Assembly: GCF_014696715.1 (NCBI RefSeq)
Contig: NZ_JACJQO010000013.1
Location: 186,001 to 250,000, forward strand
DNA length: 64,000 bases
Direction: 5' to 3'
Source: Pseudanabaena sp. FACHB-2040
GTDB lineage: Bacteria > Cyanobacteriota > Cyanobacteriia > Phormidesmidales > Phormidesmidaceae
Below the pieces are notes generated by a model, which did not search any database, was not told where the DNA came from, and worked only from the letters and a program-made list of their open reading frames with translations. Shown one piece after another: positions 1-64,000 of this stretch (position 1 is the stretch's first letter; each line of letters begins with the position of its first letter). The translations under genes were made by a program, and so were the position numbers.

Positions 1-160
1 TGCCGCTGCGCCCAGAGCTGCCGTTTGTGCCAAAGCTCTGAAAATCAAAAGCCCAGGCTGGCGCGGCACACCGGACCCAGTTCCCCAGCGTCCCTGCGCC
101 CGCGCCTGCGCCTGATAGCAGAACAGTAAACAGGATCAGCCCTAAAGATCGATTCCACAT
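1..160 (-). CDS. N-terminus of a secreted protein, cut by the window edge
   Basis: Reading leftward from an ATG at 160, 53 codons stay open to the window edge. The first residues are MWNRSLGLILFTVLLSGAGA, a positively charged tip followed by a hydrophobic core, and then an Ala-Trp-Ala type cleavage region (PAWAFDF) near residue 37. This is the look of a Sec signal peptide, so the product is probably exported. The mature part visible (about 15 residues, Ser/Gly-rich) is too short to assign a family. It is not a shadow of another frame because nothing else is coded here. Confidence 0.55.
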   Translation of the reverse strand, partial: MWNRSLGLILFTVLLSGAGAGAGTLGNWVRCAAPAWAFDFQSFGTNGSSGRSG

Positions 161-439
161 AAATTTATTAAAAGGGTTGCTTGAAAGGATTTATTGGAAG
201 TTATCGAAAGGAGGACAGCGGGCGGGTCAGCACTCTACTGATGGGCATAAAAACAGCTCTGACATGCCCGTTGACCGGACCATTACTAGAAAAGTTGCTA
301 AAAAATACTGTATAGAACAACGGTGAGCTAGAAAACTAGCCTATTCTGGATGCTCTGAATGCCTAGGCACCCTGTCGGACCAGTAAATTGATCAGAAATT
401 TACCTCTGATAGGCTATGAGAACGACGGGAGGATGCGGT

Positions 440-796
440 TTGTCTGCAAGTCAAGACCCCAAAATTGTCCGCCTTAATCTGCTGGACACCGACTATGCCA
501 AAATTGCGGCAGGTGAAGCCATTCCAGAAGATAAGAAGCGGCGTTTGGCCCCCGATCACTACAATTTTGAGAAGCTGGGCAAACAAATTGCCCGCTATCG
601 CTATGCCGATCTCGATCAGCAGGGATTAGACGACATTCTCTGCAGCATTGGTGTGACGGCAGACCTATTTACCCTGGCAGACCTAGAAGATATCAACGAG
701 CGTTTGCGCCGCACTGGCCAGTTTTATTTAACAGAGGGCGAGCGCCAGCAGGTGATTAATTGGTTGCAAGATGAGCTTGGGGTGGAGTTGGTTTAG
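440..796 (+). CDS. Small conserved-type hypothetical protein (118 aa)
   Basis: I do not recognise the family. The frame is open from an ATG at 416, but the best start is the TTG at 440: a GGGAGG Shine-Dalgarno at 428-433 sits six bases upstream, giving MSASQDPKIVRLNLLD. The protein is hydrophilic, charged and predicted alpha-helical, with no signal peptide, membrane segment or cysteine cluster; a segment PEDKKRRLAPDHYNFEKLG is followed by Asp/Leu-rich helices ending ELGVELV. Cytoplasmic location is expected. It stands alone, between the divergent secreted-protein gene and the GH57 gene downstream. Confidence 0.7.
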   Translation: MSASQDPKIVRLNLLDTDYAKIAAGEAIPEDKKRRLAPDHYNFEKLGKQIARYRYADLDQQGLDDILCSIGVTADLFTLADLEDINERLRRTGQFYLTEGERQQVINWLQDELGVELV

Positions 797-807
797 GTTG
801 AAGCAAA

Positions 808-832
808 GGGCAGAAGGCAGAAGGTAAAGGGG
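808..832 (+). repeat. Purine-rich short tandem repeat
   Basis: A run built on GGCAGAA units (GGGCAGAAGGCAGAAGG, then GTAAAGGGG) just after the stop of the small protein gene. Similar purine-rich heptamer tracts recur at 9185-9223 and 52845-52877, and as the complementary pyrimidine strand around 23193-23236. They resemble the short tandemly repeated repetitive (STRR) sequences known from filamentous cyanobacterial intergenic DNA. Confidence 0.6.
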
Positions 833-1004
833 TTTGGGAAGGTTGGGGATAGGTTTGTGCTGAGTTCTCCCGGGTAAAACAGTTGGCGGGGTTAACGGAA
901 ATTTATCTTGCCTATAGGCAGGTTTCAAGTGACGGCTTCGGTGCGAGACTAAGAGAAGGGCTAAACGCCCTAAGTTTTTGGATCTTGCGTCTAGGGAGAA
1001 CGTT

Positions 1005-2498
1005 ATGCCTGCAGAGGCTCTTGCGCTAGCTGATGGCATTCCTATCTTGCAAAAAGATTTGCCTGTACTGTCGGGATGGGACGCTGAAATCGATGCGGTG
1101 ATGAGCCGCAATGACGCTGTTTTTCTCCCGCGTACTAACCTCAGGCTGCAAGATATTTCGGCTGGCTTTGCGATCGCACTGCACATGCACCAGCCGACCA
1201 TTCCTGCCGGAGCCAAGGGCGAACTGATCAACCATCTGCAGTACATGTTTGAGCACCCCTATGAAGGGGACAACCACAACGCCGGTCCCTTTGCCTACTG
1301 CTATGCCCGCATTGGCGACTTCATCCCTGAGTTGGTAGAGCAGGGCTGTAACCCAAGGGTCATGCTCGACTATTCCGGCACCCTGCTGTGGGGTTTGCAG
1401 CAGATGGGGCGGCAAGATATCTTGGGCAAGCTGCGGCGGATCACCACAGAGCCAACTTACCAGCCCTATGTAGAGTGGTTGGGTACCTTTTGGGGGCATG
1501 CGGTGGTGCCTTCCACCCCCATTCCTGATCTAAAGCTTCACATCCGGGCCTGGCAGCACCAGTTTGCGGCCCTCTTCGGTCTAGAGGCATTGGCACGGGT
1601 GCGTGGGTTCTCACCGCCGGAAATGCATTTGCCCAACCATCCCGACGTGCTGTATGCCTTTATCGAGGCGCTGCAGGCGTGTGGCTACCGCTGGCTGCTG
1701 GTGCAGGAGCACACCGTCGAAGCCCTAACCGGAGAGCCGCTGAAAACGCCTCACCTGCCCCACCGCCTGGTTGCCCGCAATTCTCAAGGCGAGGTACTAG
1801 AAATGACCGCCCTGATTAAAACTCAGGGGTCAGACACAAAGCTGGTAGGCCAGATGCAGCCCTTTGCCGAAGCCAAGACCTTAAGCCAGGTTTCTCTAGG
1901 TAATGTGGCGGTGCCGCCCCTGGTCACTCAAATCAGCGACGGCGAAAACGGCGGTGTCATGATGAACGAGTTTCCCAGCGCCTTTAAGCGGGCCTGGCAT
2001 GAGACGCGGCAGCAGGGCAGTGGTCGAGTTGGCACCGTTGGCTTTAATGGGACAGAGTATTTGGAACTGCTCGCTGCTGCCGGGTGTCAATCCGCCGACT
2101 GGCCCCAGTGTCAGCCGATTGGGCAGCACCGGCTCTGGCAGCATCTAGAAGCAAACTCAAACGAGACTGTGGAGAGTGCGATCGCAGCTCTACAGCGGCA
2201 AGAGCCCGCCTTTCATATGGAAGGGGGCTCTTGGACCAGCGACAGAAGCTGGGTGACTGGCTACACCAACGTGCTCGGGCCAATGGAACGCCTGAGTGCC
2301 CGCTTCCACCAAACCATGCAGCAGGTCGAGCATTCCCCTAGCGACCCGCTGGAGCGGCAGTACCGCTACACCAATGCCCTGATCCACAGCCTGCTGCTGC
2401 AGACCAGCTGCTTCCGCTACTGGGGACAGGGCACCTGGACCGAATACGCCCAGGAGATTTATCGGCGCGGAGACGCCATTCTCAGCCACGATTTCTAG
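1005..2498 (+). CDS. Glycoside hydrolase family 57 protein
   Basis: A 497-residue GH57-type protein; the family holds retaining amylases, amylopullulanases and 4-alpha-glucanotransferases acting on alpha-glucans such as glycogen. Signature HMHQP at residues 60-64 is GH57 region 1. The segment GFSPPEMHLPNHPDVL resembles the region holding the catalytic nucleophile Glu, and SDGENGGVMMNEF resembles the region of the acid/base Asp. There is no signal peptide, so it is expected in the cytoplasm. The ATG at 1005 has AGGGAG at 993-998, six bases upstream, so I prefer it to the in-frame TTG at 978. It is monocistronic by spacing. Exact substrate cannot be read; a role in glycogen metabolism is an inference from family. 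Confidence 0.85.
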   Translation: MPAEALALADGIPILQKDLPVLSGWDAEIDAVMSRNDAVFLPRTNLRLQDISAGFAIALHMHQPTIPAGAKGELINHLQYMFEHPYEGDNHNAGPFAYCYARIGDFIPELVEQGCNPRVMLDYSGTLLWGLQQMGRQDILGKLRRITTEPTYQPYVEWLGTFWGHAVVPSTPIPDLKLHIRAWQHQFAALFGLEALARVRGFSPPEMHLPNHPDVLYAFIEALQACGYRWLLVQEHTVEALTGEPLKTPHLPHRLVARNSQGEVLEMTALIKTQGSDTKLVGQMQPFAEAKTLSQVSLGNVAVPPLVTQISDGENGGVMMNEFPSAFKRAWHETRQQGSGRVGTVGFNGTEYLELLAAAGCQSADWPQCQPIGQHRLWQHLEANSNETVESAIAALQRQEPAFHMEGGSWTSDRSWVTGYTNVLGPMERLSARFHQTMQQVEHSPSDPLERQYRYTNALIHSLLLQTSCFRYWGQGTWTEYAQEIYRRGDAILSHDF

Positions 2499-2531
2499 AG
2501 ACGCCAGGGATCGGCAGCGGTTTCGTCAGCT

Positions 2532-2876
2532 CTAGTTGCGAGATAGCTCCTCTAGGGCTAGCTGCACAAAACTGGTAGCCACATCTACCGAATCGGTGTG
2601 AGTAGCAAATACAATCACCATGCTCTCTGCACCTGTGCCATAGCAGAGAATACGGAAAGTGCCGTCCTCGAAATAGCCGGTTCGGTCAATCTCACCGCTA
2701 TCGGTTTCCACATCCAGGCTGTCAATAAAGCGGTCAGCCCGAGACAGGCACCCTTGAGGGTCTGTGTTCAAAAGCCGATCGCCACTAGCAATTTGAGGTC
2801 GGGCCAGAGCGGGTAAAGCAACAGATGCTAGACACGCCCCCAACAGTCCTGCTGAAAAAAAACGGTTCAACTTCAT
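2532..2876 (-). CDS. Small secreted hypothetical protein (114 aa)
   Basis: Begins MKLNRFFSAGLLGACLASVALPALARPQ: a Lys/Arg tip, hydrophobic core and Ala-Leu-Ala cleavage site near residue 25, so a Sec signal peptide is clear and the mature product of about 88 residues is periplasmic or released. The mature part has two cysteines (GCLSRADRF and ILCYGTG) that could form a disulfide. I do not recognise a family. It converges with the GH57 gene, whose stop lies 33 bases away. The only candidate regulatory sequence upstream is the direct repeat at 2885-2914. Confidence 0.65.
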   Translation of the reverse strand: MKLNRFFSAGLLGACLASVALPALARPQIASGDRLLNTDPQGCLSRADRFIDSLDVETDSGEIDRTGYFEDGTFRILCYGTGAESMVIVFATHTDSVDVATSFVQLALEELSRN

Positions 2877-2884
2877 GCTTCAGT

Positions 2885-2914
2885 TTGTTTAGTGAGAAAT
2901 ATTGTTTAGTGAGA
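2885..2914. promoter_or_regulatory. Direct repeat upstream of the small secreted protein
   Basis: TTGTTTAGTGAGA occurs at 2885-2897 and again at 2902-2914, a 17-base offset, starting 9 bases upstream of the start codon at 2876. The position would suit a regulator or a leader element, but no factor can be named. The rest of 2915-3308 is AT-rich with no convincing gene. Confidence 0.3.
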
Positions 2915-3308
2915 GATAGATCTAGCGGTCACGCATCTCAAATGTTTTTCATAGAGATCTTCACAGAGACGTGTACCGCAATCTCAGCTACAGATCGCAG
3001 TTAACCCAAGAAACAGGTGATCTAGGCTTTAAGTTTTGGCTACGAAACACAATTAATCAATGTCCCCTTAAAGCAAGACAGCCATCGCTCAGAAAAGTTG
3101 CCAAAAGCTCATTCTATAGACTACAAACAGCCCCAGCAGCAGTCCGGATCATTAAAGAATCCCCCATTTTGGTGAGCGAAATCCTCAAAAAGGCTTCCAA
3201 CTAGAGGAATCTTTGAACAAATTCGTTGATGTAGCCTACAAATTAGGGCAGCTTAGGATAGACAGGGCAATCAGCTGTCGGGGCTTAGCTGTAGCGGAGG
3301 CACAATCA

Positions 3309-3380
3309 ATGGACTTAGCGATCGCAGCGGTGGTTTTTGGAACAGTCCTATATCTCTTTACTAGAGACGTCTTCAAATGA
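3309..3380 (+). CDS. 23-residue single-pass membrane micro-protein
   Basis: ATG at 3309 is preceded by a perfect GGAGG eight bases upstream and opens 23 codons: MDLAIAAVVFGTVLYLFTRD then VFK and TGA. About 15 hydrophobic residues follow a short acidic N-terminus, and the tail carries Arg and Lys, which predicts one membrane span with the C-terminus on the cytoplasmic side. The size and shape resemble the small subunits of photosynthetic or respiratory complexes (PsaM, PetL, NdhQ, KdpF types), but it matches none that I can recall, so no name is given. A long perfect hairpin begins 11 bases after the stop, supporting a complete short transcription unit. Confidence 0.6.
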   Translation: MDLAIAAVVFGTVLYLFTRDVFK

Positions 3381-3390
3381 GAGACAGACA

Positions 3391-3440
3391 CATGAGCTAT
3401 CTATAGGGGCACACTGCTGTGCCCCTATAGATAGCTCATG
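3391..3440. terminator. Perfect 23-bp hairpin between converging genes
   Basis: Left arm 3391-3413 and right arm 3418-3440 are perfect reverse complements with a four-base CTGC loop. It lies between the micro-protein (ends 3380, rightward) and the PerR-like gene (ends 3462, leftward), the place for a bidirectional terminator. There is no T-run on either side, so intrinsic termination would rely on the stem alone; an RNA-stability or processing element is the alternative. Confidence 0.6.
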
Positions 3441-3461
3441 GAGAAACCATTTAGAAGCTAA

Positions 3462-3914
3462 CTACTTCGTCTCATCGGCAGCGGTCTGGACACCGAAGAA
3501 GTCGATGCGGTAATCAGTAATTTTAATGCCCGTTTGAGCTTCAACTTGCCTGATCAGATCTTCTGGAAGCTCAACAGTGATATCGATGATGCGCTGCGAG
3601 TCCAGACAATTGACGTGGCTATGGGAGTCGCTGATGTGTCCGTAAAGGCGACCATCGGAGCGCTCAAGGCACTCGATAACCCCCTGTTCAGAAAGCGCTT
3701 CCAGGTTTTGGTAGACCGAGGTATGCCCAATTTCTCGGCCCTGACGATTGAGGCGATCGTAGATCTCGCGGGCAGACAGGTGCTCCTGCTCCTGCCAGAG
3801 CAGTTCTAAAATGTAGCGACGCTGGCGACTGAGACGCATGCCCAAGGTTTGGCACCGCTCAATAGCGTCATCGAGAGAACGAATAGGCTTAGTGACAACA
3901 GCCTTGTCTTGCAT
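3462..3914 (-). CDS. perR: Fur-family regulator, PerR/FurC type
   Basis: A 150-residue Fur-superfamily metalloregulator. The winged-helix half contains RLSRQRRYILELLW, AREIYDRLNRQG and the recognition helix HTSVYQNLEAL. The dimerisation half holds the metal-site segment DSHSHVNCLDS and ends in ITDYRIDFFGV, which closely resembles cyanobacterial FurC/PerR as I recall it. No CxxC pair for structural zinc is present, also as in that group. PerR proteins repress peroxide-defence genes until metal-catalysed oxidation releases them. I start at the ATG at 3914 (GGAG about ten bases upstream); an upstream ATG at 3942-3944 would add ten residues. A repeated 10-mer at 3996-4020 may be its own operator. 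Peroxide sensing is inferred from family. Confidence 0.8.
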   Translation of the reverse strand: MQDKAVVTKPIRSLDDAIERCQTLGMRLSRQRRYILELLWQEQEHLSAREIYDRLNRQGREIGHTSVYQNLEALSEQGVIECLERSDGRLYGHISDSHSHVNCLDSQRIIDITVELPEDLIRQVEAQTGIKITDYRIDFFGVQTAADETK

Positions 3915-3995
3915 GGGTCTTACACTCCGAGCCGGTAGGAACATTAAGCGAAGGTACTTACCCTAGTTCGGGCCCTAGTTCAGGCTCTAGCAGAC

Positions 3996-4020
3996 TTACT
4001 AAAGTGAGTGTTACTAAAGT
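3996..4020. promoter_or_regulatory. Direct repeat upstream of the PerR-like gene
   Basis: TTACTAAAGT occurs at 3996-4005 and 4011-4020, fifteen bases apart (about one and a half helical turns), about 80 bases upstream of the chosen start codon. Two tandem copies of CCCTAGTTCGGG/CCCTAGTTCAGG lie at 3961-3984. These are candidates for an autoregulatory site or promoter elements; the known PerR-box pattern is not a clear match. Confidence 0.35.
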
Positions 4021-4214
4021 ATCAGAGCTTGGGATAGGTGAAGCGCCTTCACAGTGACGAACAGCGGCAGGGATTTCTCGGGGGCGAAGAATCGGAGCAG
4101 GCACTGTTCAGCTGAGTCTGAGCACGGCTTTTAATTAAACCATACTCAGTACCACTTTAGCTTAGAATTTTAAAACCTGTTGATGTCTTCGCCAAGCGGG
4201 TTTGGGGTACTGGC

Positions 4215-5819
4215 TTAAAGGTTGATTTGAAACAAGAGATCGGCCAGGTTCATGAGCGGGGCTGCGCTCTGGAGAGTCGGGTCGGGGGCCTGTGATACCG
4301 GTGGGTGAACCACTGTCTCGGGAGTCGCTCCAACAATGTCTGCCGCCGGTGGGGCCTGCAAGGGCATGGGAGTTTCTGATGCGTTTAAGGGAGCAGCACC
4401 CGCTGGCAGCGTTTCGGCTTCGAGGGTTTGTGCTCCCTCTCTTGCGGCCTCAGCAGCAGATTCAGCATGAGGTGTTGGAGTGAGGTTCGCTTCAGACATC
4501 GCTGGAGCTGGGACCACTGGCTCAGCAGGGGCAGTCTCGCCAGCGGAGTTTAGACCCGGAGCAATGCTCCACCCTGAGGCGGTGGGCTGAGGCTGAGCGG
4601 CGGGTTCTAGGTCCAGATGAAAGATCTCATCCACAGTTTCCTCTGTTTCCTGTGAAACTGTGGGAGCAGCCGGAGCAGATGGATCTGCGGCAGTTGCGGT
4701 GGCGGTTAAAGCTTCCTGGGGCAGGGCAGGATTTTGGGCCTGATAGTTATCTAGAGCACGGGCAATGGCAAGCATTCGCCGTTCCTGGTCTCGGCTAATG
4801 CTGTAAACGTTATTGCCCAGACCGGGGGCATTCCATCGCTGGGTGTCAGGGTCTAAAAAGGCACGAGTCCTAGCCCAGACGATGGCTTCATCGCCCGATA
4901 GGCCCAGCTTGCGGGCTTGAGTTAACCAATCGATGTAGCTGCCTGGGCCTAAAGCTGCTAGGGGAGCCTGATTGGCTAGATCAATGCCGTTAAGAGTTTC
5001 CTGAAGGGAGAGCTCTAGCCCTTGATCTAGGGCTTTTTGCTGAATGACTGCTGTTTGGGCCTGGAGCCGCTGCAGCTGCCGCACATCGGCCTCTTCAGGG
5101 GTGGTTGCCCCGTGCTGGTACGAGAAGGTGCCCAGGTTCCAAACGCCGTTCCCCGGATCGACGTGGCCAAAATAGGCTGAGGTGCGCTGGCCCTCAGCTG
5201 TGCGTGTCCCTTCGGCGCTGCCCACAGTCCTAGCGACAAGGGAGTTAGAGCCCCCTTCAAACAAAGGTAAAAGGGGCTGCTTTGATGAAGTGATGTCGGG
5301 TTTGGCAGGTTCTGCCTTGGCTGTGGCGATGGCCAGTTCGGCTTCACTAGGGCCAATGCCAAAATCTAGGGCGATGACTTCAGGGGCGGCCGAAACCGCA
5401 GGCGCAACTGGCTCGGCCTCAGCAGGCGGAGTTGGGGCAGCTGGGGGAACAGATGCAGTCAGGGTTTCGGGCAGGGGCGGCGGTGGTGGCAATAAGCTGG
5501 CAGCGGAGTTGGCTGGGTCGGCTAATGCGATCGCATCTCCCCCCCCATAGGTACCGCTGGGTAGGGAACCGGTCCCAGCACCGGAAATAGGTGGGTTGGT
5601 CGCCGCTGCCGGCACTGGTAGCGGCAAAATGCCATCGGTCGCAACGCTGCTGGCGATGGCTGGGGTCAGTTCTGGGCTAGCGATTGGGACTGGGGCTGGC
5701 TGGGCTGGGCGAGCCTCCGGCAGATCAAAGGTCAGGGCAACCTCTTCGGCGCGGGCTACCGATTGGCCGAGCAGGGTCAGAAAGGCGCTGATTGCCAGCA
5801 AAAAAGGAGGCCGTCTCAT
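4215..5819 (-). CDS. Secreted Pro/Ala-rich hypothetical protein (534 aa)
   Basis: Starts MRRPPFLLAISAFLTLLGQS with an Ala-Arg-Ala cleavage motif near residue 24, a good signal peptide. Residues 30-190 and 350-520 are low-complexity Pro/Ala/Glu/Thr, probably extended and disordered. A folded core lies at about residues 190-355: ARTVGSAEGTRTAEG, AYFGHVDPGNGVWNLGTFSYQHGA and, further on, an Arg/Leu-rich helical region with LGLSGDEAIVWARTRAFLDP. The core looks conserved-type and somewhat like cell-envelope or lysozyme-like domains, but I cannot name it. It is last in a four-gene leftward cluster (7926 to 4215). Its long spacers suggest it reaches across the periplasm or peptidoglycan. Confidence 0.65.
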   Translation of the reverse strand: MRRPPFLLAISAFLTLLGQSVARAEEVALTFDLPEARPAQPAPVPIASPELTPAIASSVATDGILPLPVPAAATNPPISGAGTGSLPSGTYGGGDAIALADPANSAASLLPPPPPLPETLTASVPPAAPTPPAEAEPVAPAVSAAPEVIALDFGIGPSEAELAIATAKAEPAKPDITSSKQPLLPLFEGGSNSLVARTVGSAEGTRTAEGQRTSAYFGHVDPGNGVWNLGTFSYQHGATTPEEADVRQLQRLQAQTAVIQQKALDQGLELSLQETLNGIDLANQAPLAALGPGSYIDWLTQARKLGLSGDEAIVWARTRAFLDPDTQRWNAPGLGNNVYSISRDQERRMLAIARALDNYQAQNPALPQEALTATATAADPSAPAAPTVSQETEETVDEIFHLDLEPAAQPQPTASGWSIAPGLNSAGETAPAEPVVPAPAMSEANLTPTPHAESAAEAAREGAQTLEAETLPAGAAPLNASETPMPLQAPPAADIVGATPETVVHPPVSQAPDPTLQSAAPLMNLADLLFQINL

Positions 5820-5877
5820 AACGTTAAAGGCGGTTAAGGGCGTGAAGAAAGGGGATGGGAAGTAAAGAGGCTAGCCG

Positions 5878-6402
5878 TCAGCGAGACTGCAAAGCCCGTT
5901 CTAAAACATTGCTGGAGGGTTCAACAATCGCCCAGGTGCCGTCTGGCTGGCGTCGTAGGGTGGCGAAGTGAACGTACTCCCCCGAACCCATGACCTCACC
6001 GAGGGTGATTGGCCCTAGGTGGGGGCGGCGCAGTCCACAAAAGCGAAACAGGTAGGCCGGAATTTCGGGCGTTGAGAAGTAAATGCAGTTAACTCCCGCC
6101 GCCGCTGGTTCAATGTCCCCCGAAAAAGGGGCACGCAGGCGATGGCCCTTGAGGTAAATAGAAATGTCTCCCAGACTGGCCGTTACTAAGTAACCTCCAA
6201 CCACATCTCCAGGCTCTAGCTCCCAAGACTGCTGCAGCATGACTTGGCGCGGGGCAGGAACAGAGGCAGAGCGACAGCCACCAACAGTGACTACCAAACC
6301 CCAAAGTAGCCCCAGGCCAGTCGCTTGGGGAGACAGAACCCAGCGGCGCTGGCGGCTGCGAAGATAGGAGAAGACTGGTTTGAGCCACTGTAGAACCCTC
6401 AT
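5878..6402 (-). CDS. Hypothetical membrane-anchored or lipoprotein (174 aa)
   Basis: Unrecognised family. The N-terminal 25 residues are Arg-rich, then a hydrophobic stretch GLGLLWGLVVTVGGCRSAS ends in a Cys that could be a lipobox (VGGC), suggesting a periplasm-facing lipoprotein; the long basic leader makes a signal-anchor an alternative. The mature domain is beta-rich (GDVVGGYLVTASLGDISIYL, IYFSTPEIPAYLFRFCGL). The start lies six bases after the stop of the upstream gene (6409), with AGGG five bases before ATG, so translational coupling is likely. Confidence 0.6.
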   Translation of the reverse strand: MRVLQWLKPVFSYLRSRQRRWVLSPQATGLGLLWGLVVTVGGCRSASVPAPRQVMLQQSWELEPGDVVGGYLVTASLGDISIYLKGHRLRAPFSGDIEPAAAGVNCIYFSTPEIPAYLFRFCGLRRPHLGPITLGEVMGSGEYVHFATLRRQPDGTWAIVEPSSNVLERALQSR

Positions 6403-6408
6403 AGCACC

Positions 6409-6822
6409 CTATTCGAAGCTGAATCGATAGCCGGCGTACTCGTTGTTTTCGTAGAGAATGACTAGCTGCGTCGACGGGTCAAAGGCTAGCGGGTAAGCTT
6501 CCCGTTCAGCCACCACGCCCGATCTGACGTTCAGCTCAGGCAACCTGCAGTAAGGTTCAGAAACGATCTGCCGTACCCGCTCCTTCGTGTCTCGCTCTGG
6601 GATGATTAGCAGCTGGGCTAGCTGTTCTCGGCTCAATTGGGCTTCGGTTTGGACAATGGCCTCGCACTCTCCAGCATGAACCTTTTGAGCTGGCGTCATC
6701 AGGCTTCGCATCCCTTGAAAATCAAACATCAGTCCCAGCACCGCAAAAATCAGACCGCCTGCCAGGAGGGGTTTGACTGGAGCGCCGGGAGCGCTAGGAG
6801 CAGGGTGACGAACAGATACCAT
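6409..6822 (-). CDS. Single-pass membrane hypothetical protein (137 aa)
   Basis: The ATG at 6822 has AAGGAG seven bases upstream; an in-frame TTG at 6840 contains that Shine-Dalgarno, so it is rejected as start. After a short Pro/Ala N-terminus comes one hydrophobic segment (KPLLAGGLIFAVLGLMFDF, about residues 18-36), followed by a soluble helical domain with Cys-Glu-Ala (AGECEAIVQ), RDTKERVRQIVSEPYCRLPEL and a C-terminal beta segment ending YAGYRFSFE. Two cysteines could pair outside the cytoplasm. Family unknown to me. It is second of the four-gene leftward cluster and immediately precedes the lipoprotein-like gene. Confidence 0.65.
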   Translation of the reverse strand: MVSVRHPAPSAPGAPVKPLLAGGLIFAVLGLMFDFQGMRSLMTPAQKVHAGECEAIVQTEAQLSREQLAQLLIIPERDTKERVRQIVSEPYCRLPELNVRSGVVAEREAYPLAFDPSTQLVILYENNEYAGYRFSFE

Positions 6823-6930
6823 ACGCTTTTCTCCTTCCAAGAAAGTGTTTGAACAAAGTGTTTGAGCCAGTGTTTAAGCTGGACTTAAGGTTGAGTGAGG
6901 GTTGTTAGCAACCCTAGGAAAGCTTCAAAA

Positions 6931-7926
6931 TCAGAAAAGTCTCCCCCCAACAATCAGACCGCTAACGGCCAGTAAGACCCGGTAAGCAAGGCCGAATTCT
7001 AGGCGGGGAGCTAAGGTTGCCCGGTAGAGCGCATAGGCAGTCATACCGGTCACGGCCGCGACTGCCAGGGACCACAGACCGGGGTACGCCGCTAGAACCA
7101 GGTTTAGGGCTAGCCGACCAATCACCCCACCGCCAAACCAAATAACGCCATCTAGCAGGGTGAAGGAGGATCGCTGCGGGCGGGTAGGTGAAGCCGGAGC
7201 CTTGTTCTGACTCAGGATGGCTGGAGCTAGATCGCAGGCCCACTGCCAGAGTCCGCTGAGAGCATCTAGCGGTTCAGCCAGCAGAGTAGACAGACCCGGC
7301 TCATTGAAAGACGGCTGAGGTGACTTGAAGCGGGGCCGGTTGCGATCGCGCAAGGTTTGCGCCAGACGAGTGGCCTCGCGATCCGCCTGATGCAGATCCG
7401 CCGTGCGATAAGTCAACACGATATTGCCCTGGTCGTCCTGCTCGGCGGCAGCCACAATGGCCTCTTCATAACTAACAACTAAGGGAAGAGATTGGGCCAA
7501 GCCAGTCTGGGCCTCATAGCGCTGCTGGCGGCGCTGCTCTAGGTCCAGCCGTTCAGCCACAGTCTTCATTTCCAGCATGGCTCGTTCCTGGCGGTCTGAG
7601 AGATCGTTAATCTGCTCCACAATGGCCTGCAGACGCTGCTGGTGAATGCTAATTTGAGCCACCAGATCGGGGCTCCAGCCAGCCGTATCCGGAGCTAGGG
7701 GAGGTTGCCCTGCAGTGCCCTGAGTCGAGCGCTGCTGCAGGGTTTCTACCGCGTTAACCAGTTGTGGAGAAGGGGTAGCTGGGCTGGGCGTCGCCGGAAT
7801 ACTGGGCTGAGGCCGGGAGTAAGACCAATCCACAGGCGCTTCTTCCGCCGCAGAGGGGCCGTATTGCTGCCGTTGGTAGAGCAGCTTCTCCCGAATTGCT
7901 TGCAGGTCCATCTCAGGTTTGCTCAT
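6931..7926 (-). CDS. Coiled-coil protein with C-terminal membrane segments (331 aa)
   Basis: Residues 1-75 are Pro/Ser/Thr-rich. Residues 85-150 form a likely coiled coil (QRLQAIVEQINDLSDRQERA and onward, Gln/Glu/Arg-rich). A middle region has YRTADLHQADREATRLAQTL. Residues 255-331 contain two to three hydrophobic segments (VIWFGGGVIGRLALNLVLAA, WSLAVAAVTGMTAYALYRA, VLLAVSGLIVGG), so it is membrane-anchored at its C-terminus with the coil probably cytoplasmic. No family recognised. It heads the four-gene leftward cluster; the next gene begins 108 bases on. Ordinary base composition, no sign of transfer. Confidence 0.7.
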   Translation of the reverse strand: MSKPEMDLQAIREKLLYQRQQYGPSAAEEAPVDWSYSRPQPSIPATPSPATPSPQLVNAVETLQQRSTQGTAGQPPLAPDTAGWSPDLVAQISIHQQRLQAIVEQINDLSDRQERAMLEMKTVAERLDLEQRRQQRYEAQTGLAQSLPLVVSYEEAIVAAAEQDDQGNIVLTYRTADLHQADREATRLAQTLRDRNRPRFKSPQPSFNEPGLSTLLAEPLDALSGLWQWACDLAPAILSQNKAPASPTRPQRSSFTLLDGVIWFGGGVIGRLALNLVLAAYPGLWSLAVAAVTGMTAYALYRATLAPRLEFGLAYRVLLAVSGLIVGGRLF

Positions 7927-8219
7927 GGGTACAGAAACCTTGAACTTTAGGAAGAAGGCAGAGGTGACACGACCGTCTTTGGTACAAGTGTACTATATCG
8001 ATTGACGAAAGCATAGGTTCCCACCCTTAACAATCTGAAATATGTTGAGCTGGGTTTAAAACTGCAGATTGTCTACTCTCTAATCGATTGTCTAACCGGG
8101 CTGAAGCGCTGCATTGAGGGCTGTAATTCTAAATCAGGTAGGAAGCTGTCAGGGTTAACAATTGTCAGGACTGTTAAACCATGCCATCCTTTTGGAACGC
8201 TGAAGGGGAGACTCCATCG

Positions 8220-8233
8220 ACTGTTAAAACAGT
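8220..8233. promoter_or_regulatory. Inverted repeat upstream of the MlaE-type gene
   Basis: ACTGTT-AA-AACAGT, 6-bp arms around two bases, about 85 bases upstream of the start at 8318. CTGTTAAA also occurs near 8170, giving a repeated half-site. The 7927-8317 spacer separates two divergent genes and must contain both promoters; I see no gene in it. Confidence 0.3.
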
Positions 8234-8317
8234 TGATTTAGCGCGCTCCTGACGGCTGTCTCCGCCCACCGCTTCGTCAATCTTGCAGGTGCCCTTTCTG
8301 CCCAGGTTTGGATTGTT

Positions 8318-9184
8318 ATGGTCAAGGTCTTCGACAAATCGAACTGGGCTAAGCGCCCTGCTGCTGCCTCAAAGCCGCTTTATCAACGGATGGCTGCGAG
8401 CAGTCCACCCGCAGCGCCGCTGCCGCAAAAGTCCTTTCCCTACCACGCCATGATGGCCCTGTTTCTGGGAGGTCAGGTGCTCATGCGCATCTTGCAGGGA
8501 CGCATCAACCGTCAGCACGCTCTAGAACAGATGGTTGCTGCTGGCCCCGAGTCTCTTATGCCAGTCCTGATGACCAATCTGTTTGCAGGCATGATTTTCA
8601 CGATTCAAACGGCTCGTGAACTGGTTCGCTTTGGCAGCCTGCACGCCTTGGGCGGAGCCTTTGCCTTGGCCTTTTGCCGTGAGCTAGCGCCAATTTTGAC
8701 TGCTGCTATTCTGGCTGGGCAGGTCGGGTCTGCCTTTGCTGCCGAGATCGGCTGTATGAAGGTTACTGACCAGATCGATGCTCTCAAAGTCTTGAGAACA
8801 GATCCGGTAGATTACCTGGTGGTGCCCAGAGTTGTTGCCTGCTGTACTATGCTGCCGGTGCTAACTGTGCTGGGATTGGTCATGGGTATTGGCGGCGGCG
8901 TTGCCGTAGCGCACCAGCTTTACGACGTTAGCCCATCGCTATTTCTCGACTCGGTGCGATCGCTTCTAGTCCTCACCGATCTCACGACTGTGCTCCTGAA
9001 ATCGGTCATCTTCGGCGCGATGATAGCGCTAGCGGGATGCACCTGGGGGTTGACTACAACCTGCAGCCGCAGCGTAGGCCGTTCGGCTACCTCCGCTGTC
9101 GTTACTACTTGGGTAGCTCTATTTGTCGTTGACTTCTTTTTGTCTCTAGTTATGTTTCAAAGCGTCGGGGTGGTGAGTCATTAA
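8318..9184 (+). CDS. MlaE/YrbE-family ABC transporter permease (Ycf63-like)
   Basis: A 288-residue integral membrane protein of the MlaE permease family, which moves phospholipid or other lipid between membranes together with an ATPase (MlaF type) and an MCE-domain substrate protein. Five hydrophobic segments follow a 45-residue cytoplasmic N-terminus. The family region appears as AAEIGCMKVTDQIDALKVLRTDPVDYLVVPR, where the motif Glu...Asp-Ala-Leu...Pro-Arg is conserved. Neither partner gene is adjacent, as is common in cyanobacteria where the plastid Ycf63 relative is also separate. No Shine-Dalgarno is visible, so the exact start is soft. Confidence 0.85.
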   Translation: MVKVFDKSNWAKRPAAASKPLYQRMAASSPPAAPLPQKSFPYHAMMALFLGGQVLMRILQGRINRQHALEQMVAAGPESLMPVLMTNLFAGMIFTIQTARELVRFGSLHALGGAFALAFCRELAPILTAAILAGQVGSAFAAEIGCMKVTDQIDALKVLRTDPVDYLVVPRVVACCTMLPVLTVLGLVMGIGGGVAVAHQLYDVSPSLFLDSVRSLLVLTDLTTVLLKSVIFGAMIALAGCTWGLTTTCSRSVGRSATSAVVTTWVALFVVDFFLSLVMFQSVGVVSH

Positions 9185-9223
9185 GGTAGAGGGTAGAAGG
9201 TGGGAAGGCAGAGGGTAGAGGGG
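9185..9223 (+). repeat. Purine-rich short tandem repeat
   Basis: GGTAGAGGGTAGAAGGTGGGAAGG-type purine run beginning right after the permease stop codon. Same class as the tracts at 808-832 and 52845-52877. Confidence 0.55.
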
Positions 9224-9435
9224 AATTGGCCTTGCAAGTGGACACGCATCAGTAGGGGAATCTGTCAATTTTGCTTTACAGATTGTAATAGAACTGTTAC
9301 TCTTCTTAAAAGAGTGAATCTTGAGGCCAAAACGGGTACGTTCTGCAGATACCCCAGAGCAATAGGATTCCTTGCTCCTCAAGCTTGCAACAGGTTCTCG
9401 AGCCGAATGTAATCCAGCTGAATGTTATCCAAGCT

Positions 9436-9460
9436 CCCAGCACTTTGCTGGGTTTTTTTT
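9436..9460 (+). terminator. Rho-independent terminator
   Basis: CCCAGCA-CTT-TGCTGGG, a perfect 7-bp stem with three-base loop, followed by eight T residues. It is the most canonical terminator in the window on the rightward strand. It lies 250 bases beyond the permease stop, so either the permease has a long 3' untranslated region or an unannotated short RNA ends here. It is 13 bases from the end of the converging sbcC gene. Confidence 0.85.
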
Positions 9461-9472
9461 GGCCCTCTCGCT

Positions 9473-12235
9473 TCAACTCTCTCGTTCTATCAAAATGACG
9501 TTTTCGGTAACCTTTTCAAAGGTGTCGTCATGGCTGATAACGAAGAGCTGACGGAAGGATTTGATGCGGGAGATGGCCTCGGCCAGACTTTCTCTGCGAG
9601 GGCGGTCCATGTTGGTGGTGGGTTCGTCAAAGAAAGCAATATCGATGTCGGCCAGCACCTTCAGGAGAGCTAACCGCACAGCCAGAGCGGCGCACATCTG
9701 CTCACCTCCCGATAGGTTAATAAAGCGGCGGCGATCGGGGCCTTCCTGCACCAGAATCTCATAATCGCGGGTCCACTCTAGGGCTACGTTGGGGCGATTT
9801 AGCAGCTCCCGAAACAGTCGGTCAGCTTCCCGAGAAATGCTCTGGACGTAGCACTCGCTGATGCGGGGACCGGCTTCTTTGTAAGCATTGCGGGCAAAAT
9901 TCACAAATCGCTTGATGCGATCGCGCCTCAAGCGCTCCTGCTCGGCCCGGTTTCGTTTTTGGGTCGTCTCTTGTAGGGCTGCTAGCTGCTGCTCCAGCTC
10001 GGCCAGCAGTTTTTGCTGCTGAGGCAGGCTGCCGCTGAGGCGATCGGCCTGCGATCGCATTTCCCCATACTGGCCCTCAATTGCTGCTAGCGCCGCCGGA
10101 TCAAACAAGGCTTGCTGAGCAGTGTAGTCTTGCTGCAGGTGCGATCGCTGCTGCTCTAGGCTCTCAATGGTCTGCTCGGTGGCTGTCAGTTCTGCTAAAA
10201 GTTGGGGCTGCTGCTCAGCGGCCTGCTGATTCTGTAGATAGAGCGAGTGGCCGGTCCAATGGGTCTGCTTAATGGTCTGCTGTTGGGCGACCTGCAGATC
10301 CAAGTCAGCAAAGGCTTCTAGCTGAGTCTCTAGATCGGCTATCTGCTGGTGCCAGGCTTGCTGGTCAGCGCTCTGTTGGTTGTAGGTTGTCTGTAGCTGA
10401 GAACGATCTTGAAGGGATTTTTCGAGCAGATGGCACTGCCCTTTCGGATTGCCCAAGGCTGCTAACGTCTGGTTCAGGGTGCGCTGCTCTTCCTGTAGCG
10501 GGGCACCTGCCTGTAGCCGGGTCTGGAGGGTTTGTTGCTCTGTCTGCCACTGCTGCTGTTGAGTCTTGAGCACGACCAACTGCTGCTGCTGGACTGGCAG
10601 CTGAGCCAATTCACCCCGGTACTGGTACCGCTGCTCCACCGCTTTGCGGGAATCCTGCAGCCGCTGGCGGAGGGTGCTGGCATCGGTCTGGCTAGCCAAA
10701 TCTTGCAAAATCTCTTCTACCTGGCTCACCAGAGTGTGGTTGAGGGCAACCCCTGACTCAATGGCGCTTTTTAAGGCAGTAACAGCAGTAGCAGACAGCA
10801 CCGGAGTAGTAGCCTGCAGCGAAGCTAGTGTTTGCAGCGCTTCGTCTGCCTGGGTTTTGTACTGGCCAATGTCGGTTTGGCTGTTGGTGACCAGGGTCTG
10901 CAGTTCTTGCTCAAACTGGCGGGCGGCCTCTAAGCGGCTGAGCTGCTGCTGGATGCGATCGCACTGCTGCTCTAGTTCTGCAATTTCTTCGACTAGTGGC
11001 TTCAGGCGCTGCAGCCTACCCAGCGCTGTCTCTAGCGTAGCGGCTTGCTGCTGGCTTTGCTGGCTCTGCTGCTGCAGATGTTGCAGCTGTAGGCTGATTG
11101 GGTGAAGCGCCTGAAGCTGCTGCTGAACTTCGCTGAGCTGTTGCTCTAGCTGAGACTGTTCTTGGGCTAGGGGCTGCAGCCGGGTGAGTTCTTGTGCCGT
11201 GCTGTCTAGAGACTCTAGCTGCACCTGCAGCCGGGTCAGAACGGCCTGCTTTTTCTCGGCCTGCTTCTGCACTGCTCGTAGCTGTGTCTGTAGCGTTTGC
11301 CGCGCCTGCTGCTGTTTACTCAGGGCCTGTAGCTGAGCTTCGGCCGCTTGGTACTGCTCATAGGCCGCCTGGTTGGCCTCACAGATTGCTGTGGCCTGCT
11401 TGGCCTGCTCCAAGGACTGCCTCAGGCGAGCACTGACTTGGGTTTTGCCCTCGATTTGGCTGCCCAGAGTTTGCAGCTGACTTGAGAGCGCCTGCAGCTT
11501 TTGGGCCTCGGCCTGCAGCCTGCCTCGCTGTTCCTGCAGATCTGCTAGCGCCAGTTCTAAAGCCTGCAGCTGAGCCTGATTCGCCTGAATTTCCTGCGCG
11601 ACTGCCTGCTGTCTGGCCTGCAGGTCAGGCAGCGCCTGTAAGGCTTCTTCGTACTGAGCAATCTCTTGTTTGACGGACTCAACCTGATTCTCAGCATAGC
11701 GCCGCAGGCTATTCATCTGTTTATAGGCCGCTTTATACTCTTCTACTTTGAGAATGGCGTCGAAGACGGTTTTGCGGTTTTCAGCAGTTTGCAAAAAATC
11801 GGCGGTAAAGGTGCCCTGGGGCACGCCAATGGTGCGAGCAAAGAGCTGGGCCAAGTCAGTGCCGGGGCCAACGCCCAAGTGCTGCCGCAGCCAAGGCAGC
11901 ACTTCATCTTTAATACGGGTATAGGGCAACCGTTCGTTGAGCTGGGGATCGTAAAGGGTGTAGCCTCGCTGGGTGCAGCGCTGCACTTCGTAGGTGCGCT
12001 GATCGCGGCTGGAGATAAAGGCCACGGTTACCTGGGCGCTGCTGCTGCCGTTGCGGATTAAGTCTTCCTTGGCATAGTCACCCTGGTGGTTAAACAGAGC
12101 CCAAGCAATGGCTTCTAAGAGGCTAGTTTTACCTGCTCCGTTTTCTCCACAAATGGCGTTGGTGCCGGGCTGAAATTCAAAGTAGCGATCGCGATGGGTC
12201 TTGAAGTTCTTCAGGGTAACAGACAGGATTTGCAT
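9473..12235 (-). CDS. sbcC: SbcC/Rad50-type SMC-like ATPase
   Basis: A 920-residue Rad50/SbcC ATPase. The Walker A box GENGAGKT is at residues 30-37, followed by an ATP-dependent DNA-end-binding N-lobe; a Gln-rich coiled coil fills about 180-800; the C-lobe carries signature LSGGEQ near 842, Walker B IAFFDEPTTNMD near 866 and the switch VISHDD. With SbcD it would open hairpins and process DNA ends in repair. The hook region at mid-coil reads LAALGNPKGQCHLLE with one Cys, and I find no CxxC zinc hook anywhere. No sbcD gene is in the window. The strand ends 13 bases from the terminator of the converging permease gene. Starts MQILSVTLKNF, as is typical. Confidence 0.9.
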   Translation of the reverse strand: MQILSVTLKNFKTHRDRYFEFQPGTNAICGENGAGKTSLLEAIAWALFNHQGDYAKEDLIRNGSSSAQVTVAFISSRDQRTYEVQRCTQRGYTLYDPQLNERLPYTRIKDEVLPWLRQHLGVGPGTDLAQLFARTIGVPQGTFTADFLQTAENRKTVFDAILKVEEYKAAYKQMNSLRRYAENQVESVKQEIAQYEEALQALPDLQARQQAVAQEIQANQAQLQALELALADLQEQRGRLQAEAQKLQALSSQLQTLGSQIEGKTQVSARLRQSLEQAKQATAICEANQAAYEQYQAAEAQLQALSKQQQARQTLQTQLRAVQKQAEKKQAVLTRLQVQLESLDSTAQELTRLQPLAQEQSQLEQQLSEVQQQLQALHPISLQLQHLQQQSQQSQQQAATLETALGRLQRLKPLVEEIAELEQQCDRIQQQLSRLEAARQFEQELQTLVTNSQTDIGQYKTQADEALQTLASLQATTPVLSATAVTALKSAIESGVALNHTLVSQVEEILQDLASQTDASTLRQRLQDSRKAVEQRYQYRGELAQLPVQQQQLVVLKTQQQQWQTEQQTLQTRLQAGAPLQEEQRTLNQTLAALGNPKGQCHLLEKSLQDRSQLQTTYNQQSADQQAWHQQIADLETQLEAFADLDLQVAQQQTIKQTHWTGHSLYLQNQQAAEQQPQLLAELTATEQTIESLEQQRSHLQQDYTAQQALFDPAALAAIEGQYGEMRSQADRLSGSLPQQQKLLAELEQQLAALQETTQKRNRAEQERLRRDRIKRFVNFARNAYKEAGPRISECYVQSISREADRLFRELLNRPNVALEWTRDYEILVQEGPDRRRFINLSGGEQMCAALAVRLALLKVLADIDIAFFDEPTTNMDRPRRESLAEAISRIKSFRQLFVISHDDTFEKVTENVILIERES

Positions 12236-12310
12236 AGCCCGGTAATTCAGCGAACGCTCTGCCCACCAGCATAGATCGCGGCCTTGAAAATTGGGGCTGC
12301 GACTGCAGTG

Positions 12311-15193
12311 CTACTGAGGAACCGTCGTCGTGCAGACTGGGGCTGTTTCTGTTTGAGTGCACCAGACTACGATGACAGGCTGAGACATTGATGGTGGCAG
12401 CGCAGTCCCTCCAGGCAACGCCGAGCTGTTCGCCGGAATGCTGGCAGCCATATAGGGGAGGGCTAGGGCAAAACCGGGGGCGGCGGTAGCAGCCATTGCA
12501 GACCTCTGAGCGATCTGCGTTTGGACGGCAGCCAAAAGGGCCGTGGGGGCAACTCTGAGGTCGGTCAGAAATGACCGTAGAGCCTTAGGAGTAGGCGTTG
12601 AGGCCGAGTCTGCTAGGGCTTTTGCTATTTCGCCTGAGCCTGTTTGATTAGAGCCAGCAAAGCCAGGTAGAGAACCGAGGGCAGATGATTTAACCAGGGG
12701 AGCGGCCCCGTCGCCAGGTTGAGCCTGTAAAGCCGCTTTAGCTTGGGTGTCGGCAGCGCTGTTTGTCAGATACTCGCCCACTCTGTATTGGCCGTAGGCA
12801 GATAGCATGCCCAAGACCACTGAGGCCGGAATCAAGCACTGCATGGCATGGCGCTTCCACTGCCGTTTACGGTCTTCTCGCTGGCTGGTGACGAGGTACT
12901 GCTGCGCTAGGGACGACAGCCAGTGTCCCTGAGTTTTCTGAAACTCATCGGCATCTCGTAGGCGGCTGCCGGTCAGCAGATATTCGGGGTGGGTTGGGTA
13001 GCCGTGTTGCTGCCACTCGGTAGCGGCGGCTTCTAGGCGGCGCTGTAGCCAAATGATGTGGCGGTTTTCCTCTAGCCATTGCCGGAGCAGGGGCCAGGAG
13101 CGAATTAGGGACTCGTGCACAATGTCTAGAGTTGGCACTGGCCTGCTGGTTTCGGCGACAGGGGCCTGGGTGCGCTTGAGCAAGCTGGCAATAACTCGGG
13201 AACTGTCCTGCTTCAGAAACTTAGGTGTAGTCCAGGTCGCTTCTGGCAAAGCCACGCCATCAAGGTTGCTGCTTGAGGGAATGGTTTCGTGGTTGACGAC
13301 AACCAGATGGGCCTCGACCAGCTTAGACAGAGTTTGAACGACCAGCACATCGGAAAAGGCGGTTGTCATGAGCTCGCTCAGACAGGCTCGGCGGCGGCTG
13401 TCTTCGGTCCCTTCACCCAGCTCACACAGGCTCAGGAAAATTCGCTGGGCGACCTTTTGCTCCGCCTCTGTTAGGCTCTCAAAGAACTGGGTAGCCCGCT
13501 GGTTGAGCAGGTTACGGACACCCCCTAGCTCTGCGTAAGCTTCTAGAGTGAGTTTGGGGGCGGCTTGGCCGCTGGGGTCTTTTTCGCGCCGCCGCCAGAG
13601 TTCCTGCAGTGCTAGCTGTAGCAGGGGCAGTTCACCGGGGGCACTGACCACATCCAGCATGAGTGTATAGATCAAGTTGGGATCGTAGCGCAGGCCGACT
13701 TTCTCCAGCGGTTTGACTACGGCAGCTTTGACCTGCTCATAGGCCATAGGCGACACGGTCAAGTAGTGCTCAGTGACGCGGGCATAGAAATCAGGATAGG
13801 GGCGCAAGCTCTCGATCTGGTCTGAGCGCAGCGCGATCACGATATGGAGCGGTAGGCTGCCGTCTTTTAGAACTTCGCTCAAGCAGTGGATAAACTGCGA
13901 TCGCGCGGCGCTGTTTTTCTCCGGGTCAGCTTCAGTCCGACTCACCTGAGCGGGTAAGACTCGCTCAAACTGGTCGATTACTAGCAGCAGCCGTTTGGAG
14001 GGGTGGTTGGTCTGGCTGTCGTTGAGGGTTGCTCGAACTAGCTGGGCTAGGCCAGGCCCGCCTGCCTGCAAAAAGCTCTCTGCTCGACGCAGCTGATCGG
14101 CCCGCTCGATACCTTCAGCATTGGGTTCAATGAAGGCTTCAGCTAGGCTCTGCAGAGGGTTGAGGTCAGGCGTGATTTGGCGAATGTCCCAAACCACTTC
14201 TCCTGAAGCTGATTGAGACTGGCGCAGTTGGGGAATGAGCCCCGCTTTTAGCAGAGATGTTTTGCCGATGCCAGATGCTCCAACCACGGCACAAAACGAT
14301 GAACGCTCAACGTAGCGAGCAAGCTGGCTGGTAATTTTCTCGCGGCCAAAGAAATGTCCAGCATGGGCTTCTTCAAAGGGGTTTAGACCTCGAAAGGGGC
14401 AAAAGCTGTAGCTTAGGTGCTTTAGCCGATCTAGCGTGGTGGTGGCAGCAGCGGGGACGGCGGCAGGGGTTCCCGAAGCGCGAGTCAAGACAATATCGCT
14501 GCCTGAGCTTTCAAACAGGGGCTGCTGGATTTCGCCCTTCAGCTCGCTGCTGACCACTTCGGTCAGGTGGTGGCCGTTGACGATACCGCCTCTAGATTTG
14601 TAGGGGTTGAGCCCCGATAGCAGGGCTTTGGTAAAGACGCTGTGCGAGCCTTCGAGGGCTTCGTAGGCAGGTTCGTACTCGCGAGAAGCGGCCATGAACA
14701 GACGGTCGGTACCGTCGTTCGCACCCGGATCGGCTTCTAGGAAGTTCAGCAGTTCACCGCTATGGCAGCAGTCTAGCCAGAGGATGCGCTGGCGCACCGG
14801 GCTTTCCTGCAGCAGTCGCCGCAGCCAGAACAGAGATACGCCAAAATTGCCGGAATTGGGGTCGGCATCGCTGGTGGCTAGATAGCCCTCGCGAATGCCC
14901 ACATTGCGTTGAAGACCGTGGCCTGAGTAGTAGAAAACAGCCGTTTGAGGGACGTTCTTGCCGGTCGGTTTGAAGAGACGGATCAGCGACTCTTCTAGCA
15001 TTCGCGTTGTGATTCCGGCGCTTTTTGCGATCGCAGGTTTTCCACCCTGGATCGTTTCCGGCATCCGGTACACCCGGAACTCACCCAGGCTTTCTAAACA
15101 GCGAGCAATCGCTTCTGCATCTTGAGCAGGAGCATTGAGACTTGGCAGTTTTTGGTAGGCATTAACGCCGACTACTAGAGCATCCCTTGACAT
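12311..15193 (-). CDS. Caspase-domain (orthocaspase) nSTAND ATPase with membrane segment
   Basis: A 960-residue protein. Residues 1-235 are a caspase-family (C14) protease with catalytic His92 in YYSGHG and Cys143 in DCCHSG. From 265 the segment FCPFRGLNPFEEAHAGHFFG opens an nSTAND1-type NTPase with Walker A GASGIGKTS (305-313), Walker B LLLVIDQFERVL near 415, and a winged-helix region near 580-740. A hydrophobic span lies near 785-805 (CLIPASVVLGMLSAYGQY). The last 150 residues are Ala/Pro/Ser-rich without the WD40 or TPR sensor repeats usual downstream of nSTAND1. Such proteins are thought to cleave targets after sensing a trigger, in programmed death or antiphage roles. It is 75 bases upstream of the leftward sbcC gene. 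Confidence 0.85.
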   Translation of the reverse strand: MSRDALVVGVNAYQKLPSLNAPAQDAEAIARCLESLGEFRVYRMPETIQGGKPAIAKSAGITTRMLEESLIRLFKPTGKNVPQTAVFYYSGHGLQRNVGIREGYLATSDADPNSGNFGVSLFWLRRLLQESPVRQRILWLDCCHSGELLNFLEADPGANDGTDRLFMAASREYEPAYEALEGSHSVFTKALLSGLNPYKSRGGIVNGHHLTEVVSSELKGEIQQPLFESSGSDIVLTRASGTPAAVPAAATTTLDRLKHLSYSFCPFRGLNPFEEAHAGHFFGREKITSQLARYVERSSFCAVVGASGIGKTSLLKAGLIPQLRQSQSASGEVVWDIRQITPDLNPLQSLAEAFIEPNAEGIERADQLRRAESFLQAGGPGLAQLVRATLNDSQTNHPSKRLLLVIDQFERVLPAQVSRTEADPEKNSAARSQFIHCLSEVLKDGSLPLHIVIALRSDQIESLRPYPDFYARVTEHYLTVSPMAYEQVKAAVVKPLEKVGLRYDPNLIYTLMLDVVSAPGELPLLQLALQELWRRREKDPSGQAAPKLTLEAYAELGGVRNLLNQRATQFFESLTEAEQKVAQRIFLSLCELGEGTEDSRRRACLSELMTTAFSDVLVVQTLSKLVEAHLVVVNHETIPSSSNLDGVALPEATWTTPKFLKQDSSRVIASLLKRTQAPVAETSRPVPTLDIVHESLIRSWPLLRQWLEENRHIIWLQRRLEAAATEWQQHGYPTHPEYLLTGSRLRDADEFQKTQGHWLSSLAQQYLVTSQREDRKRQWKRHAMQCLIPASVVLGMLSAYGQYRVGEYLTNSAADTQAKAALQAQPGDGAAPLVKSSALGSLPGFAGSNQTGSGEIAKALADSASTPTPKALRSFLTDLRVAPTALLAAVQTQIAQRSAMAATAAPGFALALPYMAASIPANSSALPGGTALPPSMSQPVIVVWCTQTETAPVCTTTVPQ

Positions 15194-16038
15194 TTGACCA
15201 CACCTGATGGAAGAGAGAGAAGCAGTTGAGCGGTTTGATACCTGCGGCTGAAAAAGTTCTTTAGGTTTAGCAGCAGGGAGACAGAAAACAGAAGCCGGAG
15301 CGGTTTATGCAGGGCTATCTGCAGGGCTTAAAAAGTTGGATTTAATGATTGAAGTCCTAAATCAAAAAAATCAAACTTTTTGTGCCAGAACAGCAGTTTG
15401 ATGAAATTAGAGATAGCTTTTATGCTATTTCGCCTTCGATCTGCTCGTGTTTCTGACGATCCTGGAAACCAGCGCCAAAAGCTTGATCAAATTAAACATA
15501 GCGAACAGTAAAAATTCTTAGCAGGGGGGTGAAACCCCCTTAAATCTCTTTGACTTGCATGGAAACAAACTAGCTTTTTTTGTGATCCGAAAGATCACGA
15601 AAAGTGCACTGTTGGCTTTAACGAATACCCCTAACAAAAGTCTCTTACAGAGGGTTTTATAAAATTGAGATAAATAGTTACAGCTGCAAAGCTAGGAAAT
15701 CTCCGTGGAAAGACGGAGGTACATAAGTACCTAATACGTTTGGCGTAAATTTTGGAATTAAATGATGAGCCTACAAATATGACTGTTTGGGCTCAGCGCC
15801 CTGTTTAAGCCTTAGCTCTACTTACCTTAAGGAAGCGACGCCATCTTTAACTTTTCAAAAAGGAAATTTGATACTCCCGAAAATGTGCTGCTCGGCCGCC
15901 TTCTAACTACGCCTACAGTCGCCATCGGCAGGAGATGCCCCACCGCAAGAAACCTATTAAAAAGGGAGACACAAGCACCAAAGCTCTCTGCTCCCCGTGT
16001 CTCCCGCTCCTGCTTCTTCCCTTCCAACTACCGAAACC
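15194..16038. other. 845-base non-coding region between the caspase and DUF456 genes
   Basis: AT-rich at 15340-15860. I see several small hairpins: GGGGG/CCCCC near 15526-15541, GTGATC-CGAAA-GATCAC at 15582-15598 preceded by seven T residues, and CTCCGT/ACGGAG near 15700-15720. A 9-bp inverted repeat GGGAGACAC (15964-15972) and GTGTCTCCC (15997-16005) flanks pyrimidine-rich repeat DNA. A 36-codon open frame starting near 15413 has no ribosome site. The caspase promoter must lie here. No gene is supported. Confidence 0.5.
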
Positions 16039-16764
16039 CTAGCCCCCGTAGAGGCGAGACCAGGTTGTAACGATAAAAACAACAATGGTGAAAATAGCGA
16101 GCAGCCCCTGAAGCAGGTTACCCACCAGGTTGCCCACCACAATAGCAATGCCTACCTTAAAAGACTGCTGAGTACGCTTTGAGAACGGCAGTTCTCGCCG
16201 ATACAGAAACTCGCCGATAAAAGCTCCCAGCACCGTACCAAAGACCAGCCCCAAGATGGGGCCACCGATCGGTAGGGCCGGCAAAAACCCAAATAACCCC
16301 ACCAGCATGCCTACAACAGCCCCAATCTGACCCCAGTTGCTGGCCCCGACCCGCTGCGCCCCAATAATGCCCGCCAAATAATCGGCCACAATACCCAGAA
16401 TCAGGGCTGCGATCGCAACCCCCAAAGCCAGCCAAAGGCCTGTAAAGCCCGTAACGAAACCCCAAACTGTGATCGCAGCTACGATCAGCGTGATCCCTGG
16501 TAGTGCCGGGATAAAGGCCCCAGCCACGCCCACCAGCATGACCAAAATCAGCACCCAGTAGAGCACTGACTGCCACACCACAGCATTGGTAAACGCCGTT
16601 GAAAACTGGGAAAGCGCACTGGCGACAGCGTGACCTGCCTGGGCGTACCAATCTCCAAAGGCGTGGACAAGTTGGGAGACCTGATGGGGAAATTGCGAAA
16701 AAACGTCGGTTAACTGGTGGGATAACTCGGGCAGGGCGAGCGCTAGCTGAGGTAGGGCTGTCAT
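16039..16764 (-). CDS. DUF456 family membrane protein
   Basis: A 241-residue integral membrane protein. An amphipathic N-terminus of about 65 residues precedes the DUF456 fold, four to six hydrophobic segments rich in Gly: VLYWVLILVMLVGVAGAFIP, PALPGITLIVAAITVWGFV, LALGVAIAALILGIVADYLA, GAVVGMLVGLFGFLPALPIG and a C-terminal span ending TTWSRLYGG. The Pro-Ala-Leu-Pro-Gly motif and the IGGPILGLVFGTVLGAFIGEF segment are typical. The family's biochemical role is unknown. It stands between two long non-coding spacers. Confidence 0.85.
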   Translation of the reverse strand: MTALPQLALALPELSHQLTDVFSQFPHQVSQLVHAFGDWYAQAGHAVASALSQFSTAFTNAVVWQSVLYWVLILVMLVGVAGAFIPALPGITLIVAAITVWGFVTGFTGLWLALGVAIAALILGIVADYLAGIIGAQRVGASNWGQIGAVVGMLVGLFGFLPALPIGGPILGLVFGTVLGAFIGEFLYRRELPFSKRTQQSFKVGIAIVVGNLVGNLLQGLLAIFTIVVFIVTTWSRLYGG

Positions 16765-17001
16765 AGGGGGAAGGTAGGGAGCTTATTTTTGCCAATCTTA
16801 TTTGCCAATATTACAGAGTCCACCTCTGGGCGTCGGGTGCAATTTCCCTACCTGCAACCGGATTTATGACCCTTATTACCAATTCAAGCTAGTCCATCTA
16901 TCAAATTTATTCATGCAAATCTATCTGCCTTATGGTTAGGGCGATTGGCAAAACGGAGGATACAGTCAAAGCCAGGGAATTTTTGCTTGAAGGGGGCTTT
17001 T

Positions 17002-17862
17002 GTGTTGGTTCCAAAGACTCAGTTGACGCCGTCGCCCATTGTCTTGGTGATGACCTCTATCGCCTCGACTCAGTTGGGAGCGGCCATTGCCAAGGGTCTA
17101 TTTGCGATCGCAAGTCCAATGGGCATGGTGAGTCTGCGGGTAGGGTTTGCGGCTTTGGTGCTGCTGCTGCTGTGGCGGCCCCGCTGGCGTGGCCATGCTG
17201 CCCGTGACTATGGGCTGCTGCTGCTGTTTGGGCTGTCTCTGGCGGCGATGAATGCGATGTTTTACTATGCGATCGCTCGCATTCCTACCGGGGTTGCCGT
17301 TGCCCTAGAATTTTCGGGGCCTTTGGCGGTGGCGTTGATTCATTCCCGGCAACGCCTGGATATGGTTTGGGTTGGCTTTGCGGCAGCCGGCATTGCCCTG
17401 CTGGCTCCGGTGGAAGGATCGACGCTCGATCCGGTGGGGGTGCTGTTAGCGCTGCTGGCTGGGCTGGGCTGGGGCGCATACATACTCTTCTCAGCTAGAG
17501 TGGGGCAGGTGTTTCAGGGAGGCGATGGGCTGGCTCTGGCCATGGGTATTGGGGCTGTTGTGCTGCTGCCCCTGGGCGCTGCCGCCGATGGGCTGACCCT
17601 GCTGCAGCCCAAGCTATTGCTCTTAGGATTTGCCGTCTCGATGCTGTCTTCGGCTCTGCCCTACTCCCTAGAACTCTCTGCCCTGCGTCGCATGCCGCTG
17701 AACTTTTTTGGGGTGCTGCTCAGTTTAGAGCCTGCGATCGCATCCCTCATTAGCCTTCTGGTGCTTGGTGAAGTGCTGACACTGCGGATGACGGCTGCTG
17801 TTTTGCTGGTAATGGTCGCTGCTATTGGGGTAGCTCAGACCCAGCCGCCTCAAGCAAGCTAG
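17002..17862 (+). CDS. EamA-family exporter, RhtA-like
   Basis: About 286 residues with ten predicted membrane spans arranged as two EamA repeats (first ending near MFYYAIARIPTGVAVALEF, second near ALPYSLELSALRRMPLNFFGV). The Pro and Glu in SLEPAIASLISLLVLGE and the RIPTGVAVALEFSGPL motif are typical of the RhtA branch that exports threonine, homoserine or related amino acids; substrate here is inferred. The frame is open from 16945, but a GTG at 17002 has AAGGGGG five bases upstream and removes a non-hydrophobic leader, so I prefer it. Isolated, rightward, with ordinary composition. Confidence 0.8.
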   Translation: MLVPKTQLTPSPIVLVMTSIASTQLGAAIAKGLFAIASPMGMVSLRVGFAALVLLLLWRPRWRGHAARDYGLLLLFGLSLAAMNAMFYYAIARIPTGVAVALEFSGPLAVALIHSRQRLDMVWVGFAAAGIALLAPVEGSTLDPVGVLLALLAGLGWGAYILFSARVGQVFQGGDGLALAMGIGAVVLLPLGAAADGLTLLQPKLLLLGFAVSMLSSALPYSLELSALRRMPLNFFGVLLSLEPAIASLISLLVLGEVLTLRMTAAVLLVMVAAIGVAQTQPPQAS

Positions 17863-18004
17863 CTGCTGACTCAATCTAGGCCGTCGCTGAGATGGCTGCT
17901 CTTAGAGTTCAGCGCCCTGCACAAGTAGAGTCATTGTTACGAATGGCAAGATAGGCTCCGGAGCGTGGAACACTTGAGTACAGGGAAGCACTCTACCGCT
18001 AGCA

Positions 18005-20056
18005 ATGAGCCTTTGTATCAACCCGCAATGCCCCCAGCCCAATCATTCGGAAAACAGCCTGAATCGCTACTGTCAGAGCTGTGGTTCAGATCTTTTGTTG
18101 CAGGATCGCTACCGAGTGATGCGGCTGATCAGCAGCCAGAGTGGTTTTGGTAAGGTCTACGAAGCCTACGAAAGAAACATCCCCAAAATCCTCAAAGTTC
18201 TGAAAGAATCTCATACCCTTAACGCCAAAGTGCTGGAACTGTTTCAGCGTGAGGCGATGGTCTTGAGTCGGCTGAACCACCCCGGTGTGCCCCAGGTAGA
18301 TGTAGATGGCTACTTTGTTTATGCCCCCAAGGGCAGCCATCAGCCGCTCCACTGCATCGTCATGGAAAAGATCGATGGCCCCAATCTAAAGCAGTGGATG
18401 GTGCAGCAGGGAAACCATACCATTGGCGAACAGCAGGCCCTGCTGTGGCTAACGCAGCTAGCTGATGTGCTGCATCTGGTGCATCAGCAAAACTACTTTC
18501 ACCGCGACATCAAGCCTGAGAACATCATGCTGCGCGGCAGCGGCCAGCTGGTGCTAGTGGACTTTGGCGCAGCACGGGAAATGACCGAAACCTACCTGGC
18601 CCATTTGGGAGCCAGCGGCATTACCACCGTTAGTTCCGCTGGATACACGCCGCCTGAGCAAGAGCAGGGACAGGCCGTACCCCAGTCTGATTTCTATGCG
18701 CTGGGGCGAACGATGATCTATCTGTTGACAGCCAAAAACCCCAGCGACCCGACTATTTATGACTCTCGCACCAATGCCCTGAACTGGCGCATTTATGCGC
18801 CGCAGATTTCTCAAGGGTTCGCTCACTTAATTGATGATCTAATTGCGCCTAGAGCCATCGATCGGCCTCAGACCACTGAGGAAGTCTTGCAGCGGCTCAT
18901 GGCGGTGCGCTCTGCCCAATCTCAGCCGCCGCCGATCATGGTCGAGCCAGTTACGGTACCCGAAATGCCCTCTTGGCCGACGACGACGCTGGGAAACTCC
19001 CCTGAGGCAACTCAGCCGCAGACGACTACTCAGATTGAGCAACCACTGCAAAAGCGGTGGATATGGTCAGGTGTGGCTATTCTGGCCCTGCTGATTGGGG
19101 TGCCTGCTGTGTGGTCGGGGGTGTTGCGATCGCGCGATACGACTCCATCGGCTTCTCAACCGGCTCCGGTGCAAACGGTATCCCTAGCTCGGACCTTGGG
19201 GGAACACACAGGGCCAATCAAGGCACTGCTGTTGGTCAATGGCAACACCCTGATTAGCGGCGGCGTAGACAGGAAAATTCTAATTTGGAACCTAAACCAG
19301 GAAACGCCAGCGCGGATTTTGGAAGGACATAAAAGCGTTATCAATACCCTAGCCCTCAGCACCGATCAGCAGACTCTCTACAGTGCAGGGGCTGATCAGG
19401 ACATCTTAATTTGGGATATTGCTTCAGGGCAGCTCAAGCAAACTTTGCCATCGGCCCACGACAGCCCAATTAACGCTCTAGCTATCAGCCCTGACGGCAA
19501 AATCTTGGCTAGCGGCAGTGCTGATGGCATGGTGAAGCTGTGGGATGCTGAAACTGGAGAACTGATTGAGCAGTTGAGAGAGCAGGGTCCGCTCGTCAAT
19601 ACGCTTCTGTTTAACCGCAATGGGGAGTCTTTAATTGCCGGGGGGGCAGCCCTTGAGACCTGGAACCTTCAGACTCAAGAGGAGACAGAATTCCAGGCTA
19701 GCCAGAATTTTATCAACAGCTTAGCGACCAGCCCCGACAACCAAGTTCTGATCAGCGCTAGTGCGGATAAGACAGTTCGCTTCTGGGATCTTGCCACCGG
19801 AGATTTGGTCGATACTGTGACCGCACACGATCGATCAGTCAATGATGTGGTGGTCAGCTCCAACAGCTTGACGTTTGTGACTGCTAGCGCTGACGGCACC
19901 CTGGTAGTTTGGGATATGGATTCAAGGCAGCCCATAGAGCGGCTTCACGGGTTTGACTCTGATATCTACCGCTATGTGGAAGGCCCCGCACAACAGGTTA
20001 TTACCACCGGCGGCAGTGACAACACGGTTAAGGTCTGGCAAAAATCTTCCCCGTAG
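18005..20056 (+). CDS. Ser/Thr protein kinase with zinc ribbon and WD40 repeats
   Basis: A 683-residue cyanobacterial-type kinase. A four-Cys zinc ribbon (Cys4, Cys9, Cys23, Cys26) opens it. The Hanks kinase domain covers about 35-295 with SSQSGFGKVYEA glycine loop, FHRDIKPENIML catalytic loop, VDFGAAR metal loop and GYTPPEQ activation segment, so the catalytic residues look intact. A Pro/Thr linker leads to one membrane span near 352-370 (IWSGVAILALLIGVPAVWSG), then about six WD40 blades in the periplasm (for example SADGMVKLWDAETGE, SADKTVRFWDLATGD). It probably phosphorylates cytoplasmic targets in response to an outside protein or ligand. A PP2C phosphatase gene lies 7 kb away. Confidence 0.9.
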   Translation: MSLCINPQCPQPNHSENSLNRYCQSCGSDLLLQDRYRVMRLISSQSGFGKVYEAYERNIPKILKVLKESHTLNAKVLELFQREAMVLSRLNHPGVPQVDVDGYFVYAPKGSHQPLHCIVMEKIDGPNLKQWMVQQGNHTIGEQQALLWLTQLADVLHLVHQQNYFHRDIKPENIMLRGSGQLVLVDFGAAREMTETYLAHLGASGITTVSSAGYTPPEQEQGQAVPQSDFYALGRTMIYLLTAKNPSDPTIYDSRTNALNWRIYAPQISQGFAHLIDDLIAPRAIDRPQTTEEVLQRLMAVRSAQSQPPPIMVEPVTVPEMPSWPTTTLGNSPEATQPQTTTQIEQPLQKRWIWSGVAILALLIGVPAVWSGVLRSRDTTPSASQPAPVQTVSLARTLGEHTGPIKALLLVNGNTLISGGVDRKILIWNLNQETPARILEGHKSVINTLALSTDQQTLYSAGADQDILIWDIASGQLKQTLPSAHDSPINALAISPDGKILASGSADGMVKLWDAETGELIEQLREQGPLVNTLLFNRNGESLIAGGAALETWNLQTQEETEFQASQNFINSLATSPDNQVLISASADKTVRFWDLATGDLVDTVTAHDRSVNDVVVSSNSLTFVTASADGTLVVWDMDSRQPIERLHGFDSDIYRYVEGPAQQVITTGGSDNTVKVWQKSSP

Positions 20057-20089
20057 AAATGAAAAAGTTGAAGCGAGAAAAAGGCTGCT

Positions 20090-20812
20090 CTACTGACTTA
20101 AGGCCCGAAGAAAGCTCTGCAGCTCTGCTAAAAATCCGCCTTTGCGTCGTTTGACCGGAGCTGCTTCGTCTTCGGTAGGCGCGACTTCTCCAAACAGAAT
20201 GCGGTCTAGATCTTCACCGGATGGCTTTTGGGGCATTTCAGCCACCAATTCGTGGCCCTCTGCCGTTTCTCGCCAGACCTGCCAGGGGCCGGGGTAACTC
20301 CGCAGCAAAACTGCCCCTTCTAGGGGGCGCAGGTAATAAACCTGTTCCAGCGTGCTCAAGAAGCGTTCCCGCAGCTGCCGTCCGGCGTAGCCAATGCCAA
20401 TAATCGCAACATCCTCTAGGCGCGGGTTGAGCATAATCACGGGTCGTCCGCCTGCCTGAGTGCACATTTCTTCTACGGCGTTGACTTCCACCGCAGAGGG
20501 ATCCACAAACAAAAAGGCTTCGTCTTCTGGCTCAATCTGCCCTTTGAGTTCGCCAATAGCCCGCACACTAAATTCTGGGTTGTCCCAGTCACGGCGGGCT
20601 AGCGCAGCAGCACCAGCATCGGGAAAGTAAACCTTAAAGGCCAGCCCCAGCTCCTGCAGGACTGGGATGTAGGCCTCGGCTACCGGCATCGCCTTCAGCT
20701 CTGGGTAGACTAGCTCCACCAGTAGGCGCGGCACGCCATCTTGAAAGGCGATGCGAGTCGCTGCCTTGGCCTGTGCGATCGCATCTTCTAAACTTGTTGG
20801 CAGTCCGGTCAT
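20090..20812 (-). CDS. DUF1995 family protein
   Basis: A 240-residue soluble protein of the DUF1995 family, found in cyanobacteria and plastids. Recognised from the whole pattern: LEDAIAQAKAATRIAFQDG, PRLLVELVYPELKAMPVAEAY, LGLAFKVYFPDAGAAALARRDW, AFLFVDPSAVEVNAVEEMC, RPVIMLNPRLEDV and the ending GPWQVWRE. Plant members act near the chloroplast, and the biochemical role is not established. It begins seven bases after the stop of the upstream cysteine desulfurase gene, so the two are probably co-transcribed; a link with iron-sulfur or cofactor supply is only inference. Confidence 0.85.
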   Translation of the reverse strand: MTGLPTSLEDAIAQAKAATRIAFQDGVPRLLVELVYPELKAMPVAEAYIPVLQELGLAFKVYFPDAGAAALARRDWDNPEFSVRAIGELKGQIEPEDEAFLFVDPSAVEVNAVEEMCTQAGGRPVIMLNPRLEDVAIIGIGYAGRQLRERFLSTLEQVYYLRPLEGAVLLRSYPGPWQVWRETAEGHELVAEMPQKPSGEDLDRILFGEVAPTEDEAAPVKRRKGGFLAELQSFLRALSQ

Positions 20813-20819
20813 ACCCTAA

Positions 20820-21989
20820 CTATCCCACCTGCGAAACGGTCAACTCGTTCAGCGACCGGGCCAACACCTGCCGCAGCACCACAGCCGTCCAGTCGATATC
20901 GGCTTCTGTGGTGTGCCGTCCGAGGGTGAGGCGAATGCCGCACTTAGCGGCGCGATCGCTATAGCCCATCGCTTTGAGAATAGGGCTAGGGGCTAGCTTA
21001 CCACTGTGGCAGGCCGATCCGGCACTGATCCCGATCCCGGCCAGGTTCATCTGCCGTACCAGGGTTTTGCCGCTGACTTGCTCCCCATCGGCAGCCCTGA
21101 TGCAAAAGCTGACGTGGTGGGGCAGGCGCTGACGACGATCGCCCGTAATCGCCAGTTCGCAAACATCCGCTAGTTGGTCAAAGAGCCGGTCCCGTAGGTG
21201 AATAAGCCGCAGCGTCTCGGTCGGCAGCTCATGGGCGGCTAGCTCGGCAGCAATGCCGAATCCGGCAATACTGGCTACTGCCTGGGTACCTGAGCGCAGC
21301 TTAAACTCTTGGCCACCTCCCCCAATCAGTGGCACCAGCTCCACCCCAGGCCGAACGTAAAGGGCACCCGCTCCCTGAGGCCCGTACAGCTTATGGCTAG
21401 AGAGAGACACCAGATCAACGGGCAGCGTCTGTACATCTATCGGCAGCCGCCCAGCTACCTGCACGGCATCGGTATGAAATAGGGCTCCGTGGTCACGGGC
21501 AATTTGGCCTAGCTCCTCAATTGGCTGTAGAGTGCCAATTTCGCTCTGGCCGTAAATGCAGGAAACCAGCACTGTATTGTCCCGCAAGGCGGAGCGCAGG
21601 GCCGTAGGATGTACCCGTCCGGCAGCATCCACCGGAAGCCGGGTGACTTGCCAGCCAGCTTGCTCCAGCCGTTGGGCCGGTTGCTCAATGGCCGAATGCT
21701 CAATGCTAGAAATAATCAGGTGTTGGGGGTGGGAGTAGCGATGGGCTACTCCCCAGATTGCTAGATTGTCGGCCTCGGTGCCTCCCGCTGTAAACACAAT
21801 GGAGTCCAGTGGGGCCTGCAGCAGTCCGGCGACCTGCATGCGGGCCTGCTCTAGCACCGTAGCCGAGCGATTGCCCCACTCATGCAGGCTAGAGGGATTG
21901 CCCCACTGCTCAGTCATGACTGCCTGCATGGTTGCGATCGCTTCCGGGCGCGGTGGCGTGGTGGCGCTATAGTCCAGGTAAATTTGCAT
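20820..21989 (-). CDS. Cysteine desulfurase (IscS/NifS family)
   Basis: A 389-residue PLP enzyme that takes sulfur from cysteine to a persulfide for Fe-S clusters and thio-cofactors. The N-terminus MQIYLDYSATTPPRPEA is classical; the frame is open to 22022 but the natural start is the ATG at 21989. Seen: FTAGGTEADNLAIWG (cofactor phosphate region), HTDAVQVAGRLPID, SSHKLYGPQGAG (PLP lysine), and the active-site loop SAGSACHSG with the catalytic Cys. The usual Gly-Gly-Gln-Glu-Arg loop reads GGGQEFKLRSGT. The iron-sulfur scaffold is not adjacent; DUF1995 follows at 7 bases. I cannot tell IscS from SufS-like roles. Confidence 0.9.
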   Translation of the reverse strand: MQIYLDYSATTPPRPEAIATMQAVMTEQWGNPSSLHEWGNRSATVLEQARMQVAGLLQAPLDSIVFTAGGTEADNLAIWGVAHRYSHPQHLIISSIEHSAIEQPAQRLEQAGWQVTRLPVDAAGRVHPTALRSALRDNTVLVSCIYGQSEIGTLQPIEELGQIARDHGALFHTDAVQVAGRLPIDVQTLPVDLVSLSSHKLYGPQGAGALYVRPGVELVPLIGGGGQEFKLRSGTQAVASIAGFGIAAELAAHELPTETLRLIHLRDRLFDQLADVCELAITGDRRQRLPHHVSFCIRAADGEQVSGKTLVRQMNLAGIGISAGSACHSGKLAPSPILKAMGYSDRAAKCGIRLTLGRHTTEADIDWTAVVLRQVLARSLNELTVSQVG

Positions 21990-22120
21990 AGTTCCCAGTG
22001 CCGGACAGAGTAGAGGGGCCAATAATTGCCCAAAACCGATCCTAACAGGGAGTTCTGAGCTTAGGCTGAATGGTTTGTCCAGACAGCCTACTAGCGCCGA
22101 GGTTCAATCTGCTGCTGAAC

Positions 22121-22333
22121 TTAGTCTTCCGAGTTGCCGCTGTCATGGGGGCGCTCCAGCGCAGGCGGATGGACTTCGGCCTCCTCTGCGCGGTGGGCAG
22201 CGTTGTTCATCATCACCTCGGGCAGTTCCTCCTGGGGTGCGGTTGAGGGATCAGATGCTTCTCCCACAATTCCAGCCGCGTTAACGTTGGGCTTATCTCC
22301 TGATCCTTTATGGCTTGCGTTTCCACCTGGCAT
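22121..22333 (-). CDS. Small hydrophilic, probably disordered protein (70 aa)
   Basis: Seen only as an open frame with a strong start: GGAGG lies seven bases before the ATG at 22333. The residues are polar and low in hydrophobics (MPGGNASHKGSGDKPNVNAA, then many Glu/Pro/Asn), which predicts intrinsic disorder. No family is recognised; a regulatory or stress-protective peptide is possible but unproven. It lies between the cysteine desulfurase and TetR genes, both leftward, with 98 to 130 bases of spacing. Confidence 0.6.
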   Translation of the reverse strand: MPGGNASHKGSGDKPNVNAAGIVGEASDPSTAPQEELPEVMMNNAAHRAEEAEVHPPALERPHDSGNSED

Positions 22334-22460
22334 GGTGAATCCTCCAGTGTGCGGTTGCTTTAGGGTTGATCCCAGATTCGAGCTGGGATATTTCAGCTTA
22401 AGCCGCGTCTATAAGCCCTGGATCTGTCGTCAGGAGCGCCCGGTGCATCCGTGGGGCAGA

Positions 22461-23033
22461 TTAGGCAGCAGTCAACTGACCCAGCAGGTAAGGTGCGATC
22501 GCATCCCACTGCCCAATTCGATCGGCTGCCAGCCGGCACCGCATCTGGGTGCCCTGAAGACTTGCGAGCCAGCTCTGGGCCATCATTTCCGGTGAGCTGT
22601 CTGCCCTAAAACAGCCCGTTGCCTGTCCGGCGCTAATCACTTGTCCTACCCACGATTCCAGTTCGCTATAAAACTCTCGCACCTGGCTCTGGACTGCATC
22701 AGGCAGCGTCAAAAACTCTGCCGACAGCACAGTACAGAGGCAAAGCCCGTCTGCTGTTAGCCCCTGCCGATATAGCTGCAGCACCTGAGATAGCCGCTCC
22801 CACGGAGACGCTGTCGCCTGCTCAATCGCTTGGAGCTGCCGCCGCATCTCGCGTCGATAACGCATCACTAGCTTGCGGCCCAAATCTGCCTTACTGGGAA
22901 AGTAGTAGTGAATCGAAGCTTTACGGATTTTGACCTGCTCCGAGATGTCAGCATAGCTAAAAGCGTTGTAGCCGCGAGTTTGTGTTAGCCGCTGGCCAAC
23001 CTCAAGGATCGAATAAGACTTATTGAGACGCAT
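22461..23033 (-). CDS. TetR/AcrR family transcriptional regulator
   Basis: A 190-residue repressor. The N-terminal helix-turn-helix reads YADISEQVKIRKASIHYYFPSKADLG (residues 27-52), a typical TetR recognition core with the Tyr-Tyr-Phe-Pro-Ser-Lys-Ala-Asp signature. The ligand-binding half is helical (TADGLCLCTVLSAEFLTLP, EFYSELESWVGQVISAGQATG). It starts at 23033, only 18 bases from a perfect 28-bp palindrome (23051-23078), the expected operator for self-repression. The divergent neighbour across that palindrome is the cph2 photoreceptor gene. Ligand unknown. Confidence 0.85.
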   Translation of the reverse strand: MRLNKSYSILEVGQRLTQTRGYNAFSYADISEQVKIRKASIHYYFPSKADLGRKLVMRYRREMRRQLQAIEQATASPWERLSQVLQLYRQGLTADGLCLCTVLSAEFLTLPDAVQSQVREFYSELESWVGQVISAGQATGCFRADSSPEMMAQSWLASLQGTQMRCRLAADRIGQWDAIAPYLLGQLTAA

Positions 23034-23050
23034 ACTTTCCCGATGCCTAC

Positions 23051-23078
23051 AATATCTACCTACTAGTAGGTAGATATT
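23051..23078. promoter_or_regulatory. Perfect 28-bp palindrome, probable TetR operator
   Basis: The centre ACCTACTAGTAGGT extends without mismatch to AATATCTA and TAGATATT on the two sides. It begins 18 bases upstream of the TetR start codon. A half-site (AGGTAGAT) recurs at about 23100. This region separates the TetR gene from the divergent cph2 gene, so both could be controlled. Confidence 0.75.
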
Positions 23079-23377
23079 TAATCACAAAACCCAGATACAG
23101 GTAGATCGAATTTTTAGCCCTGCTTGCTTAGCAAATAAATAAGAAGTGTTGTTTGAAGACCCAATCGGGATCTGAAGTCAGAGAATCTGCCCCTTCTGCC
23201 CCCTGTCTCTTGCCCGCTGCCTTCTCTCTTCTACCCCTCGCTCGCTTCTATAAGTTTCATCTCAGAAGCGTGATTAATACTACAGTTGTTCCCACTCTGG
23301 ATCTATGGGAGAAAGCTTTGGAGTAGCTCTGCCTTTGATAAGGCTAGCTGCCCGCTCAGCAGAGGAGCACAATTATT

Positions 23378-26300
23378 ATGCTTAAGCACGTGCAGCACCA
23401 GGATGAATTATTACATCAGATTGCAGACTGTTTTAGAGATGGCCTAGATCTGCGAGCAAGCCTGCAGCGAATTACCGAATACGTGAGAAGTTTCCTCGAC
23501 GTTGACCGGATAAAAATTTATCAGTTTTCACCAGACGATAGCGGACAAGTCATTGCGGAAGCCCGCGCCGATGAACGGCTGCCCTCTTTGCTAGGGCTAC
23601 ATTTCCCGGCCAGTGATGTGCCCCCTCAGGCCCGGGCAATTTTTCTAAAAGCTCGGCAGCGGGTAATTGTCGATCTGCTGTCAAAAAAAAAGACGCTAAT
23701 TGCCTCTGGAGTTCAAAAATCACGGGTCAAGCTGGGTTCGGATGATATTCGCTATGCGCCGGTTGATCCCTGTCATGTCCAGTATTTGCTCTCGATGGGA
23801 GTGTTGTCGTCTCTCACTGTGCCGATCGTACATCAGGGCAACCTGTGGGGGCTCTGTGTGGCTCACCACAGCGATCCCCATCATTTCTCAGAGCAGGAAC
23901 TGCAGACGGTGCAGCTGTGGGTTGATCAAATTTCGGTGGCGCTCTCTCAGCACAATCTAGTGCAGCAGGTGCAGCAGCAAGCGCAGCAGGAGATGCTGCT
24001 GCAGACCCTGACTAACCTAATGGGGCAACAGGTTCCGGCTGCCGAAAACTGGGTTCTAATTCTGGAGAAGCTAGCAGAAGCTTTTTCGGCGCAGGGGTCT
24101 CGGCTACACCTGCTGCCCAATGTTTTAAAGGATGGATCAACTACATTTACCTACGGCGTGCAGCCTGCGGTTGAGAACTTAGAAGAGAGTAGCCTGTGGC
24201 CCATTCTCTGTGCTGCTTTAGAGCCTGTTAAGGAACTCGAAACAGAGCCCACTCATTATTCAATCGAGACAGAGCCGGACAGTGAGGAGCCAGGTTACCT
24301 GCCGCTGCCTCATGTTCTGACGGATTGGCAGCAGGATGAGTGCAAGATTTTGAGCACTGCCTTTGAGGAACCGGGTATTGAGTTAGTCATGGTGGTTCCC
24401 CTCAATGCTCGGGATCAGGCGGTGGGGTATTTAACGCTGTTCCGACAGGCGCAAACTGTAGAAGTTTCCTGGGCCGGACAAAAAAGCCACGACCCTCGCA
24501 ACGAGCGCCCCAGAGAATCCTTTGCTGCCTGGCTAGAGCATTACCGGCAGGTGACTCCCTGGACGCCAGCAGACCTGCGACTAGCTCAGGCGGTGGGGCT
24601 GTACCTCTATATGGGCCTGATGCAGCACTGGGTTAGCCGGGTAGTCCACCATCGTTCTTCTCATGATGTCTTGACTCAGCTACCCAACTGGCTGTTGTTT
24701 ACCAAGCAGCTTGGTCTGGCGCTGCTGCATTGCCTGCGAGAAGGAGATATTTTAGCGGTCGGTATTTTTGATCTAGATCGCTTCAAAGGCATTAATGAAG
24801 CGTATGGCCATACCTTTGGCAACTATCTCTTGCAAAATGTAGCCGAACGCCTGCAGCAATCTTTACAGACTCTGGCTCCTAGCCCTCTAGGGAATCTGCC
24901 CGTTTTTCTGGCTCGCTGGCATGGAGATGGCTTTGCCCTACTGTTTCCCCACGTGCAGGGCACAGCGGATGTAAACCGACTCAGCCAAGCGCTAGTAGAG
25001 TGCTTAAAAACCCCATTTCCCCTCCAGGGCGAGGAGATTTACTTAACGGGCAGCCTGGGGATTGCTGTGGCCCCCTATGACGGTGATTCGGTCGATACGC
25101 TGATTCAGCACGCTGAAATTGCGATGTATCAGGCTAAGTATCTGGGCCGCAACACGTATCAAATTTACTCTCCAGCGATGGGAGCTGGCAGTCTGCTGCA
25201 CCAGGGGATCGCCAATGATCTCTATAAGGCGCTTGATCGGCAGGAGTTTGTGCTCTACTACCAGCCTCAGTGGGATCTGAAGACGCAGCGTGTGGTGGGG
25301 CTAGAAGTGCTGATTCGCTGGCAGCATCCACAGTTGGGGCTAGTGTCGCCGGGGCAGTTTATTCCGATTGCAGAAGAGACCGGGCTGATCAAGCCGATTG
25401 GCGAATGGGTGCTGCAAACGGCCTGTGAGCAGTACCGGCTCTGGCGATTGGCTGGTCTACCGCCGGTTCGCATTGCGGTTAATCTTTCTGCTAGTCAGTT
25501 TGCCTCAGATAGTCTGGTGCCGTTTATCCGCCAGGTGCTGCAGGAAGCTCGAATTAATCCGGGGGAGCTGGAGCTAGAAATCACTGAGGAAACGGCAGCT
25601 GGAGATATGGCTCATACGGTTAGCCTCCTGAATGCCTTGAGGGATCTGGGTATTCACATTTCCCTAGATGACTTTGGCATGGGCTATTCCTCCTTGAGCA
25701 CGCTTAAGCATTTTCCGGTCGATACCCTGAAGATTGATAAATCCTTCGTTTTCAATGCGACCAGTGATGAGAGCGATGCAGCCATTGTGAAAACGATTGT
25801 GGCGCTGGGTCACGGGCTGAATCTGAAGGTGTTGGCGGAGGGGGTGGAGACGAATGATCAGATGGACTTTTTGCGTAGATTGGGGTGCGATCGCATTCAG
25901 GGCTACCATGTCTGCCATCCGCAGCCTAGCAGCGCGATTTTTCAATGGTTAATTGACCAGTTTGCTCAAAGCAGTGTTGAGCCATCCTCCTATTTTCTGG
26001 CTTCCTCCGAGGCGCTATCTGCACCTGAGAAGACGGCTGTTCACGAGAGCAGTAGAGGTACTTCGATGGCCCAGGGTGGGCGGCTGCCTCAACTGTTAGC
26101 CAGTGCCCCCTTGCCTGCCCAAAGACTCGATCAAAAGATTGTCAATGCATCTTCCTCAGAACTTGCTGCCAAAATTTTGGAGTATGAGCAGCTCAAGGGG
26201 GAGATGGAGCAGCAGCTAAAGCGAGAACGGCTGGTTCGCACCATTACCGAGAAGATCCGGCAGTCCCTCGATATCAACGATATTCTCTCAATCACTGTCA

Positions 26301-27253
26301 ACGAGGTTCGTTACCTGCTGAAAACCGATCGAGTCATCCTGTTCCAGTTTAATGATGACTGGACAGGGCAGGTAGTGAAAGAATCGGTTGCGCCCAACTG
26401 CCTGTCGATTGTGGGAGAAACTATCGACGAGCCCTGTTTTCGAGATCGCTATGTCAAGTACTATCGTCAAGGCCGGGTGCGGGCCATTGACAACATTCAG
26501 GAGGCGGGCCTGGCCGAGTGCCATCTCAACCTATTGGTCAGCTACGAGGTGAAGGCCAACCTGGTAGTTCCCATTGCCTACCAGGATCAGCTCTGGGGTC
26601 TGCTAATCGCCCACCACTGTCAGGAACCACGCCACTGGTCACAGCAAGAGCTAGAGCTGCTTAGCCAGGTGGCCTCTCAGGCTGCGATCGCAATTCACCA
26701 GGGTCAGCTATATAAACAGCTAGAAGCCGCCAACCACAATCTGCAGCAGCTCTCTACTCAAGATGGCCTGACCGGGCTAGCCAATCGAACCCGGTTTGAC
26801 GAGCACCTGCGGCAGGAGTGGCAGCGGCTAAAGCGAATTCAGGCTCCCCTGTCCCTCATTCTGTGTGACGTAGACTGCTTCAAGCTGTTCAATGATACCT
26901 ACGGTCACCCCAGAGGCGATCAGTGTCTGCAGCAGGTGTCTGGGATCTTAAAAGACTCAGCTTGTCGAGCTGCTGATCTAGCCGCTCGCTACGGCGGCGA
27001 AGAGTTTGCCCTAGTGCTGCCAGAGACTGATTTGGAGGGGGCTCTGCAGGTCGCTGAAAAAATCCGCCAACGGCTTCAGGATTTGAGCATTCCTCACCAC
27101 AGTTCTGTGCATCAGCGGGTGACGCTGAGCCTGGGCGTAGCCACACTGGTGCCAACTGAGCAGGGCAATCCTCAAGCCCTCATCCGAGTTGCTGATGAAC
27201 ACCTTTACCAGGCCAAACACGCAGGCCGTAATCAGGTCTGTGGCCCGGCTTAA
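23378..27253 (+). CDS. cph2: Cph2-type phytochrome with GGDEF, EAL and second photosensory module
   Basis: A 1291-residue c-di-GMP photoreceptor with the known Cph2 order: GAF (about 15-190) with FPASDVPPQAR and bilin Cys132-His133; a diverged GAF/PHY-like domain (about 210-400, WAG...PRESFAAWLEH); GGDEF domain with HGDGF at 515-519, so degenerate; EAL domain (about 610-850) with EVL at 643 but intact NLSASQF, DDFGMGYSS and KIDKSF; second GAF of cyanobacteriochrome type (about 950-1110) with EPCF at 1018-1021 and Cys1048-His1049; and an intact GGEEF domain (1206-1210) preceded by RxxD. Red/far-red and blue/green light would tune synthesis and breakdown of c-di-GMP. ATG has GAGGAG upstream. 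It ends 15 bases from the converging PP2C gene. Confidence 0.93.
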   Translation: MLKHVQHQDELLHQIADCFRDGLDLRASLQRITEYVRSFLDVDRIKIYQFSPDDSGQVIAEARADERLPSLLGLHFPASDVPPQARAIFLKARQRVIVDLLSKKKTLIASGVQKSRVKLGSDDIRYAPVDPCHVQYLLSMGVLSSLTVPIVHQGNLWGLCVAHHSDPHHFSEQELQTVQLWVDQISVALSQHNLVQQVQQQAQQEMLLQTLTNLMGQQVPAAENWVLILEKLAEAFSAQGSRLHLLPNVLKDGSTTFTYGVQPAVENLEESSLWPILCAALEPVKELETEPTHYSIETEPDSEEPGYLPLPHVLTDWQQDECKILSTAFEEPGIELVMVVPLNARDQAVGYLTLFRQAQTVEVSWAGQKSHDPRNERPRESFAAWLEHYRQVTPWTPADLRLAQAVGLYLYMGLMQHWVSRVVHHRSSHDVLTQLPNWLLFTKQLGLALLHCLREGDILAVGIFDLDRFKGINEAYGHTFGNYLLQNVAERLQQSLQTLAPSPLGNLPVFLARWHGDGFALLFPHVQGTADVNRLSQALVECLKTPFPLQGEEIYLTGSLGIAVAPYDGDSVDTLIQHAEIAMYQAKYLGRNTYQIYSPAMGAGSLLHQGIANDLYKALDRQEFVLYYQPQWDLKTQRVVGLEVLIRWQHPQLGLVSPGQFIPIAEETGLIKPIGEWVLQTACEQYRLWRLAGLPPVRIAVNLSASQFASDSLVPFIRQVLQEARINPGELELEITEETAAGDMAHTVSLLNALRDLGIHISLDDFGMGYSSLSTLKHFPVDTLKIDKSFVFNATSDESDAAIVKTIVALGHGLNLKVLAEGVETNDQMDFLRRLGCDRIQGYHVCHPQPSSAIFQWLIDQFAQSSVEPSSYFLASSEALSAPEKTAVHESSRGTSMAQGGRLPQLLASAPLPAQRLDQKIVNASSSELAAKILEYEQLKGEMEQQLKRERLVRTITEKIRQSLDINDILSITVNEVRYLLKTDRVILFQFNDDWTGQVVKESVAPNCLSIVGETIDEPCFRDRYVKYYRQGRVRAIDNIQEAGLAECHLNLLVSYEVKANLVVPIAYQDQLWGLLIAHHCQEPRHWSQQELELLSQVASQAAIAIHQGQLYKQLEAANHNLQQLSTQDGLTGLANRTRFDEHLRQEWQRLKRIQAPLSLILCDVDCFKLFNDTYGHPRGDQCLQQVSGILKDSACRAADLAARYGGEEFALVLPETDLEGALQVAEKIRQRLQDLSIPHHSSVHQRVTLSLGVATLVPTEQGNPQALIRVADEHLYQAKHAGRNQVCGPA

Positions 27254-27268
27254 CCCCGTTTAGGTTTC

Positions 27269-29098
27269 CTAAGGCTCGTTTTGGCTTGGCACTGGGCCAG
27301 GGTTTGGGTCTGCCGGGGGACGCAGCAGGGTCAGCAGACTAAACGCCCCGCCCACGACTATCACTGCAGCCAGCAACCAGACCCACCAGGCAATAGAGCG
27401 AGGTTTTAGAGCGCCTGCTCGATCTGCTGCAGCGCCGTCGTCCGAGTCGGCGGGGGTTTCGCCATAAAGGAGGGCGCGGGAGGCTGCCGTCAGCTCGGTT
27501 TGAGGCCCCTCAGGCCGATCCATAACTTCGGTTGATAGGGCAACTGGAGTTTTGGTCGTGGCCTTAAAGTGCATCAGCACCACAGCGGCATTGTCATGCC
27601 CATTCTTCTGGTTCGCCAGCTCAATCCAAGAGGCCACGGCAGACTCTAGCGAAACAATGTCTTTGACAATTAGGCCAATGTAGTTGGCCCAGGCATCCTC
27701 AACCCGGTGGTAGTCGCTCAACCCATCAGAGCACAGGAGCAAAACCCCAGTTTCATCGACAATAAACCGCTGAACAAATGGATGCAGATAATCTGTGCTG
27801 CGCGTACCCACGGCTTGAGTTAGGGCACCGGCATCGGGGCGCTCTTGGGCAATTGACCACAGCTGCCGTCCGGCAATCACCTCGCGTCCGGCAATATCGT
27901 GGTCGACTGTCAGCAAATGACAGTAGTCGGGGGTAATCCAGTAGGCCCGGCTATCGCCTACGTGGGCAATATAAAGTTCATCTACCCGCATCCAGCCCTG
28001 CTCGGTTTCAATGCGCTGGGGCACCACCACCGCCATTGCCAGAGTCGTACCCATGCGCTGTCGCTCAGCCCGACTCTGGTTGTCGTTTTGATGGTTAATC
28101 ACGTCATTGACGATGCGAATGACGGCTTCAATCTGCTGCTTGATTATCGTGGGCGGCAGCACCTGAGATTCTTCCTGAGCTTCGGTCAGTAAGGCCCGCA
28201 GCTGTAGCTGTAGAGACTGCACCGCGAGCTGACTAGCGACTTCACCGCCAGCATGGCCCCCCACCCCATCGCAGACAATGCCCAAGCAGGGAGCCCCACT
28301 GTCTATAGCGGGCTGGTACACGCCGTCAGGGAAACAGGTGTCTTCATTGCGGGGTTGGGTAGGCCCGGCGCTGGTGGCTCCAGCCAGAGAAACCCGTACC
28401 GATACTTGGGCGGCTTGGGCCAGAAGGAGCTGATTTAAACGCGCGGTAGCCTGCTCTAGCCAAGTGTTGTCGCTGCCCTCGCGGCTTTGGCTGTGCAGGC
28501 TTCCTACAAAATCGGTTAGCGGTTCTACCATAGTAGGATGGGCCGATTGGGCTAGGGGCTGCCAAACCTCAGCCAAGGCCGCGATCGACTCCGGCTGCGG
28601 CTGATGGCTGACTAACTCCTGCAGCCGAACTCGCCAACCCTCGATCCGCACGTTGTCTCTTTTCAGCAAGCTGTTGGCGACGCCTAACTCTGACAAGACT
28701 GGCCACAGCTCCCAAATTTGCCAGAGCCAGTGAATCTGCCGCACGGGACTGGCCTCGGCCCAAGCGGTCTCTAGAGATGGCAGCAGCTCACCCGACTGGG
28801 GATGGATGGGGCTGTTGTCTAGCAGAACGATAGGCGCAATGCCGGAGCCTTCTAAAATGCCGTATACGCCCGGAACGTGTAGCCGGTAAGGATGGGCTTT
28901 GAGATAGGGTATCGCTCGGGGCGGCAGCGTGTCGGGCGCAGGCGGACGCAGCTCCGGCTGGGTGTCTAGCCAGATGTGGGGAGCGATGACCCGGAAGCGC
29001 TGGCCAACCAGTTCATTAACGGGAAGCGTCTCGATCCCTTCGCCCAACACCCACAGGTAGGGCTTGTACCGGGAGGGTAAGCGTTCGGGACGATTCAT
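27269..29098 (-). CDS. PP2C-type protein phosphatase with C-terminal membrane span
   Basis: About 609 residues. An N-terminal region (1-230) of unassigned helical sequence is followed by a PP2C (PPM) catalytic domain at about 240-510. Metal-binding motifs are present: NEDTCFPDG, CDGVGGHAGGEVAS, VGDSRAYW, LLLCSDGLSDY and GHDNAAVVL. After a Pro/Thr/Asp linker there is one membrane span near 570-595 (WWVWLLAAVIVVGGAFSLLTLL). It probably reverses Ser/Thr phosphorylation; the only kinase seen is the WD40 kinase 7 kb away. The ATG at 29098 has AAGG six bases upstream; an upstream TTG at 29110 contains this site and is rejected. Confidence 0.9.
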   Translation of the reverse strand: MNRPERLPSRYKPYLWVLGEGIETLPVNELVGQRFRVIAPHIWLDTQPELRPPAPDTLPPRAIPYLKAHPYRLHVPGVYGILEGSGIAPIVLLDNSPIHPQSGELLPSLETAWAEASPVRQIHWLWQIWELWPVLSELGVANSLLKRDNVRIEGWRVRLQELVSHQPQPESIAALAEVWQPLAQSAHPTMVEPLTDFVGSLHSQSREGSDNTWLEQATARLNQLLLAQAAQVSVRVSLAGATSAGPTQPRNEDTCFPDGVYQPAIDSGAPCLGIVCDGVGGHAGGEVASQLAVQSLQLQLRALLTEAQEESQVLPPTIIKQQIEAVIRIVNDVINHQNDNQSRAERQRMGTTLAMAVVVPQRIETEQGWMRVDELYIAHVGDSRAYWITPDYCHLLTVDHDIAGREVIAGRQLWSIAQERPDAGALTQAVGTRSTDYLHPFVQRFIVDETGVLLLCSDGLSDYHRVEDAWANYIGLIVKDIVSLESAVASWIELANQKNGHDNAAVVLMHFKATTKTPVALSTEVMDRPEGPQTELTAASRALLYGETPADSDDGAAADRAGALKPRSIAWWVWLLAAVIVVGGAFSLLTLLRPPADPNPGPVPSQNEP

Positions 29099-29290
29099 AG
29101 TTACCTTCAAACCCCTGGTGTTGCCTTAAGACAATCAGGATCAGGGCTTGTCTCCCTCACCCTGAAGATAGATTAATCGTAGTGGATATCGGTATCCCCG
29201 TGGGGCATCCTCCCTACAGAGCCTCTGCTTCCTACGGAATTGCCGATCCAGCCTGTGTAGTTCCTCTCTAAATGCGCGATCGCATCCGTC

Positions 29291-29725
29291 ATGCTTCCTA
29301 TCACCCCCGCCCTGTTTTGGCTTATTGTGGGCACCGCGCTCTGCCTGATGGAGCTCCTAATCCCCACCGCCTTTGTAGAATCCACCCTGGGCATCAGTGC
29401 CTTTATCGTGGCGTTGCTGAGTCCGCTGGTGCCTCAGTTTAGTCTCCAGGTTGGGATCTGGATGGTGTTTTCCCTGATTTTTATCTTTTCGCTGCGGTAT
29501 TTCGTGCCCAAACGGACGCCCTACATTCTGGCAGATGCGACTGAAGCTCGCACCCTGACAGAGATCCCGCCAGGGGAGGTGGGGCGAGTGTTGTATGAGG
29601 GCAATTCTTGGCAGGCCCGCTGTGAAGATGAGACGGTTGCGATCGCGCCCAATCAGATGGTCATGGTCGTCCGGCGGCGCGGCAACACCCTGTTCATCAT
29701 GCCCGAAAACATAATTCAGTCCTGA
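29291..29725 (+). CDS. NfeD-like membrane protein
   Basis: A 144-residue NfeD family protein. Two to three N-terminal hydrophobic segments (PALFWLIVGTALCLMELLIP, AFIVALLSPLVPQFSLQVGIW, MVFSLIFIFSLRYF) precede an OB-fold soluble domain ending RRGNTLFIMP. NfeD proteins act with stomatin/SPFH proteins in membrane quality control. The SPFH gene starts 76 bases later on the same strand, the classical pair, and both end before a shared terminator at 30882-30920. Confidence 0.88.
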   Translation: MLPITPALFWLIVGTALCLMELLIPTAFVESTLGISAFIVALLSPLVPQFSLQVGIWMVFSLIFIFSLRYFVPKRTPYILADATEARTLTEIPPGEVGRVLYEGNSWQARCEDETVAIAPNQMVMVVRRRGNTLFIMPENIIQS

Positions 29726-29801
29726 CGGCGGTCCATCGGTTGCCGGCTGTGTCTAGGTGCCAACGCTACCTTTTCCCTCCCCGTTAGACAGGAGTAAATC
29801 A

Positions 29802-30782
29802 ATGGGAGATTTGTTTGGTCTGCTGGTTGTGCTTGTGCTCGGTGGCTCAGTTGCCGCCAACTCCGTCAAAATTGTCAACCAGAGTGACGAGGCCCTGGTA
29901 GAAACCTTGGGCAAATACAACGGCAAAAAGCTCACCCCCGGCCTCAACTTTACCGTTCCCTTTATTGATCGCGTGGTCTCCAAGCAGACCGTGCGGGAGC
30001 GGGTGCTAGATATTCCGCCGCAGCAGTGCATCACCCGAGACAACGTCTCGATCAGTGTTGATGCGGTCGTCTACTGGCGCATTGTGGACTTGGAGAAGGC
30101 CTACTACAAGGTTGAGAATCTGCAGTCGGCGATGGTCAATCTGGTGCTTACCCAAGTTCGCGCTGAAATGGGCAAGCTAGAGCTAGACGAAACTTTTACC
30201 GCTCGCTCTGAAATCAACGAACTTCTCCTGCGAGAACTAGACATTTCCACCGATCCCTGGGGGGTCAAAGTCACCCGTGTGGAGCTGCGTGACATTGTCC
30301 CCTCCAAAGCAGTCCAGGAGTCTATGGAACTGCAGATGGCGGCTGAACGGCGCAAGCGGGCAGCAGTTTTGACCTCCGAAGGAGAGCGAGAAGCCACTGT
30401 CAACTCCGCTCGTGGTCAGGCCGAGTCGCAGATTCTAGCTGCCGAAGCCCGGCAGAAATCCCTGATCTTAGATGCCGAAGCCGAACAAAAGGCGATTGTC
30501 ATGAAGGCTCAGGCAGTTCGACAGGAGCAAGTCTTGCGGGCGCAGGCCACCTCAGAAGCAATGCAGGTCATCAGCAAGGCCCTCCATAGCGATCCCACCG
30601 CCGCCCAAGCGCTGCAGTTTCTGGTTGCCCAGGGCTATCTGGAGATGGGGCTAAAGATCGGCAGCAGCGACAGCAGCAAAGTAATGTTCATGGATCCCCG
30701 CAGCATTCCAGCAGCTCTTGAAGGAATGAAGGCCATTGTTAGCAATGGAGACACCCCTTCTTATCCGGGCAACCTGTCCTAG
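29802..30782 (+). CDS. SPFH/band 7 stomatin-like protein
   Basis: A 326-residue membrane-anchored SPFH protein. One hydrophobic N-terminal segment ([20 protein letters not shown]) is followed by the SPFH domain ([55 protein letters not shown]) and an Ala/Glu/Gln coiled coil at about 195-260 used for oligomerisation. The ATG at 29802 has AGGAG upstream (AGGAGTAAATCA then ATG), so the apparent extension to 29757 is rejected. It forms an operon with the NfeD-like gene. The role is in lipid-raft-like assemblies and proteolysis of membrane proteins. Confidence 0.9.
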
Positions 30783-30881
30783 GTATTAATGCTGAGGGAG
30801 TCTAGGCTGTTGGGCTCTCCTCAGCATCTAAGCGCACCCAACAGATTCCTAGAATTTCTTAGGCGGAGTTCTCAAATGGAA

Positions 30882-30920
30882 AAGGACAGGCTCAAGCCTG
30901 TCCTTGTTTTCTACTTTTTT
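30882..30920 (+). terminator. Rho-independent terminator of the NfeD-SPFH operon
   Basis: AAGGACAGGCT (30882-30892) pairs perfectly with AGCCTGTCCTT (30895-30905) around a CA centre, followed by GTTTTCTACTTTTTT. It is 100 bases past the SPFH stop. The 62-base remainder before the next gene's end holds no gene. Confidence 0.85.
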
Positions 30921-31004
30921 AGGTGTATTTCCTATCAGGTGGCCCGAGCTTCAGGTCGGCTCAAAGCGATCGATCCCCTGCCTCAGATCTCCTGCTGAAG
31001 TTAC

Positions 31005-31397
31005 CTAAGCCAGGGTTTCTGGGCAATAGCCCAAGCCCATGACAAACTGGCGGCGAAAGGCTTCGATTTCATCCCGGTCGGGCCGACCGTGGGAGACAAT
31101 AGCAACCTGGTAGCGGCGCATAACATCCACCGGGGATTGACCTGTTTCTAGACCCCACAGAGCCATCCGCACCCGGATGCCGGGATCATGGGAAATGCCT
31201 AGTTCGTTGAGAAAGGCTCTAAAATCTTCAGCGTCGTAGGAGTCAACAACATCGTGCAGCTTGATGCGCAGAACCCACCCATCGATTTGGTGAATAACCG
31301 TCATGAAGTCGAGTGGAAGCCGTGGCGTACCCAAAAGATGCTCGACCACCCGAAGGGTCAGGCTGGCATTGGCGAGGTAATAGGTATATTCCATCAT
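31005..31397 (-). CDS. Conserved-type cyanobacterial hypothetical protein (130 aa)
   Basis: Soluble, no signal peptide. Starts MMEYTYYLANASLTLRVVEH and has a helical C-terminus (IEAFRRQFVMGLGYCPETLA). A segment GIRVRMALWGLETGQSPVDV and the pattern YDAEDFRAFLNELG are seen. I do not recognise the family with certainty; it has the look of a cyanobacterium-specific protein. It is divergent from queA, whose start lies 117 bases away. Confidence 0.6.
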   Translation of the reverse strand: MMEYTYYLANASLTLRVVEHLLGTPRLPLDFMTVIHQIDGWVLRIKLHDVVDSYDAEDFRAFLNELGISHDPGIRVRMALWGLETGQSPVDVMRRYQVAIVSHGRPDRDEIEAFRRQFVMGLGYCPETLA

Positions 31398-31513
31398 CTA
31401 ACTTCTGGTGGTGCTACAGTTTCTATTGTCCTGGCTTACACAGTATTTGGTTAGGGGAGAAGTCCCCGTTCTGGTCTGGGGGTATCTCCCTATTTCTAAG
31501 GATAAAAGTGGCA

Positions 31514-32695
31514 ATGGGCGGATCAAATCATCCTGAAATCGACCGTGAGAATACTAACCCGGCTATCATTCAGCGATTGGATAGCTCCCCTCCAGCCCCC
31601 TCCGGTAGTGCTTCTCAGCATTTTCCCGAGAGCAACTACTCGCTAACTGGGTATGAATACGACCTGCCGCCCGAAAAAATAGCACAGAACCCGGTAACCC
31701 CCAGGGATCACTCCCGGCTGCTGGTGGTAGACTCTCCAACTACCTATCAGCACCGCATCTTTCGCGACCTGCCCGATCTGCTGCGCCCGGGAGATCTATT
31801 AGTGCTCAACAATACTCGCGTCATCCCGGCTCGGCTCTATGGCCACAAAGCTAATGGATCCAGTGCTGTCGAGGTTCTGCTGCTGGAGGAACAAGCCCCT
31901 CAACGGTGGTCAGCACTGGTGAGACCTGGCCGTCGGCTCAAGCCCGGTGCCACTATTTACTTTGGTGGAAGCTGGGATGCCCCTGAGCTAGTTGCCCAAG
32001 TGATTGAGACCGATCCCGAAACCAGTGGCCGCATCTTGGAGTTCACGGTGCCTTCAGGAGAGCCTCTCGACAGCGTGATTGACCGTCTGGGCCAAGTGCC
32101 GTTACCGCCCTATATTACTGACAGCCAGGCGGCCCCAGATCAATACCAAACGGTTTATGCTCAAGCGGCTGGAGCTGTAGCTGCCCCGACTGCCGGCCTA
32201 CACTTTACAGATGAACTGCTGGCCCGCTTAACTTCGCAGGGCATCGACCACGTCTTTATTACGCTCCATGTTGGGGTTGGCACTTTTCGCCCGGTGGAGG
32301 TGCAGGACATTACCACTCACACCATGCACAGCGAGTGGATAGATGTACCGCCTGAAACTGTGGAGAAAATTCAGCAGGTAAAGGCCAAGGGGGGGCGCGT
32401 TATTGCCGTGGGGACGACGGTAACTCGAGCCTTGGAAGGCGCAGCTCAAACAGGACAGCTAATGCCCCTACAGGGGAAAACCAACCTTTTCATTTATCCA
32501 GGCTACCGCTGGCAAGTCCTAGATGGGCTGATTACGAACTTTCACCTGCCGGGATCAAGTCTTTTGATGCTCGTCAGTGCGCTAATCGGTCGAGAGCGAC
32601 TGTTGAAGCTATATCAGACGGCGATTGAGCAAGACTATCGGTTCTATTCATTTGGAGATGCGATGCTGATTTTGCCAGGAGCAGCTCGGGCTTAG
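31514..32695 (+). CDS. queA: S-adenosylmethionine:tRNA ribosyltransferase-isomerase QueA
   Basis: About 394 residues. It transfers the ribosyl moiety of SAM to preQ1 in tRNA to form epoxyqueuosine. Seen: YDLPPEKIAQNPVTPRDHSRLLVVD near residue 50, GDLLVLNNTRVIPARLYG, VPLPPYI, YQTVYAQAAGAVAAPTAGLHFT (the QueA signature), HVGVGTFRPVEVQDI, TTVTRALE and TNLFIYPGYRW...DGLITNFHLPGSSLLMLVSALIG. The frame is open from 31313 but the first good ATG is 31514, with AAGGA a little far upstream (about 10 bases). It has a longer N-terminus (about 45 residues) than E. coli QueA. Divergent from the gene at 31005-31397. Confidence 0.93.
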   Translation: MGGSNHPEIDRENTNPAIIQRLDSSPPAPSGSASQHFPESNYSLTGYEYDLPPEKIAQNPVTPRDHSRLLVVDSPTTYQHRIFRDLPDLLRPGDLLVLNNTRVIPARLYGHKANGSSAVEVLLLEEQAPQRWSALVRPGRRLKPGATIYFGGSWDAPELVAQVIETDPETSGRILEFTVPSGEPLDSVIDRLGQVPLPPYITDSQAAPDQYQTVYAQAAGAVAAPTAGLHFTDELLARLTSQGIDHVFITLHVGVGTFRPVEVQDITTHTMHSEWIDVPPETVEKIQQVKAKGGRVIAVGTTVTRALEGAAQTGQLMPLQGKTNLFIYPGYRWQVLDGLITNFHLPGSSLLMLVSALIGRERLLKLYQTAIEQDYRFYSFGDAMLILPGAARA

Positions 32696-33504
32696 CTAGC
32701 GAATAAAGGCCCTAGTTTTGTTGAAAACGGTATTAAATTTTATTCAAAGGGACGTATTCTCGTAAAATGGCTGAGTCTCTTTGGGACTAACACGCTAAGC
32801 TATATGTAAGCTTTTGGAGCGGTATCGACTGTCTAAAAATTCTTCCTAAAAACGCTATTTCGGCCTGCGTTAGCTGTCTGTATAACTTCTTCTGCAGCTA
32901 GCCTTGGTTTTCTCCAATTTTGAGTATCTTTTGGATATTCGCTTGGTAATTCCCGGAATGTAGTGGCTATGGCCAGTAGCGTTTATAGCGAGAAGTACTG
33001 AGCAGCCTTTCATTTCTTCTAGGGTTTGCTCGCTTTGCAGAAAGTGCAGCTTTAGTCTCAGGCTGTATCGATTGGCAGGAACTCTTAGGGATGATTTGTC
33101 TTCTCGAAAGAGAAGGCTATCCTCAACGAGATTTTCCTTGGCAAAATCCTGTGAGTGTTAAGGATAGCTCCTTACCGCCTACAGGTAAGGCCTATGGGTA
33201 AGCTGATTGCGATCGCAACCTGAGATCCTATCTCAATGAGATGCCGCTACGAGATGTCATAAAGGGTGGGCCTTGCCCATCGTTATCGTAATAATCTCGC
33301 TGGCAATTTTGAGGCGGTTGCTACTGTCCTTCAAATTCCGTCAGCTACCTGCGGGTAGCGCTTCTAGGAAATTGACTAGGTAGCTTCGTCTTCCCTTCCG
33401 TTCCTGTTAGATTTTGTTCCTGTTAAATCGTCTTCGGCAAAAGGTTGCCCGTTCAACTGGTGCCGTTATTTAATCTGCTGACCTCATGTTCCCCGGCAAG
33501 ACCC
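32696..33504. other. Long non-coding region between queA and the lipoprotein gene
   Basis: About 800 bases, AT-rich near 32710-32770 and mixed afterwards. I find no credible gene. One 7-bp hairpin CCTTACC/GGTAAGG lies at 33170-33190. The promoter of the following lipoprotein gene must be here. A stable non-coding RNA is possible; I cannot match 6S, tmRNA, RNase P or SRP core motifs to it. Confidence 0.4.
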
Positions 33505-34179
33505 ATGGGTAAGCCTGTGTATCATCTTCTTTTATCCGGACTCTTAACCGCTGTCAGCGCCCTCAGTTTGACAGCTTGCCCCCAACGTTCTCTGTTAGTT
33601 GGGGAGGTTACCTACCAACCTCCAACCCTTTCCACGCCAGAAGCCTCAAGTTCACCTGCTCGCCTGGCTCAGTCTCCGGCAGCGCAAGTAGAGCCTGATG
33701 CTGCGTTTGAAGTGTGTGCTGACCTACCAGGCTGGCACCGATCCCCAGAGACAACTCACCTCAAACAGCTTCAGGAAATGCCTCGGTATGGCAGCGCTAT
33801 CGACAGCGAACCCTTAAAGAGCCTGCTGCAGGATTTTTGGAGCCATCAGGTCTTCTCCTTTACTACCTATGGTCTCAGCGCTCGAGCGGAGCCTATCTAC
33901 CTGTCTGGAGTATGGACGGCTTTAGACGACATCTGGAGCTGTTATGACGGCAGTCAGCCGGAGCAGATCAACAATGGGGATCGAGCTGAAGTTTGGCTGA
34001 TCAACCATCAAGCTGTGGACTTACAGTGGTCAGAAGGCCGCTATCTTCTGACGGTTGAGCCTAGCGGTAGCGGCCTTCAGTTTATTCAGTTCGATCGCCA
34101 AGAAAGTTCTGATGCGCTGCCCTTAGTTGTGATAACAACCAATGGAGAAACCATAGAGGTGTTGTCGGGAGATTGGTAA
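33505..34179 (+). CDS. Probable lipoprotein of unknown function (224 aa)
   Basis: The frame is open from 33445, but the ATG at 33505 gives a clean lipoprotein leader, MGKPVYHLLLSGLLTAVSAL, ending in a Leu-Thr-Ala-Cys lipobox near residue 25. The mature part starts with a Ser/Pro/Ala linker and then a globular domain with AAFEVCADLPGWH, LLQDFWSHQVFSFTTYGLSA, GVWTALDDIWSCYDG and a C-terminal beta region. Two cysteines outside the lipobox may pair. No known family recognised. It ends 41 bases from an 18-bp hairpin. Confidence 0.65.
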   Translation: MGKPVYHLLLSGLLTAVSALSLTACPQRSLLVGEVTYQPPTLSTPEASSSPARLAQSPAAQVEPDAAFEVCADLPGWHRSPETTHLKQLQEMPRYGSAIDSEPLKSLLQDFWSHQVFSFTTYGLSARAEPIYLSGVWTALDDIWSCYDGSQPEQINNGDRAEVWLINHQAVDLQWSEGRYLLTVEPSGSGLQFIQFDRQESSDALPLVVITTNGETIEVLSGDW

Positions 34180-34220
34180 TTCCCGAGAAGCTGACTTGGG
34201 TTGCTCCTTCCTATCGCACC

Positions 34221-34264
34221 TACGACAAAGGCCACCTCTGTTAGCGGAGGTGGCCTTTGTCGTA
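34221..34264. terminator. Perfect 18-bp stem between converging genes
   Basis: TACGACAAAGGCCACCTC (34221-34238) and its exact complement (34247-34264) enclose an eight-base loop. It sits between the rightward lipoprotein gene and the leftward secG gene, so it is best read as a bidirectional terminator. There is no long T-run. Confidence 0.7.
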
Positions 34265-34316
34265 GCGTTCGAGAATAGAAATTCAGAGCTAGTTAATTTA
34301 AGTCTGGTACAACGGC

Positions 34317-34562
34317 TTAGCCTGCTGGTGGAGCATCTAACCAACCTGCACTCAAAATGACTGTTAACCCCATAAATAATACTGTGAGAGTCCAGGTTAC
34401 GCGGTTAAGGGTGGTTTCGGCACTCTTAGTACTGGTAAAAAGCTGAGCTTGCCCACCTAGAGAGCCCAGGCCATCTCCCTTAGGACTATGGAGAAGCACC
34501 ATCACAGTCAATCCGACTGCCGAAGTGACCCAGATAACCTGCAAGATTGTTGTCAGCGCCAT
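34317..34562 (-). CDS. secG: Preprotein translocase subunit SecG
   Basis: An 81-residue SecG: two hydrophobic spans (ILQVIWVTSAVGLTVMVLLH and VTWTLTVLFMGLTVILSAGW) linked by the conserved cytoplasmic loop SPKGDGLGSLGGQAQLF. SecG assists the SecYE channel. It follows gpmI on the leftward strand by 97 bases; this gpmI-secG order is common in cyanobacteria. No independent promoter can be identified in the spacer. Confidence 0.93.
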   Translation of the reverse strand: MALTTILQVIWVTSAVGLTVMVLLHSPKGDGLGSLGGQAQLFTSTKSAETTLNRVTWTLTVLFMGLTVILSAGWLDAPPAG

Positions 34563-34659
34563 AGTCGTTAAAGAATTAGCAGCTCATAAAACATGGATGA
34601 TCCGGAAGAGACCCGGCTCAAGATCACTATCATAGCTTAGAGTACGCCTGCCCTAGGAG

Positions 34660-36258
34660 CTACAGAGAGAGCCGAATTGGCGTGCGGTTGGGGCGAACGT
34701 CTAGCTCTATGGGCGCGAGCATAGATCGCCCGGTCATCTCGGGGGGCTGGGGCAGCCCCAGGATTTGGAGAACAGTGGGTGCAATGTCCGCCAAACGACC
34801 GTCGGAACGCAGCAAAACTTCCCCGCCATAGTCCGGAACTTTTAGCTTTTCGCCCTCAACCAGAATAAAGGGCACTGGATTGGTTGTATGGGCTGTCCAG
34901 GGCTTGCCGTTCTCATCGCGCATATACTCCGCGTTGCCGTGGTCAGCGATGATGATGAGCGTGCCTCCGGCTTTGGTAGCAGCTGCTATGAGCCGGCCTA
35001 GCTCTGTATCCACTGTTTCTAGGGCGGTTACGGTGGCGTCTATCTTGCCTGTATGCCCAACCATGTCGGGATTGGCGTAGTTGATCACAACAAAAGAGTA
35101 GATGCCTTTCTCAAAAGCTTTAATGGCCGTGTCTGTAACTGCTTTGGCTGACATGGCGGGAGCCCGGTCGTAGGTGGCCACCATGGGGCTGGGGATCAGC
35201 TCACGATCTTCTCCGGGCAGGGCCTCTTCTAAACCGCCGTTGAAGAAGTAGGTGACATGAGCGTATTTCTCAGTTTCAGCTGTACGAAACTGCTTGAGTT
35301 TGTGCTGGGCAATGACCTCACCCAAAATGTTGTTGAGGTTTTGAGGCTCGAAAGCAACCCTGACTGGAAAATCCGAGTCGTATTGGGTCATGGTGACAAA
35401 GGTCAGAGGCGAGATCATCTGTCGCTCAAAGCCGTCGAACTTGGCATCGACAAAGGCCTGGGTCAATTGACGGGCTCGATCAGGCCGGAAGTTGAAGAAA
35501 ATGACGCCATCGCCAGGTTCAATGGCACCAGAGGCTAGCCGTATAGGTAGGAAAAATTCGTCGGTGATCTCGGCTTCATAGGAAGCGAGCAGAGCTTCGG
35601 CTGCCGTTTGGCCCGTGCCAGGGCCGTCTTCCACCATGATGCGGTAAACCTTTTCCACCCGATCCCATCGGTGATCTCGATCCATCGCGTAGTATCGCCC
35701 GCTTAAGGTGACGATGCGGCCAAAGCCAGTTTGGTCAAGATGATCCTGAAGTTTTTGGAGGGTCTTGTGGGCTTCGGTGGGCTTAGTATCTCGGCCATCG
35801 GTAATGGCGTGAATACAAACTGTTTCGATGTCTTGGGCTTTGGCCATGTCAAGCAGGCCAATTAGATGAGATAGGTGAGAGTGAACTCCACCCTCTGAAC
35901 ATAGACCTACTAGATGGAGTTTGCTGCCCTCGTAACGAACGGCTTGACAGACTTCTAGGAGGGCAGGATTTTCCTGAATGGTGCCCTCTTCTACCGCGTC
36001 AGAGATGCGTACCAGTTCTTGGGGTACGATTCGGCCTGCGCCAATATTGAGATGGCCGACCTCTGAGTTGCCCATTTGGCCATCAGGAAGCCCTACATCT
36101 TTGCCCGAAGTTCGAATTAATGTATGCGGATACGTCGCCCATAGGCTGTCCATCACAGGAGTCTTCGCAGCGGTGACAGCATTGCCATCGGCGTCTTCCC
36201 GATATCCCCATCCGTCGAGGATGACTAGCACCATCGGTGGTACAGACGCTTGATTCAT
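34660..36258 (-). CDS. gpmI: 2,3-bisphosphoglycerate-independent phosphoglycerate mutase
   Basis: A 532-residue alkaline-phosphatase-superfamily enzyme interconverting 3- and 2-phosphoglycerate in lower glycolysis. Metal and active-site motifs: VILDGWGYRED (near 12), GQMGNSEVGHLNIGAGR (Ser nucleophile in NSEVGH near 62), HAITDGRDT, NFRPDRARQLTQAF, NYANPDMVGHTG and IIADHGNAEYM. The length fits the family. It ends with PIRLSL and is followed by secG. Start MNQASVPPMVLVILDGWG; the first ATG is the natural one. Functions in the cytoplasm. Confidence 0.95.
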   Translation of the reverse strand: MNQASVPPMVLVILDGWGYREDADGNAVTAAKTPVMDSLWATYPHTLIRTSGKDVGLPDGQMGNSEVGHLNIGAGRIVPQELVRISDAVEEGTIQENPALLEVCQAVRYEGSKLHLVGLCSEGGVHSHLSHLIGLLDMAKAQDIETVCIHAITDGRDTKPTEAHKTLQKLQDHLDQTGFGRIVTLSGRYYAMDRDHRWDRVEKVYRIMVEDGPGTGQTAAEALLASYEAEITDEFFLPIRLASGAIEPGDGVIFFNFRPDRARQLTQAFVDAKFDGFERQMISPLTFVTMTQYDSDFPVRVAFEPQNLNNILGEVIAQHKLKQFRTAETEKYAHVTYFFNGGLEEALPGEDRELIPSPMVATYDRAPAMSAKAVTDTAIKAFEKGIYSFVVINYANPDMVGHTGKIDATVTALETVDTELGRLIAAATKAGGTLIIIADHGNAEYMRDENGKPWTAHTTNPVPFILVEGEKLKVPDYGGEVLLRSDGRLADIAPTVLQILGLPQPPEMTGRSMLAPIELDVRPNRTPIRLSL

Positions 36259-37019
36259 GAGTCAAGAAACCTTGTGATTGTCGTCTAGTGTTCAAAAATC
36301 ATACCATTCAGCCTGAAAGGCGAATGGAGGGGCCAGAGCCATTTTTGACCGGTAGGCACGCAGTTAGTTACCACAGTATTCAGCGTCAGCGCTTCTTGTA
36401 AAGAGGCATACTCAACGCCTTATCTGGGCTTTAATCTGCAGTTGAGTCAGAAAAAATAGCTGTAAGAGCGGGAGGTTGGCCAATACTTTATCAGGTAGAT
36501 AACCCTCTACTGCGATCCCGCCGCTATAGGTTGCAGCAATCGCAAGGTAGAAAAAGTACGAAAAGTGGAACTTTTTAAGTAGAAGTTGAATTTAAGGAAG
36601 CTTGCAGTTGTCTAAAAATAGCACACCATGAGGGGCCTTATGGAGCCGATGCCCGAGTTTTCATTGGGGCCATTTCGTTGCCATCGCTCTCGCTCGCTTC
36701 TGTTGTGAAAGCAGGGGACCAACCCAGCGGAGAACGGCGATTATAGCCAGTTTTGGAGATCTGCTGAATGCTCAGTAGCCCTAGCAGAAGCCTTATAAAC
36801 TGCTTTTACTGACAGCTATGACTCATCAGAGTATGTCAGGTCCAGCTAACTTTAAGTCTCTCCTCAAACAGCCGTACTAAAATCAAACGCTATATCTAGA
36901 AGACTCGGCTCAGGCAAACTCTAAATACAGAATTGATTATCAAAGCCTATGAAACTTATAAGACGCGATTAAGGTGCAATAACACTTTTTTCTCCTTAGC
37001 TAGATTGACAGTTAGTGGT
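36259..37019. other. 760-base non-coding region between gpmI and the ABC-F gene
   Basis: Both flanking genes run leftward, so this stretch carries the gpmI promoter and the 3' end of the ABC-F transcript. I see no credible reading frame, no tRNA and no clear hairpin-plus-T-run. It is AT-rich at about 36850-37000. Confidence 0.4.
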
Positions 37020-38717
37020 TTAGGCTTTTTTCTTCTCCTGCTGTTTCTGGCGCTTGGCCGCTGCTTTAGCGGCCTTTTCGGCCTCTAGGGCAGCTAGTCG
37101 GGCAGCTTCTTGTTCCTCAGCCAGCTTGTCTAGGTAGTAGTGGTAGTCTCCATTGAATAGTCTTAGTTCGCCATCGCGGATTTCGACAATCTTGTTGGCA
37201 ACTTGAGAGATAAAATAGCGGTCGTGAGAGACCAGCAGAGCTGTACCGTCGTAGTGCTGTAATGCTTCTTCCAGCATTTCTTTGGCCGGAATGTCGAGGT
37301 GGTTGGTAGGCTCATCGAGAATTAGCAGATTGGCCGGACGCAGCAGCATTTTGGCTAGAGCTAAGCGGGCTTTTTCGCCGCCGCTGAGGGCCTGAACCTG
37401 CTTGAAGACGGTATCGCCACTAAAGAGAAAGCGGCCCAAGATGGTGCGGACTTCCTCATTGGTCCACTCGGGTACTTCGTCATGAACGGTGTCTATAACG
37501 GTCTTGGTGAGGTCTAGCGCTTCCGCCTGGTTCTGCTCAAAGTAGCTGGGGATCACGTTATGCTGACCCATTTTCACTGCGCCTTCGGTCGGAGCTTCTA
37601 GGCCAGTAATCAAACGCAGCAGGGTGGACTTGCCGGAACCGTTGGGACCAAGGAAGGCAATGCGATCGCCTCGCTCGATCAGCAGATTTGCGCCTAGAAA
37701 GAGGATCTTTTCATCGTAGGTGTGGGTCAGATCTTCGATATGGACGATTTCTCGGCCACTGCGGGGAGCAGGTGGAAAGCGAAAGTGAAGGGTTCTGATG
37801 CTGCCATCGGGAGCCTCAATCCGATCAATCTTCTCTAGCTGCTTCTCTCGGCTCTTGGCCTGGGTGCTGCGGGTGGCGCTGGCCCGAAATCGATCGACAA
37901 AAGCCTGTTGTTTGGCAAGATCCTTCTGCTGCCGTTCAAAGGCGCTGAGCTGAGCTGCTTTGGTTTCGGCCTTTTGCTCTAAATAGGTGCTGTAGTTGCC
38001 CAGATAGGTGCTGGAGACGCCTCGCTCGGTTTCTACAATCTGAGTGCAGAGGCGATCTAGAAACTCTCGGTCGTGGGAGACAATCACCATCGGCGTGTTT
38101 AGCCCTTTTAAGTAGCCTTCTAGCCACTCGATGGTTTCTAGATCCAGGTGGTTGGTTGGCTCGTCTAGCAGCAGCACATCGGGCTTTTGCAGCAAAATTT
38201 TGCCTAGACCCATGCGCATTTGCCAGCCGCCGCTAAATTCGCCAACTTTGCGATCGCCATCTTCCGACACAAATCCCATTTCTGGCAGGATTTTCTCAAT
38301 GGTGGCTTCTAACCCATAGCCGCCCATGCCTTCAAAGCGACGCTGAAGCTTGTCTAACTGAGTGATGAGACGCTCTAGCTCTTTGGGGTCGGCAGCTTCC
38401 ATGAGATGAGGAAGGTAGTGCAGCTTCTGCTGCACCTCGTTGGCTTCGCTGAAGACCGTCCAAAACTCTTCTCGCACTGTGCGATCGGGATCGACCTCAA
38501 ATTCCTGAGATAAGTAGGCAATCTTTAGATCGGTTGGGCGGATGATGGCCCCAGCGGTTGGCTCCATCTCTCCTGAAATAATCTTGAGCTGCGTCGATTT
38601 GCCTGCACCGTTGACGCCAACTAGGCCAATGCGATCGCCTGGCTTAACCTCCCAGTTGACATCCTTGAGCACTTCCCCAGTGGGATAGATTTTGCTGATA
38701 TTCTCCAGGCGCAGCAT
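37020..38717 (-). CDS. ABC-F family ATPase
   Basis: A 565-residue soluble protein of two ABC domains with no membrane part. Domain 1: Walker A GVNGAGKST (about 34-42), signature FSGGWQMRMGLGK, Walker B LLLDEPTNHLD, then the ABC-F linker (P-site-tRNA-interaction-type helices) around 240-330. Domain 2: GPNGSGKST, LSGGEKARLALAK and LILDEPTNHLD. The C-terminal tail is Lys/Ala/Glu-rich, typical of Uup/YdiF-like members. ABC-F proteins rescue or adjust ribosomes; the exact subgroup cannot be decided. Starts MLRLENISKIYPTGEV. Possible relation to antibiotic resistance is not supported here. Confidence 0.93.
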   Translation of the reverse strand: MLRLENISKIYPTGEVLKDVNWEVKPGDRIGLVGVNGAGKSTQLKIISGEMEPTAGAIIRPTDLKIAYLSQEFEVDPDRTVREEFWTVFSEANEVQQKLHYLPHLMEAADPKELERLITQLDKLQRRFEGMGGYGLEATIEKILPEMGFVSEDGDRKVGEFSGGWQMRMGLGKILLQKPDVLLLDEPTNHLDLETIEWLEGYLKGLNTPMVIVSHDREFLDRLCTQIVETERGVSSTYLGNYSTYLEQKAETKAAQLSAFERQQKDLAKQQAFVDRFRASATRSTQAKSREKQLEKIDRIEAPDGSIRTLHFRFPPAPRSGREIVHIEDLTHTYDEKILFLGANLLIERGDRIAFLGPNGSGKSTLLRLITGLEAPTEGAVKMGQHNVIPSYFEQNQAEALDLTKTVIDTVHDEVPEWTNEEVRTILGRFLFSGDTVFKQVQALSGGEKARLALAKMLLRPANLLILDEPTNHLDIPAKEMLEEALQHYDGTALLVSHDRYFISQVANKIVEIRDGELRLFNGDYHYYLDKLAEEQEAARLAALEAEKAAKAAAKRQKQQEKKKA

Positions 38718-40115
38718 GGGCAGCTCCAGACAAATAGGGACACTTTATTAAAGTTAACCCAAGGATGGGCCAAGTCTATGCATCTCTGTCCATTCGTTGA
38801 TCTATTTGGTCCAATAGCTGGAAATCTGGTGCCAAAGAGCAAGAATGGCCCAAAAAAGGCGAGCTCTGTATCTGCAGCCACGATAATCTCTGCTTTGGGA
38901 CAGAGTGTGCAGAGTCTTTGGGGGGAAGCAGAAGTGCGATCGCACTTTGTACGATTTGTACATAACAAGTTCATATAACAAGCCGCTCCCCGAGCAGTCA
39001 CTCTAGTAGTTGCTGCTTGGGGAGCCTTTTTAGGCTGCACAGCAGAAGTACGGAACTCAGGAGACCCCGAAAGTAAACTCAAGAGTTCCCTGTCTCCCAT
39101 CCCGGCATCTTTCTGTCCCCGCAACTCATGCTCAGTCAGTCACCTGGATAGCAGTCTTGGAGCCGTAAGCAGACGGCTTCAAAAATAATTTCTTGGTTTC
39201 GGGAACTTTCTTCACTGCGGCTTCATCTATAGAGCAGGAGTGTGAGTTCCTGAGCGTGCCTCTAGGCATACTACGTCGTCAGCACCGCGAGTTTCATAAG
39301 TACGATGAGTTCCTTCTGGCAATAGGCAGACAGCTACTGCACACGTGAAATGGCTCTACAAGATGCGAATCTGGTCTACACTTTCCGATCAAAGTTCAGT
39401 GCTTCTACCCATCCCATTCACATGCACTTGATGAATACTTGATGCATGAGGAGTTACTGACAGATTCATTGCATTCATTTAATTGAGTCCATGCCAAATT
39501 TTACGACCCCTTTTTCCTCCCTTGAGTCAGCGACTTGAGGATGTTCGTAACGTAAGCGTGAGTTTCCTTTATCCATGTGCATACTGACTACTGGTTTAAA
39601 CAGAGAAACCAAAGCCCCCATGTTCGTGGATGGATTAGCTGCTGACTAAAGTAGCTATTTGAGCGAGTTCTCTTGTATTGTGCCCCCAAGTATTTTCTAG
39701 GCTTGTTGGCTGCTGATTAGAGCAGTTAGCAGACCTCCAGTTGACCCTTTGATCTACCCTCCTAATTCTGACAGGCAGGGCTTCTACCACCCGTAAGAGC
39801 ACACGAAAGCCGAGCCGACAGTCAACTAGATCTGGTCAACTACAGCATTCCTGAGATCCTTATAGATGCCCGTCACTTGCACTGGGGCCGTCAGTGAATC
39901 ATTAGGCCCATGTGTCCTGAGCTTATAGACGGTTTGTAGACAAATTTTGTTCATCGGTTGGGGCAATTACCCCGACTGGGTTTAGCACGCCCTAGTTTTT
40001 AACTCTTGCAAACAGGCTGCGAGCGATCTTGAAATGCGATCGCATCAACGCACTGTGCCTTTGGGCTGTGTTTAACCCGGTTTATAGCCGAAAACACTCT
40101 TGGAGACATCAATTC
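38718..40115. other. 1.4-kb region with no firm gene, upstream of the cellulase
   Basis: Contains a clear rightward terminator (38985-39031) with no recognised upstream gene. A 66-codon frame at 38778-38978 ends just before it, but has no ribosome site and an unremarkable sequence, so it is not called. Further on are small inverted repeats, including GGGG/CCCC near 39961-39974. The cellulase promoter must lie in the last few hundred bases. The HIP1 octamer near 38939 has the repeat TTGTAC-GAT-TTGTAC after it. Confidence 0.45.
38985..39031 (+). terminator. Orphan rho-independent terminator
   Basis: GCTCCCCGAGCAG (38985-38997) pairs with CTGCTTGGGGAGC (39013-39025), one G-T pair inside, then CTTTTT. 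It faces rightward although the preceding gene (ABC-F) runs leftward and starts at 38717. Something short transcribed rightward from about 38750-38980 is therefore implied. Confidence 0.75.
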
Positions 40116-42701
40116 ATGACTACGCAAAATCCTGCCAACGTTAGCTTTGCAGTAACTGGCGACTGGGGTACAGGTTTTACCGCCGATCTGACGATTCGCA
40201 ATACTGGCACCACCCCCATTAATGGTTGGACCTTAAATTTCAATGCACCCTACAGCATTGATCAGCATTGGTCGTCTGTTCTCACTAAGCTTCCCGATGG
40301 CCGCTACAGCGTTAAACCCTTAAGCTGGAACACCGCTATTCCAGCAGGTGGCAGCATTACCTTTGGATTTCGAGGTGCCAAAGCTGCCGGAACTCGGGCT
40401 ACCGCACCCACCAACTATCAGCTAAATGGTGTTTCCTTAACCAGCGGCGCTGCACCGACAGCAACGCCAACACCAACTCTGGCCCCAGCTTTGCCGGATC
40501 TGATCATTAGCGATACCACCCTGGCAGAAGGTGCGCTCAACGCTAACGGGGCTGCTTCGGCTCTGTTCAAAGTCAGCCTGTCTAAGGCCAGCAGCCAATC
40601 GGTGACGGTGGGCTATGCAACGCAGAATGGCAGTGCGATCGCAGGTCAAGACTTTACAGCTAAGCAAGGCACCCTCACCTTTGCACCTGGTGAAACCAGC
40701 AAAAACATTGCTATTCCCATCCTCAACGACACCCGGATTGAACCGACTCAAACCTTCAAAGTCTTGCTCTCCAACGCCAGCCAGGCCAAAATTCTCGACT
40801 CTCAAGGCATCGGCACAATCCTTGATAACGATACTGCTGCACCCGCGCCTACACCCACGCCTGCACCCGCACCTGCACCCACGCCTGCACCTACACCCAC
40901 GCCTGCAACCGTATTGCCTGGTTTAAGCATCGGCAATGCCACTTTGGCAGAAGGTGCGCTCAGCGCTAATGGCACTGCTTCAGCCCTGTTCAAAGTCAGC
41001 CTGTCTAAGGCCAGCAGCCAATCGGTGACGGTAGGCTATGCAACGCAGAGTGACAGTGCGATCGCAGGTCAAGACTTCACAGCTAAGCAAGGCACCCTCA
41101 CCTTTGCACCTGGTGAAACCAGCAAAGACATTGCCATCTCCATCCTCAATGACACCCTGGTTGAACCGACCGAGACCTTCAAAGTTGTGCTTTCTGATGC
41201 CAGCCAAGCCAGCATTGTCACTGCTCAGGGAACGGGCACCATTCTCGATGACGATGTAGCGCCGACTGCTCCCTCAACCAGCGGAACCCCAACTGCCCCT
41301 TCAACCGGCAAATTCAACTACGCTGAAGCGCTGCAAAAGTCCTTCCTGTTCTACGAAGCCCAGCGCTCTGGCGACCTGCCCGGCAACAACCGCATTCAGT
41401 GGCGCGGCGATTCTGCAATGAAAGATGGATCAGACGTAGGCCGAGATCTGACCGGTGGCTATTACGATGCAGGCGACCACGTAAAGTTCAATTTCCCGAT
41501 GGCTTCATCTTTAACGATGCTGAGCTGGGGGGTGCGCGAGTATCGCGAAGCCTACAACCGTGCGGGTCAGCTAGATGACGCTCTCAGCGCCATTCGTTGG
41601 GGCACCGACTACCTGCTGAAATGCCACGTCACCGATGCTAACGGCACGAAAGAATTTTGGGGGCAGGTCGGCGATGGCAATGCAGACCACTCCTACTGGG
41701 GCTCTCCAGAAAAAATGACGATGGCGCGGCCCTCCTTCAAAATTGATCGGCAAAACCCTGGCTCAGACTTAGCAGGCGAAGCAGCAGCAGCGCTCGCATC
41801 GGCTTCCATCGTTTTTCGTAAGACCGATGCCGCCTATGCCGATAAGCTGCTGGATAATGCCATTCAGCTCTACACCTTTGCTGACACTTACCGAGGCAAA
41901 TACTCTGACTCCATTACTGATGCTAAATCCTTCTACAACTCCTGGAGTGGCTATCAAGATGAACTAAGCTGGGGAGCTGCCTGGATTCATGAAGCTCAGC
42001 AGGCAGCAGGCAAATCTGACACAACCTATCTAAACAAGGCAAAAGCAGCCTACACAGGCGTCAATGCCACCTTCTCCTGGGATAACAAATCCGCTGGTGT
42101 GGGAGTTTTGCTAGCACAAGAAACCGGCGATAGTCTCTATCGCAGTGATGTAGAAAGGCTGCTGAATAGCTGGCTACCCGGTGGTGGCGGTGTTACCTAT
42201 ACTTCAGGTGGACTGGCTTGGGGCGGCGAGTGGGGCTCTCTTCGCAGTGCTGCCAACATGGCTTTTGTGGGAGGAGTTTATGCCGACACTGTGACCAATC
42301 CCCAGGGCAAATACAGTACCTTTGCAGAGAAGCAAATAGACTACATTTTGGGCGACAATCCTCGCCAGTCTAGCTACATGGTGGGCTTTGGCAAAAATTC
42401 TCCGGTTAACCCCCACCATAGAGCAGCTTCCGGTACAGACTGGGGTGGCTTTAATGGCTCTCAACCCAATGCTCACATTCTCTATGGAGCTCTAGTAGGT
42501 GGGCCTTCTGCCCCCAATGACTTTGCCTATAAAGACCTTCGCAATGACTACGTTGCAAACGAAGTAGCGACAGACTACAATGCGGCCTTCACAGGTGCAA
42601 TGGCCCGCATGGTGGACCGATTTGGCGGTACGCCCTTGAACGACGCCCAGCTTGATGCACTACCCGGCATCGTTGTGCAGAATGCCCCTGCTGCTGTCTA
42701 G
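40116..42701 (+). CDS. GH9 cellulase with CBM2 and two Calx-beta domains
   Basis: About 861 residues. Order: CBM2 cellulose-binding domain (about 1-105, NVSFAVTGDWGTGFTADLTI, SWNTAIPAGGSITFGFRG), a Pro/Thr linker, Calx-beta domain 1 (about 130-240), a Thr/Pro/Ala linker, Calx-beta domain 2 (about 270-380), then the GH9 endoglucanase domain (about 400-850) with YYDAGDHVKFNFPMA (catalytic Asp), NPHHRAASGTD and NDYVANEVATDYNAAFTG (acid Glu region). The ATG at 40116 has GGAG upstream, giving MTTQNPANVSF with no signal peptide; a TTG at 40029 would add 29 residues that also lack one. So export, if any, is not Sec-type in appearance. It could degrade cellulose outside or trim the cell's own cellulose. 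Confidence 0.93.
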   Translation: MTTQNPANVSFAVTGDWGTGFTADLTIRNTGTTPINGWTLNFNAPYSIDQHWSSVLTKLPDGRYSVKPLSWNTAIPAGGSITFGFRGAKAAGTRATAPTNYQLNGVSLTSGAAPTATPTPTLAPALPDLIISDTTLAEGALNANGAASALFKVSLSKASSQSVTVGYATQNGSAIAGQDFTAKQGTLTFAPGETSKNIAIPILNDTRIEPTQTFKVLLSNASQAKILDSQGIGTILDNDTAAPAPTPTPAPAPAPTPAPTPTPATVLPGLSIGNATLAEGALSANGTASALFKVSLSKASSQSVTVGYATQSDSAIAGQDFTAKQGTLTFAPGETSKDIAISILNDTLVEPTETFKVVLSDASQASIVTAQGTGTILDDDVAPTAPSTSGTPTAPSTGKFNYAEALQKSFLFYEAQRSGDLPGNNRIQWRGDSAMKDGSDVGRDLTGGYYDAGDHVKFNFPMASSLTMLSWGVREYREAYNRAGQLDDALSAIRWGTDYLLKCHVTDANGTKEFWGQVGDGNADHSYWGSPEKMTMARPSFKIDRQNPGSDLAGEAAAALASASIVFRKTDAAYADKLLDNAIQLYTFADTYRGKYSDSITDAKSFYNSWSGYQDELSWGAAWIHEAQQAAGKSDTTYLNKAKAAYTGVNATFSWDNKSAGVGVLLAQETGDSLYRSDVERLLNSWLPGGGGVTYTSGGLAWGGEWGSLRSAANMAFVGGVYADTVTNPQGKYSTFAEKQIDYILGDNPRQSSYMVGFGKNSPVNPHHRAASGTDWGGFNGSQPNAHILYGALVGGPSAPNDFAYKDLRNDYVANEVATDYNAAFTGAMARMVDRFGGTPLNDAQLDALPGIVVQNAPAAV
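40498..41244 (+). repeat. Two near-identical Calx-beta-coding repeats
   Basis: Copies at 40498-40824 and 40918-41244, offset 420 bases, match almost base for base over most of their length (for example AAAGTCAGCCTGTCTAAGGC in both). Between them (about 40841-40915) lies a Pro/Thr/Ala-coding hexamer stretch. The DNA identity suggests a recent duplication or gene conversion within the cellulase gene. Confidence 0.85.
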
Positions 42702-42710
42702 TTAAATATC

Positions 42711-42795
42711 GCACCACCCCTATTTGAACTCAGATAGGGGTGGTGCATTGCAATGAAAAGGGGATGTTCTGCAAGAATGTCCTCTTTTCATTGCA
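42711..42795 (+). terminator. Two tandem hairpins after the cellulase gene
   Basis: Hairpin 1: GCACCACCCCTAT (42711-42723) with its perfect complement (42734-42746). Hairpin 2: TGCAATGAAAAG (42749-42760) pairs with CTTTTCATTGCA (42784-42795), extended by G-T and G-C pairs. Both lie within 95 bases of the stop. Neither has a long T-run; a termination and mRNA-protection structure is the likeliest reading. Confidence 0.65.
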
Positions 42796-43101
42796 GAATG
42801 ACTGGCAAAAAGCAAGTTGTGGTGCCTTTCTGCACTTGAAAAATCAAAATGAAGGTTCTTGCCCTAGCTCTCAAGACTTTCTTAAATACGGTTGAACTCA
42901 CTGAACTGTTCTGATACCGTTTTAGATGCAGGGAGAGCCTAGACGGAGGACTGGAAAGATCTCACCCTTTCCAATCCCCCTAACGCTCCCAATCTAGATC
43001 TGGTAGAAAGGAAGCGCTAGGCTCATTTTAGCCCTAGTGCCCATCTTCATACCTTCTTGGAGCCCTAGAGGTCTCCCTGTTTTCCTTTAGAAGGTAGAAA
43101 C

Positions 43102-43338
43102 ATGATCACTAGCAAAACTGAATTACTGCGCTCCATTCCGGTTCTCTCAAGCCAGGAAACGCTTAAGCACATCCTTATTGGAGATTACGGAGCGATCATT
43201 GCAACGCAAAAACTGCTGGCTACTTTGAACTACGCTGATAAGACTTTCTGGACTCAGCCACAACTCATAGGAGCGACTGGCGAGTACATCAGTGTCTTGA
43301 TTAAACGAAGCGCTCCTAATCAAGACATAGAAAGCTAA
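43102..43338 (+). CDS. Small hypothetical protein (78 aa)
   Basis: ATG at 43102 with AAGG eight bases upstream. Polar and helical: MITSKTELLRSIPVLSSQET, then LKHILIGDYGAIIATQKLL. No signal peptide, cysteine or known motif. It has no homologue I can recall. It lies alone between the cellulase terminators and an inverted-repeat element. Being short and orphan, it could be a spurious frame, though the ribosome site is respectable. Confidence 0.5.
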   Translation: MITSKTELLRSIPVLSSQETLKHILIGDYGAIIATQKLLATLNYADKTFWTQPQLIGATGEYISVLIKRSAPNQDIES

Positions 43339-43357
43339 ATCTAGGTTGTAAGCAAAA

Positions 43358-43444
43358 TAGGATGGGCAAAGGGCAAAGCCCGTGCCCATCACAATCTTAA
43401 AAATCTAAGCAGAATGATGGGCACGCTTTGCTTTGCCCATCCTA
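43358..43444. repeat. Imperfect long inverted repeat
   Basis: TAGGATGGGCAAAGGGCAAA... (43358-43391) faces ...TTTGCTTTGCCCATCCTA (43415-43444), about 30 matching positions per arm with one three-base insertion. The core resembles widespread dispersed palindromic repeats with a TAGGATGGGCAAAGC-type end in many bacteria. It starts 20 bases after the small gene's stop and could fold into a stable hairpin in RNA, or be a relic of a non-autonomous mobile element. Confidence 0.65.
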
Positions 43445-43535
43445 CAAACTTGTTAGTTTGCTACGATAGCTGCTCAAGGTTTTCGTAAAGAGTTGCGATC
43501 GCACAAAAACCGAGCAACTTATATTCTTAATTTAA

Positions 43536-43608
43536 TGGAGATAAGCGGATTCGAACCGCTGACCCCTTCAATGCCATTGAAGTGCTCTACCAACTGAGCT
43601 ATATCCCC
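43536..43608 (-). tRNA. tRNA-Ala (anticodon GGC)
   Basis: Reads leftward as GGGGATATAGCTCAGTTGGT... with a full cloverleaf: acceptor GGGGATA/TATCTCC (one G-T pair), D arm GCTC/GAGC, anticodon stem CTTCA/TGAAG around ATGGCAT (anticodon GGC), T arm with GGTTCGAATCC. The 73-base length is right. No CCA is encoded, as usual in cyanobacteria. It decodes GCC and GCU. Confidence 0.95.
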
Positions 43609-43751
43609 TTGTGCGCTGAGCGCATTAACCATATTGCCTTGGTGGGGCCTCTTCGTCAAGGGTTCTTACAACTTTCTCTTACGAGAGGGGCTGATGCCGC
43701 TCAAATCACGTTAGAGTCAGGGAAGTAAGGTGATTGACAGGTTGCATAGCG

Positions 43752-44834
43752 ATGACGATGGTCCCTCCCAATGCTTCTGATGCCGGTGATGCGGTCGATA
43801 CTCAGGCGCTGCTGACTCGGCTGCGGCGCAAAGAGGGCGACTGGGTGGAGTGGGGGCAGGCCTGCCAGACGCTGCAAAAATCAGGCTTTAATCCGCAGAA
43901 GATTTTTGAAGAGACTGGGTTTGAGCCGATCCAGCAAAACCAGATCATCGTGGCTATGCAGGTGTTTCAGTCAATGCTGGCAGTAGGCGTGGAAGAGTCG
44001 GTTAAGGCTCACTTTCAGCACCAGGGCAGCGACAGTCTGTATGAACTGCGGATTCTCTCTCAGACCGATCGGGCTAGAACCGCTGAGTTTGTGCTCAAGC
44101 ATGGGCTCGACTCAGATGAGGTGCGCGACATCGTTAAACCCATCAAAGAATATTCCTATCGTAAGGAAAACCCTGAGGGGTTTTCTGACCATCCTGGCGA
44201 TGCAGTGGCCTTTCATTTCTGGAATTTGGCCCGCCAAAAGAGTGATTTGCAGGCGCGATCGCGCCTCATTGCCCAGGGGCTGCGCTACGTCTACAGCTCC
44301 AGCGCCCGTCAGCAAATAGAGAAGCTGCTGATGGACTTTTCGGTGGTCAAATCTCGCCCAGCCCCAAAACTGCCGATTTACCGATTAGAGAGTGAGACAG
44401 AGTTGCCGCGCATTCTCCCTGTCGTGGGGGAGCTGCCCCTGACCGTAGACGACATCAAAGCCGTTCCTCTAGCCATTCCAGAGGAACCGTTTGGCATGAT
44501 GAAATTTTCTGGAACGGGGGCTTGGGTGCCGATTCCAGGTTGGCAGGTAATTTTGCAGGCGGAAGATCCAATTGCGCTGATTGCAAAGCTAGATCAGCTG
44601 CCGAATGTGTCAACAGATGCCTCTGCGGAATCTGTGCTGCTGATTGTTGATCGGGCGCAGCGAGAGTGGAAGCCGGACAGCTATTTTGTTGCAGAGCAGG
44701 CTGACCAGATTGTGATCGACTGGTTTGAGGAGAAGCCTAGCGCGTCCCTCATGGGGCGAGTCATTTTGGTGATACGGCCGAAGAAGATTTTGGACGAAGA
44801 CTACACACGCGAACTTTGGCAAATTGACGAGTAG
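43752..44834 (+). CDS. raf1: Rubisco accumulation factor 1 (Raf1)
   Basis: A 360-residue Rubisco assembly chaperone. It binds the RbcL dimer after chaperonin folding and helps form the L8 core in the carboxysome-linked pathway. Recognised from the whole sequence: alpha domain with RRKEGDWVEWGQACQTLQKSGFNPQKIFEETGFEP, then AEFVLKHGLDSDEVRDIVKPIKEYSYRKENP, a flexible linker, and the C-terminal beta domain with PRILPVVGELPLTVDDIKAVPL and PIPGWQVILQAEDPIALIAKLDQLP. The ATG at 43752 is preferred to an upstream TTG at 43734. A 71-residue gene follows 11 bases later. Confidence 0.9.
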   Translation: MTMVPPNASDAGDAVDTQALLTRLRRKEGDWVEWGQACQTLQKSGFNPQKIFEETGFEPIQQNQIIVAMQVFQSMLAVGVEESVKAHFQHQGSDSLYELRILSQTDRARTAEFVLKHGLDSDEVRDIVKPIKEYSYRKENPEGFSDHPGDAVAFHFWNLARQKSDLQARSRLIAQGLRYVYSSSARQQIEKLLMDFSVVKSRPAPKLPIYRLESETELPRILPVVGELPLTVDDIKAVPLAIPEEPFGMMKFSGTGAWVPIPGWQVILQAEDPIALIAKLDQLPNVSTDASAESVLLIVDRAQREWKPDSYFVAEQADQIVIDWFEEKPSASLMGRVILVIRPKKILDEDYTRELWQIDE

Positions 44835-44845
44835 GAGAATAGACC

Positions 44846-45061
44846 ATGCCTTTAGAAAGACGGCTTTCCCGAGAAATGTTTCTCAGCTCTGAGACGGTAG
44901 AGCTGCGCCAAATGTGCTTTACACCGGGTCGTTTGTTTGAACCTGGTAAGTACTTAGCTGGGGACTTGCCCGATTCAGCCTTTGAAATGGGTCTGGTGGA
45001 CAAGCTGCCTCCAGTGCGGGGGCAGAGTGAGGAGATTGGCGACCCACCACCGCAGGTTTAG
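44846..45061 (+). CDS. Small protein encoded directly after raf1 (71 aa)
   Basis: AGGAG lies eight bases before the ATG at 44846 and the start is only 11 bases past the raf1 stop, so the two are very probably one transcript. The protein is soluble: MPLERRLSREMFLSSETVEL, FTPGRLFEPGKYLAG, Pro-rich C-terminus. One Cys. No known domain recognised. A role in Rubisco assembly is only a guess by association. Confidence 0.65.
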   Translation: MPLERRLSREMFLSSETVELRQMCFTPGRLFEPGKYLAGDLPDSAFEMGLVDKLPPVRGQSEEIGDPPPQV

Positions 45062-45249
45062 GGTTCATTTTGGATTTGGCAGATTAGGCGGGGGAGGTGC
45101 GATCGCACCCCTCTGCCCATAAAAACCTTCTAAATTTTCGGCCTCATGCAAAAACGTAGGGACGCGATTCACTGTGTCTCTCTGCGTTATAGGCGAAGAC
45201 AGCCAGAGGTGCTGACGGTCTTTAGAATAGGCTGTGATCAAGATTGAAA

Positions 45250-45320
45250 GCGGGTGGAGGGAATCGAACCCTCATCATTAGCTTGGAAGGCTAAGGTTTT
45301 ACCACTAAACTACACCCGCT
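45250..45320 (-). tRNA. tRNA-Gly (anticodon TCC)
   Basis: Reads leftward as GCGGGTGTAGTTTAGTGGTA... with acceptor GCGGGTG/CACCCGC, D arm, anticodon stem TTAGC/GCTAA enclosing CTTCCAA (anticodon TCC) and T arm with GGTTCGATTCC. Length 71 bases, discriminator T; no CCA encoded. It reads GGA and GGG. Confidence 0.95.
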
Positions 45321-45395
45321 AGACCCGTGCTTTTCACAGGCGTATATAAAATTAGCACACTCTACCGCCCAATGGCTGCTGCCCTCCAAAATTTC

Positions 45396-46223
45396 TTAAA
45401 GCTGTAGCTGAGCTTCAAGAATGACCGCATCAGTGGGGCGCTCTACGCCTGCAGTGGTGGCGGGCACCAGCTGTAGGCCCTGCTCCACCAAGCAGGCCGC
45501 CAGTGCGTCTAGAGCCGTATCGCCGCTGCTCTGCACCACTGCCGTCTGAGAAATACGGCCATCAGTCTCGACAGTGATCCGTAGCCGCACCGTTGCGCTG
45601 ACGGCAGTTAGGCTGCTTTGACCGCAGCCTGCTAACAACGGCTGAACCCAAATGGCGCTGCTGGACTGAAACTGGGGCAATGTATCAGGCAAATCCCTGC
45701 CGCCAGGATCGACCTGGAGGTCGAGGGGGATAAGCTGGCCTGAGCCATTGCTAGGTGGTGCGGAAGTGGGTGGGGGAGCGGGGGCAGGGGGATTTGGGGA
45801 GGTGGGAGGAGTAGGAGCGGGTGGGGGAGATGGGGAAGAGGAGGAGGCTGGGGCGGGAGCGGGTTGGGGAATTTGTTGAGCGGTTTCGTCGGGAGCGGTT
45901 GGCAGGAAGTCTTCTGCTGCGGGCGGCTGCTCCCAGGCAGGGGCTATCTGGGGGGCAGCGGTCAAAGACTCATCTGGGGTTGGGTTAGGGATGTCAGATG
46001 GATCTAGGGGGACAGAGTTTGGATCTGCAGCCGTGGCTTCTTCGCTGAGGATTTGGATGGGGATGGGAGAACTGTTTTGCAGAGGTCGCACATTGAGTCG
46101 CACCGCGCCAAGCCAGGCCAGCACCAGCCCGTGAACGATCACTGAGGCGGTACCCAGCAGCGGCCAGAGCAGGCGAGGATCGCGATGTTGGCTGAGGCTT
46201 GTGGGGCTTGTGAAGTTGCCCAT
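45396..46223 (-). CDS. TonB-family energy transducer-like protein
   Basis: A 275-residue protein in TonB layout: one N-terminal membrane span (LLGTASVIVHGLVLAWLGAV, about 25-45), a Pro/Ala/Ser-rich periplasmic spacer (about 60-165) and a C-terminal TonB-like domain with VRLRITVETDGRISQTAVVQSSGDTALDALAACLVEQGLQLVPA. Such proteins pass energy from ExbBD to outer-membrane receptors, or have other envelope roles. No ExbB/ExbD or receptor is here. It follows the cyclase gene by 11 bases on the same strand and is probably co-transcribed, an unusual partner for a signalling gene. Confidence 0.75.
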   Translation of the reverse strand: MGNFTSPTSLSQHRDPRLLWPLLGTASVIVHGLVLAWLGAVRLNVRPLQNSSPIPIQILSEEATAADPNSVPLDPSDIPNPTPDESLTAAPQIAPAWEQPPAAEDFLPTAPDETAQQIPQPAPAPASSSSPSPPPAPTPPTSPNPPAPAPPPTSAPPSNGSGQLIPLDLQVDPGGRDLPDTLPQFQSSSAIWVQPLLAGCGQSSLTAVSATVRLRITVETDGRISQTAVVQSSGDTALDALAACLVEQGLQLVPATTAGVERPTDAVILEAQLQL

Positions 46224-46234
46224 GAGTAGGTGGG

Positions 46235-49200
46235 CTAGGGGGTAGAAGAGGTGAGAATATCGTCAAACTCCACCCGGACAGATAGGGTCATAACAGGATC
46301 GTCAATGCCTTTGAGCAGGAGAGGTTGAGCCCCCACAATAGCATCGGAGTTAAGATATTTGCCCACGTCTTCGGAGACCAAAATATGGTTGGGCATGGCG
46401 GCCTCTTGCAGGCGAGCGGCCATGTTGACGCTGGGGCCAATGGCGGTAAAGTCAGTACGCTCGGCGCTGCCAAACATACCCACTACAGCGTTGCCCTGGT
46501 GAATGCCGCAGCGAAACTGGATCGGCGGAATGCCCTGAATCTGCCAACGCTGGTTGAGATGACGAAGATGCTGATGCATCCGACGGGCCGCTGCGATCGC
46601 ACGGCGCGCCTGCTCAGCCGGGCTCAAGTCTTCGGGTGCCCCAAACAGCGCTAGCACCCCGTCTCCCATAAATTTATCGACAGTGCCGCCGTACTCAAAA
46701 ATGGCCTGGGTCATCGCATCCAGGTACTCATTGAGGAGTTCAGCAATGCGCTGGGGTCCCAAGCTGTTGGAGAGCTGAGTAAACCCGACCATATCTGAGA
46801 ACAAAATCGTGATCAGCCTGGGTTCAGGCTTGAGATCTAGCTGTAGCTGCCCCAGGGCTGCTTTTTGTACCAGCGACTTGGGCAAAAATCGCCGCAGCAC
46901 CGACTCAGTTAAGTACTGGTTGAGTTCGGCGACTCGTCGCTCATTAGCTTTGAGCGCCAGCAGGTTGCGCACCTCGGCCAACAGCTCGCGGTCGTTAAAG
47001 GGCTTGCCTAGATAGGCGTCGGCTCCCTGCTCCACCCCCTCAATGCGGGTTTCGTCGTCTACCTTAGCGGTGAGCAAAACAATGGGGGTGCTGCTCAGGT
47101 CAGGGTTGGATCGGATTCTCTGAATCAGCTCCAGCCCAGTCAACTCTGGCATCATCCAGTCGGTCAAAATCAGGTCTGGGCGGAAGGTGCAGGCCATCTC
47201 GTAGGCCACTGCCCCATTGTGAGCTGTGCGGATCTGATACCCCACATGCTGCAGCACATGCGAGACATAGGTTCGCAGATCAGGGTTGTCATCGACCACT
47301 AGAATCTGGGGCAGGGTCTCTGGCAGGCCATGTTCGTAGAGCAGCGGCGGCTCGGCGGCTTTCTCGGCCTCGATAAAGGGCAGCTCTACGTCGGCTAGCT
47401 CTACCGCTGCCCGCTGCCGCTCTAGGTTGACCGACTGCTCAATAATCTGGCTCGGAGAGAGGTGGCGTTTGCCCAGCGGCAGGGTGATAGTGAACTTGGT
47501 TCCCTGGCCGTAGTGGGAGCTAACGGCAATATCGCCGCTGTGGAGCTTGACTAAAGCCTGCACCAAGGCCAAACCCAGACCGCTACCTTCGTGGCTGCGA
47601 TTGCTTGAGCCATCTGCCTGACGAAACCGCTCAAACAGGTAGGGTAGCTGATCAGCCCGAATGCCGATACCAGTATCTTCGACCTCAATTTGGCAAGTGT
47701 CTGCTGCCGGAATCAGCCGCACCGTAATCGTGCCTTCTGCCGGAGTGAATTTGATGGCGTTGGAGAGCAGGTTGTAGAGAACCTTGTCGAACTTCTCCAT
47801 ATCTAAATAAAGGGGTGGAGAAGGCCGCAGATCGGCTACTAAATGAAGAAACTTGCGATCGCAATAGGGCCTAAACGCCTCAATGATCTCGTGGATAAAG
47901 GCAGCCGGATCACAGGGGCGGAAAGTGGGCTGCATACGGCCCGCATCGAGCCGCTGAATGTCGAGCAGCTGATTGACCAGCCGCAGCAACCGACGAGAGT
48001 TGCGCAGGGCGATGGTGGCCTGGTCATAGCCCAACCCCTCGCCTTGGGCCACCACCCCCTCTAGCGGCCCAATCATAAGGGTCAGCGGGGTGCGAAACTC
48101 GTGGGAGACATTCTGGAAGAACTCGGTCTTCTGCCGGTCTAGAGCCAGCAGCTGCTCGGCCTGCTGCCGAGTGGTTTGGTAGAGCCGGGCCTGCTGCACT
48201 GCGATCGCAGCCTGAGCTGCCACCACCTGAGCCAGCTCCACCTCATCTGGATGCCACGAGCGGGGCTGATAAAACTGGCGCAGAGAAATGCTGCCGATAA
48301 TCTGACGATCGACAATCAGCGGTACCACCAGCAGCGCCTTGGCCGGGGCTCGGAGGGGCAGGTCGTGGTGCACCAGCTCTGGCTGCTGGTCGAGGTCGTG
48401 GATCACAACCGGCTTTTGGGTGGCTAGCAGCTGTTGCAAGACCGGATTGCCAGAAATCGGCACCTGAGACTGGGGAATACCGGGGGCCGTAGGGTCTGCC
48501 AGGGCTTTTGCCGCCTCACTGTCCTCAACGTTATAAAGGCCCACACACTGCACAAACTCCTCTGCCTCTGTCCAGAGTGACAGGGCGCAGCCATCTACCT
48601 GAAGCGCCTGCCCCAGGGTATAGGTAATGGCAGCAAAGGTCTTTTGGGGATTGAGACTAGAGCGAATGGCTGTGGTGATCGTGTTGATCAGCGCCTCACG
48701 CTGGGCCAACGCCTGAATTCGTTCGTAGGTCTGCACCTGGGCCACTGCTAGGGCTGCCTGATCTGCCAGTGTTACCAGCAGCTGCACCTCACTGGGCTCC
48801 CAAACTCGGTCAGCCTGGCATTGGTGCAGCGCCAAAACGGCCATCAAATCCTGCTTGTACCGCAGCGGAATCAGCAGGCTAGACTGGATGCCAAGCCGCT
48901 CAAAGGCCACCTGACGGTCGGGGTTTTCTGCTACCGCTGGTGAGCTGTCACGGGGCTGGTCTAGCAGGAGAATTTCCTGGGTTTTCCAAAGCGTTTGTTC
49001 TAAATCGGCCTGCCTGCAGGTGATCTCATCGTCAGACAAATGAGATGGGCTGCAGTAGGTGAAATAGGCACTTTGAGGCAGGCTAGACTCGTAAAAGGGC
49101 CGCAGCACGCAATAGCTGACGTCCATCGTGCGCCCAACGGTGTCTGCAATGGTTTGCAGCATCTCATGTAGGGTCTGGGCACTGCGGATAGTGTGGGTGA

Positions 49201-49669
49201 TGGCATTGAGCAGCGTTTCTTGCCGCAGGGCTCGGTTGAGTTCTGCCGTACGGGCCTTTAGCAGGCGATGGGCCTCTAGGGCCTGCCGCACGATTTCCTT
49301 CAGCTCTACGTCGTCCCAGGGCTTGGTGACGTACTTGAAGACTTTGCCCTCGTTAATAGCCCCAACGAGATCCTCAACATCGGTATAGCCCGTGAGGATG
49401 ATCCGCATGATGTCGGGATAGTCAGCAGCGGTGCGACGCAGAAACTCAGTGCCGCTCATGCCCGGCATCCGCTGGTCAGAAATGATCACCGCCACATCAG
49501 GATGAGTTGCCAGAATATGGAGCGCGGCTAGCCCATCGTCAGCCCGCAGAACCTGAAATTCTCGGTAAAAAGTGCGATAGAGCAAGTCCAGATTGTCGGG
49601 TTCATCATCGACAACCAGGAGCTTGGGTTTAGGGCCTTTTGGAGTTTGGCGAGATTGCGGTGTACTCAT
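46235..49669 (-). CDS. cyaC: CyaC-type hybrid adenylate cyclase (REC-GAF-GAF-HK-REC-cyclase)
   Basis: A 1144-residue cytoplasmic sensor. REC1 (about 15-130, phospho-Asp65), two GAF domains (about 150-320 and 330-495), histidine kinase HisKA with His523 in NVSHEFRTP and HATPase (DTGIGI, GSGLGL), REC2 (about 788-905, Asp837) and a class III nucleotide cyclase (about 945-1115). Metal Asp959 (SDMVGFTQLS) and Asp1003 with Lys999 (VDKFMGDG) and the TDFTAIGPSVNMAAR loop fit adenylate rather than guanylate cyclase, as in cyanobacterial CyaC. Phosphorelay from an outside cue would drive cAMP synthesis. Compared with textbook CyaC it has two extra GAF domains before the kinase. Upstream of the TonB-like gene by 11 bases. 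Confidence 0.9.
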   Translation of the reverse strand: MSTPQSRQTPKGPKPKLLVVDDEPDNLDLLYRTFYREFQVLRADDGLAALHILATHPDVAVIISDQRMPGMSGTEFLRRTAADYPDIMRIILTGYTDVEDLVGAINEGKVFKYVTKPWDDVELKEIVRQALEAHRLLKARTAELNRALRQETLLNAITHTIRSAQTLHEMLQTIADTVGRTMDVSYCVLRPFYESSLPQSAYFTYCSPSHLSDDEITCRQADLEQTLWKTQEILLLDQPRDSSPAVAENPDRQVAFERLGIQSSLLIPLRYKQDLMAVLALHQCQADRVWEPSEVQLLVTLADQAALAVAQVQTYERIQALAQREALINTITTAIRSSLNPQKTFAAITYTLGQALQVDGCALSLWTEAEEFVQCVGLYNVEDSEAAKALADPTAPGIPQSQVPISGNPVLQQLLATQKPVVIHDLDQQPELVHHDLPLRAPAKALLVVPLIVDRQIIGSISLRQFYQPRSWHPDEVELAQVVAAQAAIAVQQARLYQTTRQQAEQLLALDRQKTEFFQNVSHEFRTPLTLMIGPLEGVVAQGEGLGYDQATIALRNSRRLLRLVNQLLDIQRLDAGRMQPTFRPCDPAAFIHEIIEAFRPYCDRKFLHLVADLRPSPPLYLDMEKFDKVLYNLLSNAIKFTPAEGTITVRLIPAADTCQIEVEDTGIGIRADQLPYLFERFRQADGSSNRSHEGSGLGLALVQALVKLHSGDIAVSSHYGQGTKFTITLPLGKRHLSPSQIIEQSVNLERQRAAVELADVELPFIEAEKAAEPPLLYEHGLPETLPQILVVDDNPDLRTYVSHVLQHVGYQIRTAHNGAVAYEMACTFRPDLILTDWMMPELTGLELIQRIRSNPDLSSTPIVLLTAKVDDETRIEGVEQGADAYLGKPFNDRELLAEVRNLLALKANERRVAELNQYLTESVLRRFLPKSLVQKAALGQLQLDLKPEPRLITILFSDMVGFTQLSNSLGPQRIAELLNEYLDAMTQAIFEYGGTVDKFMGDGVLALFGAPEDLSPAEQARRAIAAARRMHQHLRHLNQRWQIQGIPPIQFRCGIHQGNAVVGMFGSAERTDFTAIGPSVNMAARLQEAAMPNHILVSEDVGKYLNSDAIVGAQPLLLKGIDDPVMTLSVRVEFDDILTSSTP

Positions 49670-50234
49670 GCACCTGGTGCGGTCAAACGGCAGGCATCTG
49701 CGCTCTAACGACTAGAGACACAGGATGCCAAGTCTTGGGAAAGGTAGGGAACAACTCCTGCCCACCTCAGGATGCCCAAAATCACAGCCCGAAGCGACGC
49801 CTGAAACTCAGGTGGCACAATGCCGTTCTCTCCAGCGCGGTCTGACGTTTAGGCTTGCTTCTAGAAGATGGCCGGATCCAGTAAGTTTGCGCTCAGTCCA
49901 TGCACCCTCATTTAGTATGGTTGATCCCGGTTTGCTTAACCAGAGGATTTTGACCTTACAACCTAGAAAACTTTAAACTTTAACCGAGTTTGTTGCCTCT
50001 TCGAAGTGCCGATGCACCCTAATAATAGGAGTTCTGCGGCGTTTTCAGGGGAGCCTGCTGAACCCAATAGTTTGCTTAATTTTTGCGTAATTTTCGCTGA
50101 TGGCTCAAAATTTAGGCTGTTGCAGTCTGTGCCTCAAACTAACCCCAAGTCCTGCGCGGGCCAGTTGAGGTGAAGTAAGGGTATAGTTTTCAAAAGCTGG
50201 GCTGCACTGGGTGTGTTGGCTCTCGGGTGACCCT
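49670..50234. other. 565-base non-coding region upstream of the cyclase and acetyltransferase genes
   Basis: The cyclase promoter lies on the left part and the acetyltransferase promoter on the right part of this divergent spacer. I see AT-rich DNA around 49960-50120, no tRNA, no strong hairpin and no supported gene. Confidence 0.45.
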
Positions 50235-50849
50235 ATGACTTCATCTAATGCGGAATCTTCATCTCTGCCTGAATCCTCGCTGCAAATGCGAGTGCGTTCG
50301 GCGCGCCTGGAAGATTTGCCTCAGTTAACAGAAATCTTGACCAGCAGTTTCTATGTCCGCACAGGCTGGATGGGGTGGCTCTACCCCTTACTGAAGCTAG
50401 GCATTTCTGAAGATCTCAGGCAGCGGTTGCGATCGCAAAATCCCCACTACGCTTGTCTGGCAGTTATTCGGCAGATCCTGCCGGTGCAGATGGCGACGCA
50501 CACCTACTGCGACTGCGTCACTGGCACCATTGAACTCTCCCAGCGCTATGCGCTGCCCTGGCAGCCGATCAAGCCCCAGCATCTATATATCTCCAATCTA
50601 GCTGTACATTCTGAGTTTCGACGGCAGGGGGTCGCCCAACTGCTGCTTAAAACCTGTGAAAGCATTGCCTTGGAGTGGGGATTTGATGACTTGTACCTGC
50701 ATGTGATGGAGGACAATCTCCAAGCACGTCAGCTATATCGCAAAGCAGGGTTTCACCTGGTGCAGTCAAAGTCCTCTGGTCTGCCCTGGCTGCGCCCCTA
50801 CCCCCGGCGGTTATTGATGCACAAGCCCTTGGTCGTAAACGGGCAATAG
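50235..50849 (+). CDS. GNAT-family N-acetyltransferase
   Basis: A 204-residue acetyltransferase with the GNAT fold: SARLEDLPQLTEILTSSF (first helix), LYISNLAVHSEFRRQGVAQLLLKTCESIALEWGFDDLYLHVMEDN (motif A with the Arg-Arg-Gln-Gly-Val-Ala acetyl-CoA loop) and QARQLYRKAGFHLV. The substrate cannot be read; many members acetylate amino groups on proteins or small molecules. The frame is open from 50211 but ATG at 50235 is the natural start. Stand-alone gene. Confidence 0.85.
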   Translation: MTSSNAESSSLPESSLQMRVRSARLEDLPQLTEILTSSFYVRTGWMGWLYPLLKLGISEDLRQRLRSQNPHYACLAVIRQILPVQMATHTYCDCVTGTIELSQRYALPWQPIKPQHLYISNLAVHSEFRRQGVAQLLLKTCESIALEWGFDDLYLHVMEDNLQARQLYRKAGFHLVQSKSSGLPWLRPYPRRLLMHKPLVVNGQ

Positions 50850-51075
50850 CTGCAGGCAAAGCGAGCAGGCTCAAGGAGAAAGTCGGCCCCTGATTCCAGA
50901 AAGTAAACGCTGGGCATGCCTCAGTTCACACAACCCTTAAACTCTTTACAAAATTTTTTATCAGGACTTTAGCGAGTCCTCATCTAGACACCGATAGTCT
51001 CTGGGTTACATAGCCTAAAATATGTTGTAAACCAATATTTCAGCCACACCCTCGGTACAATTCACCTGGCAAGGG

Positions 51076-51648
51076 ATGTCACCCGATTATTATTGGCACT
51101 CGAATGGGCATCTGCTAGAGACTACACCTGTTGTTCCCTACGGCTATCCTGGCGCTACAGGGTCGCCAGAATCTATGCCCCTAACCCATCAAAAACGAGC
51201 TATTACTGAAATTAATCCAAAGTCTTCTGAAACTGATGATATTCTCGCCAAAGTCCGTAGCGGCCAGCTCTGGATTGTCAACAGCCGCCGGAAAAATGGC
51301 TTGATCATTCATAAGCGTTTTTATACTGAATTTGCCGGGCCTGGCGCTGCTATTGGGGGAGAGTTTGATGAGGATTGCCTGGCGGTGATCCCCTTAGGGA
51401 ACCTGTCACTGCTGCCGCCAGAATCGATAGAAGATCAGCAAAAGGCACTGCGGATCCGGCTGCAGTGGGTGCGCCTCACCCAAAATTTCACAGATAAAGC
51501 GGTGCCGTTAGAGCGCGCCCAGATGATTTTGGAGCAGTTCAAAAGCTATTTCGACCAAAGCCTGGTCGATCAGGTACCAGACGAAGCCTTTGCCCTGCTG
51601 GTGGGAGTGTTGCCGCCGACGATTCGCAGGGCCCGGCGGCTGGTCTAA
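51076..51648 (+). CDS. Conserved-type hypothetical protein (190 aa)
   Basis: Soluble protein without signal peptide or membrane segment. Seen: KVRSGQLWIVNSRRKNGLII, YTEFAGPGAAIGGEFDEDCL, IPLGNLSLLPPESIEDQQKAL and a C-terminal helix ending RRARRLV. No family recognised with certainty. The start is unsure: ATG at 51076 lacks a spaced ribosome site, and an internal ATG near residue 34 is an alternative. It converges with hisC, whose end lies 26 bases away. Confidence 0.55.
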   Translation: MSPDYYWHSNGHLLETTPVVPYGYPGATGSPESMPLTHQKRAITEINPKSSETDDILAKVRSGQLWIVNSRRKNGLIIHKRFYTEFAGPGAAIGGEFDEDCLAVIPLGNLSLLPPESIEDQQKALRIRLQWVRLTQNFTDKAVPLERAQMILEQFKSYFDQSLVDQVPDEAFALLVGVLPPTIRRARRLV

Positions 51649-51674
51649 CTTTACTCTTTAAACTGAAGCCAACC

Positions 51675-52811
51675 TCAAGCCTCAAAAGCAGCCTGTATTC
51701 GGCTAACCGTGCGCTGGTTCTCCTCAGGAGTGCCTACAGTGATGCGAAAGCCGTCTCCCGTCTGCCGCACCAGGGTTCCCTGGGTTTTTAGGTAGCGAAA
51801 GATGCGGTTGAGTTCTGCTGCTAGGGGTTCTGCTGTTACTGGAGGGCGGGCGTAGATAAAGTTGGCGGCACTGGGCCACAGGCGCAGAGGTGTTTGTGCC
51901 TGTAGCGCAGCCTCCAGAGTCTGACGCTGCTGAAGAATCAGTGGAATGGCCTTCAACAGATCGTGGCGGTGTTCCAGCACTAGCTGGGCTGCTGACTGGG
52001 AAAGGCTGGGCAGATTGTAGGGCAGGCGAACTTTTTCTAAGGCCGCAATCAGACTGGGGTTGGCTACGGCATAGCCGACTCGGTGAGCTGCCAGCCGAAA
52101 GGCTTTGGAGAAGGTGTGCATGACGACCCAATTGGGGCGCTGCAAAATTTCAGCCACGGTGGTCTGCTGGCAGAACTCAAAATAGGCTTCGTCTACCACC
52201 ACCAAAATGTCTTGGGGCAACTGCTGGAGCCAGCGCAACTCTGCAGCGGTGAGGGCATTGGCAGTTGGTGAGTTGGGGTGAACCATAAAGACGACCCGTA
52301 CTGGCGGCATCGACTTTTGCTCCACGGCCTGCTGGGCTGCGCTCAGATCTACCTCAAAGCTGTCTGCGTCCCGATCCACTTCAATCACGGGAATGCCCAG
52401 GGTGCGGGCCAGAATGACGTACATCGAGAAGGTTGGGTTGGCGACGAGAATAGAGCCTTGACCCGCAGCACAGGTGGCAATTAGCAGCGAGCGAATTAGT
52501 TCGTCGGAGCCACTGCCAACAGAGATGTAGTCGCCTGTGAAAGGCGCATTGGGCAGTTGGGCTGACTCGTTGACGTAGGTTGCGATCGCAGCCCTCAGCG
52601 CCAGATGATCTCCGCCTGGATACCGGTTTGTCAAAATCTCATGGTGAGCCAGCCATGCCAACTTTTCCTTCAGTGCTTCTGGCAGATCGTAGGGACATTC
52701 ATTGGTATCGAGATGATCGACCTGGGCTGGCAGGAGATCATCAGCGCTGCCGGGGTGGGGCGTGTAGGCAGCAAATTCAGCCAGGTCAGGACGCAGGAAA
52801 GGCAGGCTCAT
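51675..52811 (-). CDS. hisC: Histidinol-phosphate aminotransferase family protein
   Basis: A 378-residue fold-type I PLP aminotransferase of the HisC branch (histidine synthesis step, histidinol phosphate with glutamate). Seen: [66 protein letters not shown] and the PLP lysine in [18 protein letters not shown], with [18 protein letters not shown] at the end (Arg binding the carboxylate). Some cyanobacterial HisC paralogues act on other amino acids, so the exact substrate is inferred. Starts [13 protein letters not shown]. Confidence 0.9.
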
Positions 52812-52844
52812 GGAGGTTGAGTGAGGGTGACGGGATCATTATAA

Positions 52845-52877
52845 GAGGGTAAAGGGTAGAAGGCAGAGGGTAAAAGG
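52845..52877 (+). repeat. Purine-rich short tandem repeat
   Basis: AGAGGGTAAAGGGTAGAAGG then GGCAGAGGGTAAAAGG-type run in the spacer upstream of hisC. Same class as 808-832 and 9185-9223. Confidence 0.55.
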
Positions 52878-52939
52878 CCCGTCTGGTGGGGCCTAAGCCC
52901 TTGCGCCCAGATTTCTGCATCTACATTTCTGTGCCTAAA

Positions 52940-53581
52940 TTAAAGTTCTAGGAACTGCCGAATGGCTTGCCAGATTTCGGTTTGCACGTTGCCTAGGGCG
53001 TGGTCGCTTTCTAGCTCAATGAGTTTGACCCAGGGGCGCTGGGCAGCGTAGTCGCGGCTGGCCTGAATGCTGATGACTTCGTCCTGCTGCCCATGCAGGA
53101 TTAGGGTTGGGATGGGCTGGTGAAGCTGTTGTTCGTCGTAGGTTTGAGCATCTGTAATAAAGCGGTAGTGTAGGGGAAGCTGGCACTGTTGGCTGTAGTG
53201 GTAAACCGGCAGTGTGCCCTCGCTCTGCCAGCGCTGGCGCTGGTCTTCTCCTAGCCGGGGCAGCCATTGCTCTAGAAAGCGGAAGGCTGGGGCCATCAGC
53301 ACCAGGCGCTCTATCTGGCCCTGCAATTCAGGCTGCTCGGCTAGCCAAGCAGCGGTGAGGCCGCCAAAGCTGGAGCCAATTAAAACAGTGGGCTGAGCGG
53401 GCAAAATCAGATCTTTCACCTGCTGAATCTGGCGGCTCAGAGTGAGGTGGGCAAAGTCTCCCTGGTTAAGATCGGGCACTGCTAGCGGTAATCCCAGAGT
53501 TTGAAAGTGCCGCAGCAGCAGCTGAGCCTTCATTGACTGAGGGCTGGAGGCAAAGCCGTGAAGATAGAGGTACTGGGTCAT
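52940..53581 (-). CDS. Alpha/beta-hydrolase, YqiA-like esterase
   Basis: A 213-residue hydrolase. Seen: MTQYLYLHGFASSPQSMKAQ (oxyanion region), PTVLIGSSFGGLTAAWLAEQ (Gly-Ser-Ser-Phe-Gly nucleophile elbow), the acid Asp in LILHGQQDEVISIQ and the His in LESDHALGN. The frame extends to 53665, but the ATG at 53581 gives the exact family start. YqiA-type esterases act on short acyl esters; the natural substrate is unknown. Divergent from leuB by 120 bases. Confidence 0.85.
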   Translation of the reverse strand: MTQYLYLHGFASSPQSMKAQLLLRHFQTLGLPLAVPDLNQGDFAHLTLSRQIQQVKDLILPAQPTVLIGSSFGGLTAAWLAEQPELQGQIERLVLMAPAFRFLEQWLPRLGEDQRQRWQSEGTLPVYHYSQQCQLPLHYRFITDAQTYDEQQLHQPIPTLILHGQQDEVISIQASRDYAAQRPWVKLIELESDHALGNVQTEIWQAIRQFLEL

Positions 53582-53701
53582 GGCAGCGTCAATGCAGCAG
53601 GGTGCTGGGGTATGATAATGAGCCGTTAAGGAACATTGGGCCTGCACCAGGTCCCTTTCTGCCAAATTCTCTCCTCATTGTGCCGCAACCCTGCATTTCC
53701 C

Positions 53702-54784
53702 ATGACACAGACCTACCGCATCACGCTCTTGCCCGGCGACGGGATTGGCCCAGAAATTATGTCAGTAACTGTTGACGTGCTCAAGGAATTGGGCCGCCAG
53801 GAGAATCTGAGTTTTGAGTTTCAAGAAGCGCTGATTGGCGGGGCCGCCATTGATGCGACAGGCTCTCCCCTACCTGAGGAGACTCTGCAGACTTGCCGGG
53901 GCAGTGACTCGGTGCTGCTGGCGGCAATTGGTGGCTATAAGTGGGACACGCTGCCGCGATCGCAACGCCCCGAGACTGGGCTGCTGGGTCTGCGGGCGGG
54001 CCTAGGCCTGTTTGCTAACCTGCGACCAGCTAAGGTGTTGCCGCAGCTAGTCGATGCGTCTTCCCTCAAGCGAGAGGTGGTGGAGGGGGTAGATATTATG
54101 GTGGTCCGGGAGCTGACGGGCGGCATTTACTTTGGTCAACCCCGAGGCATTTTTGAGACAGAAGCCGGAGAGCAGCGGGGGGTCAACACCATGGTCTACA
54201 CCCCAGCAGAGATTGATAGAATCGGCAAAATCGCCTTTGAAACAGCTCAGAAGCGTCGCGGCCAGCTCTGCTCAGTAGATAAATCAAACGTGCTAGAGGT
54301 GTCGCAGCTGTGGCGCGATCGCATCACGGCCCTATCCGCTGACTATCCCAACATTGAGCTCTCTCATATGTATGTAGATAACGCGGCCATGCAGTTAGTG
54401 CGCTGGCCCAAACAGTTCGATACCATTGTCACTGGCAACCTCTTCGGCGATATCCTGTCTGATGAAGCGGCCATGCTCACTGGCAGTATTGGAATGCTGC
54501 CGTCTGCTAGTCTAGGGGCAGACGGGCCGGGAGTGTATGAGCCCGTTCACGGATCGGCCCCTGATATTGCCGGTCAAGACAAGGCCAACCCCCTAGCGCA
54601 GGTGCTGAGTGCCGCTATGATGCTACGCTACGACCTGGATCAGCCCGCCGCCGCCGACCGCCTGGAGCAAGCCGTTTTGACCGTGCTCGATCAAGGCTAC
54701 CGAACGGGTGACATCATGGCCGAGGGCATGACTGCCGTGGGCTGCAAGGGCATGGGTGAAGTGCTGCTGAAAGCGCTCTCTTAA
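53702..54784 (+). CDS. leuB: 3-isopropylmalate dehydrogenase
   Basis: A 360-residue NAD-dependent enzyme of leucine synthesis, converting 3-isopropylmalate to 2-oxoisocaproate with CO2 release. Signature and active-site motifs: [106 protein letters not shown] and [21 protein letters not shown]. The first ATG fitting the family is 53702; the open frame to 53636 is an upstream extension. Cytoplasmic. Confidence 0.95.
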
Positions 54785-54853
54785 GGAATATTAAGGATTT
54801 GCTGCCTCCTGGTAGATCGATTACAGTCTTGTCTAGATGAGTCACCATTAGCC

Positions 54854-55132
54854 GTGTACGGTCTACAGCAACCCACTTCTCAGAGTCCTACGCCCGCCCT
54901 GTTGAAAGAGCCCAACGGTCTGCCGCCCGTACTGGATCCTACCCTGCTCAAGGCAGCTCGCCAGATCTATCGAACCTACTATGAAGTTCACCCGGAGGAG
55001 ATGCAGCGCCCGATTGGGGTGGCGATTAGTCGCAAGACTCATCGCGGCAAACTGATTTTCGGTGGCAAGCCTATTCTGCTGCCGATTGAGCGGTTCATTC
55101 CGCTCAATCAGATTGAACCGGGCCTGCACTAG
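54854..55132 (+). CDS. Small protein coupled to the methyltransferase (92 aa)
   Basis: GTG start at 54854; stops at 55132, only two bases before the methyltransferase ATG at 55135, so translational coupling is strongly suggested. N-terminal half Ser/Pro/Gln-rich, then basic-helical DPTLLKAARQIYRTYYEVHP and beta-like RPIGVAISRKTHRGKLIFGG. No known family. Possibly a partner or substrate of the methyltransferase, by position only. Confidence 0.6.
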   Translation: MYGLQQPTSQSPTPALLKEPNGLPPVLDPTLLKAARQIYRTYYEVHPEEMQRPIGVAISRKTHRGKLIFGGKPILLPIERFIPLNQIEPGLH

Positions 55133-55134
55133 TC

Positions 55135-56658
55135 ATGGTTTCCTGGAGTGACGGCTACGTCACTGAAATTGAATATACCCACGGCTTTTACCGGGAACTG
55201 GCCCCCGCTCACCTGCAGTTTGCTCTGCTTTGTGCTGGGTTGAGCCGACCGCCCGATCACGGCTTTACCTGGGCTGAGCTGGGCTGCGGCCAAGGTTTTA
55301 CAGCCAACCTGGTAGCAGCGGCTAACCCTCAGAGTCGGTTTTTTGCGACTGATTTTAACCCCAGCCATATTGCGACTGCCCGCCGCTTTCAATCTGAGGT
55401 GGCGCTCGATAACGTTACCTTTAGCGAAAATAGCTTTGAGCAGTACATTGAGGCAGATCTGCCGCCTTTAGATTACATTTGCCTGCACGGCATTTACAGC
55501 TGGATCTCCTCGGAAAACCGGGCGCACATCGTAGAGTTTATGCGCCGCCATTTGAAGCCTTCGGGTGTCGTTTATATCAGCTATAACTGCTATCCCGGCT
55601 GGGCAGCAATCATGCCGCTGCAGCGGCTGATTTACGAGCAAGGGCAGGCCAGCGGTGGACCTCTTTTAGATCGGGTCGATCAGGCGCTGCAGTTTGTGCA
55701 GAAGTTGTCTGAGTCAGATACTGGCTACTTCAAAGCCAATCCGCTGGCGGCTCAGCGGCTGAACCAGCTCCAGAAGCAAAACCGGCATTACCTGGCCCAC
55801 GAATATTTCAATGACCACTGGCATCCGCTGTTTGTTACCCAGGTGGCTGCAGAGCTGTCGCCAGCCAAGCTGATGTTTGCTGCCTCGGCCAATCTGCTCG
55901 ACCATATCGATGCGCTCAACATTCCTCAGTCAGCCCGGGAGCTGTTTGCCAGCGTCAAAGATCCGCTGCAGCGTCAACTGGTGCGAGATTATTTGATCAA
56001 CCAACAGTTTAGGCGTGATCTGTTTATTCGGGGAGCAGTACGGCTCAGCCCGCTAGAGCAGCTAGAGAAGCTGAGGCAGCAGGGGTTTGTCTTGACTCAA
56101 CTGGCGGCTAACATTCCCTTCAAGTTTCAGTCGCCACTGGGAGAGGTTGCCTTGCAGGCCGATATCTACCGGCCGCTAATTGACGCTTTGAGCGAGAAAC
56201 CCACCACGCTAGGGCAGCTGACTCAGCACAGTGGGCTAAAGCAGCTGAGCCTGGAAAGGCTGTTGGAAGCTCTGATGGTGTTGGTGGGCGCGAATTGGGC
56301 GGCTCCAACCTTGCCCGAAGCTGATTTAGCGCAGCGGCGACAGAGCACTGAGCGGTTTAATCGAGCGGTGCTAGAGCAGAGCCAATACAGCGCCGATCTG
56401 CAGTTTTTAGCATCGCCCCTAATTGGTAGCGGGGTTGGCTTAGACCGAATCGACCAGCTAATTTTGCTGGGGCTGATTCGCAAACAGGAGGCGGCAGCCT
56501 TTGCCTGGCAGATATTGTCGGCCCAAAAACAAACTTTGGTAAAAGACGGTCAGCCGCTCAAAACGCCTGAGGAAAATTTGCAGGAGCTTAGGCATAAGGA
56601 GACTGTGCTAGTCCAGCAGAGACTGCCTCTACTCAAACAACTTCAGGTCGTCGCCTGA
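55135..56658 (+). CDS. SAM-dependent methyltransferase with regulatory domain
   Basis: A 507-residue class I methyltransferase. SAM-binding motif I is WAELGCGQGFTANLVAAANP (about 43-62), with DFNPSHIATARRFQ as the acidic-loop segment and DYICLHGIYSW, VVYISYNCYPGWAAIMPLQRL further on. After residue about 250 comes a helical region like the methyltransferase-regulatory domain (PF10119 type): LLQA-type winged helices, LIDALSEKPTTLGQLTQHSGL. Target unknown; proteins of this family may act on small molecules or proteins. The small gene ahead ends two bases before its ATG. Confidence 0.85.
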   Translation: MVSWSDGYVTEIEYTHGFYRELAPAHLQFALLCAGLSRPPDHGFTWAELGCGQGFTANLVAAANPQSRFFATDFNPSHIATARRFQSEVALDNVTFSENSFEQYIEADLPPLDYICLHGIYSWISSENRAHIVEFMRRHLKPSGVVYISYNCYPGWAAIMPLQRLIYEQGQASGGPLLDRVDQALQFVQKLSESDTGYFKANPLAAQRLNQLQKQNRHYLAHEYFNDHWHPLFVTQVAAELSPAKLMFAASANLLDHIDALNIPQSARELFASVKDPLQRQLVRDYLINQQFRRDLFIRGAVRLSPLEQLEKLRQQGFVLTQLAANIPFKFQSPLGEVALQADIYRPLIDALSEKPTTLGQLTQHSGLKQLSLERLLEALMVLVGANWAAPTLPEADLAQRRQSTERFNRAVLEQSQYSADLQFLASPLIGSGVGLDRIDQLILLGLIRKQEAAAFAWQILSAQKQTLVKDGQPLKTPEENLQELRHKETVLVQQRLPLLKQLQVVA

Positions 56659-56795
56659 TGCGGGCGTTAAATCGGTTTTGCTGCAGCTAAATGGAGCTGT
56701 AGCGAGCATTTAACCGACGCAGAATAACTGGCCCGATCAGAATAATCAAGATGGCGCAGACAGGGGTGTAGCGAAAGGCTCAGAAGCCTTGAATA

Positions 56796-57800
56796 CTACG
56801 GCACCAAAATCAGCTTTCCAATGTGCTTGCCCTGCTCCATCACGGCCTGGGCCTGACGCACCTCTCGTAGGGAAAACTGGGCGGCGACGGGCATCTGGTA
56901 TGTGCCGTCGGTAACTCTCTGCAGAACGTGCTCATACGCTGCTTGTTCAACCCCACTGCCGGATAGCTGATTGAGCACCCAGCCTCGCAGAGACGCCATT
57001 TTGCGAATTAGCGGATGGACGTTGACGACATCGGGCTTGCCTAGCAGGCCGTAGATCCAGAGGGTGCCGCCGTGGGCTAGGAGGCGAATCTCGGTATTAA
57101 GGAAGTCTCCGGCAGCGACTGGATCAAAAATCACGTTAAAGCCTTTGCCGCTGGTCAGCTTTTTGGCTGCTCGGTACCAGTCGGTGTCGCGGGTCAAAAT
57201 CAGGTGGTCGTAGGGAGCTTCTGGCATGGCCTGCAGCTTTGCCAGCTTGTCGGCGCTGGTGGTGGTGCCGACAGCAATACCGCCATGGTGCTTGACGACC
57301 TGGGCGGCTGCGATCGCAACGCTGCTGCTCGCCCCTGGAATGAGAACTGTTTGCCCCGGCTGCAGGGCCTGCTGCCACACCAGGCAGCCCCAGGCCGTCA
57401 GGTAGGGTAGCCAGAGCGTCCCTAGCAGTTCATTGGGCACCCCTGCGGGGGCTGGAACGGTCTGGTCGGCCCGCACGACGTAGTGCGACTGATAGGTGCC
57501 CTGGCCTTGGCCCTTGCTGGCCGGAGCATCTAGCGTGAGGATGACGCGTTGACCGGGGTTGCGATCGCTCACCCTAGAACCAACCGCTACAATCACACCA
57601 CCGCCCTCCAATCCAGGTGTAAAGGGAGGATTGCCCGATATCAGGCGGTATTCACCTCGTCGGGCCATGAGTTCAGCGTTGTTCATGCCGATGCTGGTTA
57701 GCCCCACGACGACCTCCCCGGCTGCCGGGATCGGATCGGGCAGATCGACGATGTCTAACTGCTCAACTCCCCCAAATGCTCGAACGATGACCTTATACAT
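56796..57800 (-). CDS. Medium-chain (quinone oxidoreductase-like) dehydrogenase
   Basis: A 334-residue NADPH-dependent MDR protein without zinc ligands: the catalytic-zinc Cys is absent, and the N-terminal GroES-like fold reads VEQLDIVDLPDPIPAAGEVVV...GEYRLISGNPPFTPGLEGGGVIVAVG. The cofactor domain follows with PYLTAWGCLVW, QPGQTVLIPGASSSVAIAAAQVVKHHG (Ala-Ser-Ser loop in place of the canonical Gly-rich motif) and FNVIFDPVAAGD. It ends IGKLILVP. Likely reduces quinones or activated alkenes; the substrate is unknown. Start at 57800 is family-typical; the frame extends to 57830. Confidence 0.85.
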   Translation of the reverse strand: MYKVIVRAFGGVEQLDIVDLPDPIPAAGEVVVGLTSIGMNNAELMARRGEYRLISGNPPFTPGLEGGGVIVAVGSRVSDRNPGQRVILTLDAPASKGQGQGTYQSHYVVRADQTVPAPAGVPNELLGTLWLPYLTAWGCLVWQQALQPGQTVLIPGASSSVAIAAAQVVKHHGGIAVGTTTSADKLAKLQAMPEAPYDHLILTRDTDWYRAAKKLTSGKGFNVIFDPVAAGDFLNTEIRLLAHGGTLWIYGLLGKPDVVNVHPLIRKMASLRGWVLNQLSGSGVEQAAYEHVLQRVTDGTYQMPVAAQFSLREVRQAQAVMEQGKHIGKLILVP

Positions 57801-58173
57801 ACGGCTTCTTTTCCAGCGATAAGGCAGCAAAGTTCACTTATTATTGCTTTTTAACACGCATTCTGGATGATTGAAGATTTTCAGCTCGATTGGGGCGATT
57901 ACTAGCAGATTGTCTGGATTTGAGCAGCAAAAACAGCTGAATCGACAGAATTCGACAATAGCTGGTTTGCCACCTGTGGCTCGATAATCTAAATAAATAT
58001 TGCCCAAGACCTCTCTCGGTCAACCTGGCCTCCCGTGGGGATCAGGCGGATCGGGAAAGGCCCTGAGTGAATAACCAGTTTTAGGCGTGGCTATGTTTCT
58101 CGTAGAAGCATAGCCATTTCTTAACGGTAGCTAATCAACGCATGGACAACCAGTCAATCGGCTAAGCAGCCGA
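57801..58173. other. Non-coding region upstream of the glycosyltransferase
   Basis: About 370 bases between divergent genes. A hairpin TGGCTATG/CATAGCCA with TTCT/AGAA extension lies at 58088-58116, followed by TTTCTTAACG; it could be a leader structure of the glycosyltransferase transcript, whose start is about 80 bases further. No gene seen. Confidence 0.4.
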
Positions 58174-58194
58174 GTGTGGAGTGTATTGAACCGT

Positions 58195-59682
58195 ATGCCG
58201 CAATTGAATTCACGCAAGACGATAAAGACCTCGGTAGATCTGTTGTTGATGCTGATATTGACAAACGGGATCTTGCTGGGCTTTCCAGCGGTTTTGTATA
58301 TTCTGCTGTTGAGACGTGGAGGCACACTGCTGCCGCTGCAGCTTGCGATCTCCGGGGTTTACCTGCTGGCAGCCTTCATCCTGACTGCTGAGACAGGGGC
58401 TGTTTTATGGGCACTCGGCCAGTCTAGGCAGACCACCATGCGAGGCCTTCTACAGCGTTTTCTGAGGAGACGTCCTGAGCTGCATCCAACTGCTGCTCGC
58501 GGGCCAGAGGCCCTGAGCCGATTGCCCTTGGCGTCAACCCCGCCGGTTTCTATTGTGGTGGTCGCCTACCTGCCCAATGAACAGAGCATTATTCTCGAAA
58601 CTCTGCAGCATATCCTGACTCAGGTAGATTGGCCTACCTCTCGGCTAGAGGTGATTTTGGCCTATAACACGCCGACAGCGCTGCCGATTGAGGCCGATTT
58701 GCAGCGTTTGGCAGAGACAAACCCGACGCTGAAACTGCTGCGGGTAGAGAGCAGCACGTCCAAGGCTCAAAACTTAAATGCAGCCCTGCAGATCGCTACT
58801 GGCAAGATGACCTGTATTTTCGATGCCGATCACCACCCGGGGGCTGACTGCCTGATCCGGGCTTGGCAGTGGCTGCAGCAGGGCCAGTATGACCTAGTGC
58901 AGGGCCGCAACATTATCCGCAACCATGGCGAAAACTGGCTGACCCAGCTAATTGCCGTGGAGTTTGAGTGCCTCTATGGCGTTAGCCACTATGGCCGCTC
59001 TCTGCTGGTAGATACGGCTTTGTTTGGTGGCTCTAACGGCTACTGGCGCACGTCTGCGCTGCGGCGGGTCTGCTTTCGCGCCACTATGCTGACTGAGGAT
59101 ATTGACGCGACGCTGCGGGCCTTGCTGAAGGGCTATCGCATTGTTCACGATCCGCAGATTTTGACTACAGAGCTGGCTCCTGAGGATGTGCCGACACTCT
59201 GGTCTCAACGACGACGCTGGAGTCAGGGATGGTTAGAGGTGGCCCTAGCACATCAGCGGCGGGTGGCGCGATCGCGCTATTTTGACCTGCCTCAGCGGAT
59301 CTGCTGGCTAGTTATGCTGCTCTACAGCGAAGGATTTCACCCTCTGGCCCTGCAGATCATTCCCATTGCCCTTAGCCTTTCGATGTCTGGGCTAGTGATG
59401 TCGGAGACCATGTTCAGATTTACCCTGATCAGCACGCTGCTGACCCTGCTAAGCGGGTTTCTTCAGCTTTTTGTGGCAATGAGATCGCGGCAGCAGGTGT
59501 TGCCGCTGCCACCAGCATACTTTCTGCTGTATGGCCTGCTCTCCCCAATCTACTTCTGGTTTAAGAGCCTGGTGGCAGTGGTGGCCCTCTCTTACCACCT
59601 AGGGGGGCGACGGGAGTGGCACGTAACGCGGCGGGTCAATCAAAAGGCAAAAGCCCAGGTGCTAGATCCCGCTCTACGATGA
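58195..59682 (+). CDS. Processive family 2 glycosyltransferase (membrane synthase)
   Basis: A 495-residue GT2 protein of cellulose synthase/hyaluronan-synthase type. Two N-terminal membrane spans (LLLMLILTNGILLGFPAVLYI, LAISGVYLLAAFILTAETGAV), a cytoplasmic GT-A domain with SIVVVAYLPNEQ, VILAYNT, IFDADHHPGAD (DxD), MLTEDIDATLRAL (TED) and QRRRWSQGW (QxxRW), then three to four C-terminal spans. So it polymerises a beta-linked polysaccharide and moves it across the membrane. Product unknown. An in-frame GTG at 58174 would add seven residues; neither start has an ideal ribosome site. Its 3' end overlaps the thioesterase gene's end by nine bases. Confidence 0.88.
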   Translation: MPQLNSRKTIKTSVDLLLMLILTNGILLGFPAVLYILLLRRGGTLLPLQLAISGVYLLAAFILTAETGAVLWALGQSRQTTMRGLLQRFLRRRPELHPTAARGPEALSRLPLASTPPVSIVVVAYLPNEQSIILETLQHILTQVDWPTSRLEVILAYNTPTALPIEADLQRLAETNPTLKLLRVESSTSKAQNLNAALQIATGKMTCIFDADHHPGADCLIRAWQWLQQGQYDLVQGRNIIRNHGENWLTQLIAVEFECLYGVSHYGRSLLVDTALFGGSNGYWRTSALRRVCFRATMLTEDIDATLRALLKGYRIVHDPQILTTELAPEDVPTLWSQRRRWSQGWLEVALAHQRRVARSRYFDLPQRICWLVMLLYSEGFHPLALQIIPIALSLSMSGLVMSETMFRFTLISTLLTLLSGFLQLFVAMRSRQQVLPLPPAYFLLYGLLSPIYFWFKSLVAVVALSYHLGGRREWHVTRRVNQKAKAQVLDPALR

Positions 59683-60114
59683 CTGCTGCCACTGATACTG
59701 ATAGTTCCAGTATTGCTGCACCACTGCTTCTGGTAGCGCTAGGGGCGCGAGCGTCTGGGCGTCAAGCAGGTGGCCGATTTGGGTGGCGGTGGCAATTGTG
59801 CCCTCTGAGCCGCCCAGTCGAATTTGTAAAGTCCAGCGAGTTTTGCCCAGGTTTGACAGCCATAGTCGCCCGGTTAAGACTCGCTGCGATCGCACCGGCT
59901 GCTTATACTCAATCTGCGTTGACACCAGCGCCAGGTACTGGTCTGCTCGCTGGGGAAAGTGCTGCTGCAGAAATTCTTGCCGCAGGCTTTCTAGCCAGCG
60001 CAGATAGGCAAACTCGCTGACCAATCCCCGGCTATCGAAGTCAAAAGATTGCACCTTAAACGACAGCTCAACGGCAAAGAGATCAGTGGGTGCGATCGCA
60101 TTAGACTGAGTCAT
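59674..60114 (-). CDS. Hotdog-fold acyl-CoA thioesterase (4HBT/YbgC type)
   Basis: A 146-residue hotdog-fold protein: VELSFKVQSFDFDSRGLVSEFAYLRWLESLR fits the 4-hydroxybenzoyl-CoA thioesterase-like family, with the Asp in FDFDSRG as the probable catalytic residue, and then QIEYKQPVRSQRVLTGRLWL and a C-terminal sheet. It probably hydrolyses an acyl-CoA or acyl-ACP. A 14-bp palindrome (60129-60142) lies 14 bases upstream of its start, identical to one in front of the TetR gene, so it is probably a direct target of that repressor. Confidence 0.8.
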   Translation of the reverse strand: MTQSNAIAPTDLFAVELSFKVQSFDFDSRGLVSEFAYLRWLESLRQEFLQQHFPQRADQYLALVSTQIEYKQPVRSQRVLTGRLWLSNLGKTRWTLQIRLGGSEGTIATATQIGHLLDAQTLAPLALPEAVVQQYWNYQYQWQQSS

Positions 60115-60128
60115 AATTTCCTCCTAAG

Positions 60129-60142
60129 AGACCGATCGGTCT
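60129..60142. promoter_or_regulatory. TetR operator copy 1 (in front of the thioesterase)
   Basis: AGACCGATCGGTCT, a perfect 14-bp palindrome with centre at the HIP1-like core CGATCG. It starts 14 bases upstream of the thioesterase start codon. Exactly the same 14 bases occur at 60806-60819. Confidence 0.8.
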
Positions 60143-60195
60143 TTTTTGCATCAAAAAAAATGAGCTACTGAGTTTGGGTAAATTCGGCCTGTGCC

Positions 60196-60801
60196 CTAAC
60201 TTCTGACAGCATCTGCTCTCACCGCCTGAAGCTGGATCTGCAGATGACGAATAGCCCGCTCCAAATAAATTGAATCGTCGTAGACCTTGCTCATCATCAC
60301 CGCGCCTTCAACCATGGCAATCAACAGGGTGGCCAGTTCATCGGCATCAGTGCCAGGCCGCACCTCACCCCGCTCCATTCCCCGCTCCAGCACTCGCCGA
60401 ATCAGCGATTGCCAGCTATCCAGCGCTTGCCGTACCCGTTGCCGCATGACAGGATGGGTGTCGTCGCTCTCGACGGCGGTATTGAGAATGGGGCAGCCGC
60501 CCTCAATCGGGGGCTGGTCGATGTAGTGCCGATAGACCTCAAGCATTGCCAACAGCCGATCAACAGCATGGCGCTGGCTGCGAATCGCTGCCATGTAGTG
60601 CCGGGTAATTTCCTGAATCATGTACTCAAACGCTTCTAGGGCCAGTTCCTCCTTACTGCCGAAGTGATTGTAGATCCCGCCTTTTTGCAGCCCCGTCACC
60701 CGCATAATGTCAGCCATAGACGCGCCAGCATAGCCCTGCCGGTTAAACAGCAGTGCCGCTTCGCGCACAATTTTTTGGCGGGTTTCTTGGGCCTTGGACA
60801 T
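60196..60801 (-). CDS. TetR/AcrR family repressor
   Basis: A 201-residue TetR repressor. Recognition region MADIMRVTGLQKGGIYNHFGSKEELALEAF (about 30-58) is a classical TetR helix-turn-helix with the Asn-His-Phe-Gly-Ser-Lys-Glu-Glu signature. The ligand domain includes IDQPPIEGGCPILNTAVESDD and is helical. The start at 60801 is five bases from one copy of a 14-bp palindrome; the second copy is in front of the thioesterase gene immediately downstream on the same strand. So it should repress itself and the thioesterase until an inducer, perhaps an acyl-CoA, binds. Confidence 0.88.
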   Translation of the reverse strand: MSKAQETRQKIVREAALLFNRQGYAGASMADIMRVTGLQKGGIYNHFGSKEELALEAFEYMIQEITRHYMAAIRSQRHAVDRLLAMLEVYRHYIDQPPIEGGCPILNTAVESDDTHPVMRQRVRQALDSWQSLIRRVLERGMERGEVRPGTDADELATLLIAMVEGAVMMSKVYDDSIYLERAIRHLQIQLQAVRADAVRS

Positions 60802-60805
60802 TAAC

Positions 60806-60819
60806 AGACCGATCGGTCT
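60806..60819. promoter_or_regulatory. TetR operator copy 2 (self-regulation)
   Basis: Identical AGACCGATCGGTCT palindrome starting five bases upstream of the TetR start codon. Two exact copies 677 bases apart, each in front of a gene on the same strand, are strong evidence of a shared operator. Confidence 0.8.
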
Positions 60820-61006
60820 TTGCTTTTCAAAACAGTATCACATTTCTTTGGAAGGGAAAAGAAGGTGGGAAAAGTTCAGCTTAAGGGGCAAAAAATCGCA
60901 AAAACGCTTATTGCTGAGCTTTTCTGAAGTTTCTCCAATCGACTTCTGCCGTTGGCTAGGGCAAAGTTGAAACTACAGCCAGGGTGAATGGAGAGGAGCC
61001 AACGGC

Positions 61007-61282
61007 TTGCAAGGCTTCTTCCCTGTCCCATCTACTACTAATCCCCCCTTAACTATGTCTGCACCATCTGTCCCCAGTTCTGCTCCCAAAAACTGCACCG
61101 AATGTCCTAACTGCGGCAAGTACTCTATCGTGTACCACCGAGACGAGATTTACCGCTGCCTCAACTGCGATTTTGAGCGAGTCCTCAACAGCACTGAGGC
61201 CGACAAAACAGAGGAAGGCAACCCACTGTCCTTAATGATTAGCACCCTAGGTTTTGTGCTAATGCTGCTGCTGTTTCTTTAG
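61007..61282 (+). CDS. Zinc-ribbon protein with C-terminal membrane span (91 aa)
   Basis: A 91-residue protein with a CxxCxxC/CxxC-type zinc ribbon: NCTECPNCGKYSIVYHRDEIYRCLNC (about residues 29-54) holds Cys pairs for one zinc ion. The C-terminus is one hydrophobic span (LSLMISTLGFVLMLLLFL), so it is a tail-anchored membrane protein with the zinc domain in the cytoplasm. The TTG at 61007 has GAGGAG eight bases upstream and is preferred; an ATG at 61055 without one is the alternative. Function unknown. Lies alone between TetR and sppA. Confidence 0.65.
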   Translation: MQGFFPVPSTTNPPLTMSAPSVPSSAPKNCTECPNCGKYSIVYHRDEIYRCLNCDFERVLNSTEADKTEEGNPLSLMISTLGFVLMLLLFL

Positions 61283-61361
61283 AAAGTGTGCCTTAGAAAC
61301 GCGTGCCCTAGAAACGCGCGCCTGGAGCTGTCTATCTAGACCCGGATTCAGCTTAAACAAA

Positions 61362-63188
61362 CTAATCGAACTTGATTTGATAGGGCAGGAGCGCATAGAT
61401 GCCACGGGGATCATTTAGCTGCTGAATGATCTTGACGTCCTGCTTTAGCTTCTCTAGCTGAGCCGTCAGCGGATCTGGTCGTTCGGCTCTAGCCGACTCA
61501 AAGAAGCTGGCAAAGAAGCGGTTCCACTCATCCCCTTCGGGATATTCCTGTAGCCGCCAGTCTTCACCTAGGTCTGACATCTCCGCTGCAACCTCAATGG
61601 CTCGCTCTAGGCCGCCAAGCTCGTCTACCAAGCCCAGGTCTTTGGCTGCTTGGCCTGACCAGACTCGGCCTTGGGCAATCTCAGCAACTTTAGCGGCTGG
61701 CAGTTCGCGCCCCTCTACGACTCGGGCCAGAAACTCATCGTAGATCTGGTCTACGGACTTTTGTAGAATGGTCAGCTCTTTAGCCGTTTTAGGGCGAGTG
61801 CTGGTGAAAATATCTGCTAGATCAGAAGTTTTGACGCCATCCCAGCTAACGCCGACTTTGCCACCTAGATCTTCTAGGTTCACAAACAGGCTGAAAACCC
61901 CAATCGATCCGGTAATCGTGGTAGGTTCAGCTACGATTCTGTCTGCCAAGGACGCGATCCAGTAGCCACCAGAGGCGGCGACATCGCCCATAGAAACAAT
62001 TACAGGCTTGCCCGATTCCTGCAGCAGACGCACCTCTCGCAAAATAATTTCGGAGGCAATGGCGCTGCCGCCTGGGCTATTGACCCGCAAAACGACCGCT
62101 TTAACCTCCTCGTCTAGGCGCAGCTCGCGCAGCTGCTGAGCCATCTGATTTCCAGCGATGACTTGGCTACCACCAAACCCGCTCGAACCATCGCCGTCTA
62201 CAATTTGCCCCTCGGCATAGACGACAGCAATTTGGTTGCTGGAGCTGCGGCTGGTTAGAGTATCTTCAGCCATGTCGGCATAGTGCTGCAGGCTGACCTG
62301 GCGGAAGTCTTCTTCGTCGTCAAGGTCGTCTTCGCTTTGGTTGGTGTGCGATCGCAATTCCGCAATCACCTCATCCTCATAGACAATTTGATCGACTAGC
62401 TGCTGGGTCTTGGCCTCCTCGCCAAAGAGAAATCCCTGGTTGTTAGCAATGTTCTGCAGTGCCTGGGCTGTTACGGGGCGAGGTTGAGCAGAGCTTTCAA
62501 GGATAGATTGCCACAGCTCCCTCAGTAGTCGTTGAGTTTGGTCCCTTTCCTCGGGGCTCATGTCGTTGCGCAGCAGCGGTTCTACCGCCGACTTGTACTT
62601 GCCCACACGAGTTACCTGCACCCCCACGCCCAGCTTACTGAGGGCTTCGGCCTGGTACATCATTTCGGCGTACAGACCGTTCATTTCGAGATTGCCAAAA
62701 GGATTCATGTAAACCGATTGGGCGGCGGAAGCCATGAGATACTCCCGCTCTGTCCAAGACACATCGTAGGCAATGACGGGCTTGCCGCTATCGCGAAACA
62801 CCTCAATCGCCTTTCTTAGCTCCGTTTGAGAGGCTAGCCCAATGCCTAGCTCGCTGCCGCCCTTGAGATAAAGGCCGGTAATGCGGTCATCTTCTGCCGC
62901 TGCCCTGAGGGCTACGACAGCTTCCCTCAGGGTTAACTGACCGGGCCTTTGTCCCACAAACAAAATGTCTGTCGGGCTGGGCACCACTTCAGAGTCAGAG
63001 ATGATGGTTGACAGGTCGTAAACCATCACGGAGTCTTTTTCGACCAGAGGGGTGCTGCCCTTGGCCATGTTTGCAGCCAAAATCCCTACCAGCCCGACCG
63101 CTCCAATGGCGGTAAACACACTAAACAGCACAACGAACAAGAAGGTGCCGGTCAGGCTAGCTAGGGTGAATTTCCAGAATTGCCGCAT
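61362..63188 (-). CDS. sppA: Signal peptide peptidase SppA (67K type)
   Basis: A 608-residue membrane-bound serine protease that digests cleaved signal peptides. One N-terminal span (about 5-40). It has two tandem SppA repeats. The catalytic Lys lies in VGKYKSAVEPLLRNDMSPEE (the position of E. coli Lys209) and the Ser in GDVAASGGYWIASLADRIVA (E. coli Ser409). Also LRVNSPGGSAIASEIIL, TGSIGVFSLFVNLEDL and QGRVWSGQAAKDLGLVDELGG. In cyanobacteria SppA also trims light-harvesting proteins under stress. It is isolated; the next gene leftward is 62 kb and the spacer 63189-63551 holds only a hairpin. Confidence 0.93.
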   Translation of the reverse strand: MRQFWKFTLASLTGTFLFVVLFSVFTAIGAVGLVGILAANMAKGSTPLVEKDSVMVYDLSTIISDSEVVPSPTDILFVGQRPGQLTLREAVVALRAAAEDDRITGLYLKGGSELGIGLASQTELRKAIEVFRDSGKPVIAYDVSWTEREYLMASAAQSVYMNPFGNLEMNGLYAEMMYQAEALSKLGVGVQVTRVGKYKSAVEPLLRNDMSPEERDQTQRLLRELWQSILESSAQPRPVTAQALQNIANNQGFLFGEEAKTQQLVDQIVYEDEVIAELRSHTNQSEDDLDDEEDFRQVSLQHYADMAEDTLTSRSSSNQIAVVYAEGQIVDGDGSSGFGGSQVIAGNQMAQQLRELRLDEEVKAVVLRVNSPGGSAIASEIILREVRLLQESGKPVIVSMGDVAASGGYWIASLADRIVAEPTTITGSIGVFSLFVNLEDLGGKVGVSWDGVKTSDLADIFTSTRPKTAKELTILQKSVDQIYDEFLARVVEGRELPAAKVAEIAQGRVWSGQAAKDLGLVDELGGLERAIEVAAEMSDLGEDWRLQEYPEGDEWNRFFASFFESARAERPDPLTAQLEKLKQDVKIIQQLNDPRGIYALLPYQIKFD

Positions 63189-63472
63189 GAATTTCTAAAA
63201 TGCTCAAGGAATATGGCAGAAAGCCCAGGTTCAAGCAGATGTCATCCCTCTACCAGGGTAAACTTTATCCCTCCAAGCTTGCGGGAATCAGCCCCAAAGT
63301 TTGAAGGCCTTTAAGCACGGTTCCTGGCATTATCGGTGCGGCAGGAGAACTTAATTTCGTTTGCAAAAACGCTACGACGCTGAGGCGCAACCTGATCGGT
63401 AGCCATAGGGGTGCAGCATCACGGGCAGCGAGTTTGGCACTTTGCACAATGGGCAGGGGTTAAACGGCAAAA

Positions 63473-63493
63473 GACATTCCCTTACGGAATGCC
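63473..63493 (-). terminator. Possible terminator after tatA
   Basis: On the leftward strand GGCATTCC-GTAAG-GGAATGTC is followed by TTTTGCC; one mismatch in the stem. It lies about 60 bases past the tatA stop. Weak but well placed. Confidence 0.4.
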
Positions 63494-63551
63494 TTTAAAT
63501 CTCAGCTAGTTTGAATATTGCTAACGAATATTGCCAACTGAACAGGCAAAG

Positions 63552-63749
63552 TTAGCGGTAGACGTCTTCTGAGTCTTCGTCGTAGACCTCTAGGCCCTCC
63601 TCCGGATCGTCCTGCTTATTCACCTCTTCCTTAAAACCCCGTAGCGTTTTACCCAGGGCACTGCCCAGCTCAGGAATTTTCTTGGGGCCAAAGATCAAGA
63701 CCGCAACCCCGAGGATGATGATGACTTCTGTCCAGCCGAGATTGAACAT
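63552..63749 (-). CDS. tatA: Twin-arginine translocase subunit TatA
   Basis: A 65-residue TatA/E protein. MFNLGWTEVIIILGVAVLIF is the membrane segment, followed by GPKKIPELGSALGKTLRGFKEEV, the amphipathic helix with the Phe-Gly-Pro hinge, and an acidic tail. TatA forms the pore for folded proteins bearing twin-arginine signals. The frame extends to 63794 but the family-typical start is the ATG at 63749. No tatC is in the window. Confidence 0.92.
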   Translation of the reverse strand: MFNLGWTEVIIILGVAVLIFGPKKIPELGSALGKTLRGFKEEVNKQDDPEEGLEVYDEDSEDVYR

Positions 63750-63841
63750 AGGAACGCCTAGCGCAGTAACAATCAATATACCAGTGGGAAGCAAGGGGAT
63801 AGGAGGCGAGCAGTGCTGCTCGTCTCTTATCCTCGTGTGCT

Positions 63842-64000
63842 TTACCTTGCTGCCGCCATCGGCTCATAGCGAATCCCGGCCTGCCGCAGCCTTTCGACGG
63901 CTTCGCCTAAGCGATCGCAATCGGCAATCAGGCTAATGCGCACGTAGCCTTCACCGCCAGGGCCAAAAGCGTTGCCCGGGGTAACGACGACACCAGTTTC
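63842..64000 (-). CDS. C-terminal end of a class I/II aminotransferase (probable LL-diaminopimelate aminotransferase)
   Basis: Only the last 52 residues are in the window: ETGVVVTPGNAFGPGGEGYV, then RISLIADCDRLGEAVERLRQAG and IRYEPMAAAR with stop. TPGNAFGPGGEGYVRISL with the carboxylate-binding Arg is the C-terminal pattern of LL-diaminopimelate aminotransferases and related class I aminotransferases of cyanobacteria, which work in lysine and peptidoglycan precursor synthesis. The rest of the gene lies beyond the window edge. It is 92 bases upstream of tatA on the same strand. Confidence 0.8.
   Translation of the reverse strand, partial: ETGVVVTPGNAFGPGGEGYVRISLIADCDRLGEAVERLRQAGIRYEPMAAAR

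Follow-up and report, generated by a model that had tools for sequence, protein, structure and literature searches.

Domain organization of CASP

The window, i.e., the whole stretch of 64,000 nucleotides that was analysed, contains two neighbouring genes, here called CASP and RAD. Positions are those of the window unless a locus name is given, and every feature of the two genes lies on the minus strand. CASP (12311..15193) is an intact ORF with an ATG start, and encodes a 960-aa protein that consists of a caspase domain, an nSTAND1 domain, a predicted membrane span and a tail. RAD (9473..12235) encodes a hookless, archaeal-type Rad50-like ATPase of 920 aa. In the preliminary description CASP was placed 75 bases upstream of a Rad50-like gene on the same strand, and this was confirmed; the 75-bp gap occupies 12236..12310 (a region with no strand of its own), and no terminator-like site was found in it on the coding strand.

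The caspase (Peptidase_C14) domain covers residues 5-229 (14507..15181; Pfam PF00656, E 1.7e-15), and with 57.8 bits against a cut-off of 21.4 and the His/Cys dyad present, CASP belongs to Peptidase C14. The dyad was reported as intact at His92 and Cys143, and both residues are found exactly there, His92 in YYSGHG (14918..14920) and Cys143 in DCCHSG (14765..14767), each invariant in 43 homologues. The nSTAND1 NTPase with its C-terminal part covers residues 266-732 (12998..14398; Pfam PF20703, E 3.2e-101), and its membership is equally clear (340 bits against a cut-off of 27.1, with Walker A and B intact). In Walker A (GASGIGKT, residues 305-312, 14258..14281), G305, G310 and K311 are invariant in the 43 homologues and position 312 is T or S; in Walker B (LLLVIDQFE, residues 402-410, 13964..13990), D407 and E410 are invariant, which bears out the earlier statement that the Walker boxes are intact. 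No WD40, TPR or other repeat or sensor domain of CASP was matched in Pfam, and the reported absence of the usual C-terminal WD40/TPR sensor therefore holds.

CASP is 87% identical to its nearest relative. Between the window and this relative, a within-genus comparison, dN/dS is 0.028 for the caspase domain (residues 1-240), 0.071 for the NTPase and 0.26 for the tail. These values indicate strong purifying selection on the protein and make protease activity very probable; judged from its sequence, CASP is very probably a working protease. A search for solved structures gave no relative of CASP at E<=0.01.

Upstream of CASP, the 845 bp at 15194-16038 contain no ORF of at least 80 aa and no Rfam match, and no RNA family was found anywhere in 9000-17000. 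A scan for sigma-70 promoters found none, a result that says little for cyanobacteria. A protein kinase fused to C-terminal WD40 repeats is encoded at 18005-20056, and this gene is also near CASP and RAD in genera g1, g5 and g13. At another locus (L056:8896-16000), two more long ORFs with caspase-like N-termini lie divergently upstream of CASP and form a small caspase cluster with it. Paralogous caspase-nSTAND proteins, several of them annotated as pentapeptide-repeat proteins, are also found on cyanobacterial plasmids (records H1-H15), most of which are predicted to be conjugative.

Membrane span and C-terminal tail of CASP

Hydropathy analysis predicts a membrane span at about residues 783-801 (AMQCLIPASVVLGMLSAYG; 12791..12847). 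Its Kyte-Doolittle hydropathy is marginal in CASP itself (1.43), but at the same place values of up to 2.16 are reached among the relatives, and the span is clear in many of them. The low-complexity tail, residues 811-960 (12314..12763), is about 150 residues long, is rich in Ala, Thr, Ser and Pro, and evolves fast; it showed no match and no known sensor domain in Pfam, even at E<=10. The preliminary description gave this end of the protein as a membrane span followed by a 150-residue low-complexity tail. The span can be retained with the reservation above, but the tail is not merely of low complexity and ends in a conserved motif, QPVIVVWCTQTETAPVCTTTVPQ (12314..12382).

A motif of this type, such as WWVSPDDPSVMIQIWCTRT, ends 24 of 31 CASP tails, a count inflated by the relatedness of the sequences; shuffled tails gave a mean of 2.0 and a maximum of 7. 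The motif is present in genera g1, g6, g7, g13 and g14 and absent in g3, g5 and g11. This spread across the tree suggests that it is an ancestral element. No Pfam family matched the motif. A possible origin as a WD40 relic was considered and rejected; the likeness to the last strand of a WD40 blade is one seen by eye only, and nothing supports it. AlphaFold2, run on CASP with three sequences only, gave a mean pLDDT of 46, mostly below 30 in the tail and unreliable in the caspase domain as well, a model too poor for judging whether the tail hides a domain.

RAD, the Rad50-like neighbour

The neighbour was initially named sbcC, and this name had to be dropped. Against the SbcC model TIGR00618, RAD scores 82 bits, far under the cut-off of 478.5, and a CxxC zinc hook is found in none of the 38 RAD orthologues read. 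The true SbcC of the same genome is encoded on another contig (G000:C5:274166-277156), scores 536 bits and has a CPLC zinc hook, and the true SbcD is likewise encoded elsewhere in the genome. The best NCBIfam model for RAD is the Rad50 model PRK03918 (214 bits, also under its cut-off), and the best solved match is archaeal Rad50. RAD is an ATPase: it has a Rad50 ATPase head and an intact Walker B with the catalytic Glu kept (FFDEPT), and it has no nuclease domain. It is a second Rad50 homologue of the genome, archaeal-type and separate from SbcC.

At E<=1e-100, a search of the 390 genomes of the class detected RAD in 180. In family f1 it is single-copy and near-universal, and it is widespread in cyanobacteria that lack CASP of this type. 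RAD proteins look the same in length and layout whether or not the genome has CASP, and nothing resembling a gating insert was seen. These results bring into view a Rad50 homologue that is widespread among cyanobacteria and, in the members sampled, lacks the zinc hook.

The genome also contains a second Mre11-like gene (423 aa, L118:2662-3933, on contig C7 of G000), whose best model is archaeal Mre11, with a score under the cut-off. It lies downstream of ribosomal-protein genes, the adjoining run looking like prfA, rpmE, rpsI and rplM, and weak matches of the SbcD model to frames of about 423 aa recur across family f1. Our guess is that this Mre11-like protein partners RAD.

Conservation of the CASP-RAD gene pair

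Gene order was compared in 65 genomes, all of family f1 of the cyanobacteria, and CASP of this type is present in 48 of them. Three CASP genomes with short contigs were left out of the linkage count, and G084, where what adjoins RAD is a fragment of a diverged CASP, was counted apart. The preliminary description had raised the question of whether the two genes stay adjacent in other genomes, and they do so in 40 of the 44 assessable genomes, from seven genera, although these linked genomes share ancestry. The counts were compiled by hand from whole-genome searches, which replaced a peptide-pattern scan that had yielded three loci only. In 33 genomes RAD lies directly downstream of CASP on the same strand; the distance from stop to start was measured in 15 same-strand loci and ranges from 57 to 247 bp. 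In the seven genomes of genus g3, RAD is divergent from CASP and 1.7-3.9 kb away. The two genes are apart in four genomes (G006, G075, G081 and G086), and genus g7 has additional unlinked CASP copies.

The surroundings of the pair differ among genera. In g1, g5 and g13, further neighbours are conserved around CASP and RAD, and not the pair alone, whereas in g3, g7, g11 and g14 those other neighbours are essentially gone within several kilobases and CASP and RAD remain. When neighbours were clustered, CASP was the only family found near RAD in all seven genera, and the next best reached three. Cluster F23, which is found in several genera, lumps together proteins that differ in size and strand; an EAL-like domain common to them is the apparent reason. 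A locus without CASP is seen in G031, where RAD directly adjoins the gene that lies next to CASP in the related genome G026. In g3, a conserved 98-aa TPR-like ORF lies between the divergent genes, on the strand of RAD (L059:6580-6876, L060:4456-4752 and L080:8886-9182), and in one g3 genome a transposase-like gene is also found there.

Evolutionary history

The short CASP proteins form a monophyletic clade (support 100/100), apart from the 1,620-1,830-aa proteins of other families. Both long relatives that were scanned by Pfam have WD40 repeats, and no long relative was found next to RAD; the smallest distance between the two on one contig is about 65 kb. The CASP tree is unrooted, and a loss of WD40 in the short clade and a gain in the long clade both fit it; loss is the simpler reading, because the WD40 form is so common. 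Linkage to RAD and absence of WD40 map to the same deep branch, and they therefore count as one event and not as a repeated correlation.

The RAD tree fits vertical inheritance. It agrees broadly with the CASP tree and the basal genus g11 is linked too, and the linkage therefore looks ancestral in family f1. Later, CASP was lost several times and RAD was kept, which means that RAD does not depend on CASP. RAD was thus resident before CASP, and CASP, which lacks the sensor of its relatives, sits beside it as a partner that is not always present.

Possible functions of the gene pair

As a tentative explanation, which we consider quite possible though short of probable, we propose that CASP and RAD belong together as a conserved unit of two genes, in which RAD supplies the trigger of a membrane-tethered caspase switch. 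In such a unit, the nSTAND1 switch would hold the membrane-tethered caspase in check, and the trigger would come from RAD in place of the missing C-terminal WD40 sensor. RAD, probably acting with the second, Mre11-like nuclease of the genome, would engage abnormal DNA ends or structures, such as those of phage replication or severe damage. Engaged RAD would then promote ATP-driven assembly of nSTAND1 and thereby activate the caspase, and proteolysis by CASP would kill or arrest the cell. Here we infer a physical or regulatory coupling of CASP and RAD, the DNA signal, the membrane topology and the death or defence outcome from comparative sequence analysis. The sequences themselves show the domain anatomy of CASP, its intact and strongly conserved catalytic sites, its conserved adjacency to RAD, the absence of WD40 in its clade and the hookless form of RAD.

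Several observations are in favour of this unit. First, the two genes are adjacent in 40 of 44 genomes of seven genera, with short gaps where they share a strand. Second, CASP is the sole neighbour of RAD common to the seven genera, and the pair outlasts its surroundings in g3, g7, g11 and g14. Third, the trees of the two genes broadly agree, and their linkage looks ancestral in the family. Fourth, the sensor-less clade is monophyletic, and RAD does not adjoin the long relatives that carry WD40. Fifth, the caspase domain is under strong selection and the catalytic residues are invariant. In addition, there are precedents for Rad50-like proteins as likely sensors that drive effectors (Lamassu, PMC10586767) and for bacterial caspases in defence (PMC12799240). 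Other observations are against it: RAD was kept after several losses of CASP, CASP is away from RAD in four genomes and has extra unlinked copies in g7, linkage and WD40 loss are one event on one deep branch, the g3 pair is divergent with an intervening TPR-like ORF, and RAD homologues are widespread in cyanobacteria lacking this CASP.

The main rival of coupling is passive retention of gene order, which we regard as only slightly less likely than the proposed unit. CASP, as one of many cyanobacterial caspase-nSTAND conflict proteins, would by chance have come to lie upstream of RAD in the ancestor of the family, and inheritance or shared transcription would have kept it in place without the two being functionally linked. 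The restriction of linked genomes to one family agrees with this, as do the vertical inheritance of RAD independently of CASP, the repeated losses of CASP that leave RAD behind, the four unlinked genomes and the conservation of the whole neighbourhood in g1, g5 and g13. However, it fits poorly with the pair that stays in g3, g7, g11 and g14 though the remaining neighbourhood is gone, and with g3, where proximity outlives the switch to divergent orientation.

CASP may instead be a guard. Some retrons are thought to guard RecBCD, and CASP would similarly watch over the resident Rad50-like complex, checking that it is intact or active, and would fire once a phage or toxin disables it. The near-universal, single-copy RAD and the optional CASP are as expected of a guardee and a dispensable guard, and docking to the guardee could be the role of the conserved motif at the C-terminus. 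However, the motif is missing in the linked genera g5, g11 and g3, a phage inhibitor of RAD is not known, and a guard does not need to be encoded beside its guardee. We hold this reading to be improbable. Proteolytic control, in which the caspase would cleave RAD or its Mre11-like partner and switch DNA processing on or off, as the canu caspase activates its nuclease, has a precedent in the caspase-nuclease loci (PMC12799240) and would suit a protease and a DNA-processing protein kept as a pair. Against it, RAD has no nuclease domain and has the same length and layout, with no gating insert seen, whether or not CASP is present; we hold this reading, too, to be improbable.

Comparison with known systems

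CASP resembles the cyanobacterial orthocaspases with a caspase-NTPase-(membrane)-WD40 layout (reviewed in PMC7475262). Its caspase and nSTAND1 regions are mostly 50-57% identical to those of the long forms (families f15, f24 and f25), which have the same hydrophobic span after nSTAND1. Unlike CASP, whose clade ends in a short tail, the long forms carry C-terminal WD40 repeats (Pfam, two scanned) and are not adjacent to RAD. CASP is therefore not a caspase-nSTAND-WD40 sensor protein, with no repeat match even when the tail was searched at E<=10. The caspase domain resembles NF047832, the model of the EACC1-associated caspases (Kaur et al. 2020, PMC7159879), but its 90.8 bits are under the cut-off of 140 bits, which places CASP outside this group. 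The Avs (AVAST) models did not match CASP, and PADLOC gave a caspase hit (E 2e-16) together with three other, weak hits (E >= 0.016). RAD differs from both SbcC of SbcCD and archaeal Rad50 in having no CxxC zinc hook and in scoring under the cut-offs of both families.

In the canu caspase-nuclease loci, a bacterial caspase acts in defence and activates its nuclease (PMC12799240). As in these loci, a caspase gene is paired with the gene for a DNA-directed enzyme in CASP-RAD. However, CASP has an nSTAND1 domain, an Ig-like fold was not detected in it, and no metallo-beta-lactamase-fold (MBL-fold) nuclease lies beside it among the window neighbours scanned (MlaE, RAD, DUF456, EamA, kinase-WD40 and DUF1995).

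Lamassu (DdmABC) combines the Rad50-like LmuB, a likely sensor, with variable LmuA effectors that include predicted proteases; LmuB is about 650 aa with a Walker B that generally has Glu changed to Gln, and a small LmuC gene, lacking in some systems, lies between effector and LmuB (PMC10586767). The CASP-RAD locus shares with Lamassu the pairing of a Rad50-like coiled-coil ATPase and an effector, for which a protease is one option. RAD differs in its 920 aa and in its FFDEPT with intact catalytic Glu; by Walker B and size it was rejected as an LmuB, and the PADLOC LmuB profile is unspecific, matching true SbcC too. The CASP-RAD locus also has no LmuC, with no small gene in the 75-bp gap here nor in the 57-247 bp gaps of the measured same-strand relatives, and the 98-aa ORF of g3 is TPR-like. 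Moreover, the effector CASP is itself an NTPase switch. By the features tested, the CASP-RAD locus is thus a member of neither Lamassu nor canu. Among the papers searched, none combined caspase, nSTAND and sbcC.

The proposed two-gene unit could be taken further, to a module for immunity or cell death: a Rad50-like sensor of DNA structure that has no zinc hook, and not a fused WD40, would activate a membrane-tethered caspase-nSTAND protein; we put this forward as a rather unlikely, speculative reading. Such a module would be the caspase equivalent of Lamassu, with a resident DNA-processing ATPase recruited into it. The signals of bacterial caspase-nSTAND proteins are largely unknown, and the sensor-less, RAD-linked clade offers a concrete candidate signal, DNA ends or structures, as well as a natural comparison with its WD40-bearing relatives.
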